From an uncultured Lachnospiraceae bacterium (GTDB lineage Bacteria; Bacillota; Clostridia; Lachnospirales; Lachnospiraceae): DNA of 58,227 nt. The stretch's first letter is position 1. Each line of letters opens with the position of its first letter. A program made the position numbers and the translations under genes. Shown here one piece after another: positions 1-58,227 of this stretch. The DNA lies in NCBI GenBank assembly GCA_947565305.1, contig CANOFO010000005.1:1-58227 (forward strand), given 5' to 3'. The notes under the pieces were generated by a model. That model was not told where the DNA came from and did no database searches. It saw nothing but the letters and a program-made list of their open reading frames with translations.

Positions 1-53
1 AAGGCATGGGTCTGCAACACCCTGATTCACCGGTTCAAATCCGGTCTGCGCCT
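1..53 (+). tRNA. tRNA-Cys (anticodon GCA), 3' part only
   Basis: The window opens inside a tRNA gene. The anticodon stem GGGT/ACCC (8-11 with 19-22) encloses a 7-base loop whose middle bases 14-16 are GCA, which reads the Cys codon UGC. The T arm is ACCGG, loop TTCAAAT, CCGGT (29-45). The 3' acceptor strand follows, and a T discriminator at 53 fits tRNA-Cys. CCA is not encoded, because the next bases are TT. The D arm and 5' acceptor strand lie outside the window. Confidence 0.9.
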
Positions 54-59
54 TTATTC

Positions 60-95
60 AACCCCGAAAACGGATGTTTTCGGGGTTGTTGTTTT
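60..95 (+). terminator. Rho-independent terminator after tRNA-Cys
   Basis: A 12-bp perfect stem (60-71 with 76-87) closes a 4-base loop and is followed by GTTGTTTT. It lies 7 bases after the tRNA and so ends the tRNA transcript. Confidence 0.85.
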
Positions 96-135
96 GCAGA
101 AAATTACTAGTACTTAATTTCCGTTGTACGAGCTG

Positions 136-189
136 TTGACAATTTAGTTTATTAAGAGTAAACTGAAATTAGTTCATTGACAGTAAACT
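136..189 (+). promoter_or_regulatory. Promoter with two BlaI-type dyad operators
   Basis: A sigma-A type promoter is visible: TTGACA 136-141, 17-bp spacer, TAAACT 159-164. A dyad AGTTTA-N7-TAAACT (146-151/159-164) covers the spacer and -10. A second dyad AGTTCA-N7-TAAACT (171-176/184-189) lies just downstream, with centres 25 bp apart. The positions fit repression by the BlaI-family protein encoded immediately downstream. Operator assignment is inference from symmetry and position. Confidence 0.7.
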
Positions 190-203
190 GAGAGGAGGTA
201 CAT

Positions 204-560
204 ATGATGGATACAAATTTAGGAGTTGTGGAAGCCCATTTTGCAGATATTATCTGGCAGCATGAACCAATCCATTCCAGGGAATTGGCAGAAATCTGCG
301 CCCAGGAGTTAAACTGGAAACGTCCCACTGCTTATAATGTGCTTCGGAAGCTATGTGAAAAGGGAATTTTTCAAAATAATCAGGGAATCGTTTCTTCGGT
401 AGTCAGTAGGCAGGAGTTTTATGGCATACAGGGAGAGCATTTTGTGGAACAGGCTTTTGATGGGTCGCTCCCAGCTTTTGTCGCTGCATTTACGACACGA
501 AAGAAATTATCAGATGCAGAGATTGAGGAATTGATGGATATTATTCAGAATGGGAGGTAA
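204..560 (+). CDS. BlaI/MecI/CopY family transcriptional repressor
   Basis: This 118-residue protein has the BlaI/MecI arrangement. An N-terminal winged helix (about residues 5-75) contains a recognition region with the family-like KRPTAYNVLRKLCEKG stretch, and a short helical dimerisation tail follows. BlaI-type proteins bind dyads as dimers and are inactivated by proteolysis triggered by a membrane M56 sensor protease, which is the next gene, 5 bases downstream. The start at 204 follows a GGAGG box at 194-198; the second Met codon (207) is also possible. Tandem dyads in its own promoter suggest autoregulation. No beta-lactamase or mecA lies nearby, so the inducing signal need not be a beta-lactam. 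Confidence 0.88.
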   Translation: MMDTNLGVVEAHFADIIWQHEPIHSRELAEICAQELNWKRPTAYNVLRKLCEKGIFQNNQGIVSSVVSRQEFYGIQGEHFVEQAFDGSLPAFVAAFTTRKKLSDAEIEELMDIIQNGR

Positions 561-565
561 AGGAT

Positions 566-2425
566 ATGGATTTCTGTTATGTAATATTAACTAAGATTTT
601 CAATCTAAGCATCACAGGGGGCATTGCTGTTTTAGCTGTCTTAGCGCTCCGTTTCCTGCTTTGTAAAGCGCCCAAACAGTTCTCATATATACTTTGGGGA
701 ATTGTGCTTTTTCGCTTGCTGTGCCCGGTTTCTTTTTCTTCGCCTGTTTCTCTGTGGAATTTGGCAGATATTTCTTTTGAAGAAAGCGGAGAATTAGAAT
801 ATATTCCAACGGATAGTTCTTTGGCAAACACAATTGCAGCGGCAGATGGCTCAGCGGTCGAAGAATCCATACCAGCAGCAAAACAGAACATAGGTGTTGT
901 TGAATATGAACAGGCAGCCAAGGCGTTTTGGGAAATACCGATAGCTATTTGGTTTGCTGTCTGGATGCTGGGAGCCGGGTGTCTGGCATGTTACGGTATT
1001 TTGTCAGCCTTACGGCTGAACAGGCAGCTAAAATCTTCCATGCATGTTCGGGAAAATATTTATCTGGCAGATGGTATTGAAACGCCCTTTGTCTTTGGTG
1101 TGCTGCAGCCGAGAATATATCTGCCGTCAGGTCTTGGAGAACAGGAGCAGCATTATATTATTCTCCATGAACAATACCATATTCTTAGAAAGGATTATCT
1201 GTTCAGGCCAGTGGCGTTTGCTGCACTATGCCTCCATTGGTTTAATCCTTTGGTGTGGCTGGCGTTTGTGTTGTCGGGAAAAGATATGGAAATGAGCTGT
1301 GATGAAGCGGTCATGAAAAAGGTAAAGCGTGATATTCGGTCTGAGTATGCCAGCTATTTGCTTTCTCTTGCAGCAGGCAGGAGAAGAATAACAGGAGTTC
1401 CTTTAACATTTGGCGAGAGCGATACGAAAAGCCGTATTGTAAATGTGATGAATTACAAAAAAACAGGAATTGTAATTCTGGCAGCAGCTTTAATTGTCGT
1501 TGCCGTTGGAACTGTATGCCTGGTTACAAATCCGGTTACTGCAGATTCGGCTAAAAACACACTGTTTTCTGGCGGGGAATCACAAAATATCATTTCAGGC
1601 CCCCCCAAGAACGTTCTTGAAAATCATTATCAGCAGATAACCCTGGAAATGGAAAATGCTGTTAAAGAGATAATTGCCTATGGAAATCCTGACGCTGAGC
1701 TAATCATAGAAAACCTGTTAGATGAAATCTGTTCCGGGATGCCGCAAGCAGTTTCTAATCCGCACGATTATATAGCTGCCCATAGTTGGGAATACCAGCA
1801 GTTAATTTCCTATCGTAGTTTTACGCTGAGTTATTGTGTCAGCCGTTTCGAAGCGGGAATGGAGACTGGATTAGAAGGAAATATCATGGCAAGGGTCTTA
1901 GAAGAGCTTCTTAAGACAAAAGGAAAACTTTCTGCAGACGCAGGGGAAACGGCTAACGGTCAGGAATGGTATGATTCGCTGAAAACCACTGCGCCTGATA
2001 TTCTGGTGAAATATTGTGGATTGGAAGAAGAACCTGCGGTAATGGAACTCGGAATCCCTGTATCTCTTCCTGAAAATTCAAGCTGGATTCAGGATCGGGT
2101 CGTGAAACAATCAGATGAACGTCATTTTGAAATACAGTATTATGATTCTGTGCTTGAAGGGCAGTGTACGCTTTGGGCAGTGAAAGACGAAGAGGTTCAT
2201 TTGCCTGAGTTAGGAGAACAGGACTGGGAAGAAGAAACCTGGGCAGGCTCGAACCGTTATGGGAAAAACGTATATGTGGATGTGAAGTATAATGAAAAAT
2301 GGGTACTTGCAGAGTGGGAATACCAAAACTACCGGTTTGCTATTCTGGGAGAAGTATCGGCACAGCAGACTGATATAATTTCTGTACCCAAGGTGGCATT
2401 AGGTGTGATTATGGAGTTGGAATAA
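566..2425 (+). CDS. M56 family (BlaR1-like) membrane metalloprotease/sensor
   Basis: This 619-residue membrane protein has hydrophobic segments near residues 15-35, 40-60, 125-150 and 310-330. A zinc-protease HExxH motif (H201-E202-x-x-H205) sits in HEQYH, with a downstream DEAV motif that fits the third metal ligand region of M56 peptidases. In BlaR1/MecR1 the cytoplasmic zincin domain cleaves the partner repressor when an outside sensor domain is engaged. Here the outer C-terminal part (about 335-619) shows no penicillin-binding serine motifs such as SxxK-SxN-KTG, so it probably senses something else. It follows the blaI-like gene with its own GGAGG box and forms a two-gene operon with it. 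Target genes beyond the operon itself are not evident. Confidence 0.85.
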   Translation: MDFCYVILTKIFNLSITGGIAVLAVLALRFLLCKAPKQFSYILWGIVLFRLLCPVSFSSPVSLWNLADISFEESGELEYIPTDSSLANTIAAADGSAVEESIPAAKQNIGVVEYEQAAKAFWEIPIAIWFAVWMLGAGCLACYGILSALRLNRQLKSSMHVRENIYLADGIETPFVFGVLQPRIYLPSGLGEQEQHYIILHEQYHILRKDYLFRPVAFAALCLHWFNPLVWLAFVLSGKDMEMSCDEAVMKKVKRDIRSEYASYLLSLAAGRRRITGVPLTFGESDTKSRIVNVMNYKKTGIVILAAALIVVAVGTVCLVTNPVTADSAKNTLFSGGESQNIISGPPKNVLENHYQQITLEMENAVKEIIAYGNPDAELIIENLLDEICSGMPQAVSNPHDYIAAHSWEYQQLISYRSFTLSYCVSRFEAGMETGLEGNIMARVLEELLKTKGKLSADAGETANGQEWYDSLKTTAPDILVKYCGLEEEPAVMELGIPVSLPENSSWIQDRVVKQSDERHFEIQYYDSVLEGQCTLWAVKDEEVHLPELGEQDWEEETWAGSNRYGKNVYVDVKYNEKWVLAEWEYQNYRFAILGEVSAQQTDIISVPKVALGVIMELE

Positions 2426-2441
2426 CCTTGATTCGGAGTTA

Positions 2442-2470
2442 TTGTTTTTGATTTTTGAAAGTGCTATAAT
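2442..2470 (+). promoter_or_regulatory. Promoter for chemoreceptor/two-component operon
   Basis: TTGTTT (2442-2447), 17-bp spacer and TATAAT (2465-2470) lie just after the M56 gene. The transcript would have a leader of about 145 bases before the chemoreceptor start at 2622. No riboswitch consensus was recognised in that leader. Confidence 0.65.
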
Positions 2471-2621
2471 GTTTCTGGTACAATGGACAATAAGTTTCTG
2501 AATATGCCAGTTATTTGTTATTCGTTGTACTGGGAAATATATAGTAGGAATAATTAGCGAGATAGGTCTGTGACAGAGGAATCTGCCCATATCTAAATGG
2601 CAGAAAGGATAGGTATCACTG

Positions 2622-4349
2622 ATGAAAAGAGAGAAGACACGAGGATTAAGCATTCGCACGAAAATTTTGGCTCCGACAAGTATTTTGATCGTTTTGCTCT
2701 GTGTTGTAATGGGGGCGAGCGCCTACATGCGGACAAGAGATGGGCTGGTGGCAATGGGCGTGGAAGAGGCGCGAATGGCTGCCATCATTTCCGTAAAGGT
2801 CATCAATGGGGATGAACTTGAGAAAGCTGTACAGGGTGGCGAGCAGAGCGCGGAATATCAGGCATTGGCAGCCTCCATGAACAGTGTACGTGAAGATTGT
2901 GGGATTAAGTATTTATATACGTTATATACAGATGGAAGCCAGGTTTATTATGGCATCGATACGGATAATACAGAAAATCATTCTGAACTGGGAAAGCAAT
3001 TTGAGGTTTCCTATGAGGAACTGCAGGGTGTTTTTGAGGGAGAAGGCTATGTGCAGGATTTTATTGACAGCACGGATGTTGGGGATTTGGTTTCCGCTTA
3101 CATGCCGGTGATGGACAGCAGCGGGGAGAAGGTTGTGGGTATTGTGGGCTGTGACTATGATGCCTCCGGCGTTGTGAAGCGGCTGAATATGATTTTGTGG
3201 CAGGTGGTAGGGATTACCGTAGGATGCCTTTTGGTTGTGCTGCTGATAATCAATATTATTGTTACAGCCATTATCAGAAGTCTGCGTACTGTGGACAGGA
3301 AGATTTATGAACTGGTGAATAGTGAAGGGGATTTGACTCAGACACTTGACGTCCATACGGGCGACGAGATGGAAATGATTGCCAATAATGTAAATGAACT
3401 TCTGGCATATATAAGGAATATTATGCTTAACATATCTGGGAATTCAGAGAATCTCAACGGCACATCTACCAGCATTGCAGAGGATTTGTCGGAAGCTGAG
3501 ATGAGCATTGCGGATGTTTCTGCTGCCATGGAGCAGATGAGCGCAGCGATGCAGGAGTCAAGTGCTGCATTGGACCAGGTGAATGAGGCGATTGCGCAGA
3601 TATTTGGCTTAATTGAGCAGATAAACAGCCAGGCTAAGAGTGGGAACAATTCTTCTGACCATATTATGGCACATGCAAGGGAAGTGCACAATAAGGCGGT
3701 AACGGCGCAGCAGGATGCAAAAGCACAGGCAGCGGATATGGCTACGCTGCTGCGGCAGAAAATAGAAAAATCCAAGGCAGTGGAGGAAGTCCGCGAGCTT
3801 ACGAAGAATATCCTCAATATTACGGAGGAAACAAACCTTCTGGCATTGAATGCCAGCATTGAGGCTGCGAAAGCGGGAGATGCAGGAAGGGGATTTGTGG
3901 TGGTTGCTGATGAGATTGGTAAACTGGCAATGAATTCTGCACAGGCGGCAACGGAAATCCAGAAGGTGACGGCAGAGGTAATCCAGACGGTGGATGAACT
4001 GGCGGAGGAAGCAGAAGAAATGGTTCTTTTCATGAATGAGACAGCCATGGGCGGATATGGAAAGCTGCTAAAAGTCAGTGAGACATACCAGAGCGATGTT
4101 GGCAGGATGAATGAGATGATGTGTGAGTTTGCAAGCGACAGCGAGCATTTGCGGGAGCAGATGGATATGATTAAGACTTCTGTGGGCGATATCAGGATTG
4201 CCGTGGGTGAAAGTGCACAGGGAGTGAGCAGCGTGACGGAGAAAGCTGTAAATTTGACTAATAATGTGAGCGAAATTGGCGAGGAGGCTAATTCCAATAT
4301 GGATATTGCGGGACAGCTGAATCAGGAGGTAGGGAAATTTAAACTTTAA
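2622..4349 (+). CDS. Methyl-accepting chemotaxis protein (Cache-like sensor, HAMP)
   Basis: This 575-residue transmembrane receptor has TM1 at about residues 15-36, an extracytoplasmic sensor at about 37-190 resembling a Cache fold, TM2 at about 194-217, HAMP at about 218-270, and a long coiled-coil signalling domain. The conserved hairpin tip reads [23 protein letters not shown], followed by [11 protein letters not shown]. Such tips contact CheA and CheW, but no che genes are in the window. The gene is followed after 19 bases by a response regulator and kinase, so these three are probably co-transcribed from the promoter at 2442. This receptor may feed a non-flagellar process. The start at 2622 is preceded by a GAAAGGATAGG box. 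Confidence 0.9.
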
Positions 4350-4368
4350 GGAGCGGCAGAGGCGAGAT

Positions 4369-5049
4369 ATGAGAGTTTTGCTTGCAGAGGATGAGGAGGA
4401 TTTGAACAGGATTGTTACAACGAAACTGGTTTCCCAGGGTTATAGCGTCGACAGCTGCCATGACGGCGAAGAAGCAATCGAGAGTTTGTCTCTTGCCGAT
4501 TATGATGCGGTCATTCTCGATATCATGATGCCCGGGAAAGATGGTTTTGCAGTATTGCGCCATCTGCGCAGCGCCGGCAAGGCAACGCCGGTTCTGTTCT
4601 TGACGGCGAGGGATTCTGTGGCTGACCGTGTAAAAGGGTTGGACAGCGGGGCCAATGATTATCTGGTGAAGCCTTTTTCTTTTGAGGAACTGATGGCGCG
4701 CCTGCGTGTGCTGCTGCGCACTTCCTTTGGCGTTGCCAGCAATGTCCTTACTGTGGCTGACCTTACTATGGATACGGCAGCCCACGTGGTGAAGCGGGGG
4801 GAAGAGGAGATTTCCCTGTCTGCGAAAGAATATGAACTGTTGGAATATCTTTTGCATAATAAAGGGATTGTATTGTCCAGGGAGAAGATTGAGGACCATA
4901 TCTGGAATTTTGATTATGAGGGCGGAACAAATGTGGTCGATGTCTATATCAGTTATCTCAGAAAGAAGATTGACGGCGGGCATGGCAGGAAATTAATCCA
5001 TACCGTCCGCGGGAAAGGCTACGTGCTGCGAGAGGTGGAAGGTGAATGA
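4369..5049 (+). CDS. OmpR/PhoB-type response regulator
   Basis: The 226-residue protein has an N-terminal receiver domain with acidic pocket E7-D8, phospho-acceptor D51 (VILDIMMPGKDG), switch T79 and K101. The C-terminal half is a winged helix of the OmpR class (SAKEYELLEYLLHNKG, then VVDVYISYLRKKID and the wing RGKGYVLRE). It should dimerise on direct repeats when phosphorylated by the kinase encoded next, whose ATG overlaps its stop by 4 bases. A perfect tandem pair of 11-bp repeats at 6453-6474, upstream of the PepSY gene, is the best candidate binding site. Confidence 0.93.
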   Translation: MRVLLAEDEEDLNRIVTTKLVSQGYSVDSCHDGEEAIESLSLADYDAVILDIMMPGKDGFAVLRHLRSAGKATPVLFLTARDSVADRVKGLDSGANDYLVKPFSFEELMARLRVLLRTSFGVASNVLTVADLTMDTAAHVVKRGEEEISLSAKEYELLEYLLHNKGIVLSREKIEDHIWNFDYEGGTNVVDVYISYLRKKIDGGHGRKLIHTVRGKGYVLREVEGE

Positions 5050-6446
5050 AGAACTTATCCATTCGTGTGAAAATTACGCTGTGGTTTACGGTGATTCTGG
5101 TGTTTATCACCTTCTGTACGTATATGATTGTCTTTTCTGTCAATCGCCAATTGCTGCAAAAGACTATCCGCGATGAACTGATACGCACTGTGGAAGACAA
5201 TGTGGATGAAGTGGAGTATTACAGGAGTATTGGCACTGCCGACCCGCAGGAAGTAGATTATTATATGGCTTTTGGCGGTGGTTACCTGGAGATTGACGAT
5301 GATTTTCTGGATAAGGTAAATGAAGTTTATACATCGCTGTATAATGAGGACGCAGCGCTGCTCTATGGAGAAAATCCCATCTCAAAGCATACGGCAAGCC
5401 TTGGATTTGCAGATTCAAAAATTCAACATATCACGATAAATGGTACTTTATATTATATATTTGACCGTAAACTGGCGTTGGAAGGGCTGGAAGGACTTTG
5501 GCTGCGCGGAGTCGTATCGGAAAACCAGGGAATGATGCAGATGGCTGCCATAACGCGGCTTCTCCAGTTGTTTTTGCCTTTTTTTGTTGTGATATCCATT
5601 ATCGGCGGATATCTGTTGGCACGGAGGATGCTGAAGCCGATTCAGGAGATTTCTGAGTCTGCAGCCCGCATTGGGAGCAGCGGTGATTTAAAGAAACGGA
5701 TTGAGATTGGTGGGGGGAAAGATGAACTGCATCAGCTTGCTGCAGGGTTCAATGAGATGTTTCAGCGTCTGGAGGATGCCTTTGAGGCGGAACGCCAATT
5801 CACCTCAGATGCCTCCCATGAACTGAGGACGCCTGTTTCGGTCATTGTGGCGCAGTGCGAAATGTCGTTGGAGGAGACGAGAAGCGTTGAAGAATATGAA
5901 CAGGCGCTGCGGACCATCCAGAGACAGGGCAGGAAAATGTCAAGGCTGATAAACGATATGCTGGATTTTACACGTCTGGAGATGAGGGCGGAGAGTTATG
6001 TGCGGGAAATGGTCGATATGACGGAGCTTGTGCAGTCTGTCTGCTTTGACATGGCAATGATAAAAGAGAAAGGTATTTCCCTTAATTATGAGGCGGGGGC
6101 TGATATAAAGATTTATGGAAACCGCCAGCTTCTCAATCGTCTGCTGGGAAATTTGGTTACCAACGCTTATCGGTATGGAAGGGAAAACGGTTTTATTTTT
6201 GTCAGCCTGAAACGAAGGGGGCAGAATGTGGAACTTTCCGTCTCAGATAATGGAATTGGTATTGGTGAAGGGCAACAGCAGAAAATTTTTCAGCGTTTTT
6301 ATCAGGCAGACAATTCGCATTCCGGTATCGGTACTGGTTTAGGGCTGTCGATGGCTTATGAGATTGTACAGTTTCACGGCGGAGAGATACGCGTGGAGAG
6401 TGAACTGGGAAGAGGAAGTACATTTTTTGTGGATTTTAAAATATAA
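5046..6446 (+). CDS. Sensor histidine kinase (HAMP, HisKA, HATPase_c)
   Basis: This 466-residue kinase has TM1 at about residues 8-30, an outer sensor region of about 130 residues, TM2 at about 172-195, and HAMP at about 196-245. The H box is DASHELRTP with phospho-acceptor H258. The ATP-binding domain has an N box (NLVTNAYRYG), G1 (DNGIGIG), F box (FQRFYQ) and G2 (GTGLGLS). It is the partner of the upstream response regulator, which it overlaps by 4 bases (ATGA), indicating translational coupling. The ligand is unknown. Downstream PepSY proteins suggest that the pair monitors the envelope (inference). Confidence 0.93.
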   Translation: MKNLSIRVKITLWFTVILVFITFCTYMIVFSVNRQLLQKTIRDELIRTVEDNVDEVEYYRSIGTADPQEVDYYMAFGGGYLEIDDDFLDKVNEVYTSLYNEDAALLYGENPISKHTASLGFADSKIQHITINGTLYYIFDRKLALEGLEGLWLRGVVSENQGMMQMAAITRLLQLFLPFFVVISIIGGYLLARRMLKPIQEISESAARIGSSGDLKKRIEIGGGKDELHQLAAGFNEMFQRLEDAFEAERQFTSDASHELRTPVSVIVAQCEMSLEETRSVEEYEQALRTIQRQGRKMSRLINDMLDFTRLEMRAESYVREMVDMTELVQSVCFDMAMIKEKGISLNYEAGADIKIYGNRQLLNRLLGNLVTNAYRYGRENGFIFVSLKRRGQNVELSVSDNGIGIGEGQQQKIFQRFYQADNSHSGIGTGLGLSMAYEIVQFHGGEIRVESELGRGSTFFVDFKI

Positions 6447-6452
6447 GTTTTC

Positions 6453-6487
6453 ATTCTAATGTTATTCTAATGTTTGTCAGATATAAT
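6453..6487 (+). promoter_or_regulatory. Response-regulator box and -10 upstream of PepSY gene
   Basis: Two identical, directly abutting 11-bp repeats ATTCTAATGTT occupy 6453-6463 and 6464-6474. A consensus TATAAT lies at 6482-6487. No -35 hexamer is present at the expected place (about 6459-6464); the repeats cover it. An 11-bp direct repeat replacing the -35 is the classical layout for activation by OmpR/PhoB-class regulators. The regulator encoded at 4369 is the obvious candidate. Confidence 0.75.
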
Positions 6488-6533
6488 AAAGCACATCAAA
6501 CGAGAAAGTGATATTGATTGAAAGGAGGCTGGC

Positions 6534-7049
6534 ATGGACAGTCAAAAATCATTTTTTGCAACACCGAAGAAGGCATTTATTTTTATTGTATGTGTGCTGG
6601 CAGCGCTGTTTGTATTCATTATTGGCACAACGTATGCCGTAACAGCGATAGTGAATTCTAATAAGCAGGCGGCGAATGATAAGGGCAATGTTGTCTTTGA
6701 GGAAGATAAAATGGCGAATGACGGCAATGCGGTGAAGGGGCGGGAAATGCCTGTTATTGAAGACGACACAACAGTGGTGGAAGAAGAGTCCCCTACAGAT
6801 GGCGGCGGTGTGGAAGGTCAGTCTGGCGTTGTGAATCTGGATATGGAGGTTGAGGAGGCGAAAACCATTGCCGTTGGCCATGCAGGTTTTTCTGTTTCAG
6901 ATGTGAATTTTTCCAAAACGAAACTGGAAAAAGAACATGGAACGATGGTATATGAAATTGAGTTCTATAAAGACGGCATGGAATACGAATATGAGATTAA
7001 TGCTGAAACGGGTGAGATTATCAAATCTGAAGTTGATAGGGATGACTGA
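6534..7049 (+). CDS. Membrane-anchored PepSY domain protein
   Basis: This 171-residue protein has a short cytoplasmic start, one TM helix at about residues 14-37, an acidic, low-complexity extracytoplasmic linker (about 40-100), and a single PepSY-like domain at the C terminus (about 102-168, from EEAKTIAVGHAGFS to YEYEINAETGEIIKSE). PepSY domains are extracytoplasmic folds often linked to inhibition or sensing of peptidases, and they commonly sit beside two-component systems in Firmicutes. A strong AAAGGAGG box precedes the ATG. The promoter at 6453-6487 suggests activation by the adjacent response regulator. Confidence 0.85.
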   Translation: MDSQKSFFATPKKAFIFIVCVLAALFVFIIGTTYAVTAIVNSNKQAANDKGNVVFEEDKMANDGNAVKGREMPVIEDDTTVVEEESPTDGGGVEGQSGVVNLDMEVEEAKTIAVGHAGFSVSDVNFSKTKLEKEHGTMVYEIEFYKDGMEYEYEINAETGEIIKSEVDRDD

Positions 7050-7146
7050 GAAAATCTGATATATGAAATTGCTCCTGAGAGATTATGGAATTGGCGGCTG
7101 CTGAGGAGGCATATAAGATTTAAAAAAGAAGTAGGAGGAATAATAA

Positions 7147-7875
7147 ATGAGAAAACATAGAATATTTGGAGCAGCAGTTTTAACAATCTGCCTGCTGGTG
7201 ACGAGTGTTTGTTTTATGCCGCAGACTGCACAGGCAAAGGAGATTACCTCTGTCAAGCAGGTAAAAAAACTAGCGAAGAAACAGGTCAAAGGCGCAAAGG
7301 TTGTCAAAGTGGATATGGATTACGACAATGGCAAACTTGTCTATGAGGTTGAGTTAAATAAGGGCAAGAAGGAATACAGCCTTTCTTACCGTGCGTCCGA
7401 TTCAAAATTGATTTCGTATGACTGGGAGATACAGCCCTGGCATGTTTCCAATGGCAGCGGAGAAATTATCAGCGAGGAAAAAGTTAAGAAACTGGCGAAG
7501 AAACAGGTAAAGAATGCGTCCGTCACCAGCATTATGAGGAAACACAGTGATGGCATTGATATTTACAAGGTGAAGATGAAAACCAGCAAGAAGAAGTATG
7601 AATTAAAGTTTCATGCGCGTACAGGGAAAGTGTTGGAATATGAGTGGAAGCTGGTTACGAAAAAGAGTAAGAGTTATATAGGGGAAGAAAAGGCAAAAGC
7701 CATCGCCCTCGAAAAAGTCGGTTCCGGTACAGTAATAAAAGTTGACTTTGATTATGATGATGGGGTGCCAGTGTATGAAGTAGATATCCATAATGGTGAA
7801 TTTGAGTATGAAGTGGAAATCCATGCCAAGACAGGCAAAATATTAAAGTTTGAAATGGAACACATTTATGATTGA
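7147..7875 (+). CDS. Secreted protein of three tandem PepSY domains
   Basis: The 242-residue protein has a signal peptide (hydrophobic core about residues 8-24, likely cleavage after AQA near 29) and three consecutive PepSY units. The units begin SVKQVKKLAKKQVKG (about 35), SEEKVKKLAKKQVKN (about 113) and GEEKAKAIALEKVGS (about 179). Units 1 and 3 share a VDxDYDxG strand, and units 2 and 3 end in a HAxTGK hairpin followed by an aromatic or hydrophobic strand. The protein is highly charged. A GTAGGAGG box lies before the ATG. It is 97 bases after the membrane-bound PepSY gene with no clear terminator between, so probably co-transcribed. Its exact role is unknown. Confidence 0.82.
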   Translation: MRKHRIFGAAVLTICLLVTSVCFMPQTAQAKEITSVKQVKKLAKKQVKGAKVVKVDMDYDNGKLVYEVELNKGKKEYSLSYRASDSKLISYDWEIQPWHVSNGSGEIISEEKVKKLAKKQVKNASVTSIMRKHSDGIDIYKVKMKTSKKKYELKFHARTGKVLEYEWKLVTKKSKSYIGEEKAKAIALEKVGSGTVIKVDFDYDDGVPVYEVDIHNGEFEYEVEIHAKTGKILKFEMEHIYD

Positions 7876-9256
7876 GATAAAAACAAATTTACCGGAAGCT
7901 TTTTGCCAGAGGATGCAAGAACTTCTGGGAGACGAAGCGGAGGAATTTTTTGCTTCCTATGCCAAAGAGCGGCAATATGGACTTCGCTATAATCCATTAA
8001 AGTTTAAAACTAAACGTGAATTTGAAGAAAAGCTGTTTAAGGAACTGGGGTACTCATTGTCCCCGGTTTCTTGGTGTGCGCAGGGGTATTATTATGATGG
8101 GCAAATGCAGCCGGGCAAACACCCCTGGCATGAGGCGGGCGCTTATTATATTCAGGAGCCGAGCGCGATGTCGGCGGTGGAACTGTTGGGGGCTGTGCCG
8201 GGTGATAAAATCTGTGATTTATGTGCCGCCCCTGGGGGTAAGACTACCCAGATTGCAGGAATAATGAAGGGTCAGGGACTTTTGGTATCGAATGAGTTCT
8301 ACAGCAGCCGGGCAAAGGTCCTTGCGCAGAATGTGGAGCGGCTGGGTATTGCCAATGCTGTGGTATTGAATGAGCCTACTGGCCATCTGGCAGAGGTTTT
8401 CCCGGAATTTTTTGACCGGATTCTTGTGGATGCACCTTGTTCCGGGGAGGGGATGTTTCGCAAAGAGCCACAGGCAGTGCAGGAGTGGAGCCTTGACAAT
8501 ATTGCTTTATGTGCCAGACGGCAGCAGGATATTTTAGGACATGCGGCGAAAATGTTAAAGCCCCAAGGTGTGCTGGTTTATTCCACATGTACGTTTGCGC
8601 CAGAGGAAAATGAGCAGAATATCTGCCATTTTCTGGAGATGCACCCGGAATTTTCTCTGGAAAAATCTTATCGCCTGTGGCCCCATAAGCTGCGTGGGGA
8701 GGGACATTTCCTGGCGCGTCTTAAGAAAGCTGGCATTGCAGGTAAAGAGGGCGGAACCGCCCAGAAAGAAATGGTTGGGAAATACCGGCAGAAACGCCGG
8801 ACTTCCAAAGATAAGGAGGCAGTGAGGGTGGAGATGGCAGCTGCTGGCTTTCGCAAGTTTCAGGAGGAGGCGCTGCGGATTGATTTGCAGGAGAAAATTT
8901 GTGGAAAGCATGTGTTGTTTGCGGAGGAACTTTACCTGCTGCCGGAGCAGATGACAGAATTGTCCGGCTTGAAGGTTGTGCGTGCCGGGCTTCATCTCGG
9001 CACCTGCAAGAAGAACCGTTTTGAACCCGCTCATGCGTTGGCAATGTACCTGCGCCCGGAGGAAGCAAAGCGGTGCGTGGATTTGGCAGATGGGAAAGAA
9101 GCCATGCGGTATCTCCATGGGGAGACGGTAACTTGTGACAGCGGGCTTAAGGGCTGGACGTTGGTGTGTGTGGATGGGCTTTCCCTGGGCTGGGGGAAGG
9201 CACACAATGGAATGGTGAAAAATCATTATCCCAAAGGGCTGCGTATTTGTTATTAA
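7868..9256 (+). CDS. RsmB/NOP-family (RsmF-like) rRNA cytosine-5 methyltransferase
   Basis: This enzyme methylates C5 of a cytosine in rRNA using S-adenosylmethionine. Visible motifs are the SAM-binding loop CDLCAAPGGKTTQ, motif IV DAPCSGEGMF with the product-release Cys, and motif VI VYSTCTFAPEENE with the catalytic Cys. The C-terminal third carries the RsmF-type RNA-binding extension, ending SLGWGKAHNGMVKNHYPKGL. The preferred start is ATG 7868 (protein begins MIEIKTNLPEAF, close to the family start), overlapping the PepSY gene by 8 bases. An upstream in-frame ATG at 7850 would add six residues. Neither start has a strong ribosome binding site, so coupling to the preceding gene is likely. 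Target base (family: 16S) not determined. Confidence 0.9.
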   Translation: MIEIKTNLPEAFCQRMQELLGDEAEEFFASYAKERQYGLRYNPLKFKTKREFEEKLFKELGYSLSPVSWCAQGYYYDGQMQPGKHPWHEAGAYYIQEPSAMSAVELLGAVPGDKICDLCAAPGGKTTQIAGIMKGQGLLVSNEFYSSRAKVLAQNVERLGIANAVVLNEPTGHLAEVFPEFFDRILVDAPCSGEGMFRKEPQAVQEWSLDNIALCARRQQDILGHAAKMLKPQGVLVYSTCTFAPEENEQNICHFLEMHPEFSLEKSYRLWPHKLRGEGHFLARLKKAGIAGKEGGTAQKEMVGKYRQKRRTSKDKEAVRVEMAAAGFRKFQEEALRIDLQEKICGKHVLFAEELYLLPEQMTELSGLKVVRAGLHLGTCKKNRFEPAHALAMYLRPEEAKRCVDLADGKEAMRYLHGETVTCDSGLKGWTLVCVDGLSLGWGKAHNGMVKNHYPKGLRICY

Positions 9257-9288
9257 ATTTTAATTTTATATGTTCCGATGAAAAATAT

Positions 9289-9317
9289 TTGCCATTTTAG
9301 TGAATTGCGGATAGAAT
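9289..9317 (+). promoter_or_regulatory. Promoter for trpB
   Basis: TTGCCA (9289-9294), 17-bp spacer, TAGAAT (9312-9317), 33 bases before the ATG at 9350. The leader is too short for a T-box or trp attenuator. Confidence 0.6.
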
Positions 9318-9349
9318 AGAAAATAGATTTTAGGAAAAGGAGAAAAATT

Positions 9350-10564
9350 ATGGATTACAGAGCATATTTGAAAAATCATCCAGATAAAGAGGGGCGTTAC
9401 GGAGAGTACGGCGGCGCCTACCTGACAGACGAACTGAAACCGGCATTTGAGGAGATTACAGAGGCATACCAGACAATCTGCCATTCTTCTCAGTTTATCA
9501 GCGAGCTTCGGAGAATCCGCCGTGAATTCCAGGGCAGGCCAACGCCTGTCTATCATTGTGAGAGACTGTCAAGGCAGATTGGCAACTGCCAGATATATCT
9601 GAAACGTGAAGACCTGAACCATACCGGGGCACATAAGCTGAACCACTGCATGGGAGAGGGTCTGTTGGCAAAGTTTATGGGCAAGAAGCGCCTGATTGCA
9701 GAGACGGGAGCCGGGCAGCATGGCGTTGCGCTTGCCACGGCGGCAGCATATTTTGGCCTGGAATGTGAAATCCATATGGGTGAGGTGGACATTGCCAAAC
9801 AGGCGCCCAATGTGACGCGCATGAAGATTCTGGGAGCGAAAGTAGTGCCGGTTTCTGCGGGATTGAAGACATTGAAGGAGGCGGTAGATTCCGCGTTTGC
9901 GTCCTACGCCAGGAATTATAAGGATTCTATCTACTGTATCGGTTCTGCTTTAGGTCCCCATCCTTTCCCGCTGATGGTGCGCGATTTTCAGTCTGTTGTG
10001 GGCTATGAGGCGCGGGACCAGTTTAAGGAAATGACAGGGATTGACCCGGATGTCGTGTGTGCCTGTGTGGGCGGCGGCAGCAATTCCATCGGCATGTTCA
10101 TTCCGTTTTTAAATGACCCGGTGGAGATTGTCGGCGTGGAGCCTTTGGGCAGGGGAGAGAAACTTGGAGACCATGCGGCTTCCATGAAATATGGTGAGCG
10201 CGGTGTGATGCATGGGTTTGACAGCATCATGCTCAAGGATGAGAACGGCGACCCGGCGCCGGTTTATTCCATTGCCAGCGGTCTCGATTATCCTTCCGTG
10301 GGACCGGAGCACGCTTATCTGCATGACCTTGGCAGGGTACAGTATGAGACGGTAAGTGATGAGGAGGCGATGGAGGCGTTCTTCAAGCTGTCACGTTATG
10401 AGGGGATTATTCCGGCAATTGAGAGTTCCCATGCCGTTGCCTATGCCATGAGAAAGGCAAAGGAAATGGGACAGGGCTCCATCCTTGTGAACTTAAGCGG
10501 CAGGGGAGATAAGGACATTGATTATGTTGTGGAGCACTATGGTTATGGGGAAAAATTTATCTAA
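9350..10564 (+). CDS. trpB: Tryptophan synthase beta chain (stand-alone)
   Basis: This 404-residue PLP enzyme condenses indole with L-serine to give tryptophan. The start region [17 protein letters not shown] is typical of TrpB. The PLP lysine is K96 (GAHK) and the catalytic glutamate is E118 in AETGAGQHG. The phosphate-binding GGGSNSIG loop and the C-terminal SGRGDKD are present. The segment after the PLP lysine reads [10 protein letters not shown], where typical TrpB has HKINN followed by a GQ. No trpA or other trp genes adjoin it: rRNA methyltransferase lies upstream and GH112 downstream. It may therefore salvage indole rather than take part in de novo synthesis (inference). An AAAAGGAG box precedes the ATG. 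Confidence 0.88.
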
Positions 10565-10650
10565 TAGTGAAAGAGATTCTTTGTGTAAATATCAGTTTAT
10601 GATAATGTGGGACGAAAAGTAACAAAAGTTAAAAAAAATTGTAATTATCC

Positions 10651-10679
10651 TTGTAAAAACCCTTTTTTTTTCGTATGCT
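10651..10679 (+). promoter_or_regulatory. Putative promoter for GH112 gene
   Basis: TTGTAA (10651-10656), 17-bp spacer, TATGCT (10674-10679). The start codon at 10708 would lie about 20 bases into the transcript. The -10 is imperfect. A run of T at 10663-10671 sits in the spacer. Confidence 0.45.
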
Positions 10680-10707
10680 AATAGCAATAAGAAAAGGAGG
10701 GTTTTTT

Positions 10708-12864
10708 ATGGACAGGAGAAGAGGAAGAGTAACTATACCGACAGATTTAGATGTGATTCCGCAGACACTGGAACTGATGAAGCAGTGGGGCGCAGATGCA
10801 GTTCGTGACTGTGATGGGACAGATTTCCCGCAGGAACTTAAGGATGTGGATGGCAAGATTTACTCCACGTATTACACGACCAGAAAGGATAATGCCTGGG
10901 CACAGGCGAATCCCGAGGAAATCCAGCAGATGTATGTAATGACGCCTTTCTATACGGCAACAGCGGATGAATTGCGGATTCCCCTGATGCGCGGGCTTTA
11001 CCCGGACATGTTGAAACCCAACACCAGGGATGACATTACCCGCTGGTGGGAAGTTATGGACAGGACAACTGGTGAGACAGTGCCCGCCGGGCAGTGGAGC
11101 TATGATGAGGAAACCGGGGAGGTGGCAGTCAAGGCAAAATCTTTCCACGATTATACTGTGAGTTTCCTTGCCTATATTATCTGGGACCCGGTGCATATGT
11201 ACAATGCGGTGACAAACGGCTGGCAGGACGTGGAGCATCAGCTTACGTTCGATGTCCGTCAGCCTAAGACCCATGCGTTTACCATGGAGCGGCTGCGCAG
11301 GTTTATTGAAGAGCATCCTTATGTAAATGTGTTGAGGTTCACAACATTTTTCCACCAGTTTACCTTGATTTTTGATGAGCAGGCGCGGGAAAAATACGTA
11401 GATTGGTATGGGTATTCCGCATCGGTCAGCCCATATATCCTGGAGCAGTTTGAGCGGGAGGTAGGTTATAAGTTCCGCCCGGAGTATATCATTGACCAGG
11501 GCTATTACAATGGGCAGTACCGCATACCCACCAAAGAATACCAGGATTTCCAGGCGTTCCAGCGCAGGGAAGTGGCAAAGATAGCCAAAGAGATGGTGGA
11601 CATTACCCATGAGTGCGGCAAGGAAGCCATGATGTTTCTGGGGGACCACTGGATTGGCACGGAGCCGTTTTTGGAAGAATTTGCCTCGATTGGACTGGAT
11701 GCGGTGGTCGGAAGTGTGGGAAATGGCTCTACGCTGCGGCTGATTAGTGACATTGAGGGCGTAAACTATACCGAAGGCCGGCTTCTGCCCTATTTCTTCC
11801 CGGATACTTTCTGCGAGGGAGGAGACCCGGTCAAAGAAGCGAAGGTCAACTGGGTGACGGCGCGCCGGGCAATTTTAAGAAAGCCGATTGACCGCATAGG
11901 GTACGGCGGCTATCTCAAGCTTGCGCTCGATTTTCCTGAGTTTATAGAGTATGTGCAGAGCGTCTGCGAAGAATTCCGGGAGCTGTACGATAACGTCAAA
12001 GGCTGTGTGCCTTATTGCGTGAAAAAAGTCGCAGTCTTAAACTGCTGGGGCAAGATGCGCGCCTGGGGCTGCCATATGGTACACCATGCACTGTACCAGA
12101 AACAGAATTATTCGTATGCCGGGGTGATTGAAGCTTTATCCGGCGCTCCTTTTGATGTGGTGTTCCTTAGTTTCCAGGATATCAAGCAGCAGCCAGGTAT
12201 TTTGAATGATATTGACGTTCTAATCAATGTGGGCGGCGCGGACACTGCGCATTCCGGCGGGGAATGGTGGTGTGATGAGGCAGTCGTGACGGCGATTAAG
12301 CAATTTATCTATGAAGGCGGCGGCATCATTGGCGTGGGTGAGCCCAGCGCCCATCAGGCAAATGGGCGGTTTTTCCAGCTGGCAAATGTGTTTGGCGTAG
12401 AGGAAGAGCGTGGATTTACCCTGGGTTATGATAAGTACAATTGGCAGGTGCACAAGCATTTCATCACGGAGGATTGTGCAGGGGGCATTGATTTTGGGGA
12501 ATGCCAGAGGAACATCTATGCCCTGGAAGGGACAGAAATCCTTTCCCAGCATGACAAAGAGGTGCAGCTTGCCGTCAATGGATTCGGTCAGGGGCGCGCG
12601 GTGTATATAGGCGGGCTTCCTTATAGCTTTGAAAACAGCCGGCTTTTATACCGTGCGATACTCTGGAGCGTACATGGCGAGGAGGAACTGCATCGTTGGT
12701 TCAGCAGCAACTACAATGTGGAAGTGCACGCCTATCCTGAAAATAAGAAATTCTGTGTGGTGAACAATACTTATGAGCCACAGGAAACTGTTGTATATAA
12801 AGGGGACAAAGAGAGCTTCTCTGTGAATCTGGAGGCAAACCAGATTATCTGGTATGAGATTTAG
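10708..12864 (+). CDS. GH112 beta-galactosyl-hexosamine (or rhamnose) phosphorylase
   Basis: This 718-residue cytoplasmic enzyme matches the GH112 family along its length. It splits beta-1,3-galactosyl-N-acetylhexosamines (lacto-N-biose, galacto-N-biose), or in some clostridia galactosyl-1,4-rhamnose, with phosphate to give galactose 1-phosphate. The N-terminal barrel contains YTVSFLAYIIWDPV and RFTTFFHQFTLIF. The general acid is D313 in FLGDHWIGTEP, at the same number I recall for the Bifidobacterium longum enzyme. A Rossmann-like domain contains VGEPSAHQANGRFFQLA. The start at 10708 follows AAAAGGAGGG; an upstream ATG at 10675 is unlikely because it overlaps the putative -10 at 10674-10679. 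Acceptor specificity cannot be told by eye. No sugar transporter adjoins it; a signalling cluster follows directly. Confidence 0.9.
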   Translation: MDRRRGRVTIPTDLDVIPQTLELMKQWGADAVRDCDGTDFPQELKDVDGKIYSTYYTTRKDNAWAQANPEEIQQMYVMTPFYTATADELRIPLMRGLYPDMLKPNTRDDITRWWEVMDRTTGETVPAGQWSYDEETGEVAVKAKSFHDYTVSFLAYIIWDPVHMYNAVTNGWQDVEHQLTFDVRQPKTHAFTMERLRRFIEEHPYVNVLRFTTFFHQFTLIFDEQAREKYVDWYGYSASVSPYILEQFEREVGYKFRPEYIIDQGYYNGQYRIPTKEYQDFQAFQRREVAKIAKEMVDITHECGKEAMMFLGDHWIGTEPFLEEFASIGLDAVVGSVGNGSTLRLISDIEGVNYTEGRLLPYFFPDTFCEGGDPVKEAKVNWVTARRAILRKPIDRIGYGGYLKLALDFPEFIEYVQSVCEEFRELYDNVKGCVPYCVKKVAVLNCWGKMRAWGCHMVHHALYQKQNYSYAGVIEALSGAPFDVVFLSFQDIKQQPGILNDIDVLINVGGADTAHSGGEWWCDEAVVTAIKQFIYEGGGIIGVGEPSAHQANGRFFQLANVFGVEEERGFTLGYDKYNWQVHKHFITEDCAGGIDFGECQRNIYALEGTEILSQHDKEVQLAVNGFGQGRAVYIGGLPYSFENSRLLYRAILWSVHGEEELHRWFSSNYNVEVHAYPENKKFCVVNNTYEPQETVVYKGDKESFSVNLEANQIIWYEI

Positions 12865-12886
12865 CATGGGAGTTTGGAGGAAGAAA

Positions 12887-15800
12887 GTGAAAGGTTTTAG
12901 CGGGAAAGTCACGACAGGGAGCAGGGGAATCTTTGTGCTGATGGTGTTGGGGGTCATTCTGTTTGGAATTGTGGGGGAACTGTGCCTGCCCAGTGAGGGT
13001 GTCCGAGAAGAAGGAAACTGTCGGACACTCTCGGAGGGATGGGTTCGTGTCCTGCCGGACGGCAGCAATGTTCCGGTTCAGGTCCCCGGCAGATGTCCGG
13101 CGGATTCGCTGGAAAGCGTCAGCATTGAAACGGTGCTGCCAAATGACCTGGGGGAAGATAAGTGGCTGTGTACCAGGGGTTCCTGGCAGGAGTTGGAACT
13201 GCTTGTGGACCAGGTGGTGAAACGGCGCTACAATGCCGGGGATTCTATGCCTTTTGGAAAGAATACGCCCAGCGCCTATGTGTTTTTAAAACTTACCCAT
13301 GAGGATGCCGGGAAAGTACTCCGCATCACTTCGGTATCCGACTCTTCTTGTTCCGGCACTTTGAATACCGTATACATAGGGGACAGGATGGGGATTCTGA
13401 CCCGGCTGATGAAACAACATGGCGGGGGTCTTTTTCTGGCACTGTTCTTGTTGCTGCTAAGTGGAATCAGCCTTTTGCTAAGCGTTATTCTGCGTCGGTT
13501 TTACCACAAAGAGATTGTCCTGGAATATCTGGCATGGGGAACGTTCCTCATGTCATTGTGGCTGGTGGCAGGCTCCCATCTCCGGCAATTTTTATTTTCT
13601 AACATTTCTGTGGCTTCGGGGCTCTCGTTTTTGGCGGCGATGCTGGCATTGTTTCCGTTGCTGATTTATATGGACAGCGTACAGAAGCAACGTTATCAGA
13701 AGGGGTATGTATTTCTGGAACTTTTGGTGATAGCCCATTTTGCAGCCTGCACTTTTCTGCAGGCGACCAATCAGGTGGAATTTATGGAGAATGCTTTTTC
13801 CACGTGCCTGTTGGCAGCTATTGCTTTCTTATACATAGCTTATTCATTGTTCAGAGATTTCCAAAAAAAGAAGCTTGGCGGTTATCGGCTTGTGGCTGTT
13901 GGCATAGTTTTGCTTGTTGTTTCTGCAGCAGTGGAACTGGCAGCAGCATTTTTCGGGCAGTGGGAAAGCGGAGGGAGTCTTCTCTGCGTGGGTCTTATGT
14001 GTCTGCTGGTGCTGGCAATTGTTGAGAATGCGCGCAAGCTGTTTCATATGGAGAGGGAAAAACAGCGGGCTATTGTGGCAAATGAATCCAAGGGGAAATT
14101 TCTTGCCAACATGTCCCATGAAATCCGTACGCCCATCAATACGGTAATTGGCATGAATGAGATGATTCTTAGGGAAAATAAAGACCCGGCCATCCGTGAG
14201 TATGCAGCGAACATTGAAAGCGCCAGCAAGACGCTGATGAGCCTGGTTAATGACGTGCTGGATTTTTCTAAGATGGAATCCGGCAGCCTTGACATAGAGA
14301 ACAATTCTTACTATCTGTCTTCCCTTCTCAATGATACCATTCATGTGCTGCAGGCGAGGGCGGAGAAGAAACATCTGAATGTGAGGCTGAATGTGGATGA
14401 AGCATTGCCCTCCATTCTCGTGGGGGATGAGGTGCGCATCCGCAAAGTTCTGAGCCAGCTGTTCAGTAACAGCATAAAGTTTACGCAGGAAGGCAGCGTT
14501 ACTTTCAGCGCCCAGGGTGAATGGAATGATGATGGGACGTTTTGCCTTGTTTTTGCTGTTGCAGATACCGGCATTGGCATTCGGGAGGAGGAACTGGCAA
14601 ATCTTTATGACAGTTTTGCAAAATTGGAGGAAGACGGCTACCGGACGGTTCAGGGTACTGGTTTAGGGCTTAATCTCGCCAAGCGGTCGGTGGAGCAGAT
14701 GCATGGGGATATCCGTGTGCAGAGCGTGTATGGGGCGGGCACAATATTTACAGTGAGGATTCCGCAGGAAATAAAAGATGCCCAGCCTATTGGAGACTTG
14801 CAAAAAGCATATGAGAGGGAACTGCAGGAACTGGCAAGGCCCCGGGAATTCTTAAAAGCACCGGATGCCCATGTGCTGTCGGTCGATGACAATGAGATGA
14901 ACCTGGCAGTTGTCCGGGGACTTTTGAAACGGACGGATATCCAACTCGATACAGTTCTGGATGGCAGGGAATGTATGGAATGTACAAGGAAAATAAAATA
15001 TGATTTGATTTTTATGGACCATATGATGCCGGAACCGGATGGCATAAGTACCTTGCATCGTCTCCGTGCGGAGGAGGGCAATCCTAATAGAGACACGCCG
15101 GTGGTTGCGCTGACAGCAAATGCTGTTGCAGGCAGCCGGGAGGAATATTTGCGAGCGGGGTTTGACGAGTATCTGTCCAAACCGATAGTCGTGGAAAAGC
15201 TGGAACAGATGCTGCAGAAATACCTGCCCAGGGAGAAAGTATATTTTGAAAAAGAGCAAATCCCCGAAACGGCGGCGGAAGCGGGCTGGGAGAAGATTTT
15301 GAAAGACATGCCCGGACCGGAGGAAGAGTTGGCGGGCAAAGAGGAAACAGAAGAGCAGGTAAAAGATATTTCCGCGGTAAGTCAGATAGGCAAGAGTGAA
15401 AGCCTGCCTGTTGGGGAAAGGATGATAGATAAGAGCGTGGGATTGCCCTATTGCGGCAATGACGAGGAGATGTACCAGGAGATTCTGAAGGCATATTATG
15501 AACAGGGACAGGAGTATCGTGAAAAGCTGCCTGAGCTTTATGAGGAAAAGGACTGGGCCAACTACGGAATTATCGTTCACGCCATAAAAAGCACATCCCT
15601 GACAATCGGAGCAGCAGGACTCTCAGAGCTGGCAAAGCAGCAGGAATTTGCAGCGAAAGACGGTAACCTGAAGGAATTAGAAGAACATTGGAAGAAATTT
15701 TATCATGATTATATAAATGTCCTGGAAGAGGCAGCGCAGCTGCTTGGGGTCAAAGAAGAGGAAAGTGCGCTGACGGAGGCTGCTGGAGGGAAGGAACCTC

Positions 15801-16009
15801 CACCGCAGGAATATCTGGAAGGCTGCCGTCTTCTTCTTGAGCAGGTTCAGGGCTATGAGATGGGGGAGGCATTAGAGCAGATAGATAGGCTTTGGTCCAT
15901 GCGTGAGGAAAAACTGTTAGAAGAGGTACGCCAGTTTGTGCATGATTTTGAATATGACCGTGCGGAGAGCCGCCTTGAAGAATGGCTGGCGAAATGGGAG
16001 GTTGATTAG
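12887..16009 (+). CDS. Hybrid sensor histidine kinase with receiver and HPt domains
   Basis: The protein has about 1040 residues. An N-terminal TM helix is followed by an outer domain (about 30-170), a 7TM block (about 175-385) resembling a 7TMR-DISM sensor, and a HisKA domain with H411 in NMSHEIRTP. HATPase follows with SNSIKFT and GTGLGLN, then a receiver with D711 in FMDHMMPEPDG, and a C-terminal HPt with H898 (VHAIKSTSLTIGA). I chose GTG 12887, because a GGAGG box lies 6 bases upstream. In-frame ATGs at 12854 and 12866 overlap or abut the GH112 stop and lack a good box. The HPt is the likely phosphodonor for the REC-HD-GYP protein encoded 2 bases downstream. All phosphotransfer residues are present. 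Confidence 0.9.
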   Translation: MKGFSGKVTTGSRGIFVLMVLGVILFGIVGELCLPSEGVREEGNCRTLSEGWVRVLPDGSNVPVQVPGRCPADSLESVSIETVLPNDLGEDKWLCTRGSWQELELLVDQVVKRRYNAGDSMPFGKNTPSAYVFLKLTHEDAGKVLRITSVSDSSCSGTLNTVYIGDRMGILTRLMKQHGGGLFLALFLLLLSGISLLLSVILRRFYHKEIVLEYLAWGTFLMSLWLVAGSHLRQFLFSNISVASGLSFLAAMLALFPLLIYMDSVQKQRYQKGYVFLELLVIAHFAACTFLQATNQVEFMENAFSTCLLAAIAFLYIAYSLFRDFQKKKLGGYRLVAVGIVLLVVSAAVELAAAFFGQWESGGSLLCVGLMCLLVLAIVENARKLFHMEREKQRAIVANESKGKFLANMSHEIRTPINTVIGMNEMILRENKDPAIREYAANIESASKTLMSLVNDVLDFSKMESGSLDIENNSYYLSSLLNDTIHVLQARAEKKHLNVRLNVDEALPSILVGDEVRIRKVLSQLFSNSIKFTQEGSVTFSAQGEWNDDGTFCLVFAVADTGIGIREEELANLYDSFAKLEEDGYRTVQGTGLGLNLAKRSVEQMHGDIRVQSVYGAGTIFTVRIPQEIKDAQPIGDLQKAYERELQELARPREFLKAPDAHVLSVDDNEMNLAVVRGLLKRTDIQLDTVLDGRECMECTRKIKYDLIFMDHMMPEPDGISTLHRLRAEEGNPNRDTPVVALTANAVAGSREEYLRAGFDEYLSKPIVVEKLEQMLQKYLPREKVYFEKEQIPETAAEAGWEKILKDMPGPEEELAGKEETEEQVKDISAVSQIGKSESLPVGERMIDKSVGLPYCGNDEEMYQEILKAYYEQGQEYREKLPELYEEKDWANYGIIVHAIKSTSLTIGAAGLSELAKQQEFAAKDGNLKELEEHWKKFYHDYINVLEEAAQLLGVKEEESALTEAAGGKEPPPQEYLEGCRLLLEQVQGYEMGEALEQIDRLWSMREEKLLEEVRQFVHDFEYDRAESRLEEWLAKWEVD

Positions 16010-16011
16010 GC

Positions 16012-17064
16012 TTGAAAAGGACAATATTGGTGGTAGATGATGACAGGCTCAATCTGATGGTTGCACAAAAACTGCTTGCGGAAGATTACCATGTCGCAGC
16101 AGTCAATTCCGGTGAGCTTGCGCTCCGTTATCTGGGGAAAAACCATCCTGACCTTGTGCTGCTGGATATCCAGATGCCGGATATGGATGGTTTTGAAGTA
16201 ATGAGGAAGATACAGGAAGATGAGCATTGGCGGAAAATTCCGGTGATTTTCCTGACGGCAGACCGGACAGCGGAGACGGAGGAGGAGTGTTTTAAGCTGG
16301 GAGCTGTAGACTATATTGGCAAGCCGTTTGTGCCGTCAATCATGCTGCAGCGCATTCACCGGACGATTGAGCTTGAAGATTACAGGAGAAGCCTGGAACA
16401 TATGGTGGAACAGCAGCTGCAGCGGATTACCCAGCTGCAGCAGGATATTATTTTTTCCATGGCAAACCTGATTGAGAGCCGGGACGGTACGACAGGGGAG
16501 CATGTGAAACGGACCAGCGGATATGTAAATCTGTTGGTTGAGAAGATGCAGGAACAGGGGCTATACAAAGAGATGCTGACCAGCGATTATGTGGATTACC
16601 TCAGAAAAGCGTCTCCCCTGCACGATATTGGCAAGATTGCCATTCCCGATGCAGTTCTGCAGAAGCCTGGAAAACTTACCCAAGAGGAATACGAGATGAT
16701 AAAGATTCATGCCAAGGAGGGTGGTCGGCTTATCCGGGAAAATATGAGTCGTATTGCGGAGCAGGAATTTGTGGAGATTGCCTGTGATATGGCGGCCTGC
16801 CATCATGAAAAATGGGCGGGCAATGGTTATCCCGAAGGGCTGAAAGGGCAGGAAATTCCTTTGTCGGCGCGGATTCTTGCTATTGCCGACGTGTTTGACG
16901 CGCTGGTATCAGAACGCCAGTATAAGAAAGGGATGCCATTGGAAGAGGCCTTTGCCATTATGAAGTATGAGAGGGGCAGAAGTTTTGAGCCGGAACTTTT
17001 GGATGTATTTCTGGCAGCGGAGGATGAGCTGCGTCGGCTGATGGCAGAATATGAGGCAGCATAG
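16012..17064 (+). CDS. Response regulator with HD-GYP domain (c-di-GMP phosphodiesterase)
   Basis: This 350-residue protein has a receiver (D52 in LLDIQMPDMDG, K near 104) and an HD-GYP domain. The metal and substrate motifs are intact: H204-D205 in LHDIGK, H264-H265-E266, and G272-Y273-P274, followed by GLKGQEIPLSARILAIADVFDAL. HD-GYP proteins hydrolyse c-di-GMP to pGpG or GMP. Phosphorylation by the preceding hybrid kinase and HPt would couple an outside signal to c-di-GMP level. The start codon is TTG (16012), with GGGAGG about 11 bases upstream and a typical receiver start KRTILVVDDD. No GGDEF protein lies in the window. Confidence 0.92.
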   Translation: MKRTILVVDDDRLNLMVAQKLLAEDYHVAAVNSGELALRYLGKNHPDLVLLDIQMPDMDGFEVMRKIQEDEHWRKIPVIFLTADRTAETEEECFKLGAVDYIGKPFVPSIMLQRIHRTIELEDYRRSLEHMVEQQLQRITQLQQDIIFSMANLIESRDGTTGEHVKRTSGYVNLLVEKMQEQGLYKEMLTSDYVDYLRKASPLHDIGKIAIPDAVLQKPGKLTQEEYEMIKIHAKEGGRLIRENMSRIAEQEFVEIACDMAACHHEKWAGNGYPEGLKGQEIPLSARILAIADVFDALVSERQYKKGMPLEEAFAIMKYERGRSFEPELLDVFLAAEDELRRLMAEYEAA

Positions 17065-17115
17065 GGGCAAGGTGGTATAAGTAGTGGATAATGATGACTG
17101 GGATTGGGAAATTAT

Positions 17116-19239
17116 ATGGAAACAAGAAGAAATTTATTACTGGCGATTAAGGATGAGTCAGGAAGACTGGATTTACATAATATGCAGAGTTTCTGCACAC
17201 TGTTCGTGCTGGTGGGCTTTATTATGTGCATTGTAAATCTGTCAGTTGGTTCTTGGCGTATGGCGTTAATTACTGGCGGGACAGGGTTATTGATGCTGAT
17301 AAATGTTGTGCTGCTGGCAGTGTGGAAAAAAATTCGTTTTGTGATATGCAATGTCATCTGTGCCGTGATGGTGATGATGCTCTATTTTGTAGTAAATGGC
17401 GGCGAACATGGCTTTAGCCTGGTGTGGCTGTTTTTAGTGCCACCGGCAGTCATGTATTTTCTGAATGTATTTTATGGCGGGCTGGTAAGCCTTCTTTTGG
17501 GAGTGCTCTCAGCAATGTATATGTGGACGCCGTTGCATGAATTGGGCTATCATTACACAATAACTTACCGGACACGTTTCCCCCTGGTATATTTGGCTGA
17601 GACATTTATGTGCATGATGATTCAGTACCGCATCTGGTGTTACCAGAGGCAGCAGCAGGAATTACTATTGAAAGCAGAAGAGGCAAACCATGCGAAAAGC
17701 GATTTCCTGGCAAACATGAGCCATGAAATCCGTACGCCCATGAATGCTATCTTGGGCATGTGTGAGCTGGTGCTCAACGAGAAGGATTTGTCGGAAGAAG
17801 TGCGGGATAACTGCAATAACATCCATCTCTCGGGCAGGAATCTTTTGGGAATTATCAATGACCTGTTGGATTTTTCTAAGATTGAATCCGGCAAGATGGA
17901 CCTTGTCTGTGATTCCTATCAGGTATCTTCCATGCTCAATGATATTATCAATATGGCAATGGCGCGTAAAGGCGACAAGGCGATTGAGCTGATGGTGGAC
18001 TGTGACCCGCGGATTCCCGACCGGCTGTATGGGGATGAAATCCGTATCCGCCAGGTCATCATCAACCTGCTGACAAATGCTATCAAATTCACCCATCAGG
18101 GCGGCGTACTGTTTTGCATCCATGCCCGCAAGGAAAGTTATGGCGTAAATTTGATTTTTACTATCAGGGACAGCGGGATTGGCATCAAGGAGGAGAATCT
18201 CGACAAGATTTTCCAGAGTTTCAGCCAGGTCGATACGAAGAAGAACCGCAGCATAGAGGGTACGGGCCTGGGGCTGGCGATTTCCAAACAGCTTGTGCGC
18301 AAGATGGGCGGTGTGCTCCATGTGGCCAGCCAATACGGTGAGGGAACGGAATTTACGGTGGTGATTCCACAAAAGGTTGTCGAGGAAAGGCCGATGATTC
18401 AGGTCCGTGAAGCGGACAAACAAGATTGCCTGTGCTATATCCGCATGGATAAATTCAATCACTCCTTCGTGAAGAATACATATGAAAAATTGATGGAACA
18501 TATAGGGGAAAATCTGGGGATACGTTACTGTATCTGTTCCACGCTGGAGGAGACGAAGAGAGAGCTTGCTTCGGGAAGGGAATATGGGCATCTGTTTTTG
18601 GGCAGAGAGGAATATCAGCAATCCAAGAAGTATTTTGACAGGCTCTCCGAACACATTCATATTACGGTCGTGCAGGAGCGCATGGCCCATGAGCCTTTGG
18701 CAGAAAATATGCGCAATGTTTACAAACCCTTTTATGTGATTTCTATCGGAAATGTCATCAACGGCGAAAAACTGTCATTCAATCCAGGGAATAAGGAGAC
18801 GTCAGGAAAACGGTTTACAGCGCCGGGGGCAAAGATTCTCGTGGTTGATGACAATGCCATGAATCTGAAAGTGGCGTTGGGCCTTTTGAAGCCTTACCAT
18901 ATGACAATCATGACGGCGGAAAGCGGTCCTCAGGCAATTGAGATGGTAAAGAGCGCGGATTACCATCTTGTTTTCATGGACCACATGATGCCGGGCATGG
19001 ACGGCGTGGAAGCGTTGCATGCCATCCGGGCTCTGTCAGGAGATTATTATGGAAAACTGCCGGTTGTAGCGCTGACTGCCAATGCCGTAAGCGGAGCGCG
19101 GGAAATGTTTCTGTCAGAGGGATTTCAGGATTTTGTCACCAAACCTATTGAGATGAATGCCATGGAGCGCAGCCTGCGGCAGTGGCTTCCGCAAGAATTA
19201 ATCTGTAAAGAGCAGGAGGAAGGAGGGACGCTTTCATGA
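17116..19239 (+). CDS. Hybrid histidine kinase with C-terminal receiver
   Basis: This protein of about 707 residues has five to six TM helices (about 25-175), HisKA with H203 (NMSHEIRTP), HATPase ([26 protein letters not shown]), a spacer resembling a degenerate receiver (about 430-560), and a final receiver with D622 ([11 protein letters not shown]). No HPt is attached, so it may use the HPt of the kinase encoded at 12887. Start chosen: ATG 17116; an in-frame TTG at 17104 is possible, and neither has a strong ribosome binding site. Its stop overlaps the DegV gene start by 4 bases. Confidence 0.88.
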
Positions 19240-20090
19240 TAGAGGATACCGTATTGGTCACCACAGACTGTGTATGCGATTTAACTGCTGAGCTGCAGGG
19301 GCGTTACCAGATTCCCATTATGTATTACTATGTGCAGACGGAGGAAGCGCGGTTTCAGGATACCAGGGAAATGAATTCAGACGATTTGATTGAGTATATT
19401 GAAAAGGATGGGAAAAGGGCGTTTAGCAGCTGTGCGCCTGTGGAGGAATACCAGGAATTCTTTGCCAGACAGCGAGAGAATACATCTGCGCCGATTATCC
19501 ATATCTGCATGGCGCAGTATGTCAGCGATGCCTATAAGACAGCTAAGGAGGCCGCCCGCAGCGATGAGAATATCCATGTTGTGGATTCCGGGCATTTGTC
19601 GGGCGGTATGGCGTTGATGGTGCTTGAAGCTGCGAAAATGGCAAAATGCGGCGCGCCGTATGAAGTAATCTTAAAAGAACTGGGCCGCATGAAAGAGAAG
19701 GTTTCTACCAGCTTTATTGTGGAATCGGTGGAATGCCTTTACCGCAATGGCAGGATTAGCAAAAATATTGCCAGGCTCTGTGACGTCTTATCCTTGCATC
19801 CTATCTTGAAGCTCTCTCACAGCCATATGAAGCCAGTGGGTCTGTGTATTGGGAGCCAGCGGAGATTTGCCCGCGCCTACCTGCGTTGGGCATTAAGGAA
19901 GAAGGGGGAGATTGTGCCGGACATGGCGTTTCTGATTACGGCAGGCGTGTCCTACGAGTACCGCCAGTTCCTTTTGCAGGAAATAAAAGAGCGGATGCCC
20001 TGGAAAACCGTTGTGGTCAACAAGGCATCCGCCACCATTTCCTGTAACTGTGGTTCCGGGGCGTTTGGTATTCTGTTTGTGCGTAAGTAG
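19236..20090 (+). CDS. DegV family fatty-acid-binding protein
   Basis: The 284-residue protein follows the DegV/FakB plan. It begins [15 protein letters not shown], has a middle region [16 protein letters not shown], then [12 protein letters not shown], and ends with the C-terminal [15 protein letters not shown]. DegV proteins bind a fatty acid, and some (FakB) present it to the kinase FakA. The usual second residue motif (DST/DSSCDL) is DCVCDL here. The ATG overlaps the hybrid kinase stop (ATGA), so it is translationally coupled to a signalling protein. It may pass a lipid-related signal, but no evidence shows this directly. Confidence 0.88.
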
Positions 20091-20171
20091 TATTTTTGTA
20101 ACAGTTCATCCGTTGCCGTGCGGCTTTGCCTGTTATGCATGAAAGGGCTATTATTTTATAGGGAACGAATA

Positions 20172-20194
20172 AAACGCAAAGTATTTTTGCGTTT
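20172..20194 (-). terminator. Terminator after tyrS
   Basis: A 9-bp stem AAACGCAAA (20172-20180) / TTTGCGTTT (20186-20194) closes a 5-base loop. On the minus strand it is followed by TTTATT, directly after the tyrS stop. It may also end the plus-strand DegV transcript. Confidence 0.7.
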
Positions 20195-20195
20195 A

Positions 20196-21410
20196 CTATA
20201 ATATTTTGCGGAAATTTTTCTTGCCTTTCTTGAGTACCATGCCGTCTGCAAATGCATCTGCACTATAAACGGTCTTGATATCAGCCACCTTTTCCCCATT
20301 GACAGAGACGCCGCCCTGCTCCACAGCGCGGCGTGCTTCGGAGCGTGAGGGGGTCAGCCCGGATTTGACCAGAAGGGACAGGATATCAACCGTTCCTTCC
20401 GTAAAGTCTTCCGCTGATAAGGTTACGGATGGCATATCAGCGGCGTTTCCGCTGGAAAACAGAGCTTTCGCAGATTCCTGTGCCTTGGCAGCTTCCTCTT
20501 CCCCATGAACCAGCTTTGTCAGTTCGTAGGCAAGGATTTCTTTTGCCTTGTTGAGCTGTGCGCCTTCCCAGGAATCCATCTTGTCAATCTCCTCTAAAGG
20601 CAAAAACGTCAGCATACGGATACATCTGAGGACATCGGCATCTGCGACATTGCGCCAGTACTGATAGAAATCGAAAGGCGAAGTCTTGTTGGGGTCAAGC
20701 CAGACAGCGCCAGACTGGGTCTTGCCCATCTTCTTGCCCTCGGAATTTAAGAGTAGGGTAATCGTCATCGCGTAAGCGTTTTTGCCGAGCTTGCGGCGAA
20801 TCAGTTCCGTGCCTCCTAACATGTTGCTCCACTGGTCATCGCCGCCAAACTGCATATTACAGCCATATTTCTGAAACAAGGCATAGAAATCATAGCTCTG
20901 CATAATCATATAGTTGAATTCAAGGAAACTGAGCCCCTTTTCCATACGCTGTTTGTAACATTCTGCGGTCAGCATACGGTTTACGGAGAAATGCGGTCCC
21001 ACCTCACGCAGGACGTCAATGTAGTTTAAGTCCATGAGCCAGTCTGCATTGTTGACCATCAAGGCCTTTCCCTCGGAAAAGTCAATAAACTTGCTCATTT
21101 GCTCTTTGAAGCAGTCGCAATTGTGCTGAATCGTTTCGGGCGTCATCATCTGGCGCATATCTGTCCGCCCGGATGGGTCGCCAATCATGCCCGTGCCGCC
21201 GCCAATTAAGGCAATAGGCTTGTTGCCTGCCATCTGCAGGCGTTTCATTAGGCAGAGAGCCATGAAATGCCCTACATGGAGACTGTCGGCGGTGGGGTCG
21301 AAACCGATATAGAAAGTTGCCTTACCGTTGTTTATCAATTCTTTAATCTCTTCTTCATCTGTCACCTGGGCAATCAGTCCCCGGGCGACCAGTTCATCAT
21401 ATATCGTCAT
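20196..21410 (-). CDS. tyrS: Tyrosyl-tRNA synthetase
   Basis: This 404-residue class I synthetase attaches tyrosine to tRNA-Tyr. The N-terminal catalytic domain has [17 protein letters not shown] (HIGH-type motif), the tyrosine pocket [24 protein letters not shown], and KMGKT in place of KMSKS. An S4 RNA-binding domain lies at the C terminus ([21 protein letters not shown]). The start at 21410 ([11 protein letters not shown]) follows a GAGGAGG box. A longer in-frame reading to 21518 runs through the promoter and is rejected. No T-box leader fits into the short upstream region. Confidence 0.97.
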
Positions 21411-21437
21411 TGTCGTTCCTCCTCGTATTGAATGAAA

Positions 21438-21466
21438 ATTATAGGTAAAAAAGAGGAATTTGTCAA
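21438..21466 (-). promoter_or_regulatory. Consensus sigma-A promoter for tyrS
   Basis: On the minus strand TTGACA (21466-21461), 17-bp spacer, TATAAT (21443-21438). Both hexamers are perfect. Confidence 0.88.
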
Positions 21467-21506
21467 GGGCAGGTGCATTATTTTTGGTATTTAGACGATA
21501 TATTTG

Positions 21507-21535
21507 TTTTAAAAGCACCGTATCTGTGGTATGCT
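21507..21535 (+). promoter_or_regulatory. Extended -10 promoter for zinc-ribbon gene
   Basis: TATGCT at 21530-21535 is preceded by TGG, giving an extended -10. The only -35 at 17-bp spacing is a weak TTTTAA (21507-21512). It faces away from the tyrS promoter. Confidence 0.55.
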
Positions 21536-21568
21536 TAAATAAAATATAAACATATAAGGAGGAACGCT

Positions 21569-22015
21569 ATGGATTTTTTTGGAAAATTAGGAGAGACAAT
21601 CACAGAAACAGGAAAGGACGTATCACAGAAAGTAACAGACCTCACGGAAATCACGAAACTTAAAATGGAAATTCGCAGTAAGGAAGATTCTGTGCGCAGA
21701 CAGTTTACAGAGATTGGAAAGCAGTACTATGAAATGCACAAGGATGATGCGGAACCGTTGTTTGAGGAAATATCTTTAATCAATGAGACTTTACAGAAGA
21801 TTGAAGAACTGAGAGGTGAAGTTGCCGAGCGCAAAGGCAAGAAAATCTGTCCGTCATGCGGAGCGCCCAATGATGCAGAGGCTTCGTTCTGCAATAAGTG
21901 TGGAGCGAAGTGTGAATCTGCCTGTGCAGAGGAGGCGTGTACAGAGGAGGCAGTTGAGGATGTGGCAGTGAATTTGCAAAAAGATGCTGCCGAGACAGAG
22001 GAGACAGATTTATAG
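21569..22015 (+). CDS. Small coiled-coil zinc-ribbon protein
   Basis: The protein has 148 residues. The first 85 or so are helical and charged (KVTDLTEITKLKMEIRSKEDSVRRQF and on), suggesting a coiled coil. A four-cysteine zinc ribbon follows (CPSCGAPNDAEASFCNKCGAKC, about 92-113). The tail is acidic and contains three further cysteines (CESACAEEACTEE). It has no signal peptide. Function is unknown; similar zinc-ribbon proteins are often annotated only by the ribbon. An AAGGAGG box precedes the ATG. It may be transcribed with the surface protein at 22147, since no clear terminator separates them. Confidence 0.8.
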   Translation: MDFFGKLGETITETGKDVSQKVTDLTEITKLKMEIRSKEDSVRRQFTEIGKQYYEMHKDDAEPLFEEISLINETLQKIEELRGEVAERKGKKICPSCGAPNDAEASFCNKCGAKCESACAEEACTEEAVEDVAVNLQKDAAETEETDL

Positions 22016-22146
22016 AACAGACTGAACTAGAGAAATATCCGCAGAGGGGAGCGGCAAGGATACATGCCAGGCACGCTATAGCACAAGGATGTGTGCACAG
22101 CAGCGGAAACTCGGCAGACATATTATATTAAGGAGAGTGGTATGAG
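22016..22146 (+). other. Gap between zinc-ribbon gene and surface protein
   Basis: These 131 bases hold the ribosome binding site AAGGAG (22130-22135) for the next gene. I see no consensus promoter, long hairpin or riboswitch. Confidence 0.4.
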
Positions 22147-25100
22147 ATGAGAGAAAAGAATCATAAGCAGATTGGAAAGGAATCCATGCCAAGGAGGCAT
22201 CCTGTCAGGCAGCAGCTGCTGGCCGTGCTTCTTGGCTTGTGTCTGGCAGTTGTGTCAATCCCTGTCTCACAAATCGGCTATTCCGTTCAGGCAGCGGAGC
22301 TACAGGGATATTCCAAAGATATTGATTTATCCAGTGATAAGGATGGGCAGGAGCTGTTGAAACATAATCGGAATCTGGGGAAGGTCCCTGTATCGTCAGA
22401 TGATGGAAAAGTGGACAAAAACGGCGGGGAGCAGGAAAGCAGCGGCAAGAAGAAAGATATCCGGAAAATGAAGAGGCTGGAGGAAGAAACGGAAGCAGTG
22501 TTCACAGAAAGTGCAGAACTGTCTGAAACGCCGAAAGAGCCTGGCTGTGGGATTGTCAGCGAGGATGTTACATGGGAGATTCCCGGAACTTTGACGGATG
22601 GAGAACTGATTGTCATGCCGGGGGTTACCTTGACAATAACACAGCCCGTGGTAATTAGTGGGAGTGTCACCATTAAAGGCGGCGGAACGATAGCCAGAGG
22701 AGGAACAGGTGCAGGATTTATAATGAATGGCGGCGGCAATCTGGTGTTGGAAGACATTACGCTGGATGGATGTTCATCGTTATTTCCGACAGCAACGGTA
22801 TCTATGTTAACGGCAAAAGGCACAAACACAATAAGGCTGGAGAGTGGCTGCACAATCAGGAACTGCAGTTCAACAAGCAATGGGGGTGCAATTTGCTTTC
22901 CCTATAGCAATGATAGAAATTCAGATATTATAATTAATGGTGCGTTAATTGAAAACTGTCTGACTACAGGCGTAGGAGGTGCAATTTGTGCTGATGACAA
23001 GACAACAAAAAGTGGCACCATTACCTTGAATAATGCAACGATAAGGAATTGTACGGCAGGAACAAATGGTGGAGGAATCTATGCGCCGGATATAGATGTG
23101 ACTATCAATGGGGGGCATTATGAGAACAATAAGACGACGACGCTTTCTGGTGGCTTTGTAGGCGGCGGTTTTATTTTTATCTGCAGGTCGACCCTGATAA
23201 TAAATGATGGTATTTTTACCGGGAATTCGTGTGTGAACAAAGGGGGCTGCATTTCCCACTGCGGTCATCTGAATACGAGGACTTACATATATGGAGGAAC
23301 TTTTTCCGGCAATACCTGCAGCAGTAAGCAGTATGCAGGCAGCGGTGCGCTTTATAACTCTACGGTAGATGTAGCCGACACGTCAGTGACGCTTTCCGGC
23401 GATGTAAAGTTTGTCGGCAATAGCGATGATTCGGGTATGGATGGCATTTATCTGGATGCAAAAGGCGATACGATGCGCAAGATTCAGATTAGCGACACCC
23501 TTACCTATCCGGTAAAGGTTTTTCTAAATCCGATAGAGGGGTATGTGATTGCACAGGGAGTAAATGATTATCAGTTGCTGAGAAAGAGAGACATGAAAAA
23601 AATAACCTTTGTGGATGTCACGGGTTCCGGCAATACCTGGTATGCAGTGCTGGACGAGGATGAGAACCGGGTATATATGTCAGAGACGAATCCTGGGTAT
23701 GCCTATTTTGTCTACTATATAAAAAATGGCGCACAAGGGACGGCAGTGGCGGATGACAATGAGTATGAGCTGGGAGATACAGTAACCGTAAAATCCGCTG
23801 AGGGGCTGTCTTATGAAGGACGCCGGTTTGTTGGCTGGAACACCGAAGAAGACGGCAGCGGGGTTATGTATCAGGAAAATGATACGTTTGATTTGGAAGG
23901 TGACACAAACCTGTATGCCATTTTTGAGGAGGGCATTACGGCAGACTTCTATTCCGGCGGCGCTGGGAATAAGAAGACTGTTGCCGCAGATATGGATTTG
24001 GAGCAGAACACCGGCATCGTTACAACGCCGGAACTTCAACCGATGGAGGGATTTACTGCCGTAGGCTGGGCTGAAAGCCATGAGCAGTTTGACGAAAGTA
24101 TTGCCGAAGGCACAGAGCTTATGTTGACAGAGAAAGCCACTTATTACGGCGTGTATGAGAAAGAGGTTACGCTGTCCTATCATGCTGACGGCGGGGAAAC
24201 CTGCCCGGAAAGCGAGACCCAAACTTGCCGTGCTAACGTGGGTGAGGAGATAGGTTATGACATCCCTTCGTTTACGGTGGCAGAGGAAGCTACCAAGCTA
24301 GGCGGGGCGTTCCTCGGCTGGAATACGGAAGCGGATGGGAGCGGCACGATGTACCAGGAAGGCGATGTGCTGGAGATTGGCCAGGACGAGGAACTGTATG
24401 CCATCTTTGAGGAGCGGCCGTTCTTTTACGCGGATTTCTATTCCGGCAGCTTGGGAAATAAGGAACGCGAGGTAGTGCTGTTGGAGGAAGGGGCAGTGAG
24501 CGGTACAATTACAGCGCCGGAACTTAAGCCAATGGCAGGTTTTGAAGCATTGGGCTGGAGCGGGAGCCATGAGGGAAACCGTGTGGAGGTGATGGCTGGT
24601 GATGAGATTACGCTGACTGCAAATGCCGCTTACTATGGCGTATACGAAAAAGAAGTTACGTTGTCTTACGATGCCAACGAAGGGGATGTCTGCCCGGAAA
24701 GCGAGATGGGGACCTGTTATGCTAACGTAGGCGTGGAAGATGTGTCCAATGATTTGCCCATATTTACGGCGGCAGAGCCGCAGCCGCGGGAAGGTTACGT
24801 TTTTGCCGGCTGGAACACCAGATGGGACGGCAAGGGAGAGCCTTTCCTGGCTGGGGAGAGGCTGGAACTGGACCATGATACGGTACTCTATGCCATGTGG
24901 ATTGCCGGGGACTATACGCCGTACCGGGTGGAGCACTACCGGCAGGACCTTGAGGGGGACAGTTACTCCCGGGTGGACGCGGACACGGAATACATAGCTG
25001 GCAGGACCGGCGATACCGTGGAGGCGGAGGCGAACCCCTATGCCGGGTTCAGCAGAAGCCAGGACCCAGAGCTTGGGAGGGCAGAAGGGACCGTGGAGGC

Positions 25101-26427
25101 GGACGGCAGTCTGGTGCTGCAGGTTTATTACGACAGAGACCTCTATGAAGTGGGCTTTGACCTGAACGGAGGTGAGGGCGCAGCCCCGCAGAACCAGACC
25201 GTGCGCTATGGGGGATGCCTACAGGAAGTGCCGGAACCGCAGCGCAGGGGCTATACGTTCAAGGGCTGGTACACAGACCGGGAAGGGACAGATGAAGCAT
25301 ATTGGGATTTCAGCAGGACGGTGGAAGAAAACAGTAAGTCCTGCAAAGCTACGCTTTACGCGAAATGGGCGGACGAGACGGCGCCAGCTTTAGGTGAGGC
25401 GGAGTTCGGTGAGGGCAGCGGGAGTTTTATGGACTGGGCCATTGGGCAGAAGAAGCTGACCATCACCGTGCCGGTGACGGAAGAGGGGAGCGGTCTCAGG
25501 CAGGGGGATTATAGCCTGAAGCCGGAGGACGGCAAGCCCAAGTCAGGCACGGCAGCGATACGTGTGCGGCAGTCGGTGACGCCTGAGGTGAGGGCGCGCA
25601 GCGGCGGGCTCTCGGCAGTGCTGACAGTACGCGGCAATGCAAGGACCGGGGAGAGCGTGGCGGTCATCACCATAGCGGAGGAGTTCAAGGGCAGCGTGAC
25701 CCTGACCTGCACGGATAATGCCGGCAACACATCGGCAAAGAAGGTGCTGACGGCGGACGGCGCGGGTGCCATTGTGGAGGATAATGCGCCAGATATCCGC
25801 TTTTCCAAGTCGGGGGAGGACACTGCGAAAGGCAGGACAGCCGTGGATGTGGACGTGGAGGACAGCGCCGGGGGCAATGTCACCGCGGGGCTTAAGTCCG
25901 TGACTTACTGCCTTGACGGCGGCAAAGAGAGGTCTGTAGGCAAAGAAGAGTTCAACGATTCCATGGTGGAGAGTTACAGTTTCGCTGTGGACGTCAGGGG
26001 CGAAGGGAAGCATACCCTGGAAGTGACGGCAGCCGACAACGCCGGGAACAGCACTACGAGGAGGGTGGCCGTGGAGATTTCAGAGGGGAAAGCGGCAGTT
26101 ACGCCTAATCCTCAGGGACCGACAAGAACGGAGACGCCGAAACCGTCGTCAGGCGAGCCAGCCACGGGAGAGAGCACCTTTGTGAAGGTATTTGCCACGC
26201 TGGGGATGGTAGCAGGATTCACCTATCTGCTCCTGTATTTCACTGGCGGAGAGGGCGGCATCACAGAAGGTGAGAAGGAGGAGGTTATTGCCCGGCTGGT
26301 GCGCTGGGCCCGGAAAGGGAAGTTCCGCAAATACCCTGCGCTTGCCATAATCCTGCTGTTTCTCCTGTATTACCACAGCATAGGCAGAAGTGTGGGCGAT
26401 GATTGGAAGAAGGTTTATGAAGGATAG
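22147..26427 (+). CDS. Large surface protein: beta-helix, InlB-type repeats, EPATG sorting-like tail
   Basis: The 1426-residue protein has a signal peptide (hydrophobic core about 22-40, AxA near QAAE). A Ser/Lys/Glu-rich stretch follows, then a right-handed beta-helix-like region (about 130-440) with repeated NGGxI and TIRNC turns. Several Listeria-Bacteroides (InlB B / Flg_new) repeats follow, with GYxFxGWxT signatures (about 515-1080). Ig-like modules with DNAGNxS motifs come next (about 1085-1310). The tail carries EPATG (1337-1341), a TM helix (about 1345-1366), a charged loop and a second hydrophobic segment (about 1398-1414). The class B sortase gene overlaps its end. EPATG resembles the (S/P)PxTG signal I recall for a clostridial SrtB. 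A likely adhesin; the ligand is unknown. Confidence 0.85.
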   Translation: MREKNHKQIGKESMPRRHPVRQQLLAVLLGLCLAVVSIPVSQIGYSVQAAELQGYSKDIDLSSDKDGQELLKHNRNLGKVPVSSDDGKVDKNGGEQESSGKKKDIRKMKRLEEETEAVFTESAELSETPKEPGCGIVSEDVTWEIPGTLTDGELIVMPGVTLTITQPVVISGSVTIKGGGTIARGGTGAGFIMNGGGNLVLEDITLDGCSSLFPTATVSMLTAKGTNTIRLESGCTIRNCSSTSNGGAICFPYSNDRNSDIIINGALIENCLTTGVGGAICADDKTTKSGTITLNNATIRNCTAGTNGGGIYAPDIDVTINGGHYENNKTTTLSGGFVGGGFIFICRSTLIINDGIFTGNSCVNKGGCISHCGHLNTRTYIYGGTFSGNTCSSKQYAGSGALYNSTVDVADTSVTLSGDVKFVGNSDDSGMDGIYLDAKGDTMRKIQISDTLTYPVKVFLNPIEGYVIAQGVNDYQLLRKRDMKKITFVDVTGSGNTWYAVLDEDENRVYMSETNPGYAYFVYYIKNGAQGTAVADDNEYELGDTVTVKSAEGLSYEGRRFVGWNTEEDGSGVMYQENDTFDLEGDTNLYAIFEEGITADFYSGGAGNKKTVAADMDLEQNTGIVTTPELQPMEGFTAVGWAESHEQFDESIAEGTELMLTEKATYYGVYEKEVTLSYHADGGETCPESETQTCRANVGEEIGYDIPSFTVAEEATKLGGAFLGWNTEADGSGTMYQEGDVLEIGQDEELYAIFEERPFFYADFYSGSLGNKEREVVLLEEGAVSGTITAPELKPMAGFEALGWSGSHEGNRVEVMAGDEITLTANAAYYGVYEKEVTLSYDANEGDVCPESEMGTCYANVGVEDVSNDLPIFTAAEPQPREGYVFAGWNTRWDGKGEPFLAGERLELDHDTVLYAMWIAGDYTPYRVEHYRQDLEGDSYSRVDADTEYIAGRTGDTVEAEANPYAGFSRSQDPELGRAEGTVEADGSLVLQVYYDRDLYEVGFDLNGGEGAAPQNQTVRYGGCLQEVPEPQRRGYTFKGWYTDREGTDEAYWDFSRTVEENSKSCKATLYAKWADETAPALGEAEFGEGSGSFMDWAIGQKKLTITVPVTEEGSGLRQGDYSLKPEDGKPKSGTAAIRVRQSVTPEVRARSGGLSAVLTVRGNARTGESVAVITIAEEFKGSVTLTCTDNAGNTSAKKVLTADGAGAIVEDNAPDIRFSKSGEDTAKGRTAVDVDVEDSAGGNVTAGLKSVTYCLDGGKERSVGKEEFNDSMVESYSFAVDVRGEGKHTLEVTAADNAGNSTTRRVAVEISEGKAAVTPNPQGPTRTETPKPSSGEPATGESTFVKVFATLGMVAGFTYLLLYFTGGEGGITEGEKEEVIARLVRWARKGKFRKYPALAIILLFLLYYHSIGRSVGDDWKKVYEG

Positions 26428-27220
26428 GAAAAAGCTACGGCTTCTGAAAGCAGTGTTTTTGGTGATTACGATAGCATGTCTGCTCCCGGTGGGGCAGTCA
26501 TGCTGTCTGTCTATTCAGCATGAAAAGCAGCAGAGGGAGTTTAAAAACATAAAAGAAAGAGAAGACACGGCTGGAACTGCAAAAGAGGGAGCGCTTTCAG
26601 CGGAGGAAGTTATGGAAGGGCCACAGAAGGATGGGGCAGTGATGCGGCCTGAGTTAGCAGAACTTTACGTCAGAAATAAAGATTTGGTCGGCTGGCTTAC
26701 CGTGGAAGGGACGAAAATTGATTATCCGGTCATGCAGTGCAGTGACGATGATTATTACCTGTACCATAATTTTGATAAGGAAGAAGATAAATATGGCTGC
26801 CTTTATGTGAAAAGCATTGCAGATATCAACACGCCGGGGACAAATGTGATTATCTATGGGCATCACATGAAAGATGATTCAATGTTTGGGGATTTGGACC
26901 GCTATGAGAGTGAAGAATTTTACAATAAACATAGGAAGATTTTCTTTGATACGCTCTATGAGACGCGCACGTATGAGGTTATGGCAGCATTTCTGACGCA
27001 GGTATCTGCAAAGGAAGATGACGGCGGATTCCAGTATTATAAATTCTATCAGGCGGACACGGAGGAGGAATTTGAGTATTTTTATGAGAATGTGAAGGAG
27101 ATGTCTGTTTATGATACTGGACTTACGGCGGAATTTGGAGACACGTTCCTTACGCTCTCCACTTGTTCTGGATTTGCGGAAAATGGCAGATTCGTGGTGG
27201 TGGCAAAAAGGGTGAAGTAA
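26417..27220 (+). CDS. srtB: Class B sortase
   Basis: This membrane transpeptidase would join the surface protein encoded just upstream to the cell wall. It has an N-terminal TM helix (about 8-27), a linker, and the sortase fold (about 75-267). The catalytic residues are visible: H149 in IYGHHMKDDSMF, C250 in TLSTCSGF, and the Arg in NGRFVVVAKR. The TLSTC signature and the GHxM block are typical of class B. The preferred start is ATG 26417 (MKDRKKLRLLK), with AGAAGG upstream and an 11-base overlap with the substrate-like gene. In-frame ATG 26399 and GTG 26390 are alternatives. The overlap implies coupled synthesis of enzyme and substrate. Confidence 0.88.
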   Translation: MKDRKKLRLLKAVFLVITIACLLPVGQSCCLSIQHEKQQREFKNIKEREDTAGTAKEGALSAEEVMEGPQKDGAVMRPELAELYVRNKDLVGWLTVEGTKIDYPVMQCSDDDYYLYHNFDKEEDKYGCLYVKSIADINTPGTNVIIYGHHMKDDSMFGDLDRYESEEFYNKHRKIFFDTLYETRTYEVMAAFLTQVSAKEDDGGFQYYKFYQADTEEEFEYFYENVKEMSVYDTGLTAEFGDTFLTLSTCSGFAENGRFVVVAKRVK

Positions 27221-27332
27221 GCAGTTGCTGTTCATAGCCTTTCTCTTAAATAAGAATTGTTATAGTTCAGACTACGCCATTGGCAAGGAAAAATAAATAA
27301 TGCAAAAACTGGACTTGAGGGCAGAAATATAT

Positions 27333-27338
27333 TATAAT
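27333..27338 (+). promoter_or_regulatory. Possible -10 element for second chemoreceptor
   Basis: A consensus TATAAT lies 64 bases before the ATG at 27402. No convincing -35 is seen at 16-18 bp; the match at 17 bp is TGGACT (27310-27315). The rest of the 27221-27401 gap shows nothing else. Confidence 0.35.
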
Positions 27339-27401
27339 ATGGTTTATATGAGAGGTTCGTGAAGATAAAACACAATTTACTTAAGCAGGAGGAGAAAGAA
27401 A

Positions 27402-29138
27402 ATGACAATGTTTTTGAAGAATCTGAGTATCAGGCTGAAGATTTTGATTCCCGTTTCATTGCTGGGCATCCTGATATTCGTGCTGGGAGTTATGAGTTTT
27501 TTTAGTACCGCTCAGATTATGAATACCAGCGATAATATTACCGGGAACTATGTGGTAAGGATTGAACAGATTCAGGATACCACTATTGCTTATCAGACCT
27601 TACGGCGCGTGGCATTTGCGCATATTGTGGAGGATGAGACCGGACCCAAAACGACCTTGGAGAAGGAAGCAGATGAGCTGAAAGAAGAGATTGATACCCT
27701 GTGCAAACAATATGAGCAGGGGCTCAGCGCGCAGGAAGAGGAAGCTTTTGCGAAATTCAAGACAGATTATGCAAATTACCTGACAATTTACGATCAGATT
27801 TTAGATTACAGCAGCAAAAGGAAGAAAGCTGAAGCATCGGAGCTTGCAAGCAATGACTTACGGGAAGCCGGAACAGCTTTAACTGCAGAATTAGATGCCT
27901 TAATTCAAGTTAATAAGGATGCTATGACGCAAGCCATTTCTAAACAAAAGAGCGTATATGGCAGCATTACACGAACAACAATTATTCTGATTGTATGCAG
28001 CGGCGTGGTTCTTCTGTTTGTCGTATGGGTATGCTGGACATGGGTATGCAAGCGCCTGATTAACATCAATGCCCAGCTGCGCGATGTGATTGCTACCATT
28101 GAGGCTGGCGAGGGTGATTTGACGAAACGTGTGCAGTGCTTCTGTACAGATGAGATTGGTACATTGGCGGCAGGAATCAATACCTTTATTGAAACCTTGC
28201 AGGGAATCATGGGTCAGATTAATATGAGTTCCGACCAGTTGGGCTCTATTGTGAACCTGGTTTCAGACAAAGTATCTACCGCAAATAATAATTCTTATGA
28301 TATCTCAGCTGTTATGGAAGAGTTATCCGCATCCATGGAAACGATTTCTTCAACAATAACAGATATCAAGGAAAATGTAGGCGTAGTGGACGAGAATATT
28401 ATTGAACTGTCGGATGCATCGCAGGGATTATATGATTATGCGGCAGGAATGCAGGAGCGTGCAGAAAGCCTGGAGCACAATGCAGTTGAGAATAAACAGA
28501 ATACGAGCGATATCATCAACGCGATTATTGATAAGCTGAAACGTGCCATTGAGAGCAGTAAGAGCGTTGACCGTGTCAACGATTTGACAGATGAGATTTT
28601 GAGTATCTCCGGTCAGACAAATCTCTTGTCACTGAATGCTTCCATTGAGGCAGCCAGGGCTGGGGAAGCCGGCAGAGGATTTGCTGTTGTTGCAGACGAA
28701 ATCAGCCAGCTTGCAAGTTCCAGCAGGGAGGCGGCAAATAACATTCAGACCATCAATAACATGGTAATTGAAGCGGTAAATGAACTGATTGACAGCGCCG
28801 ATTCTATTGTGAAGTATATTAATGAAAATATCCTCCCAGACTATGAGGGATTTGTGAATGCCGGCAGACAGTATAATGAGGATGCCGTACATGTGAATGA
28901 TACGGTTACCCGCTTTAATGATATGTCCGTGAATCTGAAACAGTTGATGGAAAGTATCACGGAATCTATCAATGGCATCAATACAGCAGTTGGTGAGAGT
29001 GCAAAGGGCGCTACCAACGTGGCAATGAATACTTCCAACCTCGTGAAGGATATCAGCGAGATTGCGGAGGCAATGGATGATAACAGAGAGGTTGCCGGAA
29101 CTCTGACAGATGAGGCAGAACGCTTTATCAACCTATAA
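27402..29138 (+). CDS. Methyl-accepting chemotaxis protein (four-helix-bundle sensor)
   Basis: This 578-residue receptor has TM1 at about residues 12-36 and an all-helical outer domain at about 37-190, consistent with a 4HB_MCP sensor. TM2 lies at about 192-215 and is rich in Trp and Cys. HAMP follows at about 216-270 and then a signalling domain. The hairpin tip reads [30 protein letters not shown]. It differs from the receptor at 2622 in its sensor, but the two share the same short signalling-domain layout with a [13 protein letters not shown]-type insert region after the tip. A strong AGGAGG box precedes the ATG. It is monocistronic, with a terminator directly after. No che genes are nearby. 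Confidence 0.9.
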
Positions 29139-29154
29139 TGGGATTACGGAAATC

Positions 29155-29191
29155 AGCCGCCTTCTACGAATGAATGGAAGGCGGCTTTTTT
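29155..29191 (+). terminator. Rho-independent terminator after chemoreceptor
   Basis: A 10-bp stem AGCCGCCTTC (29155-29164) / GAAGGCGGCT (29177-29186), 12-base loop, then a T run to 29191. It lies shortly before the metG ribosome binding site. Confidence 0.88.
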
Positions 29192-29218
29192 ATAGATTTG
29201 CAAAAAGGAGGCTCACTT

Positions 29219-31219
29219 ATGTGTACAAAATGCAATAAAGGAAAATATTATATGACAACTGCCATTGCTTATACGTCTGGCAAGCCGCATATCGGCAACA
29301 CTTACGAAGTTGTGCTGGCAGACAGCATTGCCAGGTTTAAGCGGCAGGAAGGTTATGATGTGTACTTCCAGACCGGGACGGATGAACACGGACAGAAAAT
29401 TCAGGAGAAAGCAGAAAAACTGGGGAAGACGCCCCAGGAATTTGTTGACCAGGTAGCGGGCGAGGTAAAACGCATCTGGGATATGATGAATTCTTCTTAT
29501 GACGGTTTTGTCCGCACGACAGATGAGGACCACGAGCGCCAGGTGACAAAAATATTTAAGAAATTATATGACCAGGGAGATATTTATAAGGGGGCTTACG
29601 AAGGAATGTATTGTACGCCCTGTGAGTCTTTCTGGACCGAATCACAGCTTGTGGATGGCAAGTGCCCGGATTGTGGGCGTGAGGTAACGCCAGCCAAGGA
29701 GGAGGCCTATTTCTTCAAAATGAGTAAATATGCGGACAGGCTTATTGAGCATATCAACAGCCATCCAGAATTTATTCAGCCAGTGTCCAGGAAGAATGAG
29801 ATGATGAATAATTTCCTGCTGCCTGGGCTTCAGGATCTGTGCGTGTCAAGGACGTCTTTTGACTGGGGCGTTATTGTAGATTTTGACCCCAAGCATGTGG
29901 TATATGTGTGGCTGGATGCATTGTCCAACTATATTACCAAGATTGGTTACGATGCGGATGGGAATTCTACAGAATTGTTTCACAAGAACTGGCCGGCAGA
30001 CCTGCACCTGATAGGCAAAGATATTATCCGTTTCCACACCATTTACTGGCCGATTTTCCTGATGGCATTGGATTTGCCGCTTCCTAAGCAGATATTTGGG
30101 CATCCGTGGCTCTTACAGGGCGGAGAGAAGATGAGCAAGTCAAAAGGAAATGTCATCTATGCAGATGATATGGTAGAACTGTTTGGTGTAGATGCCACCC
30201 GTTATTTTGTACTCCATGAGATGCCTTTTGACAATGATGGCATTATTACCTGGGAATTGGTGGTGGAACGCCTGAATTCTGACCTTGCCAATATTCTGGG
30301 AAATCTGGTGAACCGTACAGTTTCCATGTGCAATAAGTATTTTGGCGGTGTGGTGGCCAAGACCGGGGCAGAAGAAGCGGTTGATAAGGAATTAAAGGAG
30401 ATAGCAACGGCAGCGAGGGATAAGGTAAAAACTAAAATGGATGAATTGCGTGTGGCAGATGCAATTTCTGAGGTGTTTACGGTGCTGCGCCGCAGCAACA
30501 AATATATAGATGAGACGGAGCCTTGGGTACTGGCAAAAGAGGAAGCTAAAAAAGAGCGTCTCAGTGAGGTGCTGTATAACCTGACAGAATCCATTACGAT
30601 TGCTGCCTCCCTGCTCCATAGTTTCCTGCCGGAGACTGCAGAAAGAATTGTTGCGCAGTTAGGTACGGTTATCCGTGATTTTGATAATTTAAATCAGTTT
30701 GGGCTTTATGAAAGCGGCAATAAAGTGACCGAGAAGCCGGAAATCCTCTTTGCCCGTCTGGATGTCAAAGAGATAATGGAAAAGGTTGAGACAATCCGCG
30801 AGGCACAGCGCGCAGAGTTTGAACAGGAGCAGCGTGCTATGGGTGAAGCACCGCAGCAGGAGGATGAAACGGCAATAGATATTGAGCCGAAGGAAGAGAT
30901 TTCTTATGATGATTTTATGAAGATGCAGTTCCAGGTAGGTGAGATTATCGCCTGCGAGGCAGTTGCAAAATCCAAGAAACTGCTCTGTTCCCAGGTACGC
31001 GTGGGAAGCCAGGTGAAACAGATTGTCTCAGGAATCCGTAAATATTATGCTCCAGAGGAGATGGTAGGCAAGAAAGTTATGGTGCTGGTGAATCTGAAGC
31101 CGGCAAAACTGGCAGGAGTGTTGTCAGAAGGGATGCTTCTCTGTGCAGAAGATGAAAATGGTGAGCTTGCATTGATGGTGCCGGACAAGCATATGCCGAC
31201 AGGGGCAGAGATATGTTAA
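29219..31219 (+). CDS. metG: Methionyl-tRNA synthetase
   Basis: This 666-residue class I synthetase charges tRNA-Met. Visible motifs are the HIGH-type PHIGN in AYTSGKPHIGNTYE, a zinc knuckle (CTPCES and CPDCGRE), DEHGQKIQEKA, KMSKS in GEKMSKSKGNVI, and the anticodon-binding helical domain. A C-terminal EMAP/Trbp-like tRNA-binding domain (about 555-666, FQVGEIIACEAVAKSKKLL) is attached. The start at 29219 has AAAGGAGG 7 bases upstream; an in-frame ATG at 29174 lies inside the terminator and is rejected. The promoter is not obvious. The gene overlaps the TatD gene by 7 bases. Confidence 0.97.
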   Translation: MCTKCNKGKYYMTTAIAYTSGKPHIGNTYEVVLADSIARFKRQEGYDVYFQTGTDEHGQKIQEKAEKLGKTPQEFVDQVAGEVKRIWDMMNSSYDGFVRTTDEDHERQVTKIFKKLYDQGDIYKGAYEGMYCTPCESFWTESQLVDGKCPDCGREVTPAKEEAYFFKMSKYADRLIEHINSHPEFIQPVSRKNEMMNNFLLPGLQDLCVSRTSFDWGVIVDFDPKHVVYVWLDALSNYITKIGYDADGNSTELFHKNWPADLHLIGKDIIRFHTIYWPIFLMALDLPLPKQIFGHPWLLQGGEKMSKSKGNVIYADDMVELFGVDATRYFVLHEMPFDNDGIITWELVVERLNSDLANILGNLVNRTVSMCNKYFGGVVAKTGAEEAVDKELKEIATAARDKVKTKMDELRVADAISEVFTVLRRSNKYIDETEPWVLAKEEAKKERLSEVLYNLTESITIAASLLHSFLPETAERIVAQLGTVIRDFDNLNQFGLYESGNKVTEKPEILFARLDVKEIMEKVETIREAQRAEFEQEQRAMGEAPQQEDETAIDIEPKEEISYDDFMKMQFQVGEIIACEAVAKSKKLLCSQVRVGSQVKQIVSGIRKYYAPEEMVGKKVMVLVNLKPAKLAGVLSEGMLLCAEDENGELALMVPDKHMPTGAEIC

Positions 31220-32004
31220 ATGAGTGGATATTTGAAAGCCATGCACATTATGATGATAAGCAATTCGACCCTGACAGGGAAGAATTGCTTTCTTCCATGG
31301 AGGAACATGGCATTGGAAGGATAATCAATGTAGGCTCGGATTTTGCGTCCTGCAAGCATACGTTGGAGTTGACGCAGCAGTATGAATTTCTCTATGGGGC
31401 ATTGGGCATCCATCCCAGTGATATTGCAGATTTGGATGAGGAAGTATACGAATGGCTGAAAAAATCTGCCGTTTTGCCGAAAGTAGCGGCAATCGGTGAA
31501 ATCGGCTTAGATTATTATTGGGAGAAAAATCCCGAGGTACAGAGCCGGCAGCGTTATTGGTTCTGCCGGCAGATGGAACTAGCGCGGGAACTTTCGCTTC
31601 CGGTTATTATCCATTCCAGGGAGGCAGCGGAGGATACGTTAAAGCTGATGAAAGGAATCCATGCGCAGGAGATACCGGGCGTTATCCATTGTTTCTCCTA
31701 TTCCCCAGAATTGGCAGAGGAATATGTGAAAATGGGCTACTGCATTGGCATTGGCGGGGTTGTGACTTTTAAAAACTCCAGGAAGCTAAAAGAGACGGTC
31801 GTCCGCATCCCTTTGCAGCGGATTTTATTGGAGACGGACTGTCCCTATCTCTCGCCGGAACCCAACCGTGGTAAGCGCAATTCCTCTTTGAATCTTCCTT
31901 ACGTGGTAAAGGAGATTGCAGCATTGCGGGGGATTACGGAGGAGGAGGTAATCAGGGCAACGCGTGAAAATGCCATCCGATTGTTTGAGAAGGTAAGGGC
32001 GTAA
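31213..32004 (+). CDS. TatD family metal-dependent hydrolase
   Basis: The 263-residue protein is a TatD-type TIM-barrel nuclease or hydrolase. The N-terminal metal motif is ESHAHYDD. Other motifs are GALGIHPSD, AIGEIGLDYYWEKN (metal Glu), LPVIIHSREAAEDT, GVIHCFSYSPELA and LLETDCPYLSPEPNRGKRNSS. TatD enzymes are reported as 3'-5' DNases. The start overlaps the metG stop by 7 bases. The metG-tatD-rsmA order is common in Firmicutes, though the ribonuclease M5 gene often found between tatD and rsmA is absent. Confidence 0.93.
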   Translation: MLNEWIFESHAHYDDKQFDPDREELLSSMEEHGIGRIINVGSDFASCKHTLELTQQYEFLYGALGIHPSDIADLDEEVYEWLKKSAVLPKVAAIGEIGLDYYWEKNPEVQSRQRYWFCRQMELARELSLPVIIHSREAAEDTLKLMKGIHAQEIPGVIHCFSYSPELAEEYVKMGYCIGIGGVVTFKNSRKLKETVVRIPLQRILLETDCPYLSPEPNRGKRNSSLNLPYVVKEIAALRGITEEEVIRATRENAIRLFEKVRA

Positions 32005-32024
32005 TTCGGCATAAGGAGGACAGC

Positions 32025-32879
32025 ATGGCGACATTGGGAATCCCACAGAATACCATTGCGGTATTGCAGAAATACAATTTTAATTTCCAGAAAAAATATG
32101 GGCAGAATTTCCTTATTGATACCAGAGTGTTGGAGAAGATTATAAGTGCGGCGGATATCACCAAAGAGGATTTTGTGCTGGAAATTGGTCCGGGAATCGG
32201 CACGATGACGCAGTATCTCTGCGAACATGCGGGCAGGGTTGCAGCAGTGGAGATTGACAGGAATCTGATTCCCATTCTGGAAGATACGCTCAGCGCATAT
32301 GAAAATGTGGAAATTATTCAGCAGGATATCCTTAAAATGGATATCAATCAATTTGTACAGGAAAGGAATCAGGGAAAGCTCATCAAGGTGGTGGCAAACC
32401 TGCCCTATTATATTACCACCCCTATCATTATGGGATTATTTGAAAGCCATGTGCCGATAGACAGCATTACGATTATGGTGCAGAAAGAAGTGGCAGAGCG
32501 GATGCAGGTAGGTCCGGGAACCAAAGAATATGGAGCGTTGTCCCTTGCTGTCCAGTATTATGCAAAACCGGAAATTGTCGCCAATGTGCCGCCCAACTGC
32601 TTTATGCCCCGCCCGAAGGTGGGAAGCGCTGTGATACGGCTGAACAGGCACAGGGAAGCGCCAGTGCAGGTAAAAGATGAGAGACAGATGTTTGCTCTTA
32701 TCCGTGCCTCCTTTAACCAGCGCAGGAAAACGCTGGTTAATGGACTGAATAATGCGCCGGATATCGCGCACAGTAAAGAAGCAATCGTACTGGCTTTGGA
32801 GAAAATGGGGCTGCCTGCCAATGTGCGGGGGGAAACCTTGTCACTGGCGCAGTTTGCCAAGCTGAGTGATTTGTTATAG
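32025..32879 (+). CDS. rsmA: 16S rRNA A1518/A1519 dimethyltransferase
   Basis: RsmA (KsgA) dimethylates two adjacent adenines near the 3' end of 16S rRNA. The 284-residue protein has KKYGQNFLID at the start, the SAM loop LEIGPGIGTMT, the acidic VEIDRNL, and the catalytic NLPYY motif. The C-terminal helical domain contains FNQRRKTLVNGL. The ATG follows AAGGAGG, 20 bases after tatD. Its 3' end overlaps the convergent gene at 32874 by 6 bases. Confidence 0.97.
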   Translation: MATLGIPQNTIAVLQKYNFNFQKKYGQNFLIDTRVLEKIISAADITKEDFVLEIGPGIGTMTQYLCEHAGRVAAVEIDRNLIPILEDTLSAYENVEIIQQDILKMDINQFVQERNQGKLIKVVANLPYYITTPIIMGLFESHVPIDSITIMVQKEVAERMQVGPGTKEYGALSLAVQYYAKPEIVANVPPNCFMPRPKVGSAVIRLNRHREAPVQVKDERQMFALIRASFNQRRKTLVNGLNNAPDIAHSKEAIVLALEKMGLPANVRGETLSLAQFAKLSDLL

Positions 32880-33659
32880 GAAAAATTCTACCATATCTTT
32901 CTGGAAACGTTTCGGCAGGTTTTGATTCTGCAGTTTGGGATTTTTACGTGCTTCAATGGCGATGCTGTCAAAGAAGGCGCACCACAGCCTACGGTACTCC
33001 AATTCCTGTGGAGAGAAACGCTGCAGCAATTCCTGATTCAGTTCTCTGGTATCCGTGATAAAGAATCCTTTTCCTTTGGGATGCAGTACGGCAAGATTCC
33101 GTGTCGCATCGTATATCATAAAATTTTCTTCTGGCAGACGGTCAGCAAAATGTTCTCCCAGAACTGGCAGAACATCGTTCTTGGGGTGAATCTGCGCGAA
33201 GAGAATGCCATTCTCCAATTCCTGAAAACGTAGAAAGCCTAATAGGTGGTGGGCTTCATTGAAAGTACAGCGGGAGAGCTGGAACGTGCGGTACACGTAG
33301 GGCTCCCCCAGATAATTCAGTACTTTACCAGCATCTGGCAGGGACAGGGCAAGGACAATCGTCTTGTAAATCGCTTCTGCTTTGTCTATGGATTGTTTAT
33401 AGGAAGCAGGTTCCAGTGCCAAAGCCGCCTGGCATAATTCCTGATAGGTCTCCTCGCCCATGCGGCTGTGCAGGGTGCGTGCAACTTTGGCGCTCTTCTC
33501 ATAGTCCGTATGGACGTTGATATACGCATCAAACAGTGAGTAATTGTCTGGTGTGTGGGTGGTGAGGGCAATGTTGGCGTGTCCATGACGGCTCGCCCAG
33601 GCATCGTAGACGCCGGTGAAAATGCCGTCTATACTGTCTTCGCAGATAAAAATGTACAT
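32874..33659 (-). CDS. TIGR03915-like putative DNA metabolism protein
   Basis: The 261-residue protein begins MYIFICEDSIDGIFTGVYDAW and contains KVARTLHSRMGEE and the block HHLLGFLRFQELENGILFAQIHPKNDVLPVLGEHFADRLP. It ends near RLWCAFFDSIAIEARKNPKLQNQNLPKRFQKDM. This matches the family I know as TIGR03915, found beside a radical SAM protein and sometimes fused to a uracil-DNA glycosylase-like domain. No glycosylase domain is present here. It is the second gene of a minus-strand operon whose promoter carries two LexA-type boxes, so a role in DNA damage response is likely. Biochemical function is unknown. An AAGGAGG box lies in the 21-bp repeat just upstream. Confidence 0.8.
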   Translation of the reverse strand: MYIFICEDSIDGIFTGVYDAWASRHGHANIALTTHTPDNYSLFDAYINVHTDYEKSAKVARTLHSRMGEETYQELCQAALALEPASYKQSIDKAEAIYKTIVLALSLPDAGKVLNYLGEPYVYRTFQLSRCTFNEAHHLLGFLRFQELENGILFAQIHPKNDVLPVLGEHFADRLPEENFMIYDATRNLAVLHPKGKGFFITDTRELNQELLQRFSPQELEYRRLWCAFFDSIAIEARKNPKLQNQNLPKRFQKDMVEFFL

Positions 33660-33664
33660 TGTGC

Positions 33665-33826
33665 GTCCCTCCTTAGGTCAAACTACGTTTTTGGCTGTTC
33701 CCAGAGACCTAAGGCATCCTCCCGGCTGTGATTTACTTTGTTGGTACCGATAAGGGACCTAAGGACTCTTCCCCAGCTACGCTGGGTCCCCCCTCAGGTC
33801 ATATGGTCCCTCCTTAGGTCAAACTA
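33665..33826. repeat. 21-bp direct repeat 141 bp apart, with internal inverted copies
   Basis: Positions 33665-33685 and 33806-33826 are identical 21-mers. On the minus strand the second copy holds the radical SAM stop codon plus AAGGAGG, and the first copy supplies AAGGAGG to the next gene. Between them, GACCTAAGG occurs in opposite orientation at 33706-33714 and 33756-33764, and a one-mismatch form at 33792-33800. The segment codes for nothing visible. It looks like an insertion of about 120 bases flanked by a duplicated target, or a small structured element. Confidence 0.8.
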
Positions 33827-35127
33827 AAATCAGATTGCAGCTCCTTGTCGAAAAAGCTGATTTGCTGATACCCGCCCTCGCGGATGTCTCTGGGAATCTG
33901 GGTTTTATCTCGCATAAGGTTTTCGCAGATATAATTTTCATCCAGCTTGGTGCGGTACATCATCTTCCCGGAGCAGGTAATAAAATACAGGGCGCGTTTG
34001 AGCACAACGCCAATTTTTTTCAAATCATCAAAGTTCAGAGAATTCTTCCTGCGCGCTTTTACAATGCGTTCTGCAGATTTGTAGCCGATTCCGGGAACGC
34101 GCAGTAATGTTTTGTAGCTGGCGCGGTTGATTTCCACTGGAAAAAATTCTAAATGCCGCAGTGCCCAGTCGCACTTGGGATCCAGAAATATATTAAAGTC
34201 CGGACGGTCCTCCGACAGCAGTTCTGCGACCTTAAAATGATAATAGCGCAGCAGCCAGTCTGCCTGATAAAGGCGGTGTTCCCGCAGCAAAGGCGGTCCT
34301 CCGGGCAGAGCGGGAAGCATGGAATTGCCGTTGACATTGACAAAAGCGGAATAGAACACCCGTTTCAGTCCGAATTTCTGGTAAAGCCCTTCCGCAACGC
34401 TCATGACCTGGAAATCGTTCTCCGGGGTGGCGCCGATAATCATCTGTGTGGACTGCCCGGCTGGGACGAACCGGGGAGCCTTGCGGTACACGGTAAGTTC
34501 CTGTTTGTTGTCAGTAATACGGTTCTGAATCTGACGCATAGGCTTTAAGATGGTATTGCGGGACTTACAAGGGGCAAGTTTCTGCAGACTGTCCGCAGTA
34601 GGAAGCTCCAGGTTGATGCTCATGCGGTCAGCCAGAAAACCGGTGCGTTCCACCAGCTCCGGATCAGCGCCGGGAATTGCCTTGACATGGATATAACCGT
34701 TAAAGTGATGTACCGTGCGCAGTTTGAGCAATGTCTGGTAAATCAGGTCCATCGTATAGTTGGGGCTGACTAAGATGCCTGAACTGAGGAAAAGTCCTTC
34801 AATGTAATTGCGGCGGTAGAATTCCAGCGTGATGGTGCAGATTTCCTCCGGGGTGAAGGAAGCGCGTCTAGTGTCGGAATCCCGGTTGTTCAGGCAATAA
34901 GCACAGTTGAAAATGCATTCATTGGTAAAAAGAATCTTCAGCAGCGAAATGCATCTGCCATCTGCAGAGAAAGTATGGCAGATTCCGGGGGCAACCGAAT
35001 TGCCCATACCCCTGCCATTCCCCTTGCGGTCTACGCCGCTGGAGGTGCAGGCGACGTCATATTTTGCGGCATCGGATAAAATCGTCAGTTTTTCAAATAA
35101 ATCCATATCCATCGGTATCATATTCAT
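33814..35127 (-). CDS. Radical SAM protein, putative DNA modification/repair (TIGR03916-like)
   Basis: This 437-residue protein has the radical SAM cluster motif C71-x3-C75-x2-C78 in ECIFNCAYCLN, and a SAM barrel with SSGILVSPNYT. Near the C terminus a helix-hairpin-helix (VPGIGYKSAERIVKARR) suggests DNA binding. It matches the family I recall as TIGR03916, linked to a uracil-DNA glycosylase-like partner system. The start at 35127 (MNMIPMDMDLFEKL) follows a GAGGAC box. A longer reading to 35274 would run through the promoter and LexA boxes and is rejected. It is the first gene of an apparent SOS operon with the gene at 32874. Confidence 0.88.
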   Translation of the reverse strand: MNMIPMDMDLFEKLTILSDAAKYDVACTSSGVDRKGNGRGMGNSVAPGICHTFSADGRCISLLKILFTNECIFNCAYCLNNRDSDTRRASFTPEEICTITLEFYRRNYIEGLFLSSGILVSPNYTMDLIYQTLLKLRTVHHFNGYIHVKAIPGADPELVERTGFLADRMSINLELPTADSLQKLAPCKSRNTILKPMRQIQNRITDNKQELTVYRKAPRFVPAGQSTQMIIGATPENDFQVMSVAEGLYQKFGLKRVFYSAFVNVNGNSMLPALPGGPPLLREHRLYQADWLLRYYHFKVAELLSEDRPDFNIFLDPKCDWALRHLEFFPVEINRASYKTLLRVPGIGYKSAERIVKARRKNSLNFDDLKKIGVVLKRALYFITCSGKMMYRTKLDENYICENLMRDKTQIPRDIREGGYQQISFFDKELQSDFSLT

Positions 35128-35156
35128 GGTATTAAAGTCCTCGAATTTAATGTGAA

Positions 35157-35216
35157 GAACAAATGTTCTAAAATCATCATAGCACGGATTTCTGCAAAAT
35201 GCAAGAACTTTTGTTC
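35157..35216 (-). promoter_or_regulatory. Promoter flanked by two LexA/DinR boxes
   Basis: On the minus strand TTGCAT (35204-35199), 17-bp spacer, TATGAT (35181-35176). A box GAAC-N4-GTTC at 35205-35216 abuts the -35 upstream. A second GAAC-N4-GTTC at 35157-35168 lies over the start region, 7 bp past the -10. Both fit the Gram-positive LexA (DinR) consensus CGAACRNRYGTTYG in its core. This predicts SOS induction of the radical SAM operon. Confidence 0.82.
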
Positions 35217-35331
35217 GGAAATATTGTATTGAATAAGAATAAACACACCCAATTTCAGATATCCGCGCATACAAGGTTTTTTTTTGAATATAGTGTTAAT
35301 ATCTGGAATAAAGCCGTGAGGGGGTGTTGTT

Positions 35332-36264
35332 CTGAAAGAAAAAATAAAAACATTTTTGGCAGTCTGCGTTTTGGTATTGGCAGCGCCCTATATTGTCACC
35401 TTGCTGTTTCAGGGAAATGAGACAAGCACAGAAACAGAAAAGACTGAGGCAATCATAGAAGAGAAACTCTTGCCGCAGGAAAGGGCAGATGGGCAGGAGA
35501 TGGACGAGGAAGAATATCTTGCGGGCATTGTGGCGGAGGAAATTTCCCTAGAGTATCAGCCGGAAGCGATAAAGGCACAGACAGTGGTTGCACGGACCGC
35601 CCTAAAGCGCGCGCTGGCATACGAAGAGGAGATGCCGCAGTCCATGTCCAGGGAGGAAATGCTGTCTTTGTGGGGACAGGATGGATTTGAGAAGAATTAC
35701 CAAGTGCTGGAGGAGGCGCTTGCAGCTACCGAGGGAGAAATCATGACCTGGGAAAATGAGCCTATCCAAGCAGCCTATCATGCTGTCAGCGCTGGGAAGA
35801 CGAGGGATGGCAAGGAGGCATTGGGGGCTAAACTGCCCTACCTTAGCAGTGTGGACAGCAGTATGGACATTCCATCGCACGATTATTTAAAGGTTGTCTT
35901 TATGGGCAAAAAAGAACTGGCAGACAAGCTGAATCAGGCATGTCCAGAAGCGGAACTGACAGAAGAAGGTCTGGCGGAACAGATTGTTGTGACAAAGCGA
36001 GACTCCAGTGAATATGTATTAGAAGTAGCTGTGGGCAAACAGACAATGGCAGGCGAGGATGTCCGGGATTGCCTGGGTCTGAATTCCGCCTGTTTTTCCA
36101 TAAAGGAAGTGGAAGGGAAGATGCGTATCGTCACCAAAGGTATGGGACATGGCATTGGTCTCAGCCAGTATGGGGCAAATGAGATGGCAAAAGCGGGAAG
36201 CGATTATAAAGAAATTTTAAAGTATTATTATAAAGATGTGACTGTGCAGAAAGATATGGAGTAA
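35332..36264 (+). CDS. spoIID: Stage II sporulation protein D (peptidoglycan lytic enzyme)
   Basis: SpoIID cleaves peptidoglycan glycan strands during engulfment in the mother cell. The 310-residue protein has an N-terminal TM anchor (about 6-22). Its SpoIID domain contains EEYLAGIVAEEISLEYQPEAIKAQTVVART near the start and the C-terminal GMGHGIGLSQYGANEMAKAG. Start: no ATG, GTG or TTG codon is well placed. A CTG at 35332 lies 7 bases after AGGGGGTG and gives a proper charged start (MKEKIKTFL). The only other candidate, TTG 35356, has no ribosome binding site. CTG is therefore preferred. The neighbour spoIIQ supports the sporulation role. Confidence 0.85.
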   Translation: MKEKIKTFLAVCVLVLAAPYIVTLLFQGNETSTETEKTEAIIEEKLLPQERADGQEMDEEEYLAGIVAEEISLEYQPEAIKAQTVVARTALKRALAYEEEMPQSMSREEMLSLWGQDGFEKNYQVLEEALAATEGEIMTWENEPIQAAYHAVSAGKTRDGKEALGAKLPYLSSVDSSMDIPSHDYLKVVFMGKKELADKLNQACPEAELTEEGLAEQIVVTKRDSSEYVLEVAVGKQTMAGEDVRDCLGLNSACFSIKEVEGKMRIVTKGMGHGIGLSQYGANEMAKAGSDYKEILKYYYKDVTVQKDME

Positions 36265-36274
36265 CTGTTATATT

Positions 36275-36297
36275 AAACGCAAAAAAACATTGCGTTT
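36275..36297 (+). terminator. Weak hairpin between spoIID and spoIIQ
   Basis: AAACGCAA (36275-36282) pairs with TTGCGTTT (36290-36297) around a 7-base A-rich loop. No T run follows, so termination is uncertain. Confidence 0.35.
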
Positions 36298-36323
36298 CCC
36301 ATACATAAAATATCATACATCCT

Positions 36324-36352
36324 GTATAAACCTTGTTTTTTCGGAAAAACTA
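36324..36352 (+). promoter_or_regulatory. Sigma-F type promoter for spoIIQ
   Basis: GTATA (36324-36328), 14-bp spacer, GGAAAAACTA (36343-36352). This fits the forespore sigma-F pattern GYWTA / GGNRANANTW. spoIIQ is a known sigma-F target in Bacillus and clostridia, which supports the call. Confidence 0.65.
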
Positions 36353-36387
36353 AAAAGGAAAAACAAACAGAAATGGAAGGTGACAGG

Positions 36388-37206
36388 ATGAGAAACAGAA
36401 GAGTATCAGCATTTTTTAACAAGAAATCCTATCTGATTGCTGCTGTATTCATGGTAGTTGCAGCGTTCGGCATGACCGGGATTTATTATACCCAGCAGGA
36501 AAAGAAACAGGAAGAGCAGCTGGCAAAAGAGCAGCAAAAGCAGATTCAGCAGGCAAAAGCAGAGGACGAAGCCAGAGAGCAGGAAAAGAAGGAAGAACAG
36601 GTAAAGGAAGCAGCCGAAAAGGCACGGGAGCAGGCAAAGAAAGAAGCCGAAAAAGTACGGGAACAGGCAAAAGCCAGAGAGGAAGAGGAGACGGAAGCGG
36701 TTTCTGGCATTATCCCTCCGGAAAATGACAACTTTATGGATTCGCCGGAAGTTGTAGCCGAGGTACAGACGCCGGTGGAACCGATTCTCCATTTTGACGC
36801 GGAGACAGATTTGGGCTGGCCGCTGCAGGGAAATGTAATTCTGAATTACAGCATGGACCAGACTGTATATTTTGCAACCTTAGACCAGTATAAATACAAT
36901 CCTGCAGTAATTATCAAAGCCGAAGTCAACACTCCGGTAAAAGCGGTAGCAGCCGGTAAGGTGACCAGCGTGGAGACAATGGCGGAAACCGGAGCTACAA
37001 TTACCGTGGATATGGGTGATGGTTACAGCGCAATTTATGGGCAGCTAAAGGAAATACCCAAGAGTACAGGCGATTATGTGGAAAATGGGGAAATTCTGGG
37101 CTATATCAGTGAACCCACAAAATATTATTCAGTTGAGGGTTCCAACCTCTTTTTTGAACTGCAGAAGGACGGAGTTCCGGTAGACCCTATGGGATATCTG
37201 CAGTAA
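36388..37206 (+). CDS. spoIIQ: SpoIIQ-like forespore M23-fold protein
   Basis: This 272-residue protein has one TM helix (about 15-37), a long Lys/Glu/Gln-rich coiled coil (about 38-105), and a C-terminal LytM/M23 fold (about 140-270). The zinc ligands are missing. The usual HxH strand is replaced by SNLFFEL, and the first HxxxD site is not recognisable. It is thus probably a structural partner, as B. subtilis SpoIIQ is, which spans the intermembrane space and binds SpoIIIAH. Start 36388 follows GGAAGGTG. It lies directly after spoIID, a pairing known in clostridia, behind a sigma-F type promoter. Confidence 0.82.
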   Translation: MRNRRVSAFFNKKSYLIAAVFMVVAAFGMTGIYYTQQEKKQEEQLAKEQQKQIQQAKAEDEAREQEKKEEQVKEAAEKAREQAKKEAEKVREQAKAREEEETEAVSGIIPPENDNFMDSPEVVAEVQTPVEPILHFDAETDLGWPLQGNVILNYSMDQTVYFATLDQYKYNPAVIIKAEVNTPVKAVAAGKVTSVETMAETGATITVDMGDGYSAIYGQLKEIPKSTGDYVENGEILGYISEPTKYYSVEGSNLFFELQKDGVPVDPMGYLQ

Positions 37207-37248
37207 AATGCGGTCAATGTAAAATTTTTACGATGATATCATTCGATA

Positions 37249-37279
37249 GAGCGGGTGGCGGCTGCCGTCCGCTCATTTA
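37249..37279 (+). terminator. Terminator after spoIIQ
   Basis: GAGCGG (37249-37254) pairs with CCGCTC (37269-37274), with an inner GGC/GCC extension, followed by ATTTACTTTTT. Confidence 0.65.
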
Positions 37280-37568
37280 CTTTTTGGCGGGAGGGTGGTA
37301 GAATGATAAGAAAAGGCTGAGGCTGTGGGTTATGGTCAGGAGCAAACAGGCACAGAAAAGTATTTTCCTCATAAAATATGTATGTAACAATCCGCAGCGC
37401 TGCTTTTCATACAAAGAATGTTGGCTTGCTGTCTGCTGGTGAGACGTCACGGTGGATGATATTGCCTGAGATAGGAAAATACTTGTAATACTGCGCTGCT
37501 TTGCATATAAGAGACTGCTTGCAGTCTCTCTACATAGATGGCGGATACGGAAGAGTTGAGGACATATA
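37280..37568 (+). other. Non-coding gap before GIY-YIG gene
   Basis: No convincing ORF is seen. One short perfect hairpin GAGACTGC/GCAGTCTC lies near 37511-37527. The ribosome binding site GAGGA for the next gene is at about 37556. No promoter consensus stands out. Confidence 0.4.
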
Positions 37569-37835
37569 ATGGCGGAAAAACAGAATGTCACCTATATGCT
37601 CCGGTGCAGTGACGGTACACTGTATACGGGGTGGACAAACAATATAGAGAAACGCCTGAAAGCGCACAATGCTGGGAAGGGAGGCAAATATACCAGAGTG
37701 CGTACGCCGGTGGAACTGGTATATTGGGAAGCACATGGGACGAAGCAGGAGGCAATGAGCCGTGAGGTGCAGATTAAGCAGCTGACAAGGAAGGAAAAAG
37801 AGCGGTTGATTGCTGATTTTCTAAATGGAATATGA
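37569..37835 (+). CDS. Small GIY-YIG nuclease family protein
   Basis: The 88-residue protein is a stand-alone GIY-YIG domain of the YhbQ/UPF0213 type. The first motif is TYMLRCSDGTLYTGWTNN, followed by RLKAHNAGKGGKYTR with the catalytic-type Arg (about 29-45), and Glu-bearing SREVQIKQLTRKEK at the C terminus. Such proteins are small structure-specific or repair-linked nucleases of poorly known role. The start follows GAGGA. It has no operon partner. Confidence 0.88.
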   Translation: MAEKQNVTYMLRCSDGTLYTGWTNNIEKRLKAHNAGKGGKYTRVRTPVELVYWEAHGTKQEAMSREVQIKQLTRKEKERLIADFLNGI

Positions 37836-37857
37836 TAGATACAAGAAGGGGCTGTTT

Positions 37858-37965
37858 TGTGACGGTCTTTTTTTATCTTATAGGAAAGACCTTGTCACGC
37901 TGAAGCGTCAAAGTGTGCAAGGTCTACGCTTCGCTTCGGCCCGCGCTGAACTGACATCCACTGGA
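37858..37965 (+). other. Hairpin-rich non-coding segment with alternative pairings
   Basis: GTGAC-GGTCTTT (37858-37869) can pair with AAAGACC-TTGTCAC (37885-37898). The same AGACCTTG (37887-37894) can instead pair with CAAGGTCT (37918-37925). A third hairpin GCGCTG...GACATCC/GGATGTC...CAGCGC occupies 37933-37965. No ORF is plausible. It may be the terminator of the GIY-YIG gene plus a separate structured element. Confidence 0.5.
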
Positions 37966-38066
37966 TGTCCAGCGCCCTCAAGATGAGGGGCAGGGAAGTT
38001 GAAGTGGGCTTGCGGTAAAAATATTGTGTAAATCGCACAAAAACTATGCGATATAATAAAAAATAG

Positions 38067-38095
38067 TTGTCAAAAAGATAATATAGGTTTACGAT
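38067..38095 (+). promoter_or_regulatory. Promoter for 1907-residue surface protein
   Basis: TTGTCA (38067-38072), 17-bp spacer, TACGAT (38090-38095). This predicts a leader of about 250 bases before the start at 38356. Confidence 0.6.
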
Positions 38096-38139
38096 TTCTA
38101 TACATGTTACACATAAATTAAAGGTGCAACATGAGTAAA

Positions 38140-38252
38140 AGGTGTGCATTTTGCCTATGATGTACACCTGCAGGAAATTGCAAAAAGCAGTTTCCTCTTT
38201 CCATAAGGGGGGCTCTTGCGAGCCCCCATCCTTTGGTTATGGGAGGATTTTT
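38140..38252 (+). promoter_or_regulatory. Structured leader with four consecutive hairpins
   Basis: Hairpin 1: 38140-38149 with 38160-38169 (one G-U). Hairpin 2: 38172-38181 with 38187-38196 (10 bp, one G-U). Hairpin 3: GGGGGCTC 38208-38215 with 38220-38227, loop TTGC. Hairpin 4: ATCCT 38228-38232 with AGGAT 38244-38248, followed by TTTTT, which resembles a weak terminator. It could be an attenuator or unknown riboswitch for the surface protein. No known riboswitch core was recognised. Confidence 0.5.
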
Positions 38253-38355
38253 AATAGGCAGATAAGAAAGGAGGGAGAGAAGGTACAAAGCTGTACCGCA
38301 TAGGAGAGTAAATGGCAATTTTGATGTGCCGCAGAAAAAGAAAGGAATGGATAGT

Positions 38356-41300
38356 ATGGGAACAAGAAAAAGTTTTAGAAGAATCCTGTCGCTCATCTTA
38401 AGCCTGGCAATGGCGGTTACTTTGCTGCCGATGCAGATGGCGTATGCAGAGAGCGGCAGTGTTCCGAATGGGGAGGCAAGAATTACCACGCCTGACGATG
38501 GCATGGGCTTGCCCGCAGAATTGGCACATTTCTCATTTGATTCACAAGATGAGATAATGGGCAAAGTAGTTGGCGCTGCAGAGAAAGCTAAGATTGTAAC
38601 CTCGGATGACGGTCATGATGCAACGCCTTATCTGAAGTTAACAGGAGGTTCATTTATCCGCGCGCTGGATGGAAATGTCCTTGCAGGAAAGAAAGAACTG
38701 ACAATTTCTTATTGGAGCAAGTCGGAAGGTGCGCCAGGCTGGGCATTTTATGCTGCAAAGGACAATCTGGCAGCGCCCACTGACAATTACATTGGGATTC
38801 TGGATCAAACGACCAGCGTGGCAGTGGAACGCTATTTGAACGGCAGGACAGATGGCTGCAGCGGAAATGCATCTTCCCTTACGAGCGCATGGCGCCATGT
38901 CACCGTAGTATTTGGGGAGAATTCCACAGAGACATATGTGAACGGCGAGCGTAAAATTGATATGACGTTGAATCAGGCGCCAATGTCGGAGATATTGACG
39001 GATAAGAGCGTCCTTAAAATCGGAGCGGCAAACTGGCAGCGTGGAGCGATTGAAAGCGAAGACAAAGATAAGGCAGGGGAAGTATTTAAAGGCGGCATCG
39101 ACAATTTTGTTGTCTATGATGGAGCCCTAGATGCGGCGCAGGTCAAATACCTATACGACGGCACAAAAAATGACCAGGGAACGGAGACTTCCCTGACCGG
39201 GCTAGAATTAAAGAGAACAGCGTGCAAAATGAATGTCGGCGGCACAATGGACATAGTTTCGCTGATTAAAGTTCCGGCGGGCGCAGGTTCCAGGGTTGAA
39301 ATCCAGTCTTCGGATTCTTCTGTAGCAGCAGAAACAGGCGCAGGGATTATCAAAGCGCTCAAAAAGGGAACATCTAACCTAACCATAAAATGGGGGTATG
39401 GAGCGAAAACCTATACACTGGGTACGGTGGCAGTGACGGTGACAGATTTTGCGCCCATAGGCAATTATACATTTGAGGGCGGTTTGGGCGATGCGACCGC
39501 CATACAGACGAAGCTGGCAAATTATAGCGGGCAGCCGGAGTTTGCAGAAGATGGGCACCGCGGCAAAGCACTGCAGCTGAAAGCCCCAACCTTTAAGGAA
39601 GTAACAGAAGGTGAAACAACCAAAACGGTGGTAGATGATGCGGGCTATGGAATAAAATTAAAAGAAGGAAAACTTGGCTCAGACTATACCGTTTCTTTGT
39701 GGGTAAACGCAGAAAAAGGCTTTTATTCACAGTCCCCCATCCTGTCATTGGGAATTGGAAATGACACAGCACAAAACTGGGTAAGCATTTCAGGAACCTG
39801 GAAGGGCGGCGCGGATGAGACTGGTACGGCAGCGAGGGTTTGGTGTGTTAAGAAAGCTGGTGAAGCAGCGGTAGAATTCAATGGCAAGTATAGCAATACT
39901 GCTTTCAATGCCCCCAATGGCCAATGGACTATGCTCACAATCTCCCAGAGCGGCAATGATTTGAAATTCTATGTAAATGGAAAGGAAAACGGCGGCACAA
40001 AAGCGGCAGAGGAGATTTTAAATCAGGACGATGCGCTTATTACCATTGGTATGAATAATTGGGATACCAGTTTTAAGGGCATGATTGATGACGTCAATGT
40101 CTATGACACCGCTTTGGATGCCACGCAGGTAAGGTCGCTATACCTGAGCCAGCTTTCTGCAGAGCAGACAGCAGACTGGCTGGAAATTAAAGGTGAGAAT
40201 AAAAGTATAAATTGCCTTACTGAAGATTTGAGCCTTCCTGCAAGCAAAGAAGGGATTGCCATTACCTGGACTGCGAAAGAAAATGGTCAGGATTCCGCTG
40301 CAGTAACGAAAGAAGGAAAGGTTACGGCAGGAGGAGGTAACAAGGTAACGCTCACCGCAGCCTGCAGCGATGCGCAGACAGGGCTTAGCTGGACTGTCGA
40401 TATCCCGGTCAAAGTGGCGCGCAAGGTTATCATACGCTGTCTGGACCAGGAGACGGCAGCGGGCAATAACGAAGCTGACCTGATTCAGAAAACGGAACGC
40501 ATGGAAGAAGAAGGCTCCAAGTATGTACATGTCCCGGAAGACATTGTAATCTCGAAAGATGGAGAGGCTTACAAATATGAAGCTGAGGGTAATAAAAACA
40601 CGGAAAATCTGACAATTACGGTCGGGGCCGATGCAGATGGCACGGTAACGGATACCGTAAACGTTGCCTATAAGAAGGTAGAGATTAAGAGCATTGTTTC
40701 ACCGGACGATGCATACATTATTGAGGGCAATGTCCCGCATCTTCCGTCTAAACTGGATGCCACGGCAGACCCGGGAGATGGAACGGCAATCAAGATTAAA
40801 GTTCCTGTTACCTGGACCGATGATTATGCAAACCTGAAAGCAAGGAAAGAGCCATATGTCATAAAAGGAACCGTGGGAAGCAGGAATGTCAGCGTAAAAT
40901 TGACAGTATTTGCATGTGATGCCGAGATGGATGAAGTGGAGGCAACCTATACCAATAATGCCAATACCAGATTTTTATCGTTGAATGGAAAATATAAAGG
41001 TGTTATTGAGACAGAGTTTGACCTTGTAAATATAAGTAAATCCACACAGCAGGGCGCATTCTTCCTGCTGGATAATGATGCTCCGGGCGCATGGTGGAAC
41101 AATTCTGCAGCGCTTGAGTTCGATGCGGACGGAAAAGACGCCAAAGGATACTACCGTGCAATAGGAGGAAACGGAAAGGGCGGCAATTTTGCTGACAGCG
41201 GCGGCACATATTATCCAGAAAATAAAGAGGCGGCAAACGCCATAGCATATGACGGAACTGGCACCTATCATGTGCGTATGCAGATAGACACCACGGATGT

Positions 41301-44079
41301 AGACAGCACAGTGGAAGAGGGCGCGTCTGCGGTAAAGAAGAATGCCACATTCCGTGTCTGGATGACCGATAAGGACGGAAAGACTACGGAACTGACAAAG
41401 AGTGCGGCAGCAACTTCACGCTATATCAAGAGCGGTATTATCAGCAAGTATTTTGTAGGAACCTATAAGGCGGCAGAAAATGGGGACTTCAAGGTAACGA
41501 ACCATAAGCTGAGCTGGCAGTCCGGCTATGTAGCAAAGAATATTGAGACTTATGTGGATAACGTGAAGGTAGCGGAACTGAGCCAAAACTCCAAACTTCT
41601 TCCATACAGCCTGATGACGGAAGAGGAACAGGCAGCTTATGCTTATAAGCCAGCGGCAAATATTATGCAGGACGAGGAGAAATGTGTCCTGCAGACAAAG
41701 GATTCAGGATGGTTCGATGAGGACGGCAGTAAGATTGCAGACGATGCAGTTGCAGAGAAAGCAGTTGCAGGAGCAGTGCTTACCTACAAAGCATATTACA
41801 AAAAAGGTGTGGCAGATTTTGCCGGTTTGAATGAGAAAATCGAAAATGCACAGAAGGTATACAATGAGCAGTCGATGATTTATACGGCGGCTTCGCTCAA
41901 ATATCTGGCGGATGCAATTGAAGCCGCTGAGACGGTAGCAGCTACCGAGGGAAGTGCAAATGAAGCGTCCGTAGAGGCGGTAGAAAATGCGATTACAGCT
42001 TTGCAGGCAGCATTGTCTAAAGAAGACGTAACCCTGGTACCGAAGGATTACGAAGCTATGAACGAATTATTGGCAGCATTCTATCCGCTGAATGAGGAGA
42101 CAGAAGCAAAGGATACGGCTGGGGAGCACGATGGGACGGTAAATGGAAATATCAAATTCACCAATGACGGAGGTGCGAAATTTCCGGGAAGCAGCAGTGC
42201 ATTGACCAATTATATCAGCCTTCCGAACACGATGAAGGTTACGGACAAGATGACATTCTCCTTCTGGGTATACTGCAACAACAATGCTGACACAGAGACA
42301 AATGCCACACATAAGATGCACAATACGTTCTGTCTTGGCTCAGGAAAGAAGATTGGCAACAATGCCGGAACAGAAAAGGCACATCATTTTTCCATCTATG
42401 CAGGGCAGGACGGCGAAAACTTGGCGGTCAATGGTGGGCCTGACGGCTGGGGAACTGGTCTGGACGGCGTTTCCGTCAGCGGTTATGAGAAGCAGAAATG
42501 GAGTCTTGTCACATGCGTTGTGGACGGTAAAAACGTGACTGTTTACCAGGATGGCGTAAAGAAAGATTACGGCACCATCGGAGTTACCCTTACGGAAGCA
42601 TGGAATGCAAGCCCTGAGGAACGTTATATCCTCTTAGGAAATAACTGCTATGCATACAATGGTGACTGGGATTACAAAGGAAATGTTAAGAACCTGCGCG
42701 TTTACAATGCACCGCTTGTGGCTCAGCAGGTAAAAGACATTTTTGACAATGAGGTGCAGGAACTTCTGGAGGCTTCGGCAGAGAATCTGGCAAGCACTCT
42801 TGAAGCACAGCCAGGCACAGGCGATAATGCCGGCAAATATATGCTGGAAATCATGGAAGATAAGGTGAAGCTGCCGAAAAAAGGAAACCAGGGAGAGGCA
42901 ATTTCCTGGATAGCATATGAAGCCGATGGCACGACAGAGAGTACGGCAGTCATCAATCCTGACACAGGTGCGGTAACCGTTCCGTCGGCCGGAGCCGATG
43001 GAGTGACAGTAATCCTCAAAGCGACTATCACCATCAGCGGAGTGGCAAAAGAAGTTGTCATCGTATGCGATGTCAAGAACCCTATTAACAAAGGGTCGAC
43101 AGAAGCCCTCAAAAATGAGGCAAAAGCTGCCATGGAGGGCAAGAACAAAGCAGATTACGATGAAGCGGTATGGAATGAGCTGGCGGCAGCAATCCAGGCA
43201 TATGAGAACTTGCCAGAAAATGCAACGCCGGAGCAGATTGCAGCGGCATATAACAGGCTGAAGGCAGCGTTGGAAGCATTTAAGCCGAAGACGACCGTGG
43301 CAGTTACCGGTGTTACGCTGAACAGCAGCAGCCTTGCACTGACGGTTGGCGGCAGCGCAACTCTGACAGCGGCAGTCAATCCCAAAGATGCTGACCAGGC
43401 AGTGACATGGGCAACCAGCGATGCTGCAGTTGCAACAGTTACAGGCGGCAGAGTTACAGCAGTAAAAGCCGGAACAGCAGTGATAACGGCGACCAGTGTG
43501 GCAGACAAGACGAAGAAAGCCAGCTGTACGGTAACTGTCCAGGCAAAAGCAGTGACGGGTTCTGTGGCGGTTAAGAGCGTGAAGCTGAGTGCTAAGAAGC
43601 TGACGCTGGGCGTAAAAGAAAAGTATACATTGAAGGCAACGGTGAATCCAAGCAATGCGAGCAACAAGAAAGTCACCTGGAAGTCTGACAAGCCAAAGAT
43701 TGTCGCTGTCAAGAACGGCAAGCTTACGGCAAAGAAAACAGGTAAGGCAAAGATTACCGTCACCAGTTCAGCAGACACGAAAAAGAAAGCAACCATTACG
43801 GTAACTGTGAAAAAAGCGCCGGACAAGAAGGCGAAAGTATCGCTGAATAAGAAGAGCGTGAAACTGAAAGTGAAGAAGACGTTCCAGATTAAGGCGAAGG
43901 TATCTTCTAAGTACGGCAGCGCAACCTTCAAATACACCATCGACAAGAAAGGCAAGAAAGCCGTAAAGGTGGATAAGAACGGCAAGGTTACCGCCAAGAA
44001 GAAAGGCAATGCAACGATTACCGTGAAGCCTTATAACGGCAAAGGAAAGGCTGCCAAGCTGAAAGTGACCGTAAAATAG
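38356..44079 (+). CDS. Giant surface protein: three LamG modules, FIVAR and Big2 repeats
   Basis: The protein has about 1907 residues. A signal peptide (AMAVTLLPMQMAYA) comes first. LamG/ConA-like modules lie at about 45-265 and 360-600, each ending in a FxGxIDxxxVYDxALDAxQV helix. Ig-like domains and a further beta-rich region follow (about 600-1150), then FIVAR-like helices (about 1150-1225). The third LamG lies at about 1240-1465, a second FIVAR-like stretch near 1575-1645, and three Big2 domains at about 1650-1907. The last two are extremely Lys-rich. There is no LPxTG or TM tail; the basic Big2 tail may hold it to the wall by charge. No catalytic glycosidase motif was recognised. Likely glycan-binding. 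Start 38356 is 9 bases after AAAGGA; ATG 38347 is an alternative. Confidence 0.85.
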   Translation: MGTRKSFRRILSLILSLAMAVTLLPMQMAYAESGSVPNGEARITTPDDGMGLPAELAHFSFDSQDEIMGKVVGAAEKAKIVTSDDGHDATPYLKLTGGSFIRALDGNVLAGKKELTISYWSKSEGAPGWAFYAAKDNLAAPTDNYIGILDQTTSVAVERYLNGRTDGCSGNASSLTSAWRHVTVVFGENSTETYVNGERKIDMTLNQAPMSEILTDKSVLKIGAANWQRGAIESEDKDKAGEVFKGGIDNFVVYDGALDAAQVKYLYDGTKNDQGTETSLTGLELKRTACKMNVGGTMDIVSLIKVPAGAGSRVEIQSSDSSVAAETGAGIIKALKKGTSNLTIKWGYGAKTYTLGTVAVTVTDFAPIGNYTFEGGLGDATAIQTKLANYSGQPEFAEDGHRGKALQLKAPTFKEVTEGETTKTVVDDAGYGIKLKEGKLGSDYTVSLWVNAEKGFYSQSPILSLGIGNDTAQNWVSISGTWKGGADETGTAARVWCVKKAGEAAVEFNGKYSNTAFNAPNGQWTMLTISQSGNDLKFYVNGKENGGTKAAEEILNQDDALITIGMNNWDTSFKGMIDDVNVYDTALDATQVRSLYLSQLSAEQTADWLEIKGENKSINCLTEDLSLPASKEGIAITWTAKENGQDSAAVTKEGKVTAGGGNKVTLTAACSDAQTGLSWTVDIPVKVARKVIIRCLDQETAAGNNEADLIQKTERMEEEGSKYVHVPEDIVISKDGEAYKYEAEGNKNTENLTITVGADADGTVTDTVNVAYKKVEIKSIVSPDDAYIIEGNVPHLPSKLDATADPGDGTAIKIKVPVTWTDDYANLKARKEPYVIKGTVGSRNVSVKLTVFACDAEMDEVEATYTNNANTRFLSLNGKYKGVIETEFDLVNISKSTQQGAFFLLDNDAPGAWWNNSAALEFDADGKDAKGYYRAIGGNGKGGNFADSGGTYYPENKEAANAIAYDGTGTYHVRMQIDTTDVDSTVEEGASAVKKNATFRVWMTDKDGKTTELTKSAAATSRYIKSGIISKYFVGTYKAAENGDFKVTNHKLSWQSGYVAKNIETYVDNVKVAELSQNSKLLPYSLMTEEEQAAYAYKPAANIMQDEEKCVLQTKDSGWFDEDGSKIADDAVAEKAVAGAVLTYKAYYKKGVADFAGLNEKIENAQKVYNEQSMIYTAASLKYLADAIEAAETVAATEGSANEASVEAVENAITALQAALSKEDVTLVPKDYEAMNELLAAFYPLNEETEAKDTAGEHDGTVNGNIKFTNDGGAKFPGSSSALTNYISLPNTMKVTDKMTFSFWVYCNNNADTETNATHKMHNTFCLGSGKKIGNNAGTEKAHHFSIYAGQDGENLAVNGGPDGWGTGLDGVSVSGYEKQKWSLVTCVVDGKNVTVYQDGVKKDYGTIGVTLTEAWNASPEERYILLGNNCYAYNGDWDYKGNVKNLRVYNAPLVAQQVKDIFDNEVQELLEASAENLASTLEAQPGTGDNAGKYMLEIMEDKVKLPKKGNQGEAISWIAYEADGTTESTAVINPDTGAVTVPSAGADGVTVILKATITISGVAKEVVIVCDVKNPINKGSTEALKNEAKAAMEGKNKADYDEAVWNELAAAIQAYENLPENATPEQIAAAYNRLKAALEAFKPKTTVAVTGVTLNSSSLALTVGGSATLTAAVNPKDADQAVTWATSDAAVATVTGGRVTAVKAGTAVITATSVADKTKKASCTVTVQAKAVTGSVAVKSVKLSAKKLTLGVKEKYTLKATVNPSNASNKKVTWKSDKPKIVAVKNGKLTAKKTGKAKITVTSSADTKKKATITVTVKKAPDKKAKVSLNKKSVKLKVKKTFQIKAKVSSKYGSATFKYTIDKKGKKAVKVDKNGKVTAKKKGNATITVKPYNGKGKAAKLKVTVK

Positions 44080-44121
44080 GCAGCGTATCAGAGATGGGAT
44101 GAATTGTAATCGGTTAGGATG

Positions 44122-44162
44122 GGAGAGCCCCTCAAAGCCATGAAATGGCAGAGGGGCTCTCC
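44122..44162 (+). terminator. Strong hairpin after surface protein gene
   Basis: A 12-bp perfect stem GGAGAGCCCCTC (44122-44133) / GAGGGGCTCTCC (44151-44162), with an inner CCAT/ATGG stem. No long T run follows, but its position supports termination. Confidence 0.65.
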
Positions 44163-44263
44163 ACTTATACATTTAGGGACAAGATACAGTTAGCATTTTT
44201 GAAGATTTGTGGATTGATTTTACGGTATTAGATTTAGAATCAGAATGTTAATGTAGGTTTTAC

Positions 44264-44313
44264 TTGACAGAAGAAGAAATAAAATGTTACTCTCTTATTA
44301 AGTAAAATTTACT
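44264..44313 (+). promoter_or_regulatory. Promoter and palindrome before GH43 gene
   Basis: TTGACA (44264-44269) with a poor -10 (TTACTC 44287-44292, 17-bp spacer). A palindrome AGTAAA-A-TTTACT (44301-44313) lies just downstream of the expected start point and could be an operator. Confidence 0.45.
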
Positions 44314-44351
44314 AAAAACAATGCGTTTTAATAGGAGAAGGAGGGTAAAAT

Positions 44352-47300
44352 ATGCACAAAAAATGGAGACAACGATGTTATGCATGGCTGCTAACAGGGG
44401 CACTGGCGGTATCTGCGCTGCCGCTTGCTCCCCTGACAACACAGGCGGCTGCAGGGCAGGAGGAAACGAAACAGGCACAGGAGGATGTGCTGGAAAATGC
44501 AGGAAAAGCCGCGGCTAATGATATGGGCGGCTATCTGTGGCTGAACTTCGGCACGGAGGGCGGCTATGAGAAGATTTTCTATGGTTACAGTGAGGATGGG
44601 CTGACCTGGAAAAAGCTGAATAAGGTAAACGGCACGTCGCGCTCTGTTTTAGTAAATAATGCCAAGGGAAGCGACCTGGGAGTCCGCGACCCGCACATCA
44701 TCCGTTCGCCGCAGGGTGACAAATACTGGATTCTGGGTACGGACCTTCATGCGGAAGGAGGCGGTACCGGCGGAAGCGGCTGGAATCAGCTCAGCGCCAG
44801 CCAGAATCTGGTCATTTGGGAATCCAGTGATTTGGTAAATTGGAGCGAACCGCGTCTGGTCCATGCAGGTTTTGACGATGCTGGCTGTATTTGGGCGCCG
44901 GAAGCGATTTATGATGATACTACAGGAGATTATGTAGTTTATTGGTCTGCCAGGGATAAATCTAAGGCAGGTACAGATGACAATGCATTGCGGGTTTATG
45001 TCTGCCGCACTAAGGATTTTGTGACTTTCACAGAACCGAAGGTATGGCTCAGTGAGGATGCAGCTTCTGGAAATGAAGTAAATATTATTGATACGACAAT
45101 TGTAAAAGGCGAAGATGGCAAATTTTACCGTTTCTCCACTTCGGACTGGATTACAATTATAGATGTGAGCGATACGCTGGACACAGAAGATGTCTTGGAT
45201 GTCCGTAATGGGGAAGCGCAGAGTACGCCAAAGGGTTCCTGGAAACGTCTGGTAACCAGAAGCGGCAGCAGCGCTGCCGGATTTGTAAGGTGCGAGGGCC
45301 TGACCGTGTATCAGCTTCCAGATGGGCAATGGTGCGCCATGGGAGATGACAGCGGCTACAAAGCTTTCCTGACAGATGATTTGGCGAGCGGTGCATTCAC
45401 CTTATCTTCGTCAGCAAGTTTTCCGGACGGCAAGTTCCGCCATGGTACGGTTATGCGCCTGACGGCGGAAGAGGATGCGCGGGTGCAGGAAGCATTTGCT
45501 GACAGGGAATCCGAACAGGAAACTTCCTCTCAGGAGCCGGTGCTTACCTATGACTTTGAAGCGGATGCAGGAAAGCGCACAATTACGGATTCTGCCACTG
45601 GGAATGCTGCCAAGGATAACGGTAGGCTTTGGGGAAATGCAGAGGTGGTCTATGATGAGGAACGTGAGAGCAATGTGCTGAAACTGGATGGTTCCGCCCA
45701 CACTTACGCAGAGATTCCTCTGGGATTCTTTGACAAGCGAGATACGATGACGATTTCCATGGATGTGAAGTCAGAGTTGTCGAGCGGTGCCTTTTTCACT
45801 TTTGCTTATGGGCAGAGTGACCAGAAATATGACTTTATGCGGGTACGTGGCACACAGGTGCGCAACGCGCTTACGACCACAAGCTACAATTCGGAACAAG
45901 AGGTCAAAGGCATCGGGGCTTCCACTGACCAATGGCAGAAGGTAACGATTGTGATGGATGGGACCTTGATGGAACTTTACATAGACGGCAAGCTTGTGGA
46001 TTCAAACGAGAATACCGGTATTACCACAACAGATTTAGGAACAAACCTCCTGTCATACCTTGGGAAATCTTTCTATAAAGATGATGGTTATTTTACTGGA
46101 AGATTTGATAATTTTAAAGTCTATAACCGTGTTCTGGGAGAGACAGAGATTAAGGAAGAGGCATGGAATACGGCTTCTCTTCTCAAAGGCGCGGTCATCG
46201 GTAAATTATCGGAGAATCCGCTTGACCTTCGGGGGACGGACGACCATACAGCAGTATTTTCCCAGATGAGAGGGAGGGATATTGTTTCCTATGTGCGAAA
46301 AGATACGGACCTGACATCTGTTCCGGTTATATTGTCGCTGTTTGACGAGGGGGTAAAAGTGACCCTGGATGGCAAGGACTTTACCGGTGGTAACCTTGAT
46401 TTGAGCCGGGATGTGGAGATTAAAGCCGAATTTGCAGGGAGAACGCAGACCTATACGATTAAAAAGCCGCTGATAGCAGGCAATCCGGTCTTGCCTGGCC
46501 AGTATGCGGACCCGGATATTGACTATTTTGACGGCAAGTTCTGGATTTATCCAACGACAGATGGATATCCTGGCTGGAGCGGCACAAAGTTCCATGTATT
46601 TTCTTCGATAGACATGGTCAGCTGGGAAGACGAAGGAATCATTTTGGAGCTTGCCAACGATGCGCCCGGGCTCAATGAAAAAGGCGTACAGATTGCAGCT
46701 TCCCCCTGGGCGGTTGACGGTAGCGCATGGGCGCCTACGATTGAGAAGAAAAATGATAAATATTATTTTTACTATTGTGGCAAGAAATCTGGCGGAGAGT
46801 CGGCTATCGGCGTTGCCGTGGCAGACAAACCGGCAGGACCTTATACGGATATGGGAGAGCCGCTGATGACGGTCGCTATGTGTAAGGCGGCTGGAGTAAA
46901 CATGGGCCAGGCAATTGACCCCTCTATTTTCACAGACGTGGATGGAACCTCTTATATTCTTTTTGGCAATGGACATGGAGCGATTGCCGAACTGAATGAT
47001 GATATGGTCAGCATCAAAGAGGGTACGCTGAAACAGATTAATGGACTTACCGATTTCCGCGAATCCGTAATTGTGACAAATGTGGATGGAAAGTATCACT
47101 GGACCTGGACCTGTGATGACGCTAACAGTCCCAATTACCATGTGAATTACGGCGTCAGCGATGAACTTATTGGGGAGGACGGAACGGTAAATGTGACGTT
47201 GAAGAAGAAAAACCTCCTATCTAAGAATGAGAATCTGGGGCTTCTCGGCACAGGGCATCAGTCGGTGCTCCATGTACAGGACGCAGAGGGCAAAGAGCGG

Positions 47301-48218
47301 TATTTCATGGCATACCACAGGTTCTATACGCCGTTAGACATATTTACCGAGGCATTTGGCGTACACCGTGAGACTTGTATTGATGAGATTTTCTTTGATG
47401 GAAATGGTGAGATGGAGATTGCGCCTACGATAGACGGCACAGGAGCAGTCCATATGTGGAAAGTGAGCCTGAACAAGCCATCGCTGGAACTGGCAGTTGG
47501 CAAGACGGAGACTTTGCAGGCAGCCTTGACGGGTGAAAGCAATTGGAATCAGGGCCTGGTTTGGAGTTCCGATAAGCCGGCTGTGGCAACGGTTGACCAG
47601 AATGGGTTTGTCACGGCAAAGGCGGCAGGAACAGCCAATATTTCAGTCACTGCTTCTAACGGCAGCCAGGCGGTTTGCGTGGTGACGGTAAAGAGCGATT
47701 CAGTGACCCCTGTTACCCCGCCCAATCCTGTCAGGGTAAGCAAGGTAGCGTTAAATAAAAAGAGCCTGACGTTAGGCGTGGGGGAGAAATTTTCTCTCAA
47801 GGCAACCATAAGTCCCCAAAATGCCGCTAATCCGACAGTAACCTGGAAATCAAGTAATCCGAAGGTTGTAAAGATATTGAAATCAGGCATGGTAAAAGGG
47901 GTAAAGAAGGGCAAGGCAACTATCACTGCAAGCGCAGACGGCAAGACAGCGAAGTGTACTATTACGGTGAAAGCAGCGCCTAAAAAAATTAGCCTGAACG
48001 CCAAAAAGAAGACATTGAAGAAAGGTAAAACGTTCCAGATTCGAGTAAAGCTGCCGAAGAATACGGCGAGCAATAAGATTACCTATTCTTCCAGTAAGAG
48101 GAAGGTTGCCTCGGTATCTGCTAAGGGTAAGGTTAAGGCACTTAAGAAAGGCAAGGCAGTCATTACGGCGAAGACCTTCAATGGAAAGAAAGCTAAGATT
48201 ACGATAACAGTCAAATAA
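44352..48218 (+). CDS. Secreted double GH43-type glycosidase with Big2 tail
   Basis: The 1288-residue protein has a signal peptide (to about 35) followed by two five-bladed propellers of GH43 type. The first (about 55-385) has D113 in GVRDPH, WAPEAIYD and a candidate acid E315 in RCEGL. A LamG-like module lies at about 395-600. The second propeller (about 715-1030) has D720 in YADPD, WAPTIE, D856 in QAIDPS and a candidate acid E904 in FRESV. Three Big2 domains follow (about 1035-1288), the last two Lys-rich and closely like those of the preceding gene. GH43 enzymes mostly cut arabinose- or xylose-containing plant glycans. Substrate is not determinable by eye. A GAAGGAGGG box precedes the ATG. 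Confidence 0.87.
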   Translation: MHKKWRQRCYAWLLTGALAVSALPLAPLTTQAAAGQEETKQAQEDVLENAGKAAANDMGGYLWLNFGTEGGYEKIFYGYSEDGLTWKKLNKVNGTSRSVLVNNAKGSDLGVRDPHIIRSPQGDKYWILGTDLHAEGGGTGGSGWNQLSASQNLVIWESSDLVNWSEPRLVHAGFDDAGCIWAPEAIYDDTTGDYVVYWSARDKSKAGTDDNALRVYVCRTKDFVTFTEPKVWLSEDAASGNEVNIIDTTIVKGEDGKFYRFSTSDWITIIDVSDTLDTEDVLDVRNGEAQSTPKGSWKRLVTRSGSSAAGFVRCEGLTVYQLPDGQWCAMGDDSGYKAFLTDDLASGAFTLSSSASFPDGKFRHGTVMRLTAEEDARVQEAFADRESEQETSSQEPVLTYDFEADAGKRTITDSATGNAAKDNGRLWGNAEVVYDEERESNVLKLDGSAHTYAEIPLGFFDKRDTMTISMDVKSELSSGAFFTFAYGQSDQKYDFMRVRGTQVRNALTTTSYNSEQEVKGIGASTDQWQKVTIVMDGTLMELYIDGKLVDSNENTGITTTDLGTNLLSYLGKSFYKDDGYFTGRFDNFKVYNRVLGETEIKEEAWNTASLLKGAVIGKLSENPLDLRGTDDHTAVFSQMRGRDIVSYVRKDTDLTSVPVILSLFDEGVKVTLDGKDFTGGNLDLSRDVEIKAEFAGRTQTYTIKKPLIAGNPVLPGQYADPDIDYFDGKFWIYPTTDGYPGWSGTKFHVFSSIDMVSWEDEGIILELANDAPGLNEKGVQIAASPWAVDGSAWAPTIEKKNDKYYFYYCGKKSGGESAIGVAVADKPAGPYTDMGEPLMTVAMCKAAGVNMGQAIDPSIFTDVDGTSYILFGNGHGAIAELNDDMVSIKEGTLKQINGLTDFRESVIVTNVDGKYHWTWTCDDANSPNYHVNYGVSDELIGEDGTVNVTLKKKNLLSKNENLGLLGTGHQSVLHVQDAEGKERYFMAYHRFYTPLDIFTEAFGVHRETCIDEIFFDGNGEMEIAPTIDGTGAVHMWKVSLNKPSLELAVGKTETLQAALTGESNWNQGLVWSSDKPAVATVDQNGFVTAKAAGTANISVTASNGSQAVCVVTVKSDSVTPVTPPNPVRVSKVALNKKSLTLGVGEKFSLKATISPQNAANPTVTWKSSNPKVVKILKSGMVKGVKKGKATITASADGKTAKCTITVKAAPKKISLNAKKKTLKKGKTFQIRVKLPKNTASNKITYSSSKRKVASVSAKGKVKALKKGKAVITAKTFNGKKAKITITVK

Positions 48219-48246
48219 AGCAGCAGGGTTTTTAAAGATATAGAAC

Positions 48247-48276
48247 CAGGAGACATGGGATATCCCATGTCTCCTG
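48247..48276. terminator. Perfect 15-bp-arm palindrome between convergent genes
   Basis: 48247-48261 is the exact reverse complement of 48262-48276. It lies between the ends of the GH43 gene and the convergent hemolysin III gene and probably terminates both. Confidence 0.8.
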
Positions 48277-48289
48277 AGTCATTTTAGCC

Positions 48290-48955
48290 TTACAGCAGCG
48301 GCATATTTGCCACAAAACAATACATCATGATGAAATGGCAGACGCTGCCGCCCATCACGAAGAGATGAAATATCTCATGTGAGCCGAAATTTTTGTGCTT
48401 AGTATTGAAGATTGGCAGCTTTAATGCATAGATAATCCCGCCGATGGTGTAAATGATTCCCCCGGCGAGGAGCCAGTGGAACGCCTGTGCTGGCAGGGAA
48501 TTCATAATCTGTGTAAAGGCGAGCACACATACCCAGCCCATGGCAATATATAATAAGGAAGAGAACCATTTCGGGCAGGTAATCCAAAACGCTTTTACGA
48601 GAATTCCCGCAAGGGCAATGCCCCACACAAGAGCCAGCAAACTATAGCCGACGCTGCCGTTTAAGACTATCAGACAGACAGGCGTGTAAGTCCCGGCAAT
48701 CAAGATAAAAATCATCATGTGGTCTAGCTTGCGCAGGATGCGGTTGGTCTTTTCAGATAAATCCAGCGCATGGTAGGTGGCGCTGGCACCGTACAGCAGA
48801 ATCATGCTGAGGATGAAGACAGCAAGGGAAATTATGTGCACCTTGTCAGGGTTCAGGGAAGCGCGGATTAACAGCGGTGTTGCCGCAAACAATGCCATCA
48901 GCATTCCGATAAAGTGTGTAATGGAGCTTCCGGGGTCTTTTAGTTTAAATTTCAT
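48290..48955 (-). CDS. Hemolysin III / PAQR family membrane protein
   Basis: The 221-residue protein has seven hydrophobic segments and the family motifs SxTxH-like SSITHFIG at the start, ATYHALDLSEKTNRILRKLDHMMIFILIAGTYTPV in the middle, and GSHEIFHLFVMGGSVCHF at the end. The three conserved His in these motifs are the zinc ligands of PAQR-type proteins. Bacterial members are named for hemolysis but their cellular role is uncertain; lipid hydrolase or membrane-stress roles have been proposed. Start 48955 follows AAGGAG with 9-base spacing; upstream in-frame ATGs lie on or before that box. Confidence 0.9.
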   Translation of the reverse strand: MKFKLKDPGSSITHFIGMLMALFAATPLLIRASLNPDKVHIISLAVFILSMILLYGASATYHALDLSEKTNRILRKLDHMMIFILIAGTYTPVCLIVLNGSVGYSLLALVWGIALAGILVKAFWITCPKWFSSLLYIAMGWVCVLAFTQIMNSLPAQAFHWLLAGGIIYTIGGIIYALKLPIFNTKHKNFGSHEIFHLFVMGGSVCHFIMMYCFVANMPLL

Positions 48956-49023
48956 GAAAAACATCTCCTTCCATTCTAAAACATACCAAATCTGGCATCT
49001 CTTCATGGTTATAGTATGCGCAG

Positions 49024-49056
49024 AGTATTGAAAAATATAATATGTAGTATTGAAAA
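49024..49056. repeat. 11-bp direct repeat with 22-bp period in hemolysin III leader
   Basis: AGTATTGAAAA occurs at 49024-49034 and 49046-49056. The period of 22 bp is about two helical turns, which could bind a regulator. They lie downstream of the predicted minus-strand promoter. Confidence 0.4.
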
Positions 49057-49075
49057 CTATGTAATTTATATATAG

Positions 49076-49104
49076 ATACTATACTATTTGGAAAAGAAAG
49101 TCAA
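49076..49104 (-). promoter_or_regulatory. Promoter for hemolysin III gene
   Basis: On the minus strand TTGACT (49104-49099), 17-bp spacer, TAGTAT (49081-49076). The leader would be about 115 bases. Confidence 0.6.
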
Positions 49105-49155
49105 TACAGAAAATTTTTTTGAATTTCCCTATGGAGATTCGCAAGGCAAAAAAGA

Positions 49156-49184
49156 TTGACTTTTTGCGACTTCTCTGTTATGAT
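49156..49184 (+). promoter_or_regulatory. Promoter for DEAD-box helicase
   Basis: TTGACT (49156-49161), 17-bp spacer, TATGAT (49179-49184), 40 bases before the ATG at 49224. Confidence 0.75.
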
Positions 49185-49223
49185 TAGCGTCAGGCTTAAA
49201 ACCAAGCAGTGAAAGGAATTAGA

Positions 49224-50816
49224 ATGGAAACAGTAAGATTTGATGAACTGGATTTAAACCCGAAGATCCTGCGTGCGATTCGTGAGATGGGATTTGAGGA
49301 AGCAACCCCCATCCAGAGTAAGGCGATTCCAGTGGGGTTGGAAGGTGTAGATTTGATTGGACAGGCTCAGACGGGAACCGGTAAGACGGCAGCATTTGGC
49401 ATTCCGCTTTTGATGAAAGTGGATTCGCATAATAAGCGGACGCAGTCGATTGTGCTCTGCCCCACGAGGGAGCTTGCTATCCAGGTGGCAGAGGAAGTCC
49501 GTACGCTGGCAAAATATATGTCTGGCGTGAAGGTGCTTCCGGTGTATGGCGGACAGGATATTACCAAACAGATTCGTTCCCTGAAGGGGGGCGCTCAGAT
49601 AATTATCGGTACGCCGGGGCGTGTGATGGACCATTTGCGCAGAAGGACCATCAAGTGCGATGAGGTCAATACCATTGTATTGGACGAAGCGGACGAGATG
49701 CTCAACATGGGATTCCGCGAGGATATAGAGACAGTCTTGGAATATATCCCGGAGGAGCGGCAGACGATGCTATTCTCAGCAACGATGCCCAAGCCTATCC
49801 TGGAGATTACCAAGAAATATCAAAACGATGCTGTCACGATTAAGGTGACGAAGAAAGAACTGACGGTGCCTAACATTGAGCAGTATTATTATGATGTTAA
49901 GCGCAAGGATAAAGTGGAGGTTCTGAGCCGTCTGTTAGACGTGTATGCGCCGAAACTGTCCCTCGTATTCTGTAATACGAAACGCATGGTGGATGAACTT
50001 ACCAGTGCATTACAGGGGCGGGGGTATTTTGCAGAAGGTCTGCACGGAGACATGAAGCAGTCTCAGCGTGACCGTGTAATGAACAGATTCCGCAATGGTA
50101 AAACAGAAATCCTGGTAGCTACCGATGTGGCAGCTCGCGGAATTGACGTGGATGATGTAGAGGCAGTATTTAATTATGATTTGCCGCAGGATGACGAGTA
50201 CTATGTGCACCGCATTGGCAGGACCGGACGTGCCGGCAGGACCGGACGTTCCTTTACCTTTGTGAAAGGCAAAGAGGTGTACAAGTTAAAGGATATCCAG
50301 CGTTACTGCAAGACGAAGATTCTTGCGCAGAAAATTCCCAGTATGCAGGACGTGGAACAGGTAAGGCTGGAGAAGATTATGGACCAGGTAGAGACAGTCA
50401 TTGAGGAAGAAGATTTAAGGTCTTTAGTCAATATGATTGAACAGGAGATTAATGAATCTGATTACACTGCTATGGATATCGCAGCGGCATTCTTAAAACT
50501 TGCTTTGCGCGGCAAAGAGGAAAATGAGAAGGCGGCTATGGAGAACTTTGAGTTCGGCGATACCGGAGCGGAAGACGGTATGGTGCGTCTGTTTATCAAT
50601 ATTGGCAAGAAGCAGCATGTGAAGCCTGGTGACATTTTAGGAGCCATTGCCGGGGAGAGCGGCATATCGGGCGATGTGGTAGGCACGATTGATATGTTTG
50701 ACAAATTTACGTTTGTCGAAGTACCCTGTGAGTATGGCAAAGATGTATTGCGGGCAATGGCTCATTCCAAGATTAAAGGCAAGAGCATCAATATCGAGCC
50801 GGCAAACCAGAAGTAG
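49224..50816 (+). CDS. DEAD-box ATP-dependent RNA helicase (CshA/DbpA-like)
   Basis: This 530-residue helicase has all core motifs: Q motif (ATPIQSKAIP), I (AQTGTGKT), Ia (PTRELA), GG, Ib (TPGR), II (DEAD in VLDEADEML), III (SAT), IV (VFCNT), V (TDVAARGID) and VI (HRIGRTGRAGR). A C-terminal DbpA-type RNA-binding fold follows (about 445-525, MVRLFINIGKKQHVKPGDILGAI). Such enzymes help ribosome assembly and RNA decay, often at low temperature. Start 49224 follows GAAAGGAATT; GTG 49209 is an alternative that would add five residues. Confidence 0.94.
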   Translation: METVRFDELDLNPKILRAIREMGFEEATPIQSKAIPVGLEGVDLIGQAQTGTGKTAAFGIPLLMKVDSHNKRTQSIVLCPTRELAIQVAEEVRTLAKYMSGVKVLPVYGGQDITKQIRSLKGGAQIIIGTPGRVMDHLRRRTIKCDEVNTIVLDEADEMLNMGFREDIETVLEYIPEERQTMLFSATMPKPILEITKKYQNDAVTIKVTKKELTVPNIEQYYYDVKRKDKVEVLSRLLDVYAPKLSLVFCNTKRMVDELTSALQGRGYFAEGLHGDMKQSQRDRVMNRFRNGKTEILVATDVAARGIDVDDVEAVFNYDLPQDDEYYVHRIGRTGRAGRTGRSFTFVKGKEVYKLKDIQRYCKTKILAQKIPSMQDVEQVRLEKIMDQVETVIEEEDLRSLVNMIEQEINESDYTAMDIAAAFLKLALRGKEENEKAAMENFEFGDTGAEDGMVRLFINIGKKQHVKPGDILGAIAGESGISGDVVGTIDMFDKFTFVEVPCEYGKDVLRAMAHSKIKGKSINIEPANQK

Positions 50817-50855
50817 GCATATTGCCAGAGAATCTGTATAGAAACAACTGTGAAA

Positions 50856-50896
50856 AAAGTGGATTTGACACTATCTGTTGGTGTCAAATCCACTTT
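50856..50896 (+). terminator. Hairpin after helicase gene (contains mtl operator 1)
   Basis: A 16-bp perfect stem (50856-50871 with 50881-50896) closes a 9-base loop and is followed by ACTATTCC. It can end the helicase transcript, while its inner half is the regulator palindrome listed separately. Confidence 0.6.
50864..50888. promoter_or_regulatory. Operator 1 of mannitol-type regulon
   Basis: TTTGACAC-N9-GTGTCAAA. Its centre (50876) lies 29 bp before the start of the -35 at 50905. A near-copy is found at 55010-55034 with the same half sites, the same N9 length, a shared TATC start to the spacer and the same 29-bp distance to its -35. It resembles MtlR sites (TTGNCAC..GTGNCAA), although those have a shorter spacer. 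The likely binder is the PRD activator encoded at 52866. Confidence 0.78.
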
Positions 50897-50904
50897 ACTA
50901 TTCC

Positions 50905-50934
50905 TTGATAAAACAAGCCCCTACTCGTTATAAT
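50905..50934 (+). promoter_or_regulatory. mtlA promoter
   Basis: TTGATA (50905-50910), 18-bp spacer, TATAAT (50929-50934). The long spacer fits a promoter that needs an activator bound at operator 1. Confidence 0.7.
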
Positions 50935-51013
50935 AGACATATCAAAAGGATTGATTGGCCAATCATACCGCAAATGTAATTCAAATGACAGAAAAGGGCG
51001 AGGTGTGAAATCA

Positions 51014-52393
51014 ATGAAAGAGAAAGTACAGACATTTGGCAGGGCGTTAAGCGGAATGGTAATGCCTAATATTGGGGCGTTTATCGCGTGGGGGCTGATT
51101 GCGGCTTTGTTTATTGCTACTGGCTGGCTGCCCAATGCAAAACTGGCGGAGATGGTAGAACCAATGTCAAAATATTTGCTGCCGCTCCTCATTGCTTATA
51201 CGGGAGGTAAGGTAGTAGGTGACCACCGCGGCGGCGTTATCGGTGCGATTGCAACGATGGGCGTGATTGTAGGGTCAGATATTTCCATGTTTTTGGGAGC
51301 AATGATTATGGGGCCCTTATCCGCATGGATTTTAAAGAAGTTTGATAAGCTGATAGAAGGTAAAGTGAAAGCGGGATTTGAGATGTTGGTCAATAACTTC
51401 TCCCTCGGTATTATTGGAGCAGCGTTGGCATGCGTTTCTATCGTTGCCGTTGCCCCGATAGTGCAGTCGTTAAATTCCGTGATGGAGGCGGGAGTTGGTT
51501 TTTTCGTGGACCGTGGCCTGCTTCCGCTGGCAAGCATCTTTATCGAGCCGGCAAAAGTTTTGTTCCTCAACAATGCCATTAATCATGGGATATTGTCCCC
51601 TATGGGAATCCAGCAGGTAAACGAAGTGGGGAAATCTATCTTTCTCTTATTGGAGTCCAATCCAGGTCCCGGGCTTGGCGTTCTTCTGGCATACTGCATT
51701 GCTGGCAAGGGTTCGGCAAAGACTTCTGCACCGGGGGCGGTCATTATCCACTTTGTGGGCGGTATCCATGAGATTTATTTCCCTTATATCCTCATGAATC
51801 CGTTGCTTTTGGCGGCAGTGATTGCAGGAGGCGCTTCTGGAATATTTATTTTTGATATGTTTGATGTAGGATTGACAGGGACGGCTTCGCCAGGGAGTAT
51901 CATATCACTTGCCATGATGTGTGAGCGGCACTGTTATCTGGGCTTGTTCTTGGGTGTGTTCGTGTCGGCTGCGGTTGCCTTTGTCATAGCGCTGCCGTTG
52001 TTGAAGTTTGCCGGAAAAGATACCAGCTTAGAGGAAGCCACCGCTAAGAAAGACAGTATGAAGCGGGCAGCTAAGGGGCAGGTCTCTGAAATCAAAAATC
52101 GCGGTATCATAAAAATTGCATTTGCCTGTGACGCTGGCATGGGCTCAAGCGCTATGGGAGCTACCGTGCTTAAGAAGAAGGTGGATAAGGCTGGCATCAA
52201 GGATGTGGAAATCAGCCACACGCCGGTATCTTCCATTCCGGGTGATATTGATATCGTTGTCACGCACCAGGAACTTGGGGAACGCGCAGCTCACAGCAAT
52301 CCCAATGCAAAACTGATTTTGATTACCAATTTCCTGGCTGCACCGGAATATGACCAGCTTATCGCAGATTTGCAGAAAGCAAGGGAACAGTAG
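51014..52393 (+). CDS. mtlA: PTS mannitol-type transporter subunit EIICB
   Basis: The 459-residue membrane protein takes up a hexitol and phosphorylates it. The EIIC domain (about 1-345) has many TM helices and the substrate-loop motifs GGIHEIYFPY and NNAINHGILSP typical of mannitol EIIC. A cytoplasmic EIIB domain follows (about 360-455) with phospho-cysteine C372 in FACDAGMGSSAMG. No EIIA is attached; it is encoded separately at 55129. The start at 51014 (MKEKVQTFGRALSG) follows GAGGTG. An in-frame ATG at 50951 is rejected as it lies about ten bases past the predicted transcription start and lacks a ribosome binding site. Mannitol is the family-based guess; other hexitols are possible. Confidence 0.92.
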   Translation: MKEKVQTFGRALSGMVMPNIGAFIAWGLIAALFIATGWLPNAKLAEMVEPMSKYLLPLLIAYTGGKVVGDHRGGVIGAIATMGVIVGSDISMFLGAMIMGPLSAWILKKFDKLIEGKVKAGFEMLVNNFSLGIIGAALACVSIVAVAPIVQSLNSVMEAGVGFFVDRGLLPLASIFIEPAKVLFLNNAINHGILSPMGIQQVNEVGKSIFLLLESNPGPGLGVLLAYCIAGKGSAKTSAPGAVIIHFVGGIHEIYFPYILMNPLLLAAVIAGGASGIFIFDMFDVGLTGTASPGSIISLAMMCERHCYLGLFLGVFVSAAVAFVIALPLLKFAGKDTSLEEATAKKDSMKRAAKGQVSEIKNRGIIKIAFACDAGMGSSAMGATVLKKKVDKAGIKDVEISHTPVSSIPGDIDIVVTHQELGERAAHSNPNAKLILITNFLAAPEYDQLIADLQKAREQ

Positions 52394-52456
52394 AAAAAAA
52401 TGTAGTCATATGATATACTGTCCACGAAAATAAGAATCATATTGGGTGAATGGTAT

Positions 52457-52864
52457 ATGAAAAAGATATTACATAAGTTCGGAAAACTTAACCATATAAT
52501 AGCGAAGGAATCTGCCGGCATATCTACTCTTGCCGGCTTCTTTCCGCAGGAGGAAGAGACGGGTGAACAAGAGATGATGAAGATTGGATTTATCTGCAAT
52601 GCGGGACTTGGTTCCAGCGCTATGGGGGCAACGTTGTTTCGGAGGAAGCTGCAGGAGATGGGTATCAAGGGAGTTGAGGTGAAGGCATACCCGGTGGACC
52701 AAATACCAGGAGATTTGCTGCTGGCAGTTTGTCAGAAAGATTTCATGGAGATGACGGGAGCCGTGCTGAAAACCAAGAAAGTATATACCGTGGAGAATCT
52801 CTTAAATCAGTCTGAGTATGCAGCGATTGCCCGAAAAATAATGGAAATTATGGAAGAAGGGTGA
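52457..52864 (+). CDS. Stand-alone mannitol-type EIIB protein
   Basis: This protein carries a second EIIB domain much like that at the end of MtlA: FICNAGLGSSAMGATLFRRKL followed by DQIPGD. The phospho-cysteine lies in that first motif. With start 52457 it has 135 residues, about 40 of them an unmatched N-terminal stretch. With ATG 52574, preceded by GGGTGA, it has 96 residues and begins at the domain (MMKIGFICNAG). The second start may be the true one. It sits between mtlA and the activator gene, which starts 2 bases after its stop. A regulatory phosphocarrier role toward the activator is plausible but unproven. Confidence 0.78.
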   Translation: MKKILHKFGKLNHIIAKESAGISTLAGFFPQEEETGEQEMMKIGFICNAGLGSSAMGATLFRRKLQEMGIKGVEVKAYPVDQIPGDLLLAVCQKDFMEMTGAVLKTKKVYTVENLLNQSEYAAIARKIMEIMEEG

Positions 52865-52865
52865 G

Positions 52866-54962
52866 ATGGATATGGAACTGACGCCGCGTTTAAAACAGAT
52901 TCTTCTGATTATGCTGCGGGAGGAACAGGCGCTTCCGGTGAAAGAGCTTGCAGTACGGATTGGGGTCAGCAAGCGGACAGTACAGCGTGAATTGGAGTAT
53001 ATAGGCAGCTGCTTAAAACCATATGGGCTTACGTTTGAGACGAAGACTGGCAAGGGAGTCTGGCTTTCCGGAAATGAGGAAGATAAAAAGCGTCTGTCAG
53101 AGGAACTGCAGGGGACGGACAGCTACGACGTAAGCAACAGGGAGGAACGGAGGAAGCGCCTGATTTTAGAAATCTTAAAAGATAAGGGACTGAAGAAGCT
53201 TTTTTACTACGCCAGCCAGTTTAAGGTTAGCGAAGCAACGGTGAGTACAGATTTAGAGGCGGTGGAGGGATGGTTAAGTAGCTATCAGCTGGTTGTCACC
53301 AGGAAGCCAGGGAGCGGGATAGAAGTAAATGGTACGGAAAAAAATTACCGCAGGGCAATCCGGGCATTTATAGAGGAGAATATCGACACCAGGATGCTGC
53401 GGGAATCTTATGAAGTACATGACGACCTGGCGGAGGCGGAGATGGACTTTAGCAGCATGGGGCGGGTTTTGAAAGATGACGTCTTAAAGAGGGTGGTTCG
53501 CTGTCTGGGAAGCGTGGACGATAAGAGGGTATTGACACTGACAGAGAATTCTTATGTGGGGCTGGTGCTCCATGTGTCTATTGCCATGAGCCGAATCCTC
53601 AAAAATGAGATTATTGAGCAGAGGGATGGATGGAGTACGGATTTGGCGGAGGATGATGACTACCGGCTGGCCAAGGAAATTGTAAAAAAGCTGGAAGAGG
53701 AGTTTGCAGTTACAATCCCCAAGATAGAGACAGCATATGTCTGTCTCCATATCAAGGGCGCAAAACACCAGAGCATTGAATGGAACGGACAGAAAACGAT
53801 TGAGGTGGAACGCAGGGAGCTTTTAAACCTTATCAATGAAATGATAAATGCGTATGATAAGGAACACGCATTTGCCATTAAACAGGATAATGAGTTTATT
53901 CAGGGCTTGTTGGCTCATTTGCAGCCTACCTTTATCCGTCTGGTATACGATATGAAAATATCGAACCCAGTGTTGGAGGAGATTAAGACATCCTACCCGG
54001 ATATTTTTGAGAGGAGCAGACGGGCGGCAGCCGTGCTGGAAAAATGGATTGGAAAGCCAATACCGGAAACGGAGATTGGCTTTTTGACAATTCATTTTGG
54101 CGCAGCGCAGGTGCGGATGGAAGGCAAGAAAGAGAAGCTGCGCCAGGTTTCGGTAGGAATTGTCTGTGCAAGCGGAATAGGAATTTCCAGGCTGATGCTC
54201 TCCAAATTGGAGAAAGTCTTTAAAGAGAGCATACAGATGGAAGCGTATGGGCAGAACGATATTACGCCTTATGTCGCCAGCAAAGTTGATTTTTTTATCA
54301 GCAGCATCCATCTGAGAAATTTGGAAGCGGATGTGCTGCTGGTAAACCCTTTGCTGAGCAATGAGGATATTGAAAGGATTCGCCAGAAAGTTTTCCATTA
54401 TGAACGGATTGCCAAAAAAGAACAAGGAGATACGAAATTTACAGTTGAGCTGGAGCAGGTCAACATCCTTGCCATGCAGATTAAAACGATTCTCCAATAT
54501 CTGGAAGTGTTCAAAGTCAGCAATGACATTACTTTTGAGGAACTGGTGGCGGCGATTTCAAGGAATATGTCACCCTACAGAGACCGGCAGATGATGATTC
54601 AGGATGACATTGAAGAACGTGAACGTCTGGGAAGCCAGATTTTTGCGGAATTTGGCTTTGCTCTTTTGCATACCAGAAGCAAAGGCGTGCTCCGCCCCAG
54701 CTTCAGCGTCTGCGTCACGAGGGATGGCAAAGGATTTTGCAATCCATATTTCAAGGGAATCGGCCTGGTGATTGTCATGCTGCTTCCGGTGGATGAAAAT
54801 GTCCGTGTAAACAGTGAGATTCTCGGTTATATCAGCAGTGTGCTGATAGAGGATTATGATTTTCTGATGACGATTACCAGTGGGGAGAAAGAGGAAATAC
54901 GGGCTGCGTTGTCGGAGCATCTGCGGAGATTTTTCAACCAGTATCTAAATAAGCTGCAGTAG
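52866..54962 (+). CDS. mtlR: MtlR-type PRD transcriptional activator
   Basis: This 698-residue protein has two N-terminal helix-turn-helix domains (about 5-75, VKELAVRIGVSKRTVQREL; about 90-165, FKVSEATVSTDLEAV). Two PTS regulation domains follow (about 185-290 and 300-405, with the His-bearing YVCLHIKG and GFLTIHFGAA). Then comes an EIIB-like domain (about 420-510, GIVCASGIGISR with a Cys) and an EIIA-like domain (about 550-695, LLHTRSKGVLRP with a His). This is the MtlR order. Such activators respond to phosphorylation by HPr and the sugar EII proteins. The two matching operators on either side are its probable targets. The start follows GAAGAAGGGTGAG. Confidence 0.92.
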   Translation: MDMELTPRLKQILLIMLREEQALPVKELAVRIGVSKRTVQRELEYIGSCLKPYGLTFETKTGKGVWLSGNEEDKKRLSEELQGTDSYDVSNREERRKRLILEILKDKGLKKLFYYASQFKVSEATVSTDLEAVEGWLSSYQLVVTRKPGSGIEVNGTEKNYRRAIRAFIEENIDTRMLRESYEVHDDLAEAEMDFSSMGRVLKDDVLKRVVRCLGSVDDKRVLTLTENSYVGLVLHVSIAMSRILKNEIIEQRDGWSTDLAEDDDYRLAKEIVKKLEEEFAVTIPKIETAYVCLHIKGAKHQSIEWNGQKTIEVERRELLNLINEMINAYDKEHAFAIKQDNEFIQGLLAHLQPTFIRLVYDMKISNPVLEEIKTSYPDIFERSRRAAAVLEKWIGKPIPETEIGFLTIHFGAAQVRMEGKKEKLRQVSVGIVCASGIGISRLMLSKLEKVFKESIQMEAYGQNDITPYVASKVDFFISSIHLRNLEADVLLVNPLLSNEDIERIRQKVFHYERIAKKEQGDTKFTVELEQVNILAMQIKTILQYLEVFKVSNDITFEELVAAISRNMSPYRDRQMMIQDDIEERERLGSQIFAEFGFALLHTRSKGVLRPSFSVCVTRDGKGFCNPYFKGIGLVIVMLLPVDENVRVNSEILGYISSVLIEDYDFLMTITSGEKEEIRAALSEHLRRFFNQYLNKLQ

Positions 54963-55009
54963 ATTTAGCAACGCTTTGAACTGTCCTGGCAGCTCTTTTT
55001 TTGATAAGT

Positions 55010-55034
55010 TTTGGCACTATCAGATGGTGTCAAA
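55010..55034. promoter_or_regulatory. Operator 2 of mannitol-type regulon
   Basis: TTTGGCAC-N9-GTGTCAAA, one half-site base different from operator 1. Its centre (55022) is 29 bp before the -35 at 55051, exactly as at operator 1. Confidence 0.78.
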
Positions 55035-55050
55035 GCCCATCTTCTTTGCG

Positions 55051-55080
55051 TTGAAAAATAGCTTGCAAGCCCCTTATAAT
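55051..55080 (+). promoter_or_regulatory. mtlF promoter
   Basis: TTGAAA (55051-55056), 18-bp spacer, TATAAT (55075-55080). Same hexamer spacing as the mtlA promoter. Both share CAAGCCCCT between the hexamers. Confidence 0.72.
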
Positions 55081-55128
55081 GGAGTCATAAGAAAGAGGCA
55101 ACAGGATAAGGAAAAGGAGGTAATTGCA

Positions 55129-55599
55129 GTGTTGTTTAAAAAAGCAAAAAAAGAAGAGGGAAACAAATTGGAACTCTTGTATCCGCAAAATGTCCGGGTT
55201 AATTGTAAGGCAGATACGAAGGAAAATGTCATCCGTGCGGTAGGGCAGATGCTGGTAGATACCGGATATGTCAATCCTTCCTATGTGGATGCCATGGTTA
55301 AGCGGGAGGAGTCATTTTCTACATTTATGGGAAATGAGCTTGCGCTGCCGCACGGTGTGGAGGAAGCGAAGAAAGATGTCAAAGCATCCGGCATTGCGGT
55401 CATGGTATTTCCTGAGGGAACGGACTGGAGCGGCGAGCAGGTAAAAGTAGTTGTCGGGATTGCCGGCGTGGGGGAAGAACACCTACAGATCCTGTCCGCC
55501 ATTGCAGAGGTAGCACTGGAAGAGGGAAGCATGGAGAAACTGATTTCAGGCAGTGAAGAAGTCGTATATGAGATGTTAAAAGGAGGAAAAGCATCATGA
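55129..55599 (+). CDS. mtlF: PTS mannitol-type subunit EIIA
   Basis: This 156-residue EIIA of the mannitol/fructose class passes phosphate from HPr to EIIB. The phospho-histidine is H75 in LALPHGVEEAKKDV. Other family blocks are ENVIRAVGQMLVDTGYV and VVVGIAGVGEEHLQILSAIA. The start is GTG 55129, with AGGAGGT 6 bases upstream. A longer reading from 54976 runs through the operator and promoter and is rejected. The stop overlaps the kinase gene by 4 bases. Confidence 0.92.
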   Translation: MLFKKAKKEEGNKLELLYPQNVRVNCKADTKENVIRAVGQMLVDTGYVNPSYVDAMVKREESFSTFMGNELALPHGVEEAKKDVKASGIAVMVFPEGTDWSGEQVKVVVGIAGVGEEHLQILSAIAEVALEEGSMEKLISGSEEVVYEMLKGGKAS

Positions 55600-56528
55600 T
55601 AGTTACGGTAACCATGAATCCCGCCATTGACAAGACGGTGGACATTGATGCTTTGGAGCGGGGCGGATTGAACAGAATCCATCATGTGGAACTGGATGCC
55701 GGCGGAAAGGGAATCAATGTCTCTAAGACAATCCATGAACTTGGAGGAAAGAGCATTGCGGTTGGGTTCATTGCCGGCAATGCAGGAAAGATAATCCGCA
55801 GCGTGATGGATGAATGGGGAATTGAAAATGACTTTATTGAGGTATCCGGTGAGACCAGGACAAATACCAAGGTTTTTGAGCGGACGGGCGAACTGACAGA
55901 ATTAAATGAGCCGGGACCGGTTGTGGAAGAAAAGGACGTGCGCGCATTATATGATAAATTGGAAAGCTATGCAGATGAAAATACGTTGTTCGTGCTAGCA
56001 GGCAGCGTACCCCAGGGCGTGAATAAGGATATTTACCGCAAAATTATAGAGCTGGTCCACAAGAAAGGGGCAAAAGTCCTGTTGGATGCAGATGGGGAAT
56101 TATTTACCAATGCATTGAATGCGGGACCGGATATCATTAAGCCGAACAAGGTAGAGTTGGAGCAGTACGCAGGCATGGATTATATCGCTTCTGAGCAGGA
56201 ACTTTTGACGGTGGCAGAGAGGCTGATGAAAAAAGGGATTGCCACGATAGCCGTGTCCATGGGAAAAAACGGAGCGATGTTCCTGCAGGACGGTTATAAG
56301 GTAAAATGCCCGGGACTGAAAGTCAAAGCACATTCTACAGTCGGTGCAGGAGATGCCATGGTGGCGGCGCTCTCCTATGCCTGGAGCGAAGGGCTTTCGC
56401 CGCAAGATACGGTGACAATGTGTATGGCGGTATCGGCGGGGGCAGTCACTACAATCGGTACGAAGCCGCCTTCCAGGAAAGTGGTAGATTCCCTGCTTGG
56501 GCAGGTTGTAGTGGAATATCTTAGGTAA
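55596..56528 (+). CDS. 1-phosphofructokinase (PfkB/FruK family)
   Basis: This 310-residue ribokinase-fold enzyme belongs to the FruK/LacC branch. It begins MIVTVTMNPAIDKTV, has DAGGKGINVSKTI, and the anion hole and catalytic Asp D253 in TVGAGDAMVAAL. FruK phosphorylates D-fructose 1-phosphate to the 1,6-bisphosphate; LacC acts on tagatose 6-phosphate. Its ATG overlaps the EIIA stop (ATGA). In a mannitol-type operon a kinase for a ketose 1-phosphate is unexpected, since MtlD normally yields fructose 6-phosphate. It makes sense if the dehydrogenase encoded next makes a ketose 1-phosphate (see findings). Confidence 0.9.
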   Translation: MIVTVTMNPAIDKTVDIDALERGGLNRIHHVELDAGGKGINVSKTIHELGGKSIAVGFIAGNAGKIIRSVMDEWGIENDFIEVSGETRTNTKVFERTGELTELNEPGPVVEEKDVRALYDKLESYADENTLFVLAGSVPQGVNKDIYRKIIELVHKKGAKVLLDADGELFTNALNAGPDIIKPNKVELEQYAGMDYIASEQELLTVAERLMKKGIATIAVSMGKNGAMFLQDGYKVKCPGLKVKAHSTVGAGDAMVAALSYAWSEGLSPQDTVTMCMAVSAGAVTTIGTKPPSRKVVDSLLGQVVVEYLR

Positions 56529-56616
56529 ATACTGGTTTAATCAGAGTTTCCTTAGATAGGAACTGGAAAAATCGTAGTGAAGAATCGTGAAAAAAATGCG
56601 CAGAAAGGAAGAGTAT

Positions 56617-57885
56617 ATGAAAACGAAAGCAGTCAGGATGTATGGAGCGAGGGATTTGAGGTTAGAAGAATTTGAATTGCCGGAGATAAAGGATGATGAA
56701 ATATTGGTAAAAGTAATCAGCGACAGTATCTGCATGTCTACTTACAAGCTGGTGGAACAGGGGAAAAAGCATAAAAGGGCTCCGCAGAACATTGATACCA
56801 ATCCGATTATTGTCGGGCATGAGTTTGCAGGGGTAATTGTAAAGGTTGGCGCAAAATGGCAGGACCAGTTCAAACCTGGTCAGAAATTTGCACAGCAGCC
56901 GGCCCTGAACTATAAAGGAAGCCTTGCTTCCCCGGGGTATTCCTATGAATATTTTGGCGGCGCGTGCACTTACTGCATCATCCCTCATGAGGTTATGGAA
57001 CTGGGCTGCCTGATGGAATATGATGGAGACAGTTTTTTCGAGGCATCTCTGGGAGAGCCCATGAGCTGCATTATCGGGGGCTACCATGCCAATTACCATA
57101 CGAACAAGCGGAATTATGAGCATGCGATGGGGACGAAGGAAGGCGGAAATATCCTGATTATGGGCGGCTGTGGTCCGATGGGGCTTGGGGCAGTCAGTTA
57201 TGGGATACAGTTTGAAAACAGACCTAAGCGCATTGTGGTTACGGAGGTCAGTGACGAGAAGATTGCCAGGGCGAGAAAGATGATTCCTGAGGAACAGGCG
57301 AAGAAGAACGGCGTAGAGCTTCAGTATGTGAATACGGCAAAAATGAAAGACCCGGTGGAAGAACTGCTAGCAATCACAGATGGGCATGGATATGATGATG
57401 TATTTGTCTATGTGCCGGTGCGGCCGGTGGCAGAGATGGGGGATAAGCTTCTTGCCTTTGACGGCTGTATGAACTTTTTTGCCGGTCCCACGGATAATCA
57501 GTTCAAGGCAGAAATCAACCTTTACAATGCCCATTATACCAGTACGCATATTCTGGGGACTACAGGAGGCAACAACGATGATTTGATAGAGGCAAACCGT
57601 TTGGCTGCTGCGGGAAAAATAGAACCTGCGGTTATGGTGACACATGTGGGAGGAATCGACAGTATTGCTGGGGCGACCTTGAACCTGCCGAATATTCCGG
57701 GTGGTAAAAAGCTGACATATACACAGTTTGATATGCCGTTGACGGCGATTGATGATTTTGAAGAATTGGGAAAGACAGAGCCGCTGTTTGCAAAACTTGA
57801 CGAATCCTGCAAACAGCACCGCGGCATGTGGAATGCCGAGGCAGAAAAGATTTTGTTTGAGCACTATGGAGTTGACTTGAGTTAG
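56617..57885 (+). CDS. Zinc-dependent MDR polyol-phosphate dehydrogenase (sorbose-1-P reductase-like)
   Basis: This 422-residue medium-chain dehydrogenase has catalytic zinc ligands C39 (SICMSTYKL), H68-E69 (VGHEFAGVI) and E147 (LGEPMSC). The nucleotide loop is GGCGPMGLGA (183-192). Its length and the HEFAG / SPGYSYEYFGG pattern recall L-sorbose-1-phosphate reductase (SorE) rather than ordinary alcohol dehydrogenases. SorE interconverts glucitol 6-phosphate and sorbose 1-phosphate, that is, it oxidises the carbon next to the phosphorylated one. On mannitol 1-phosphate that would give fructose 1-phosphate (inference). No structural-zinc four-Cys lobe is visible. Start 56617 follows AAAGGAAGAG. 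Confidence 0.82.
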   Translation: MKTKAVRMYGARDLRLEEFELPEIKDDEILVKVISDSICMSTYKLVEQGKKHKRAPQNIDTNPIIVGHEFAGVIVKVGAKWQDQFKPGQKFAQQPALNYKGSLASPGYSYEYFGGACTYCIIPHEVMELGCLMEYDGDSFFEASLGEPMSCIIGGYHANYHTNKRNYEHAMGTKEGGNILIMGGCGPMGLGAVSYGIQFENRPKRIVVTEVSDEKIARARKMIPEEQAKKNGVELQYVNTAKMKDPVEELLAITDGHGYDDVFVYVPVRPVAEMGDKLLAFDGCMNFFAGPTDNQFKAEINLYNAHYTSTHILGTTGGNNDDLIEANRLAAAGKIEPAVMVTHVGGIDSIAGATLNLPNIPGGKKLTYTQFDMPLTAIDDFEELGKTEPLFAKLDESCKQHRGMWNAEAEKILFEHYGVDLS

Positions 57886-57940
57886 GAAAATATTGTTTGG
57901 TCCTATGGCATGGATTTGAGTTAGGAAGATTTTGTTTTGG
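57865..57940 (+). repeat. Imperfect tandem duplication of the dehydrogenase 3' end
   Basis: 57865-57900 and 57904-57940 are near copies. The first holds the real end of the gene (YGVDLS and stop), the second an unused copy reading YGMDLS and stop. It lies between the dehydrogenase and the HPr gene. Confidence 0.75.
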
Positions 57941-57977
57941 AAGTTTCAGTGTAGATTATAGTCAGGAGGGAAATACT

Positions 57978-58227
57978 ATGGTATCGCAGAAATTAGTAAT
58001 TAAGAATGAATCCGGTCTTCATGCAAGGCCGGCGGGAATATTAGCGCAGGCAGCCATGAAATGTAATTCTGATATTTGGATTATGCTTGGTGAGAAAAAA
58101 GTGCAGGTGAAGAGCATTTTAAACCTGATGGCAGCAGGAATCAAATGCGGGACGGAAATTGAACTTCAGTGTGAGGGAGAAACGGAGACAGAGGATTTGC
58201 AGACATTGGTAGAACTGATTGAGAGCG
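57978..58227 (+). CDS. HPr family phosphocarrier protein (3' end beyond window)
   Basis: The first 83 codons of an HPr protein are present. H15 in SGLHARPAG is the phospho-acceptor from enzyme I. S46 in KSILNLMAAG matches the regulatory serine of Gram-positive HPr. The start follows CAGGAGGG. Its position after the PTS operon suggests a system-specific HPr, or the general ptsH with ptsI beyond the window. Normal HPr has about 85-90 residues, so only a few residues are missing. Confidence 0.92.
   Translation, partial: MVSQKLVIKNESGLHARPAGILAQAAMKCNSDIWIMLGEKKVQVKSILNLMAAGIKCGTEIELQCEGETETEDLQTLVELIES

Follow-up and report, generated by a model that had tools for sequence, protein, structure and literature searches.

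LexA control of this type of gene pair has been put forward before, in different bacteria. In Clostridium acetobutylicum, it was proposed in 2013 for CAC3343-CAC3344, with expression data cited (PMC3828012). In Bacteroidetes, LexA control has been proposed for COG1573-COG4277, with Verrucomicrobia and Alphaproteobacteria also cited, and that pair has been read as a putative base excision repair system based on a uracil-DNA glycosylase (UDG) (PMC8565304). The core SOS regulon of Gram-positive bacteria also includes a radical SAM protein, and vnz_31145 of Streptomyces venezuelae is a LexA target (PMC7739468, PMC9380542). As far as the passages of these papers concerned with such genes go, LexA control of the pair has already been proposed and hence is not new.

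We analyzed a two-gene operon of this kind in 58,227 nucleotides of DNA from an uncultured Lachnospiraceae bacterium, hereafter the window (Table 1). The radical SAM protein belongs to TIGR03916 (rSAM_link_UDG), presumably the same family as COG4277, scoring 681.2 bits against a cut-off of 343.5 over profile positions 2-414 of 415. Its partner belongs to TIGR03915 (220.9 bits, cut-off 112.25) and to PF13566, DUF4130 (162.8 bits, cut-off 27). The first-pass annotation of this DNA had thus named both TIGR families correctly, and its remark that neither family has a known chemistry agrees with a search of the open-licence PMC literature, which turned up predictions only. The family name of the radical SAM protein carries the words "putative DNA modification/repair". 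The distribution of TIGR03916 is patchy: among 299 phylum genomes, 65 score above the cut-off, and the three other genera of the window's own family in that draw have no such match.

Table 1. Features of the operon, in window coordinates.
Feature	Position	Strand	Remarks
Distal LexA-type operator GAACAAAAGTTC	35205..35216	minus	Exact dyad (GAACTTTTGTTC in plus-strand letters); abuts the -35
-35 element TTGCAT	35199..35204	minus	Weak match to consensus; layout kept in genus loci
-10 element TATGAT	35176..35181	minus	17-nt spacer from the -35; conservation
Proximal LexA-type operator GAACATTTGTTC	35157..35168	minus	Exact dyad (GAACAAATGTTC in plus-strand letters); 7 nt past the -10, over the expected transcription start
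Radical SAM gene, TIGR03916, 437 aa	33814..35127	minus	
Dispersed GACCTAAGGAGGGAC repeat copies	33665..33826	minus	Between the radical SAM and partner genes
Partner gene, TIGR03915/DUF4130, 261 aa	32874..33659	minus	Without a UDG domain

Read along the minus strand, the distal box is followed by TTGCAT, the spacer, TATGAT, the 7 nt and the proximal box, and then by GAGGA and the ATG at 35127. The two GAAC-N4-GTTC dyads reported earlier are both exact, and they lie as described, one touching the -35 and the other over the start region. Together with a third copy inside an ORF (22860-22871), they bring the window to three exact dyads against 0.63 expected, a number that none of 100 shuffles reached. 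The promoter is absent from the list of a sigma-70 scan because TTGCAT fits TTGACA at three of six positions and the scan requires four. Its support is the layout conserved across genus loci: TTGC-N16-18-T[AG][TG]NNT with a box at most 14 nt downstream is present at 28 of the 29 loci, the box begins exactly 7 nt past the -10 at 24, and 22 have a second relaxed box upstream of the proximal box, at a distance of 48 or 56-58 bp. This fixed promoter-operator layout is an addition of the present analysis, and the two exact, conserved boxes at the promoter place the site among Gram-positive GAAC-N4-GTTC operators. The GACCTAAGGAGGGAC copies between the genes are a genomic repeat not thought to have a functional role, and the inter-gene spacer gave no sign of structured RNA (z of -0.92, with 35 of 200 shuffles equally good).

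A relaxed form of the box is found upstream of the radical SAM gene in all 29 genus genomes (the window's own included), at 53 of 57 further related, named loci drawn from the best 80 of 299, and at 42 of 60 phylum loci. Before counting, 23 of the 80 named loci were removed for having a 50-mer in common with genus loci, and those that remain are partly redundant as evidence, not being mutually independent; the phylum loci represent 60 of the 64 other genomes over the cut-off (G069, G131, G173 and G310 were left out), and a second, sub-cut-off match in G024 was excluded from the counts. Scrambled half-sites, 23 in number, averaged 0.9 of 29, 1.3 of 57 and 1.1 of 60 loci, with relaxed maxima of 7/29 and 6/57 for GCAA and 3/60 for GCTT. 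When the gap was varied, the exact dyad at N4 gave 24, 39 and 17 loci in the three sets and no other gap more than one; in relaxed form, N4 gave 29, 53 and 42, with runners-up at 5/29, 13/57 (N8) and 5/60. Chance dyads were ruled out by these scrambled half-sites, low if not nil, and by the N4-specific gap scans. The relaxed box is missing at 18 of the 60 phylum loci and four of the 57 named loci, including a locus scored as a miss with a run of N upstream (L164). By eye, some box-less loci have near-boxes at the -10.

Other classes have other boxes at the same operon. GAAC-N7-GAAC lies upstream of all five Alphaproteobacterial orthologues fetched, where other gaps gave none and one of 22 control half-sites (CAAG) scored 1/5, and CTGT-N8-ACAG lies upstream of the one Betaproteobacterial orthologue fetched. 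Orthologues from Bacteroides, Acinetobacter and Fusobacterium had none of the tested boxes, a set that does not include the GGA-N5-TCC of Bacteroidetes, and the Gemmatirosa orthologue had one-mismatch matches only. The SOS control suggested by the first-pass annotation, which would have been undermined by a lack of LexA boxes at orthologues, is strongly supported, as boxes are present at genus, named, phylum and proteobacterial loci far above scrambled controls. With three kinds of LexA-type box at one operon across classes, a role in DNA damage is hard to doubt; from these sequences we infer that LexA binds the operators and that damage induces the operon.

LexA-type boxes are also present at lexA, at 30 of 30 phylum loci counted without a scrambled control; at four of these the box takes just the doubly relaxed form AAACAAAAGTTT, and the radical SAM genes there have no box. 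A relaxed box precedes lexA at nine of ten fetched genus loci, and the recA of the window's own genome carries a LexA-type box. We found lexA in 24 of the 29 genus genomes, the window's own being counted among the 29; it was not found in the window's own assembly, which is 83% complete. Across the genome, the exact dyad shows no enrichment, with 26 sites against 69 for a reversed control pattern, and many sites fall inside long ORFs. The dyad alone therefore means little, and genome-wide enrichment was dropped as an argument; position and conservation, rather than dyad presence, carry the case for predicted SOS control.

The radical SAM motif CxxxCxxC (C71/C75/C78) is present in all 129 aligned sequences, L125 having been dropped by length for its broken radical SAM frame. 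Three extra cysteines in front of it, C27, C50 and C59, are found in 128 of the 129; the lone exception is a Gemmatirosa relative, which is below the family cut-off and whose 6.2-kb locus showed no partner. The extra cysteines, whose conservation is also an addition of the present analysis, likely hold a second Fe-S cluster. The helix-hairpin-helix noted earlier in this protein is borne out at the C-terminus (residues 331-370; PF12836, 34.6 bits, cut-off 27), with P345, G346 and G348 in at least 98.5% of aligned sequences. Solved-structure relatives gave weak, short matches, to the helix-hairpin-helix of ComEA and the radical SAM domain of HydE.

A same-strand partner lies downstream of the radical SAM gene at 80 of the 80 named loci (the best 80 of 299), and among the 60 phylum loci there are 57 full partners and one partial, with one lying 691 nt off. 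Laboratory strains with the pair include C. acetobutylicum ATCC 824, Phaeobacter inhibens and Paracoccus denitrificans. TIGR03915 is the sole NCBIfam model matching the window's partner, with no UDG domain on it; R144, R174 and R238 of the partner are conserved. No solved structure resembles it: two receptor chains at E of about 0.75 are taken as noise, and a profile search gave none. A role of DUF4130 in lesion handling is therefore a guess. In five Alphaproteobacterial operons and one Betaproteobacterial operon, the partner is annotated as UdgX family (six of six opened), and a TIGR03915-TIGR03914 fusion was recovered by profile in three of three scanned. A short partner is found in Bacteroides and in one Acinetobacter-type record. 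UdgX over the cut-off is absent from all 29 genus genomes, the window's own included, another addition of the present analysis; a weaker match, probably another UDG type, appears in 15 of the 29, while all 29 have the radical SAM gene. Of the earlier suggestion that the pair, with no UDG fused, may act alone, the missing fusion and the missing UdgX stand; acting alone is less secure, since two enzymes encoded in the window's own genome, an Ung of the standard type and a deoxyinosine glycosylase, could help in trans.

Past the partner gene lies a convergent neighbor, KsgA-like by eye, on the opposite strand and outside the operon. A defense system was rejected, with no PADLOC match at E <= 0.01, as was mobile cargo. 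Ten phage records match; of the two opened, one is an unannotated gut scaffold, and the other, filed as Acinetobacter phage MD-2021a, has glyQ/glyS adjoining the pair and looks like a bacterial chromosome. Among 158 plasmid records, ten of which were opened, 142 were called non-mobilizable.

We consider it probable that this is a two-gene SOS operon, repressed by LexA, through which a radical SAM enzyme processes damaged bases. In an undamaged cell, LexA on one or two operators flanking and overlapping the promoter would keep it shut; upon DNA damage, RecA filaments would trigger LexA self-cleavage and both proteins would be produced. The helix-hairpin-helix may bring the radical SAM protein to DNA, where the CxxxCxxC cluster would generate a 5'-deoxyadenosyl radical and the enzyme might reverse or trim a damaged pyrimidine base, with the putative second cluster on C27/C50/C59 binding or activating the lesion and the DUF4130 partner perhaps serving as a DNA- or lesion-handling subunit. 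In Alpha- and Betaproteobacteria the partner is fused to UdgX, which binds uracil-DNA, and this suggests lesions that derive from uracil or thymine. More tentatively, and as a possibility that we would not yet favor, the damaged base may be reversed directly in a UDG-independent, SOS-induced reaction, the free iron site of the second cluster binding the lesion in the way that MoaA uses its extra cluster to bind a nucleotide.

SOS control is by itself no proof of a DNA substrate, and other readings deserve weight. The pair could be an accessory of uracil base excision repair, acting on the resulting abasic site or cross-link and only together with a UDG, whether the fused UdgX or a separately encoded enzyme such as Ung. 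The UdgX-family partners of the proteobacterial operons, the Ung and deoxyinosine glycosylase of the window's own genome and the description of a putative UDG-based repair system (PMC8565304) all fit; the genus genomes, with the radical SAM gene throughout, no UdgX over the cut-off and the weaker match in about half, and the short partners in Bacteroides and the Acinetobacter-type record fit poorly, and we regard this reading as unlikely, if a serious contender. Many radical SAM enzymes modify RNA, and with the KsgA-like neighbor this might suggest that the SOS-induced enzyme has its target in RNA or in the translation apparatus instead of DNA. The helix-hairpin-helix, the fusion of the partner elsewhere to a uracil-DNA binder, the LexA-type boxes in several classes and the placement of the KsgA-like gene on the other strand make such a target improbable.

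Spore photoproduct lyase is a radical SAM enzyme that directly reverses a DNA lesion, and the radical SAM protein might be that lyase under another name: both are radical SAM proteins tied to DNA repair, and DUF4130 has been described with SplB-like radical SAM photolyases (PMC3765255). No lyase model is among the protein's three NCBIfam matches (E <= 0.001), however, and TIGR04070, the sole lyase model tried, misses the radical SAM gene, is over its cut-off in none of the 29 genus genomes and gives a weak match in the window's own genome on contig C49, which leaves this identity very improbable. Least credible of all is that the dyads are chance or the operators of another repressor, as the missing lexA and the unenriched dyad might imply, given the boxes at lexA and recA, the shift of operator type between classes and the low scrambled controls. 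For the favored SOS-operon reading, the cysteines and the UdgX fusion give enzymologists two things to seek, a second Fe-S cluster and substrates derived from uracil or thymine, so that what was a guess in the annotation becomes a plan for assays in gut anaerobes and easily grown aerobes alike.

Among described systems, CAC3343-CAC3344 likewise has a LexA site upstream and is a proposed LexA regulon member, but that study dealt with a single species through footprinting and butanol/butyrate arrays, and its passages on the pair mention neither a two-operator layout nor a second Fe-S site (PMC3828012). COG1573-COG4277 similarly owes its proposed SOS control to motif evidence, although with other LexA motifs and a UDG present (PMC8565304). 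For the radical SAM proteins of the SOS regulons, the family is not specified in the relevant passages (PMC7739468, PMC9380542). The Alpha- and Betaproteobacterial operons have the same two families, gene order and, in the six opened, a local LexA-type box upstream, but their partner carries a UdgX domain that the window's partner lacks. Spore photoproduct lyase, a different family by profile, is a model for the type of chemistry proposed, and if the tentative direct-reversal reading is true, DNA repair by radical SAM enzymes would come in two kinds, that of the lyase and that of this operon.

We found both GAAC-N4-GTTC dyads that the first-pass annotation had placed around the radical SAM promoter, and both are exact in the window sequence. 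On the minus strand, the distal box is followed by TTGCAT, 17 nt, TATGAT, 7 nt, the proximal box, a Shine-Dalgarno-like GAGGA, and the ATG of the radical SAM gene. The family names given there also hold, with both genes scoring well above the TIGR03916 and TIGR03915/DUF4130 profile cut-offs. The window contains three exact dyads versus 0.63 expected. Because the dyad is not enriched across the window's own genome (26 sites versus 69 for the reversed pattern), conservation must settle the question of chance.

Coordinates of the operators, genes and additional loci (window positions, unless a contig of the window's own genome, G000, is named)
Feature	Coordinates	Strand	Remarks
Distal box	35205-35216		
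Proximal box	35157-35168		
Radical SAM gene	33814-35127	minus	TIGR03916; ATG at 35127
Partner gene	32874-33659	minus	TIGR03915/DUF4130
Intergenic spacer	33665-33826		Dispersed-repeat copies
Very long ORF, 1917 aa	38326-44079		Laminin-G-like and bacterial-Ig-like repeats, by eye; product probably a secreted carbohydrate-binding protein
L196	G000:C72:9000-12500		MEEIL-starting protein
L197	G000:C152:4000-5734		MEEIL-starting protein

Upstream of orthologues, a relaxed form of the LexA box (RAAC-N4-GTTY, searched up to 300 bp, with 23 scrambled half-sites as controls) is present at 124 of 146 loci, all three sets pooled. TIGR03916 occurs in all 29 genus genomes, the window's own counted, and these loci carry the relaxed box in 29 cases and the exact box in 24 (scrambled means 0.9 and 0.1, relaxed maximum 7). 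Among the best 80 of 299 matches, 23 share sequence with the genus set; the other 57, mostly labelled Lachnospiraceae, gave 53 relaxed and 39 exact boxes (scrambled means 1.3 and 0.5, relaxed maximum 6). Across the phylum the family is distributed unevenly: 65 of 299 genomes, own counted, exceed the cut-off. Of the other 64, 60 formed the phylum set, in which the relaxed box was found at 42 loci and the exact box at 17 (scrambled means 1.1 and 0.2, relaxed maximum 3). The relaxed box was absent within 260 bp upstream at four of the 80 best matches (L087, L108, L131 and L133), and neither box nor partner was found at phylum loci L147 and L157.

The architecture is also conserved in the genus. 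At 28 of 29 loci, a TTGC-N16-18-T[AG][TG]NNT promoter has a box no more than 14 nt downstream, and in 24 that box is exactly 7 nt past the -10. At 22 of the 29, the proximal box has a second, distal one upstream of it, at a distance of either 48 or 56-58 bp; the distal operator has therefore moved by about nine bases, with the proximal one fixed. The spacer between the paired genes contains dispersed-repeat copies (GACCTAAGGAGGGAC and relatives). The own genome has 20 copies of this 15-mer versus 0 of its reversed control, and the repeat is possibly a small mobile element, or a REP-like one, inserted in the operon.

We did not find lexA in the window's own assembly (82.95% complete, 202 contigs); it is present in 24 of the 29 genus genomes and in 20 of 21 among the better assemblies. 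The relaxed box precedes lexA at nine of ten genus loci fetched, frequently accompanied by another box, or a near-box, at a distance of 30-32 bp. All 30 best-scoring phylum lexA loci have it as a raw count, four with AAACAAAAGTTT only, and the relaxed box also precedes the radical SAM gene in 25 of those 30 genomes. In the own genome, GAACTTATGTTC lies immediately upstream of the RecA gene (475 bits). Two other own-genome genes (L196 and L197), with products sigma-factor-like by eye, each follow a pair of exact LexA-type boxes separated by 32-33 bp. The L197 gene continues into a GmrSD_N-like region (23.4 bits, below the Pfam cut-off), and the L196 protein has no Pfam match. Both are possible unrecognised SOS-controlled genes.

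The Lachnospira eligens orthologue carries GAACAAATGTTT, and the orthologous operon of the betaproteobacterium Caballeronia has a perfect CTGT-N8-ACAG, which we take to be the E. coli-type LexA box. No tested box was found at the Bacteroides, Acinetobacter and Fusobacterium orthologues even at one mismatch, the Bacteroidetes motif GGA-N5-TCC lying outside the scan, and Gemmatirosa has one-mismatch matches only. Acinetobacter and Fusobacterium are not known to encode LexA. In all five Alphaproteobacteria (Phaeobacter, Paracoccus, Azospirillum, Agrobacterium and Sulfitobacter), the plasmid-borne operon carries GAAC-N7-GAAC without mismatch; read on the opposite strand, this is the GTTC-N7-GTTC repeat that PMC8565304 reports for the class. 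Judged from the operators, this switching of type between classes is the strongest sign that the putative regulator is LexA.

The partner is downstream on the same strand in all 80 best matches. In the phylum set, tblastn found it at 55 of 60 loci, the profile at two more, and one was partial at a contig end; it was missing from two after both searches, and at L187 it lies 691 nt from the radical SAM gene. All opened proteobacterial operons (five Alpha-, one Betaproteobacterial) have a partner annotated as UdgX family, and the profiles detected a TIGR03915-TIGR03914 fusion in all three that were scanned; in Bacteroides and the Acinetobacter-type record, the partner has the short form. UdgX, a uracil-DNA binder, exceeded its cut-off in none of the 29 genus genomes (15 had a weaker match to the model), and the pair is therefore retained where UdgX was not found. 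The own genome encodes Ung and a deoxyinosine glycosylase. In a Roseburia-labelled MAG contig (L125), the radical SAM frame ends early, the gene being broken or misread. In CAKLQH020000003.1 (L211), filed as 'Acinetobacter phage MD-2021a', the pair adjoins glyQ and glyS, and the record looks more like a bacterial chromosome than a phage.

We aligned 129 radical SAM proteins, mostly from the phylum together with named records from other phyla. The CxxxCxxC cysteines are present in all, and C27, C50 and C59 in 128. The sole exception is a Gemmatirosa relative (L214, NZ_CP007129.1; score 302, cut-off 343.5) with no partner detected at its locus, which may have a different role. The position of the extra cysteines beside the radical SAM motif suggests that they hold a second Fe-S cluster in which a site stays open; zinc binding is a possible alternative. 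The helix-hairpin-helix residues P345, G346 and G348 are conserved in at least 98.5% of the sequences. In the partner (n=125), R144, R238 and P249 are invariant and R174 and E258 are found in 124, and no cysteine or histidine is conserved at 85% or above, a pattern that would suit nucleic-acid contact better than a metal enzyme. No close solved structure was found for either protein. We therefore propose that the radical SAM protein would directly process a damaged pyrimidine by radical chemistry, with the DUF4130 partner presenting the lesion.

The reading of the pair as an SOS operon was right at its core, and its regulation is not a novelty, having already been proposed for Clostridium acetobutylicum CAC3343-CAC3344 (PMC3828012). 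Motif evidence for SOS control of the Bacteroidetes COG1573-COG4277 operon is described in PMC8565304, where Verrucomicrobia and Alphaproteobacteria are cited. Passages of PMC7739468 and PMC9380542 place a radical SAM protein, its family unstated there, in the core SOS regulon of Gram-positive bacteria and the Streptomyces venezuelae LexA regulon, respectively. PMC3765255 predicts that DUF4130 is a mutagenesis-related enzyme linked both to radical SAM proteins of the SplB-like kind and to UDGs, and raises a possible modification of thymines. No reaction or mutant phenotype for the pair was found in the open-licence PMC literature. To this record our analysis adds the breadth of conservation, the operator architecture, a genus without UdgX over cut-off, a predicted second Fe-S site and, as a candidate addition, a betaproteobacterial example in Caballeronia.
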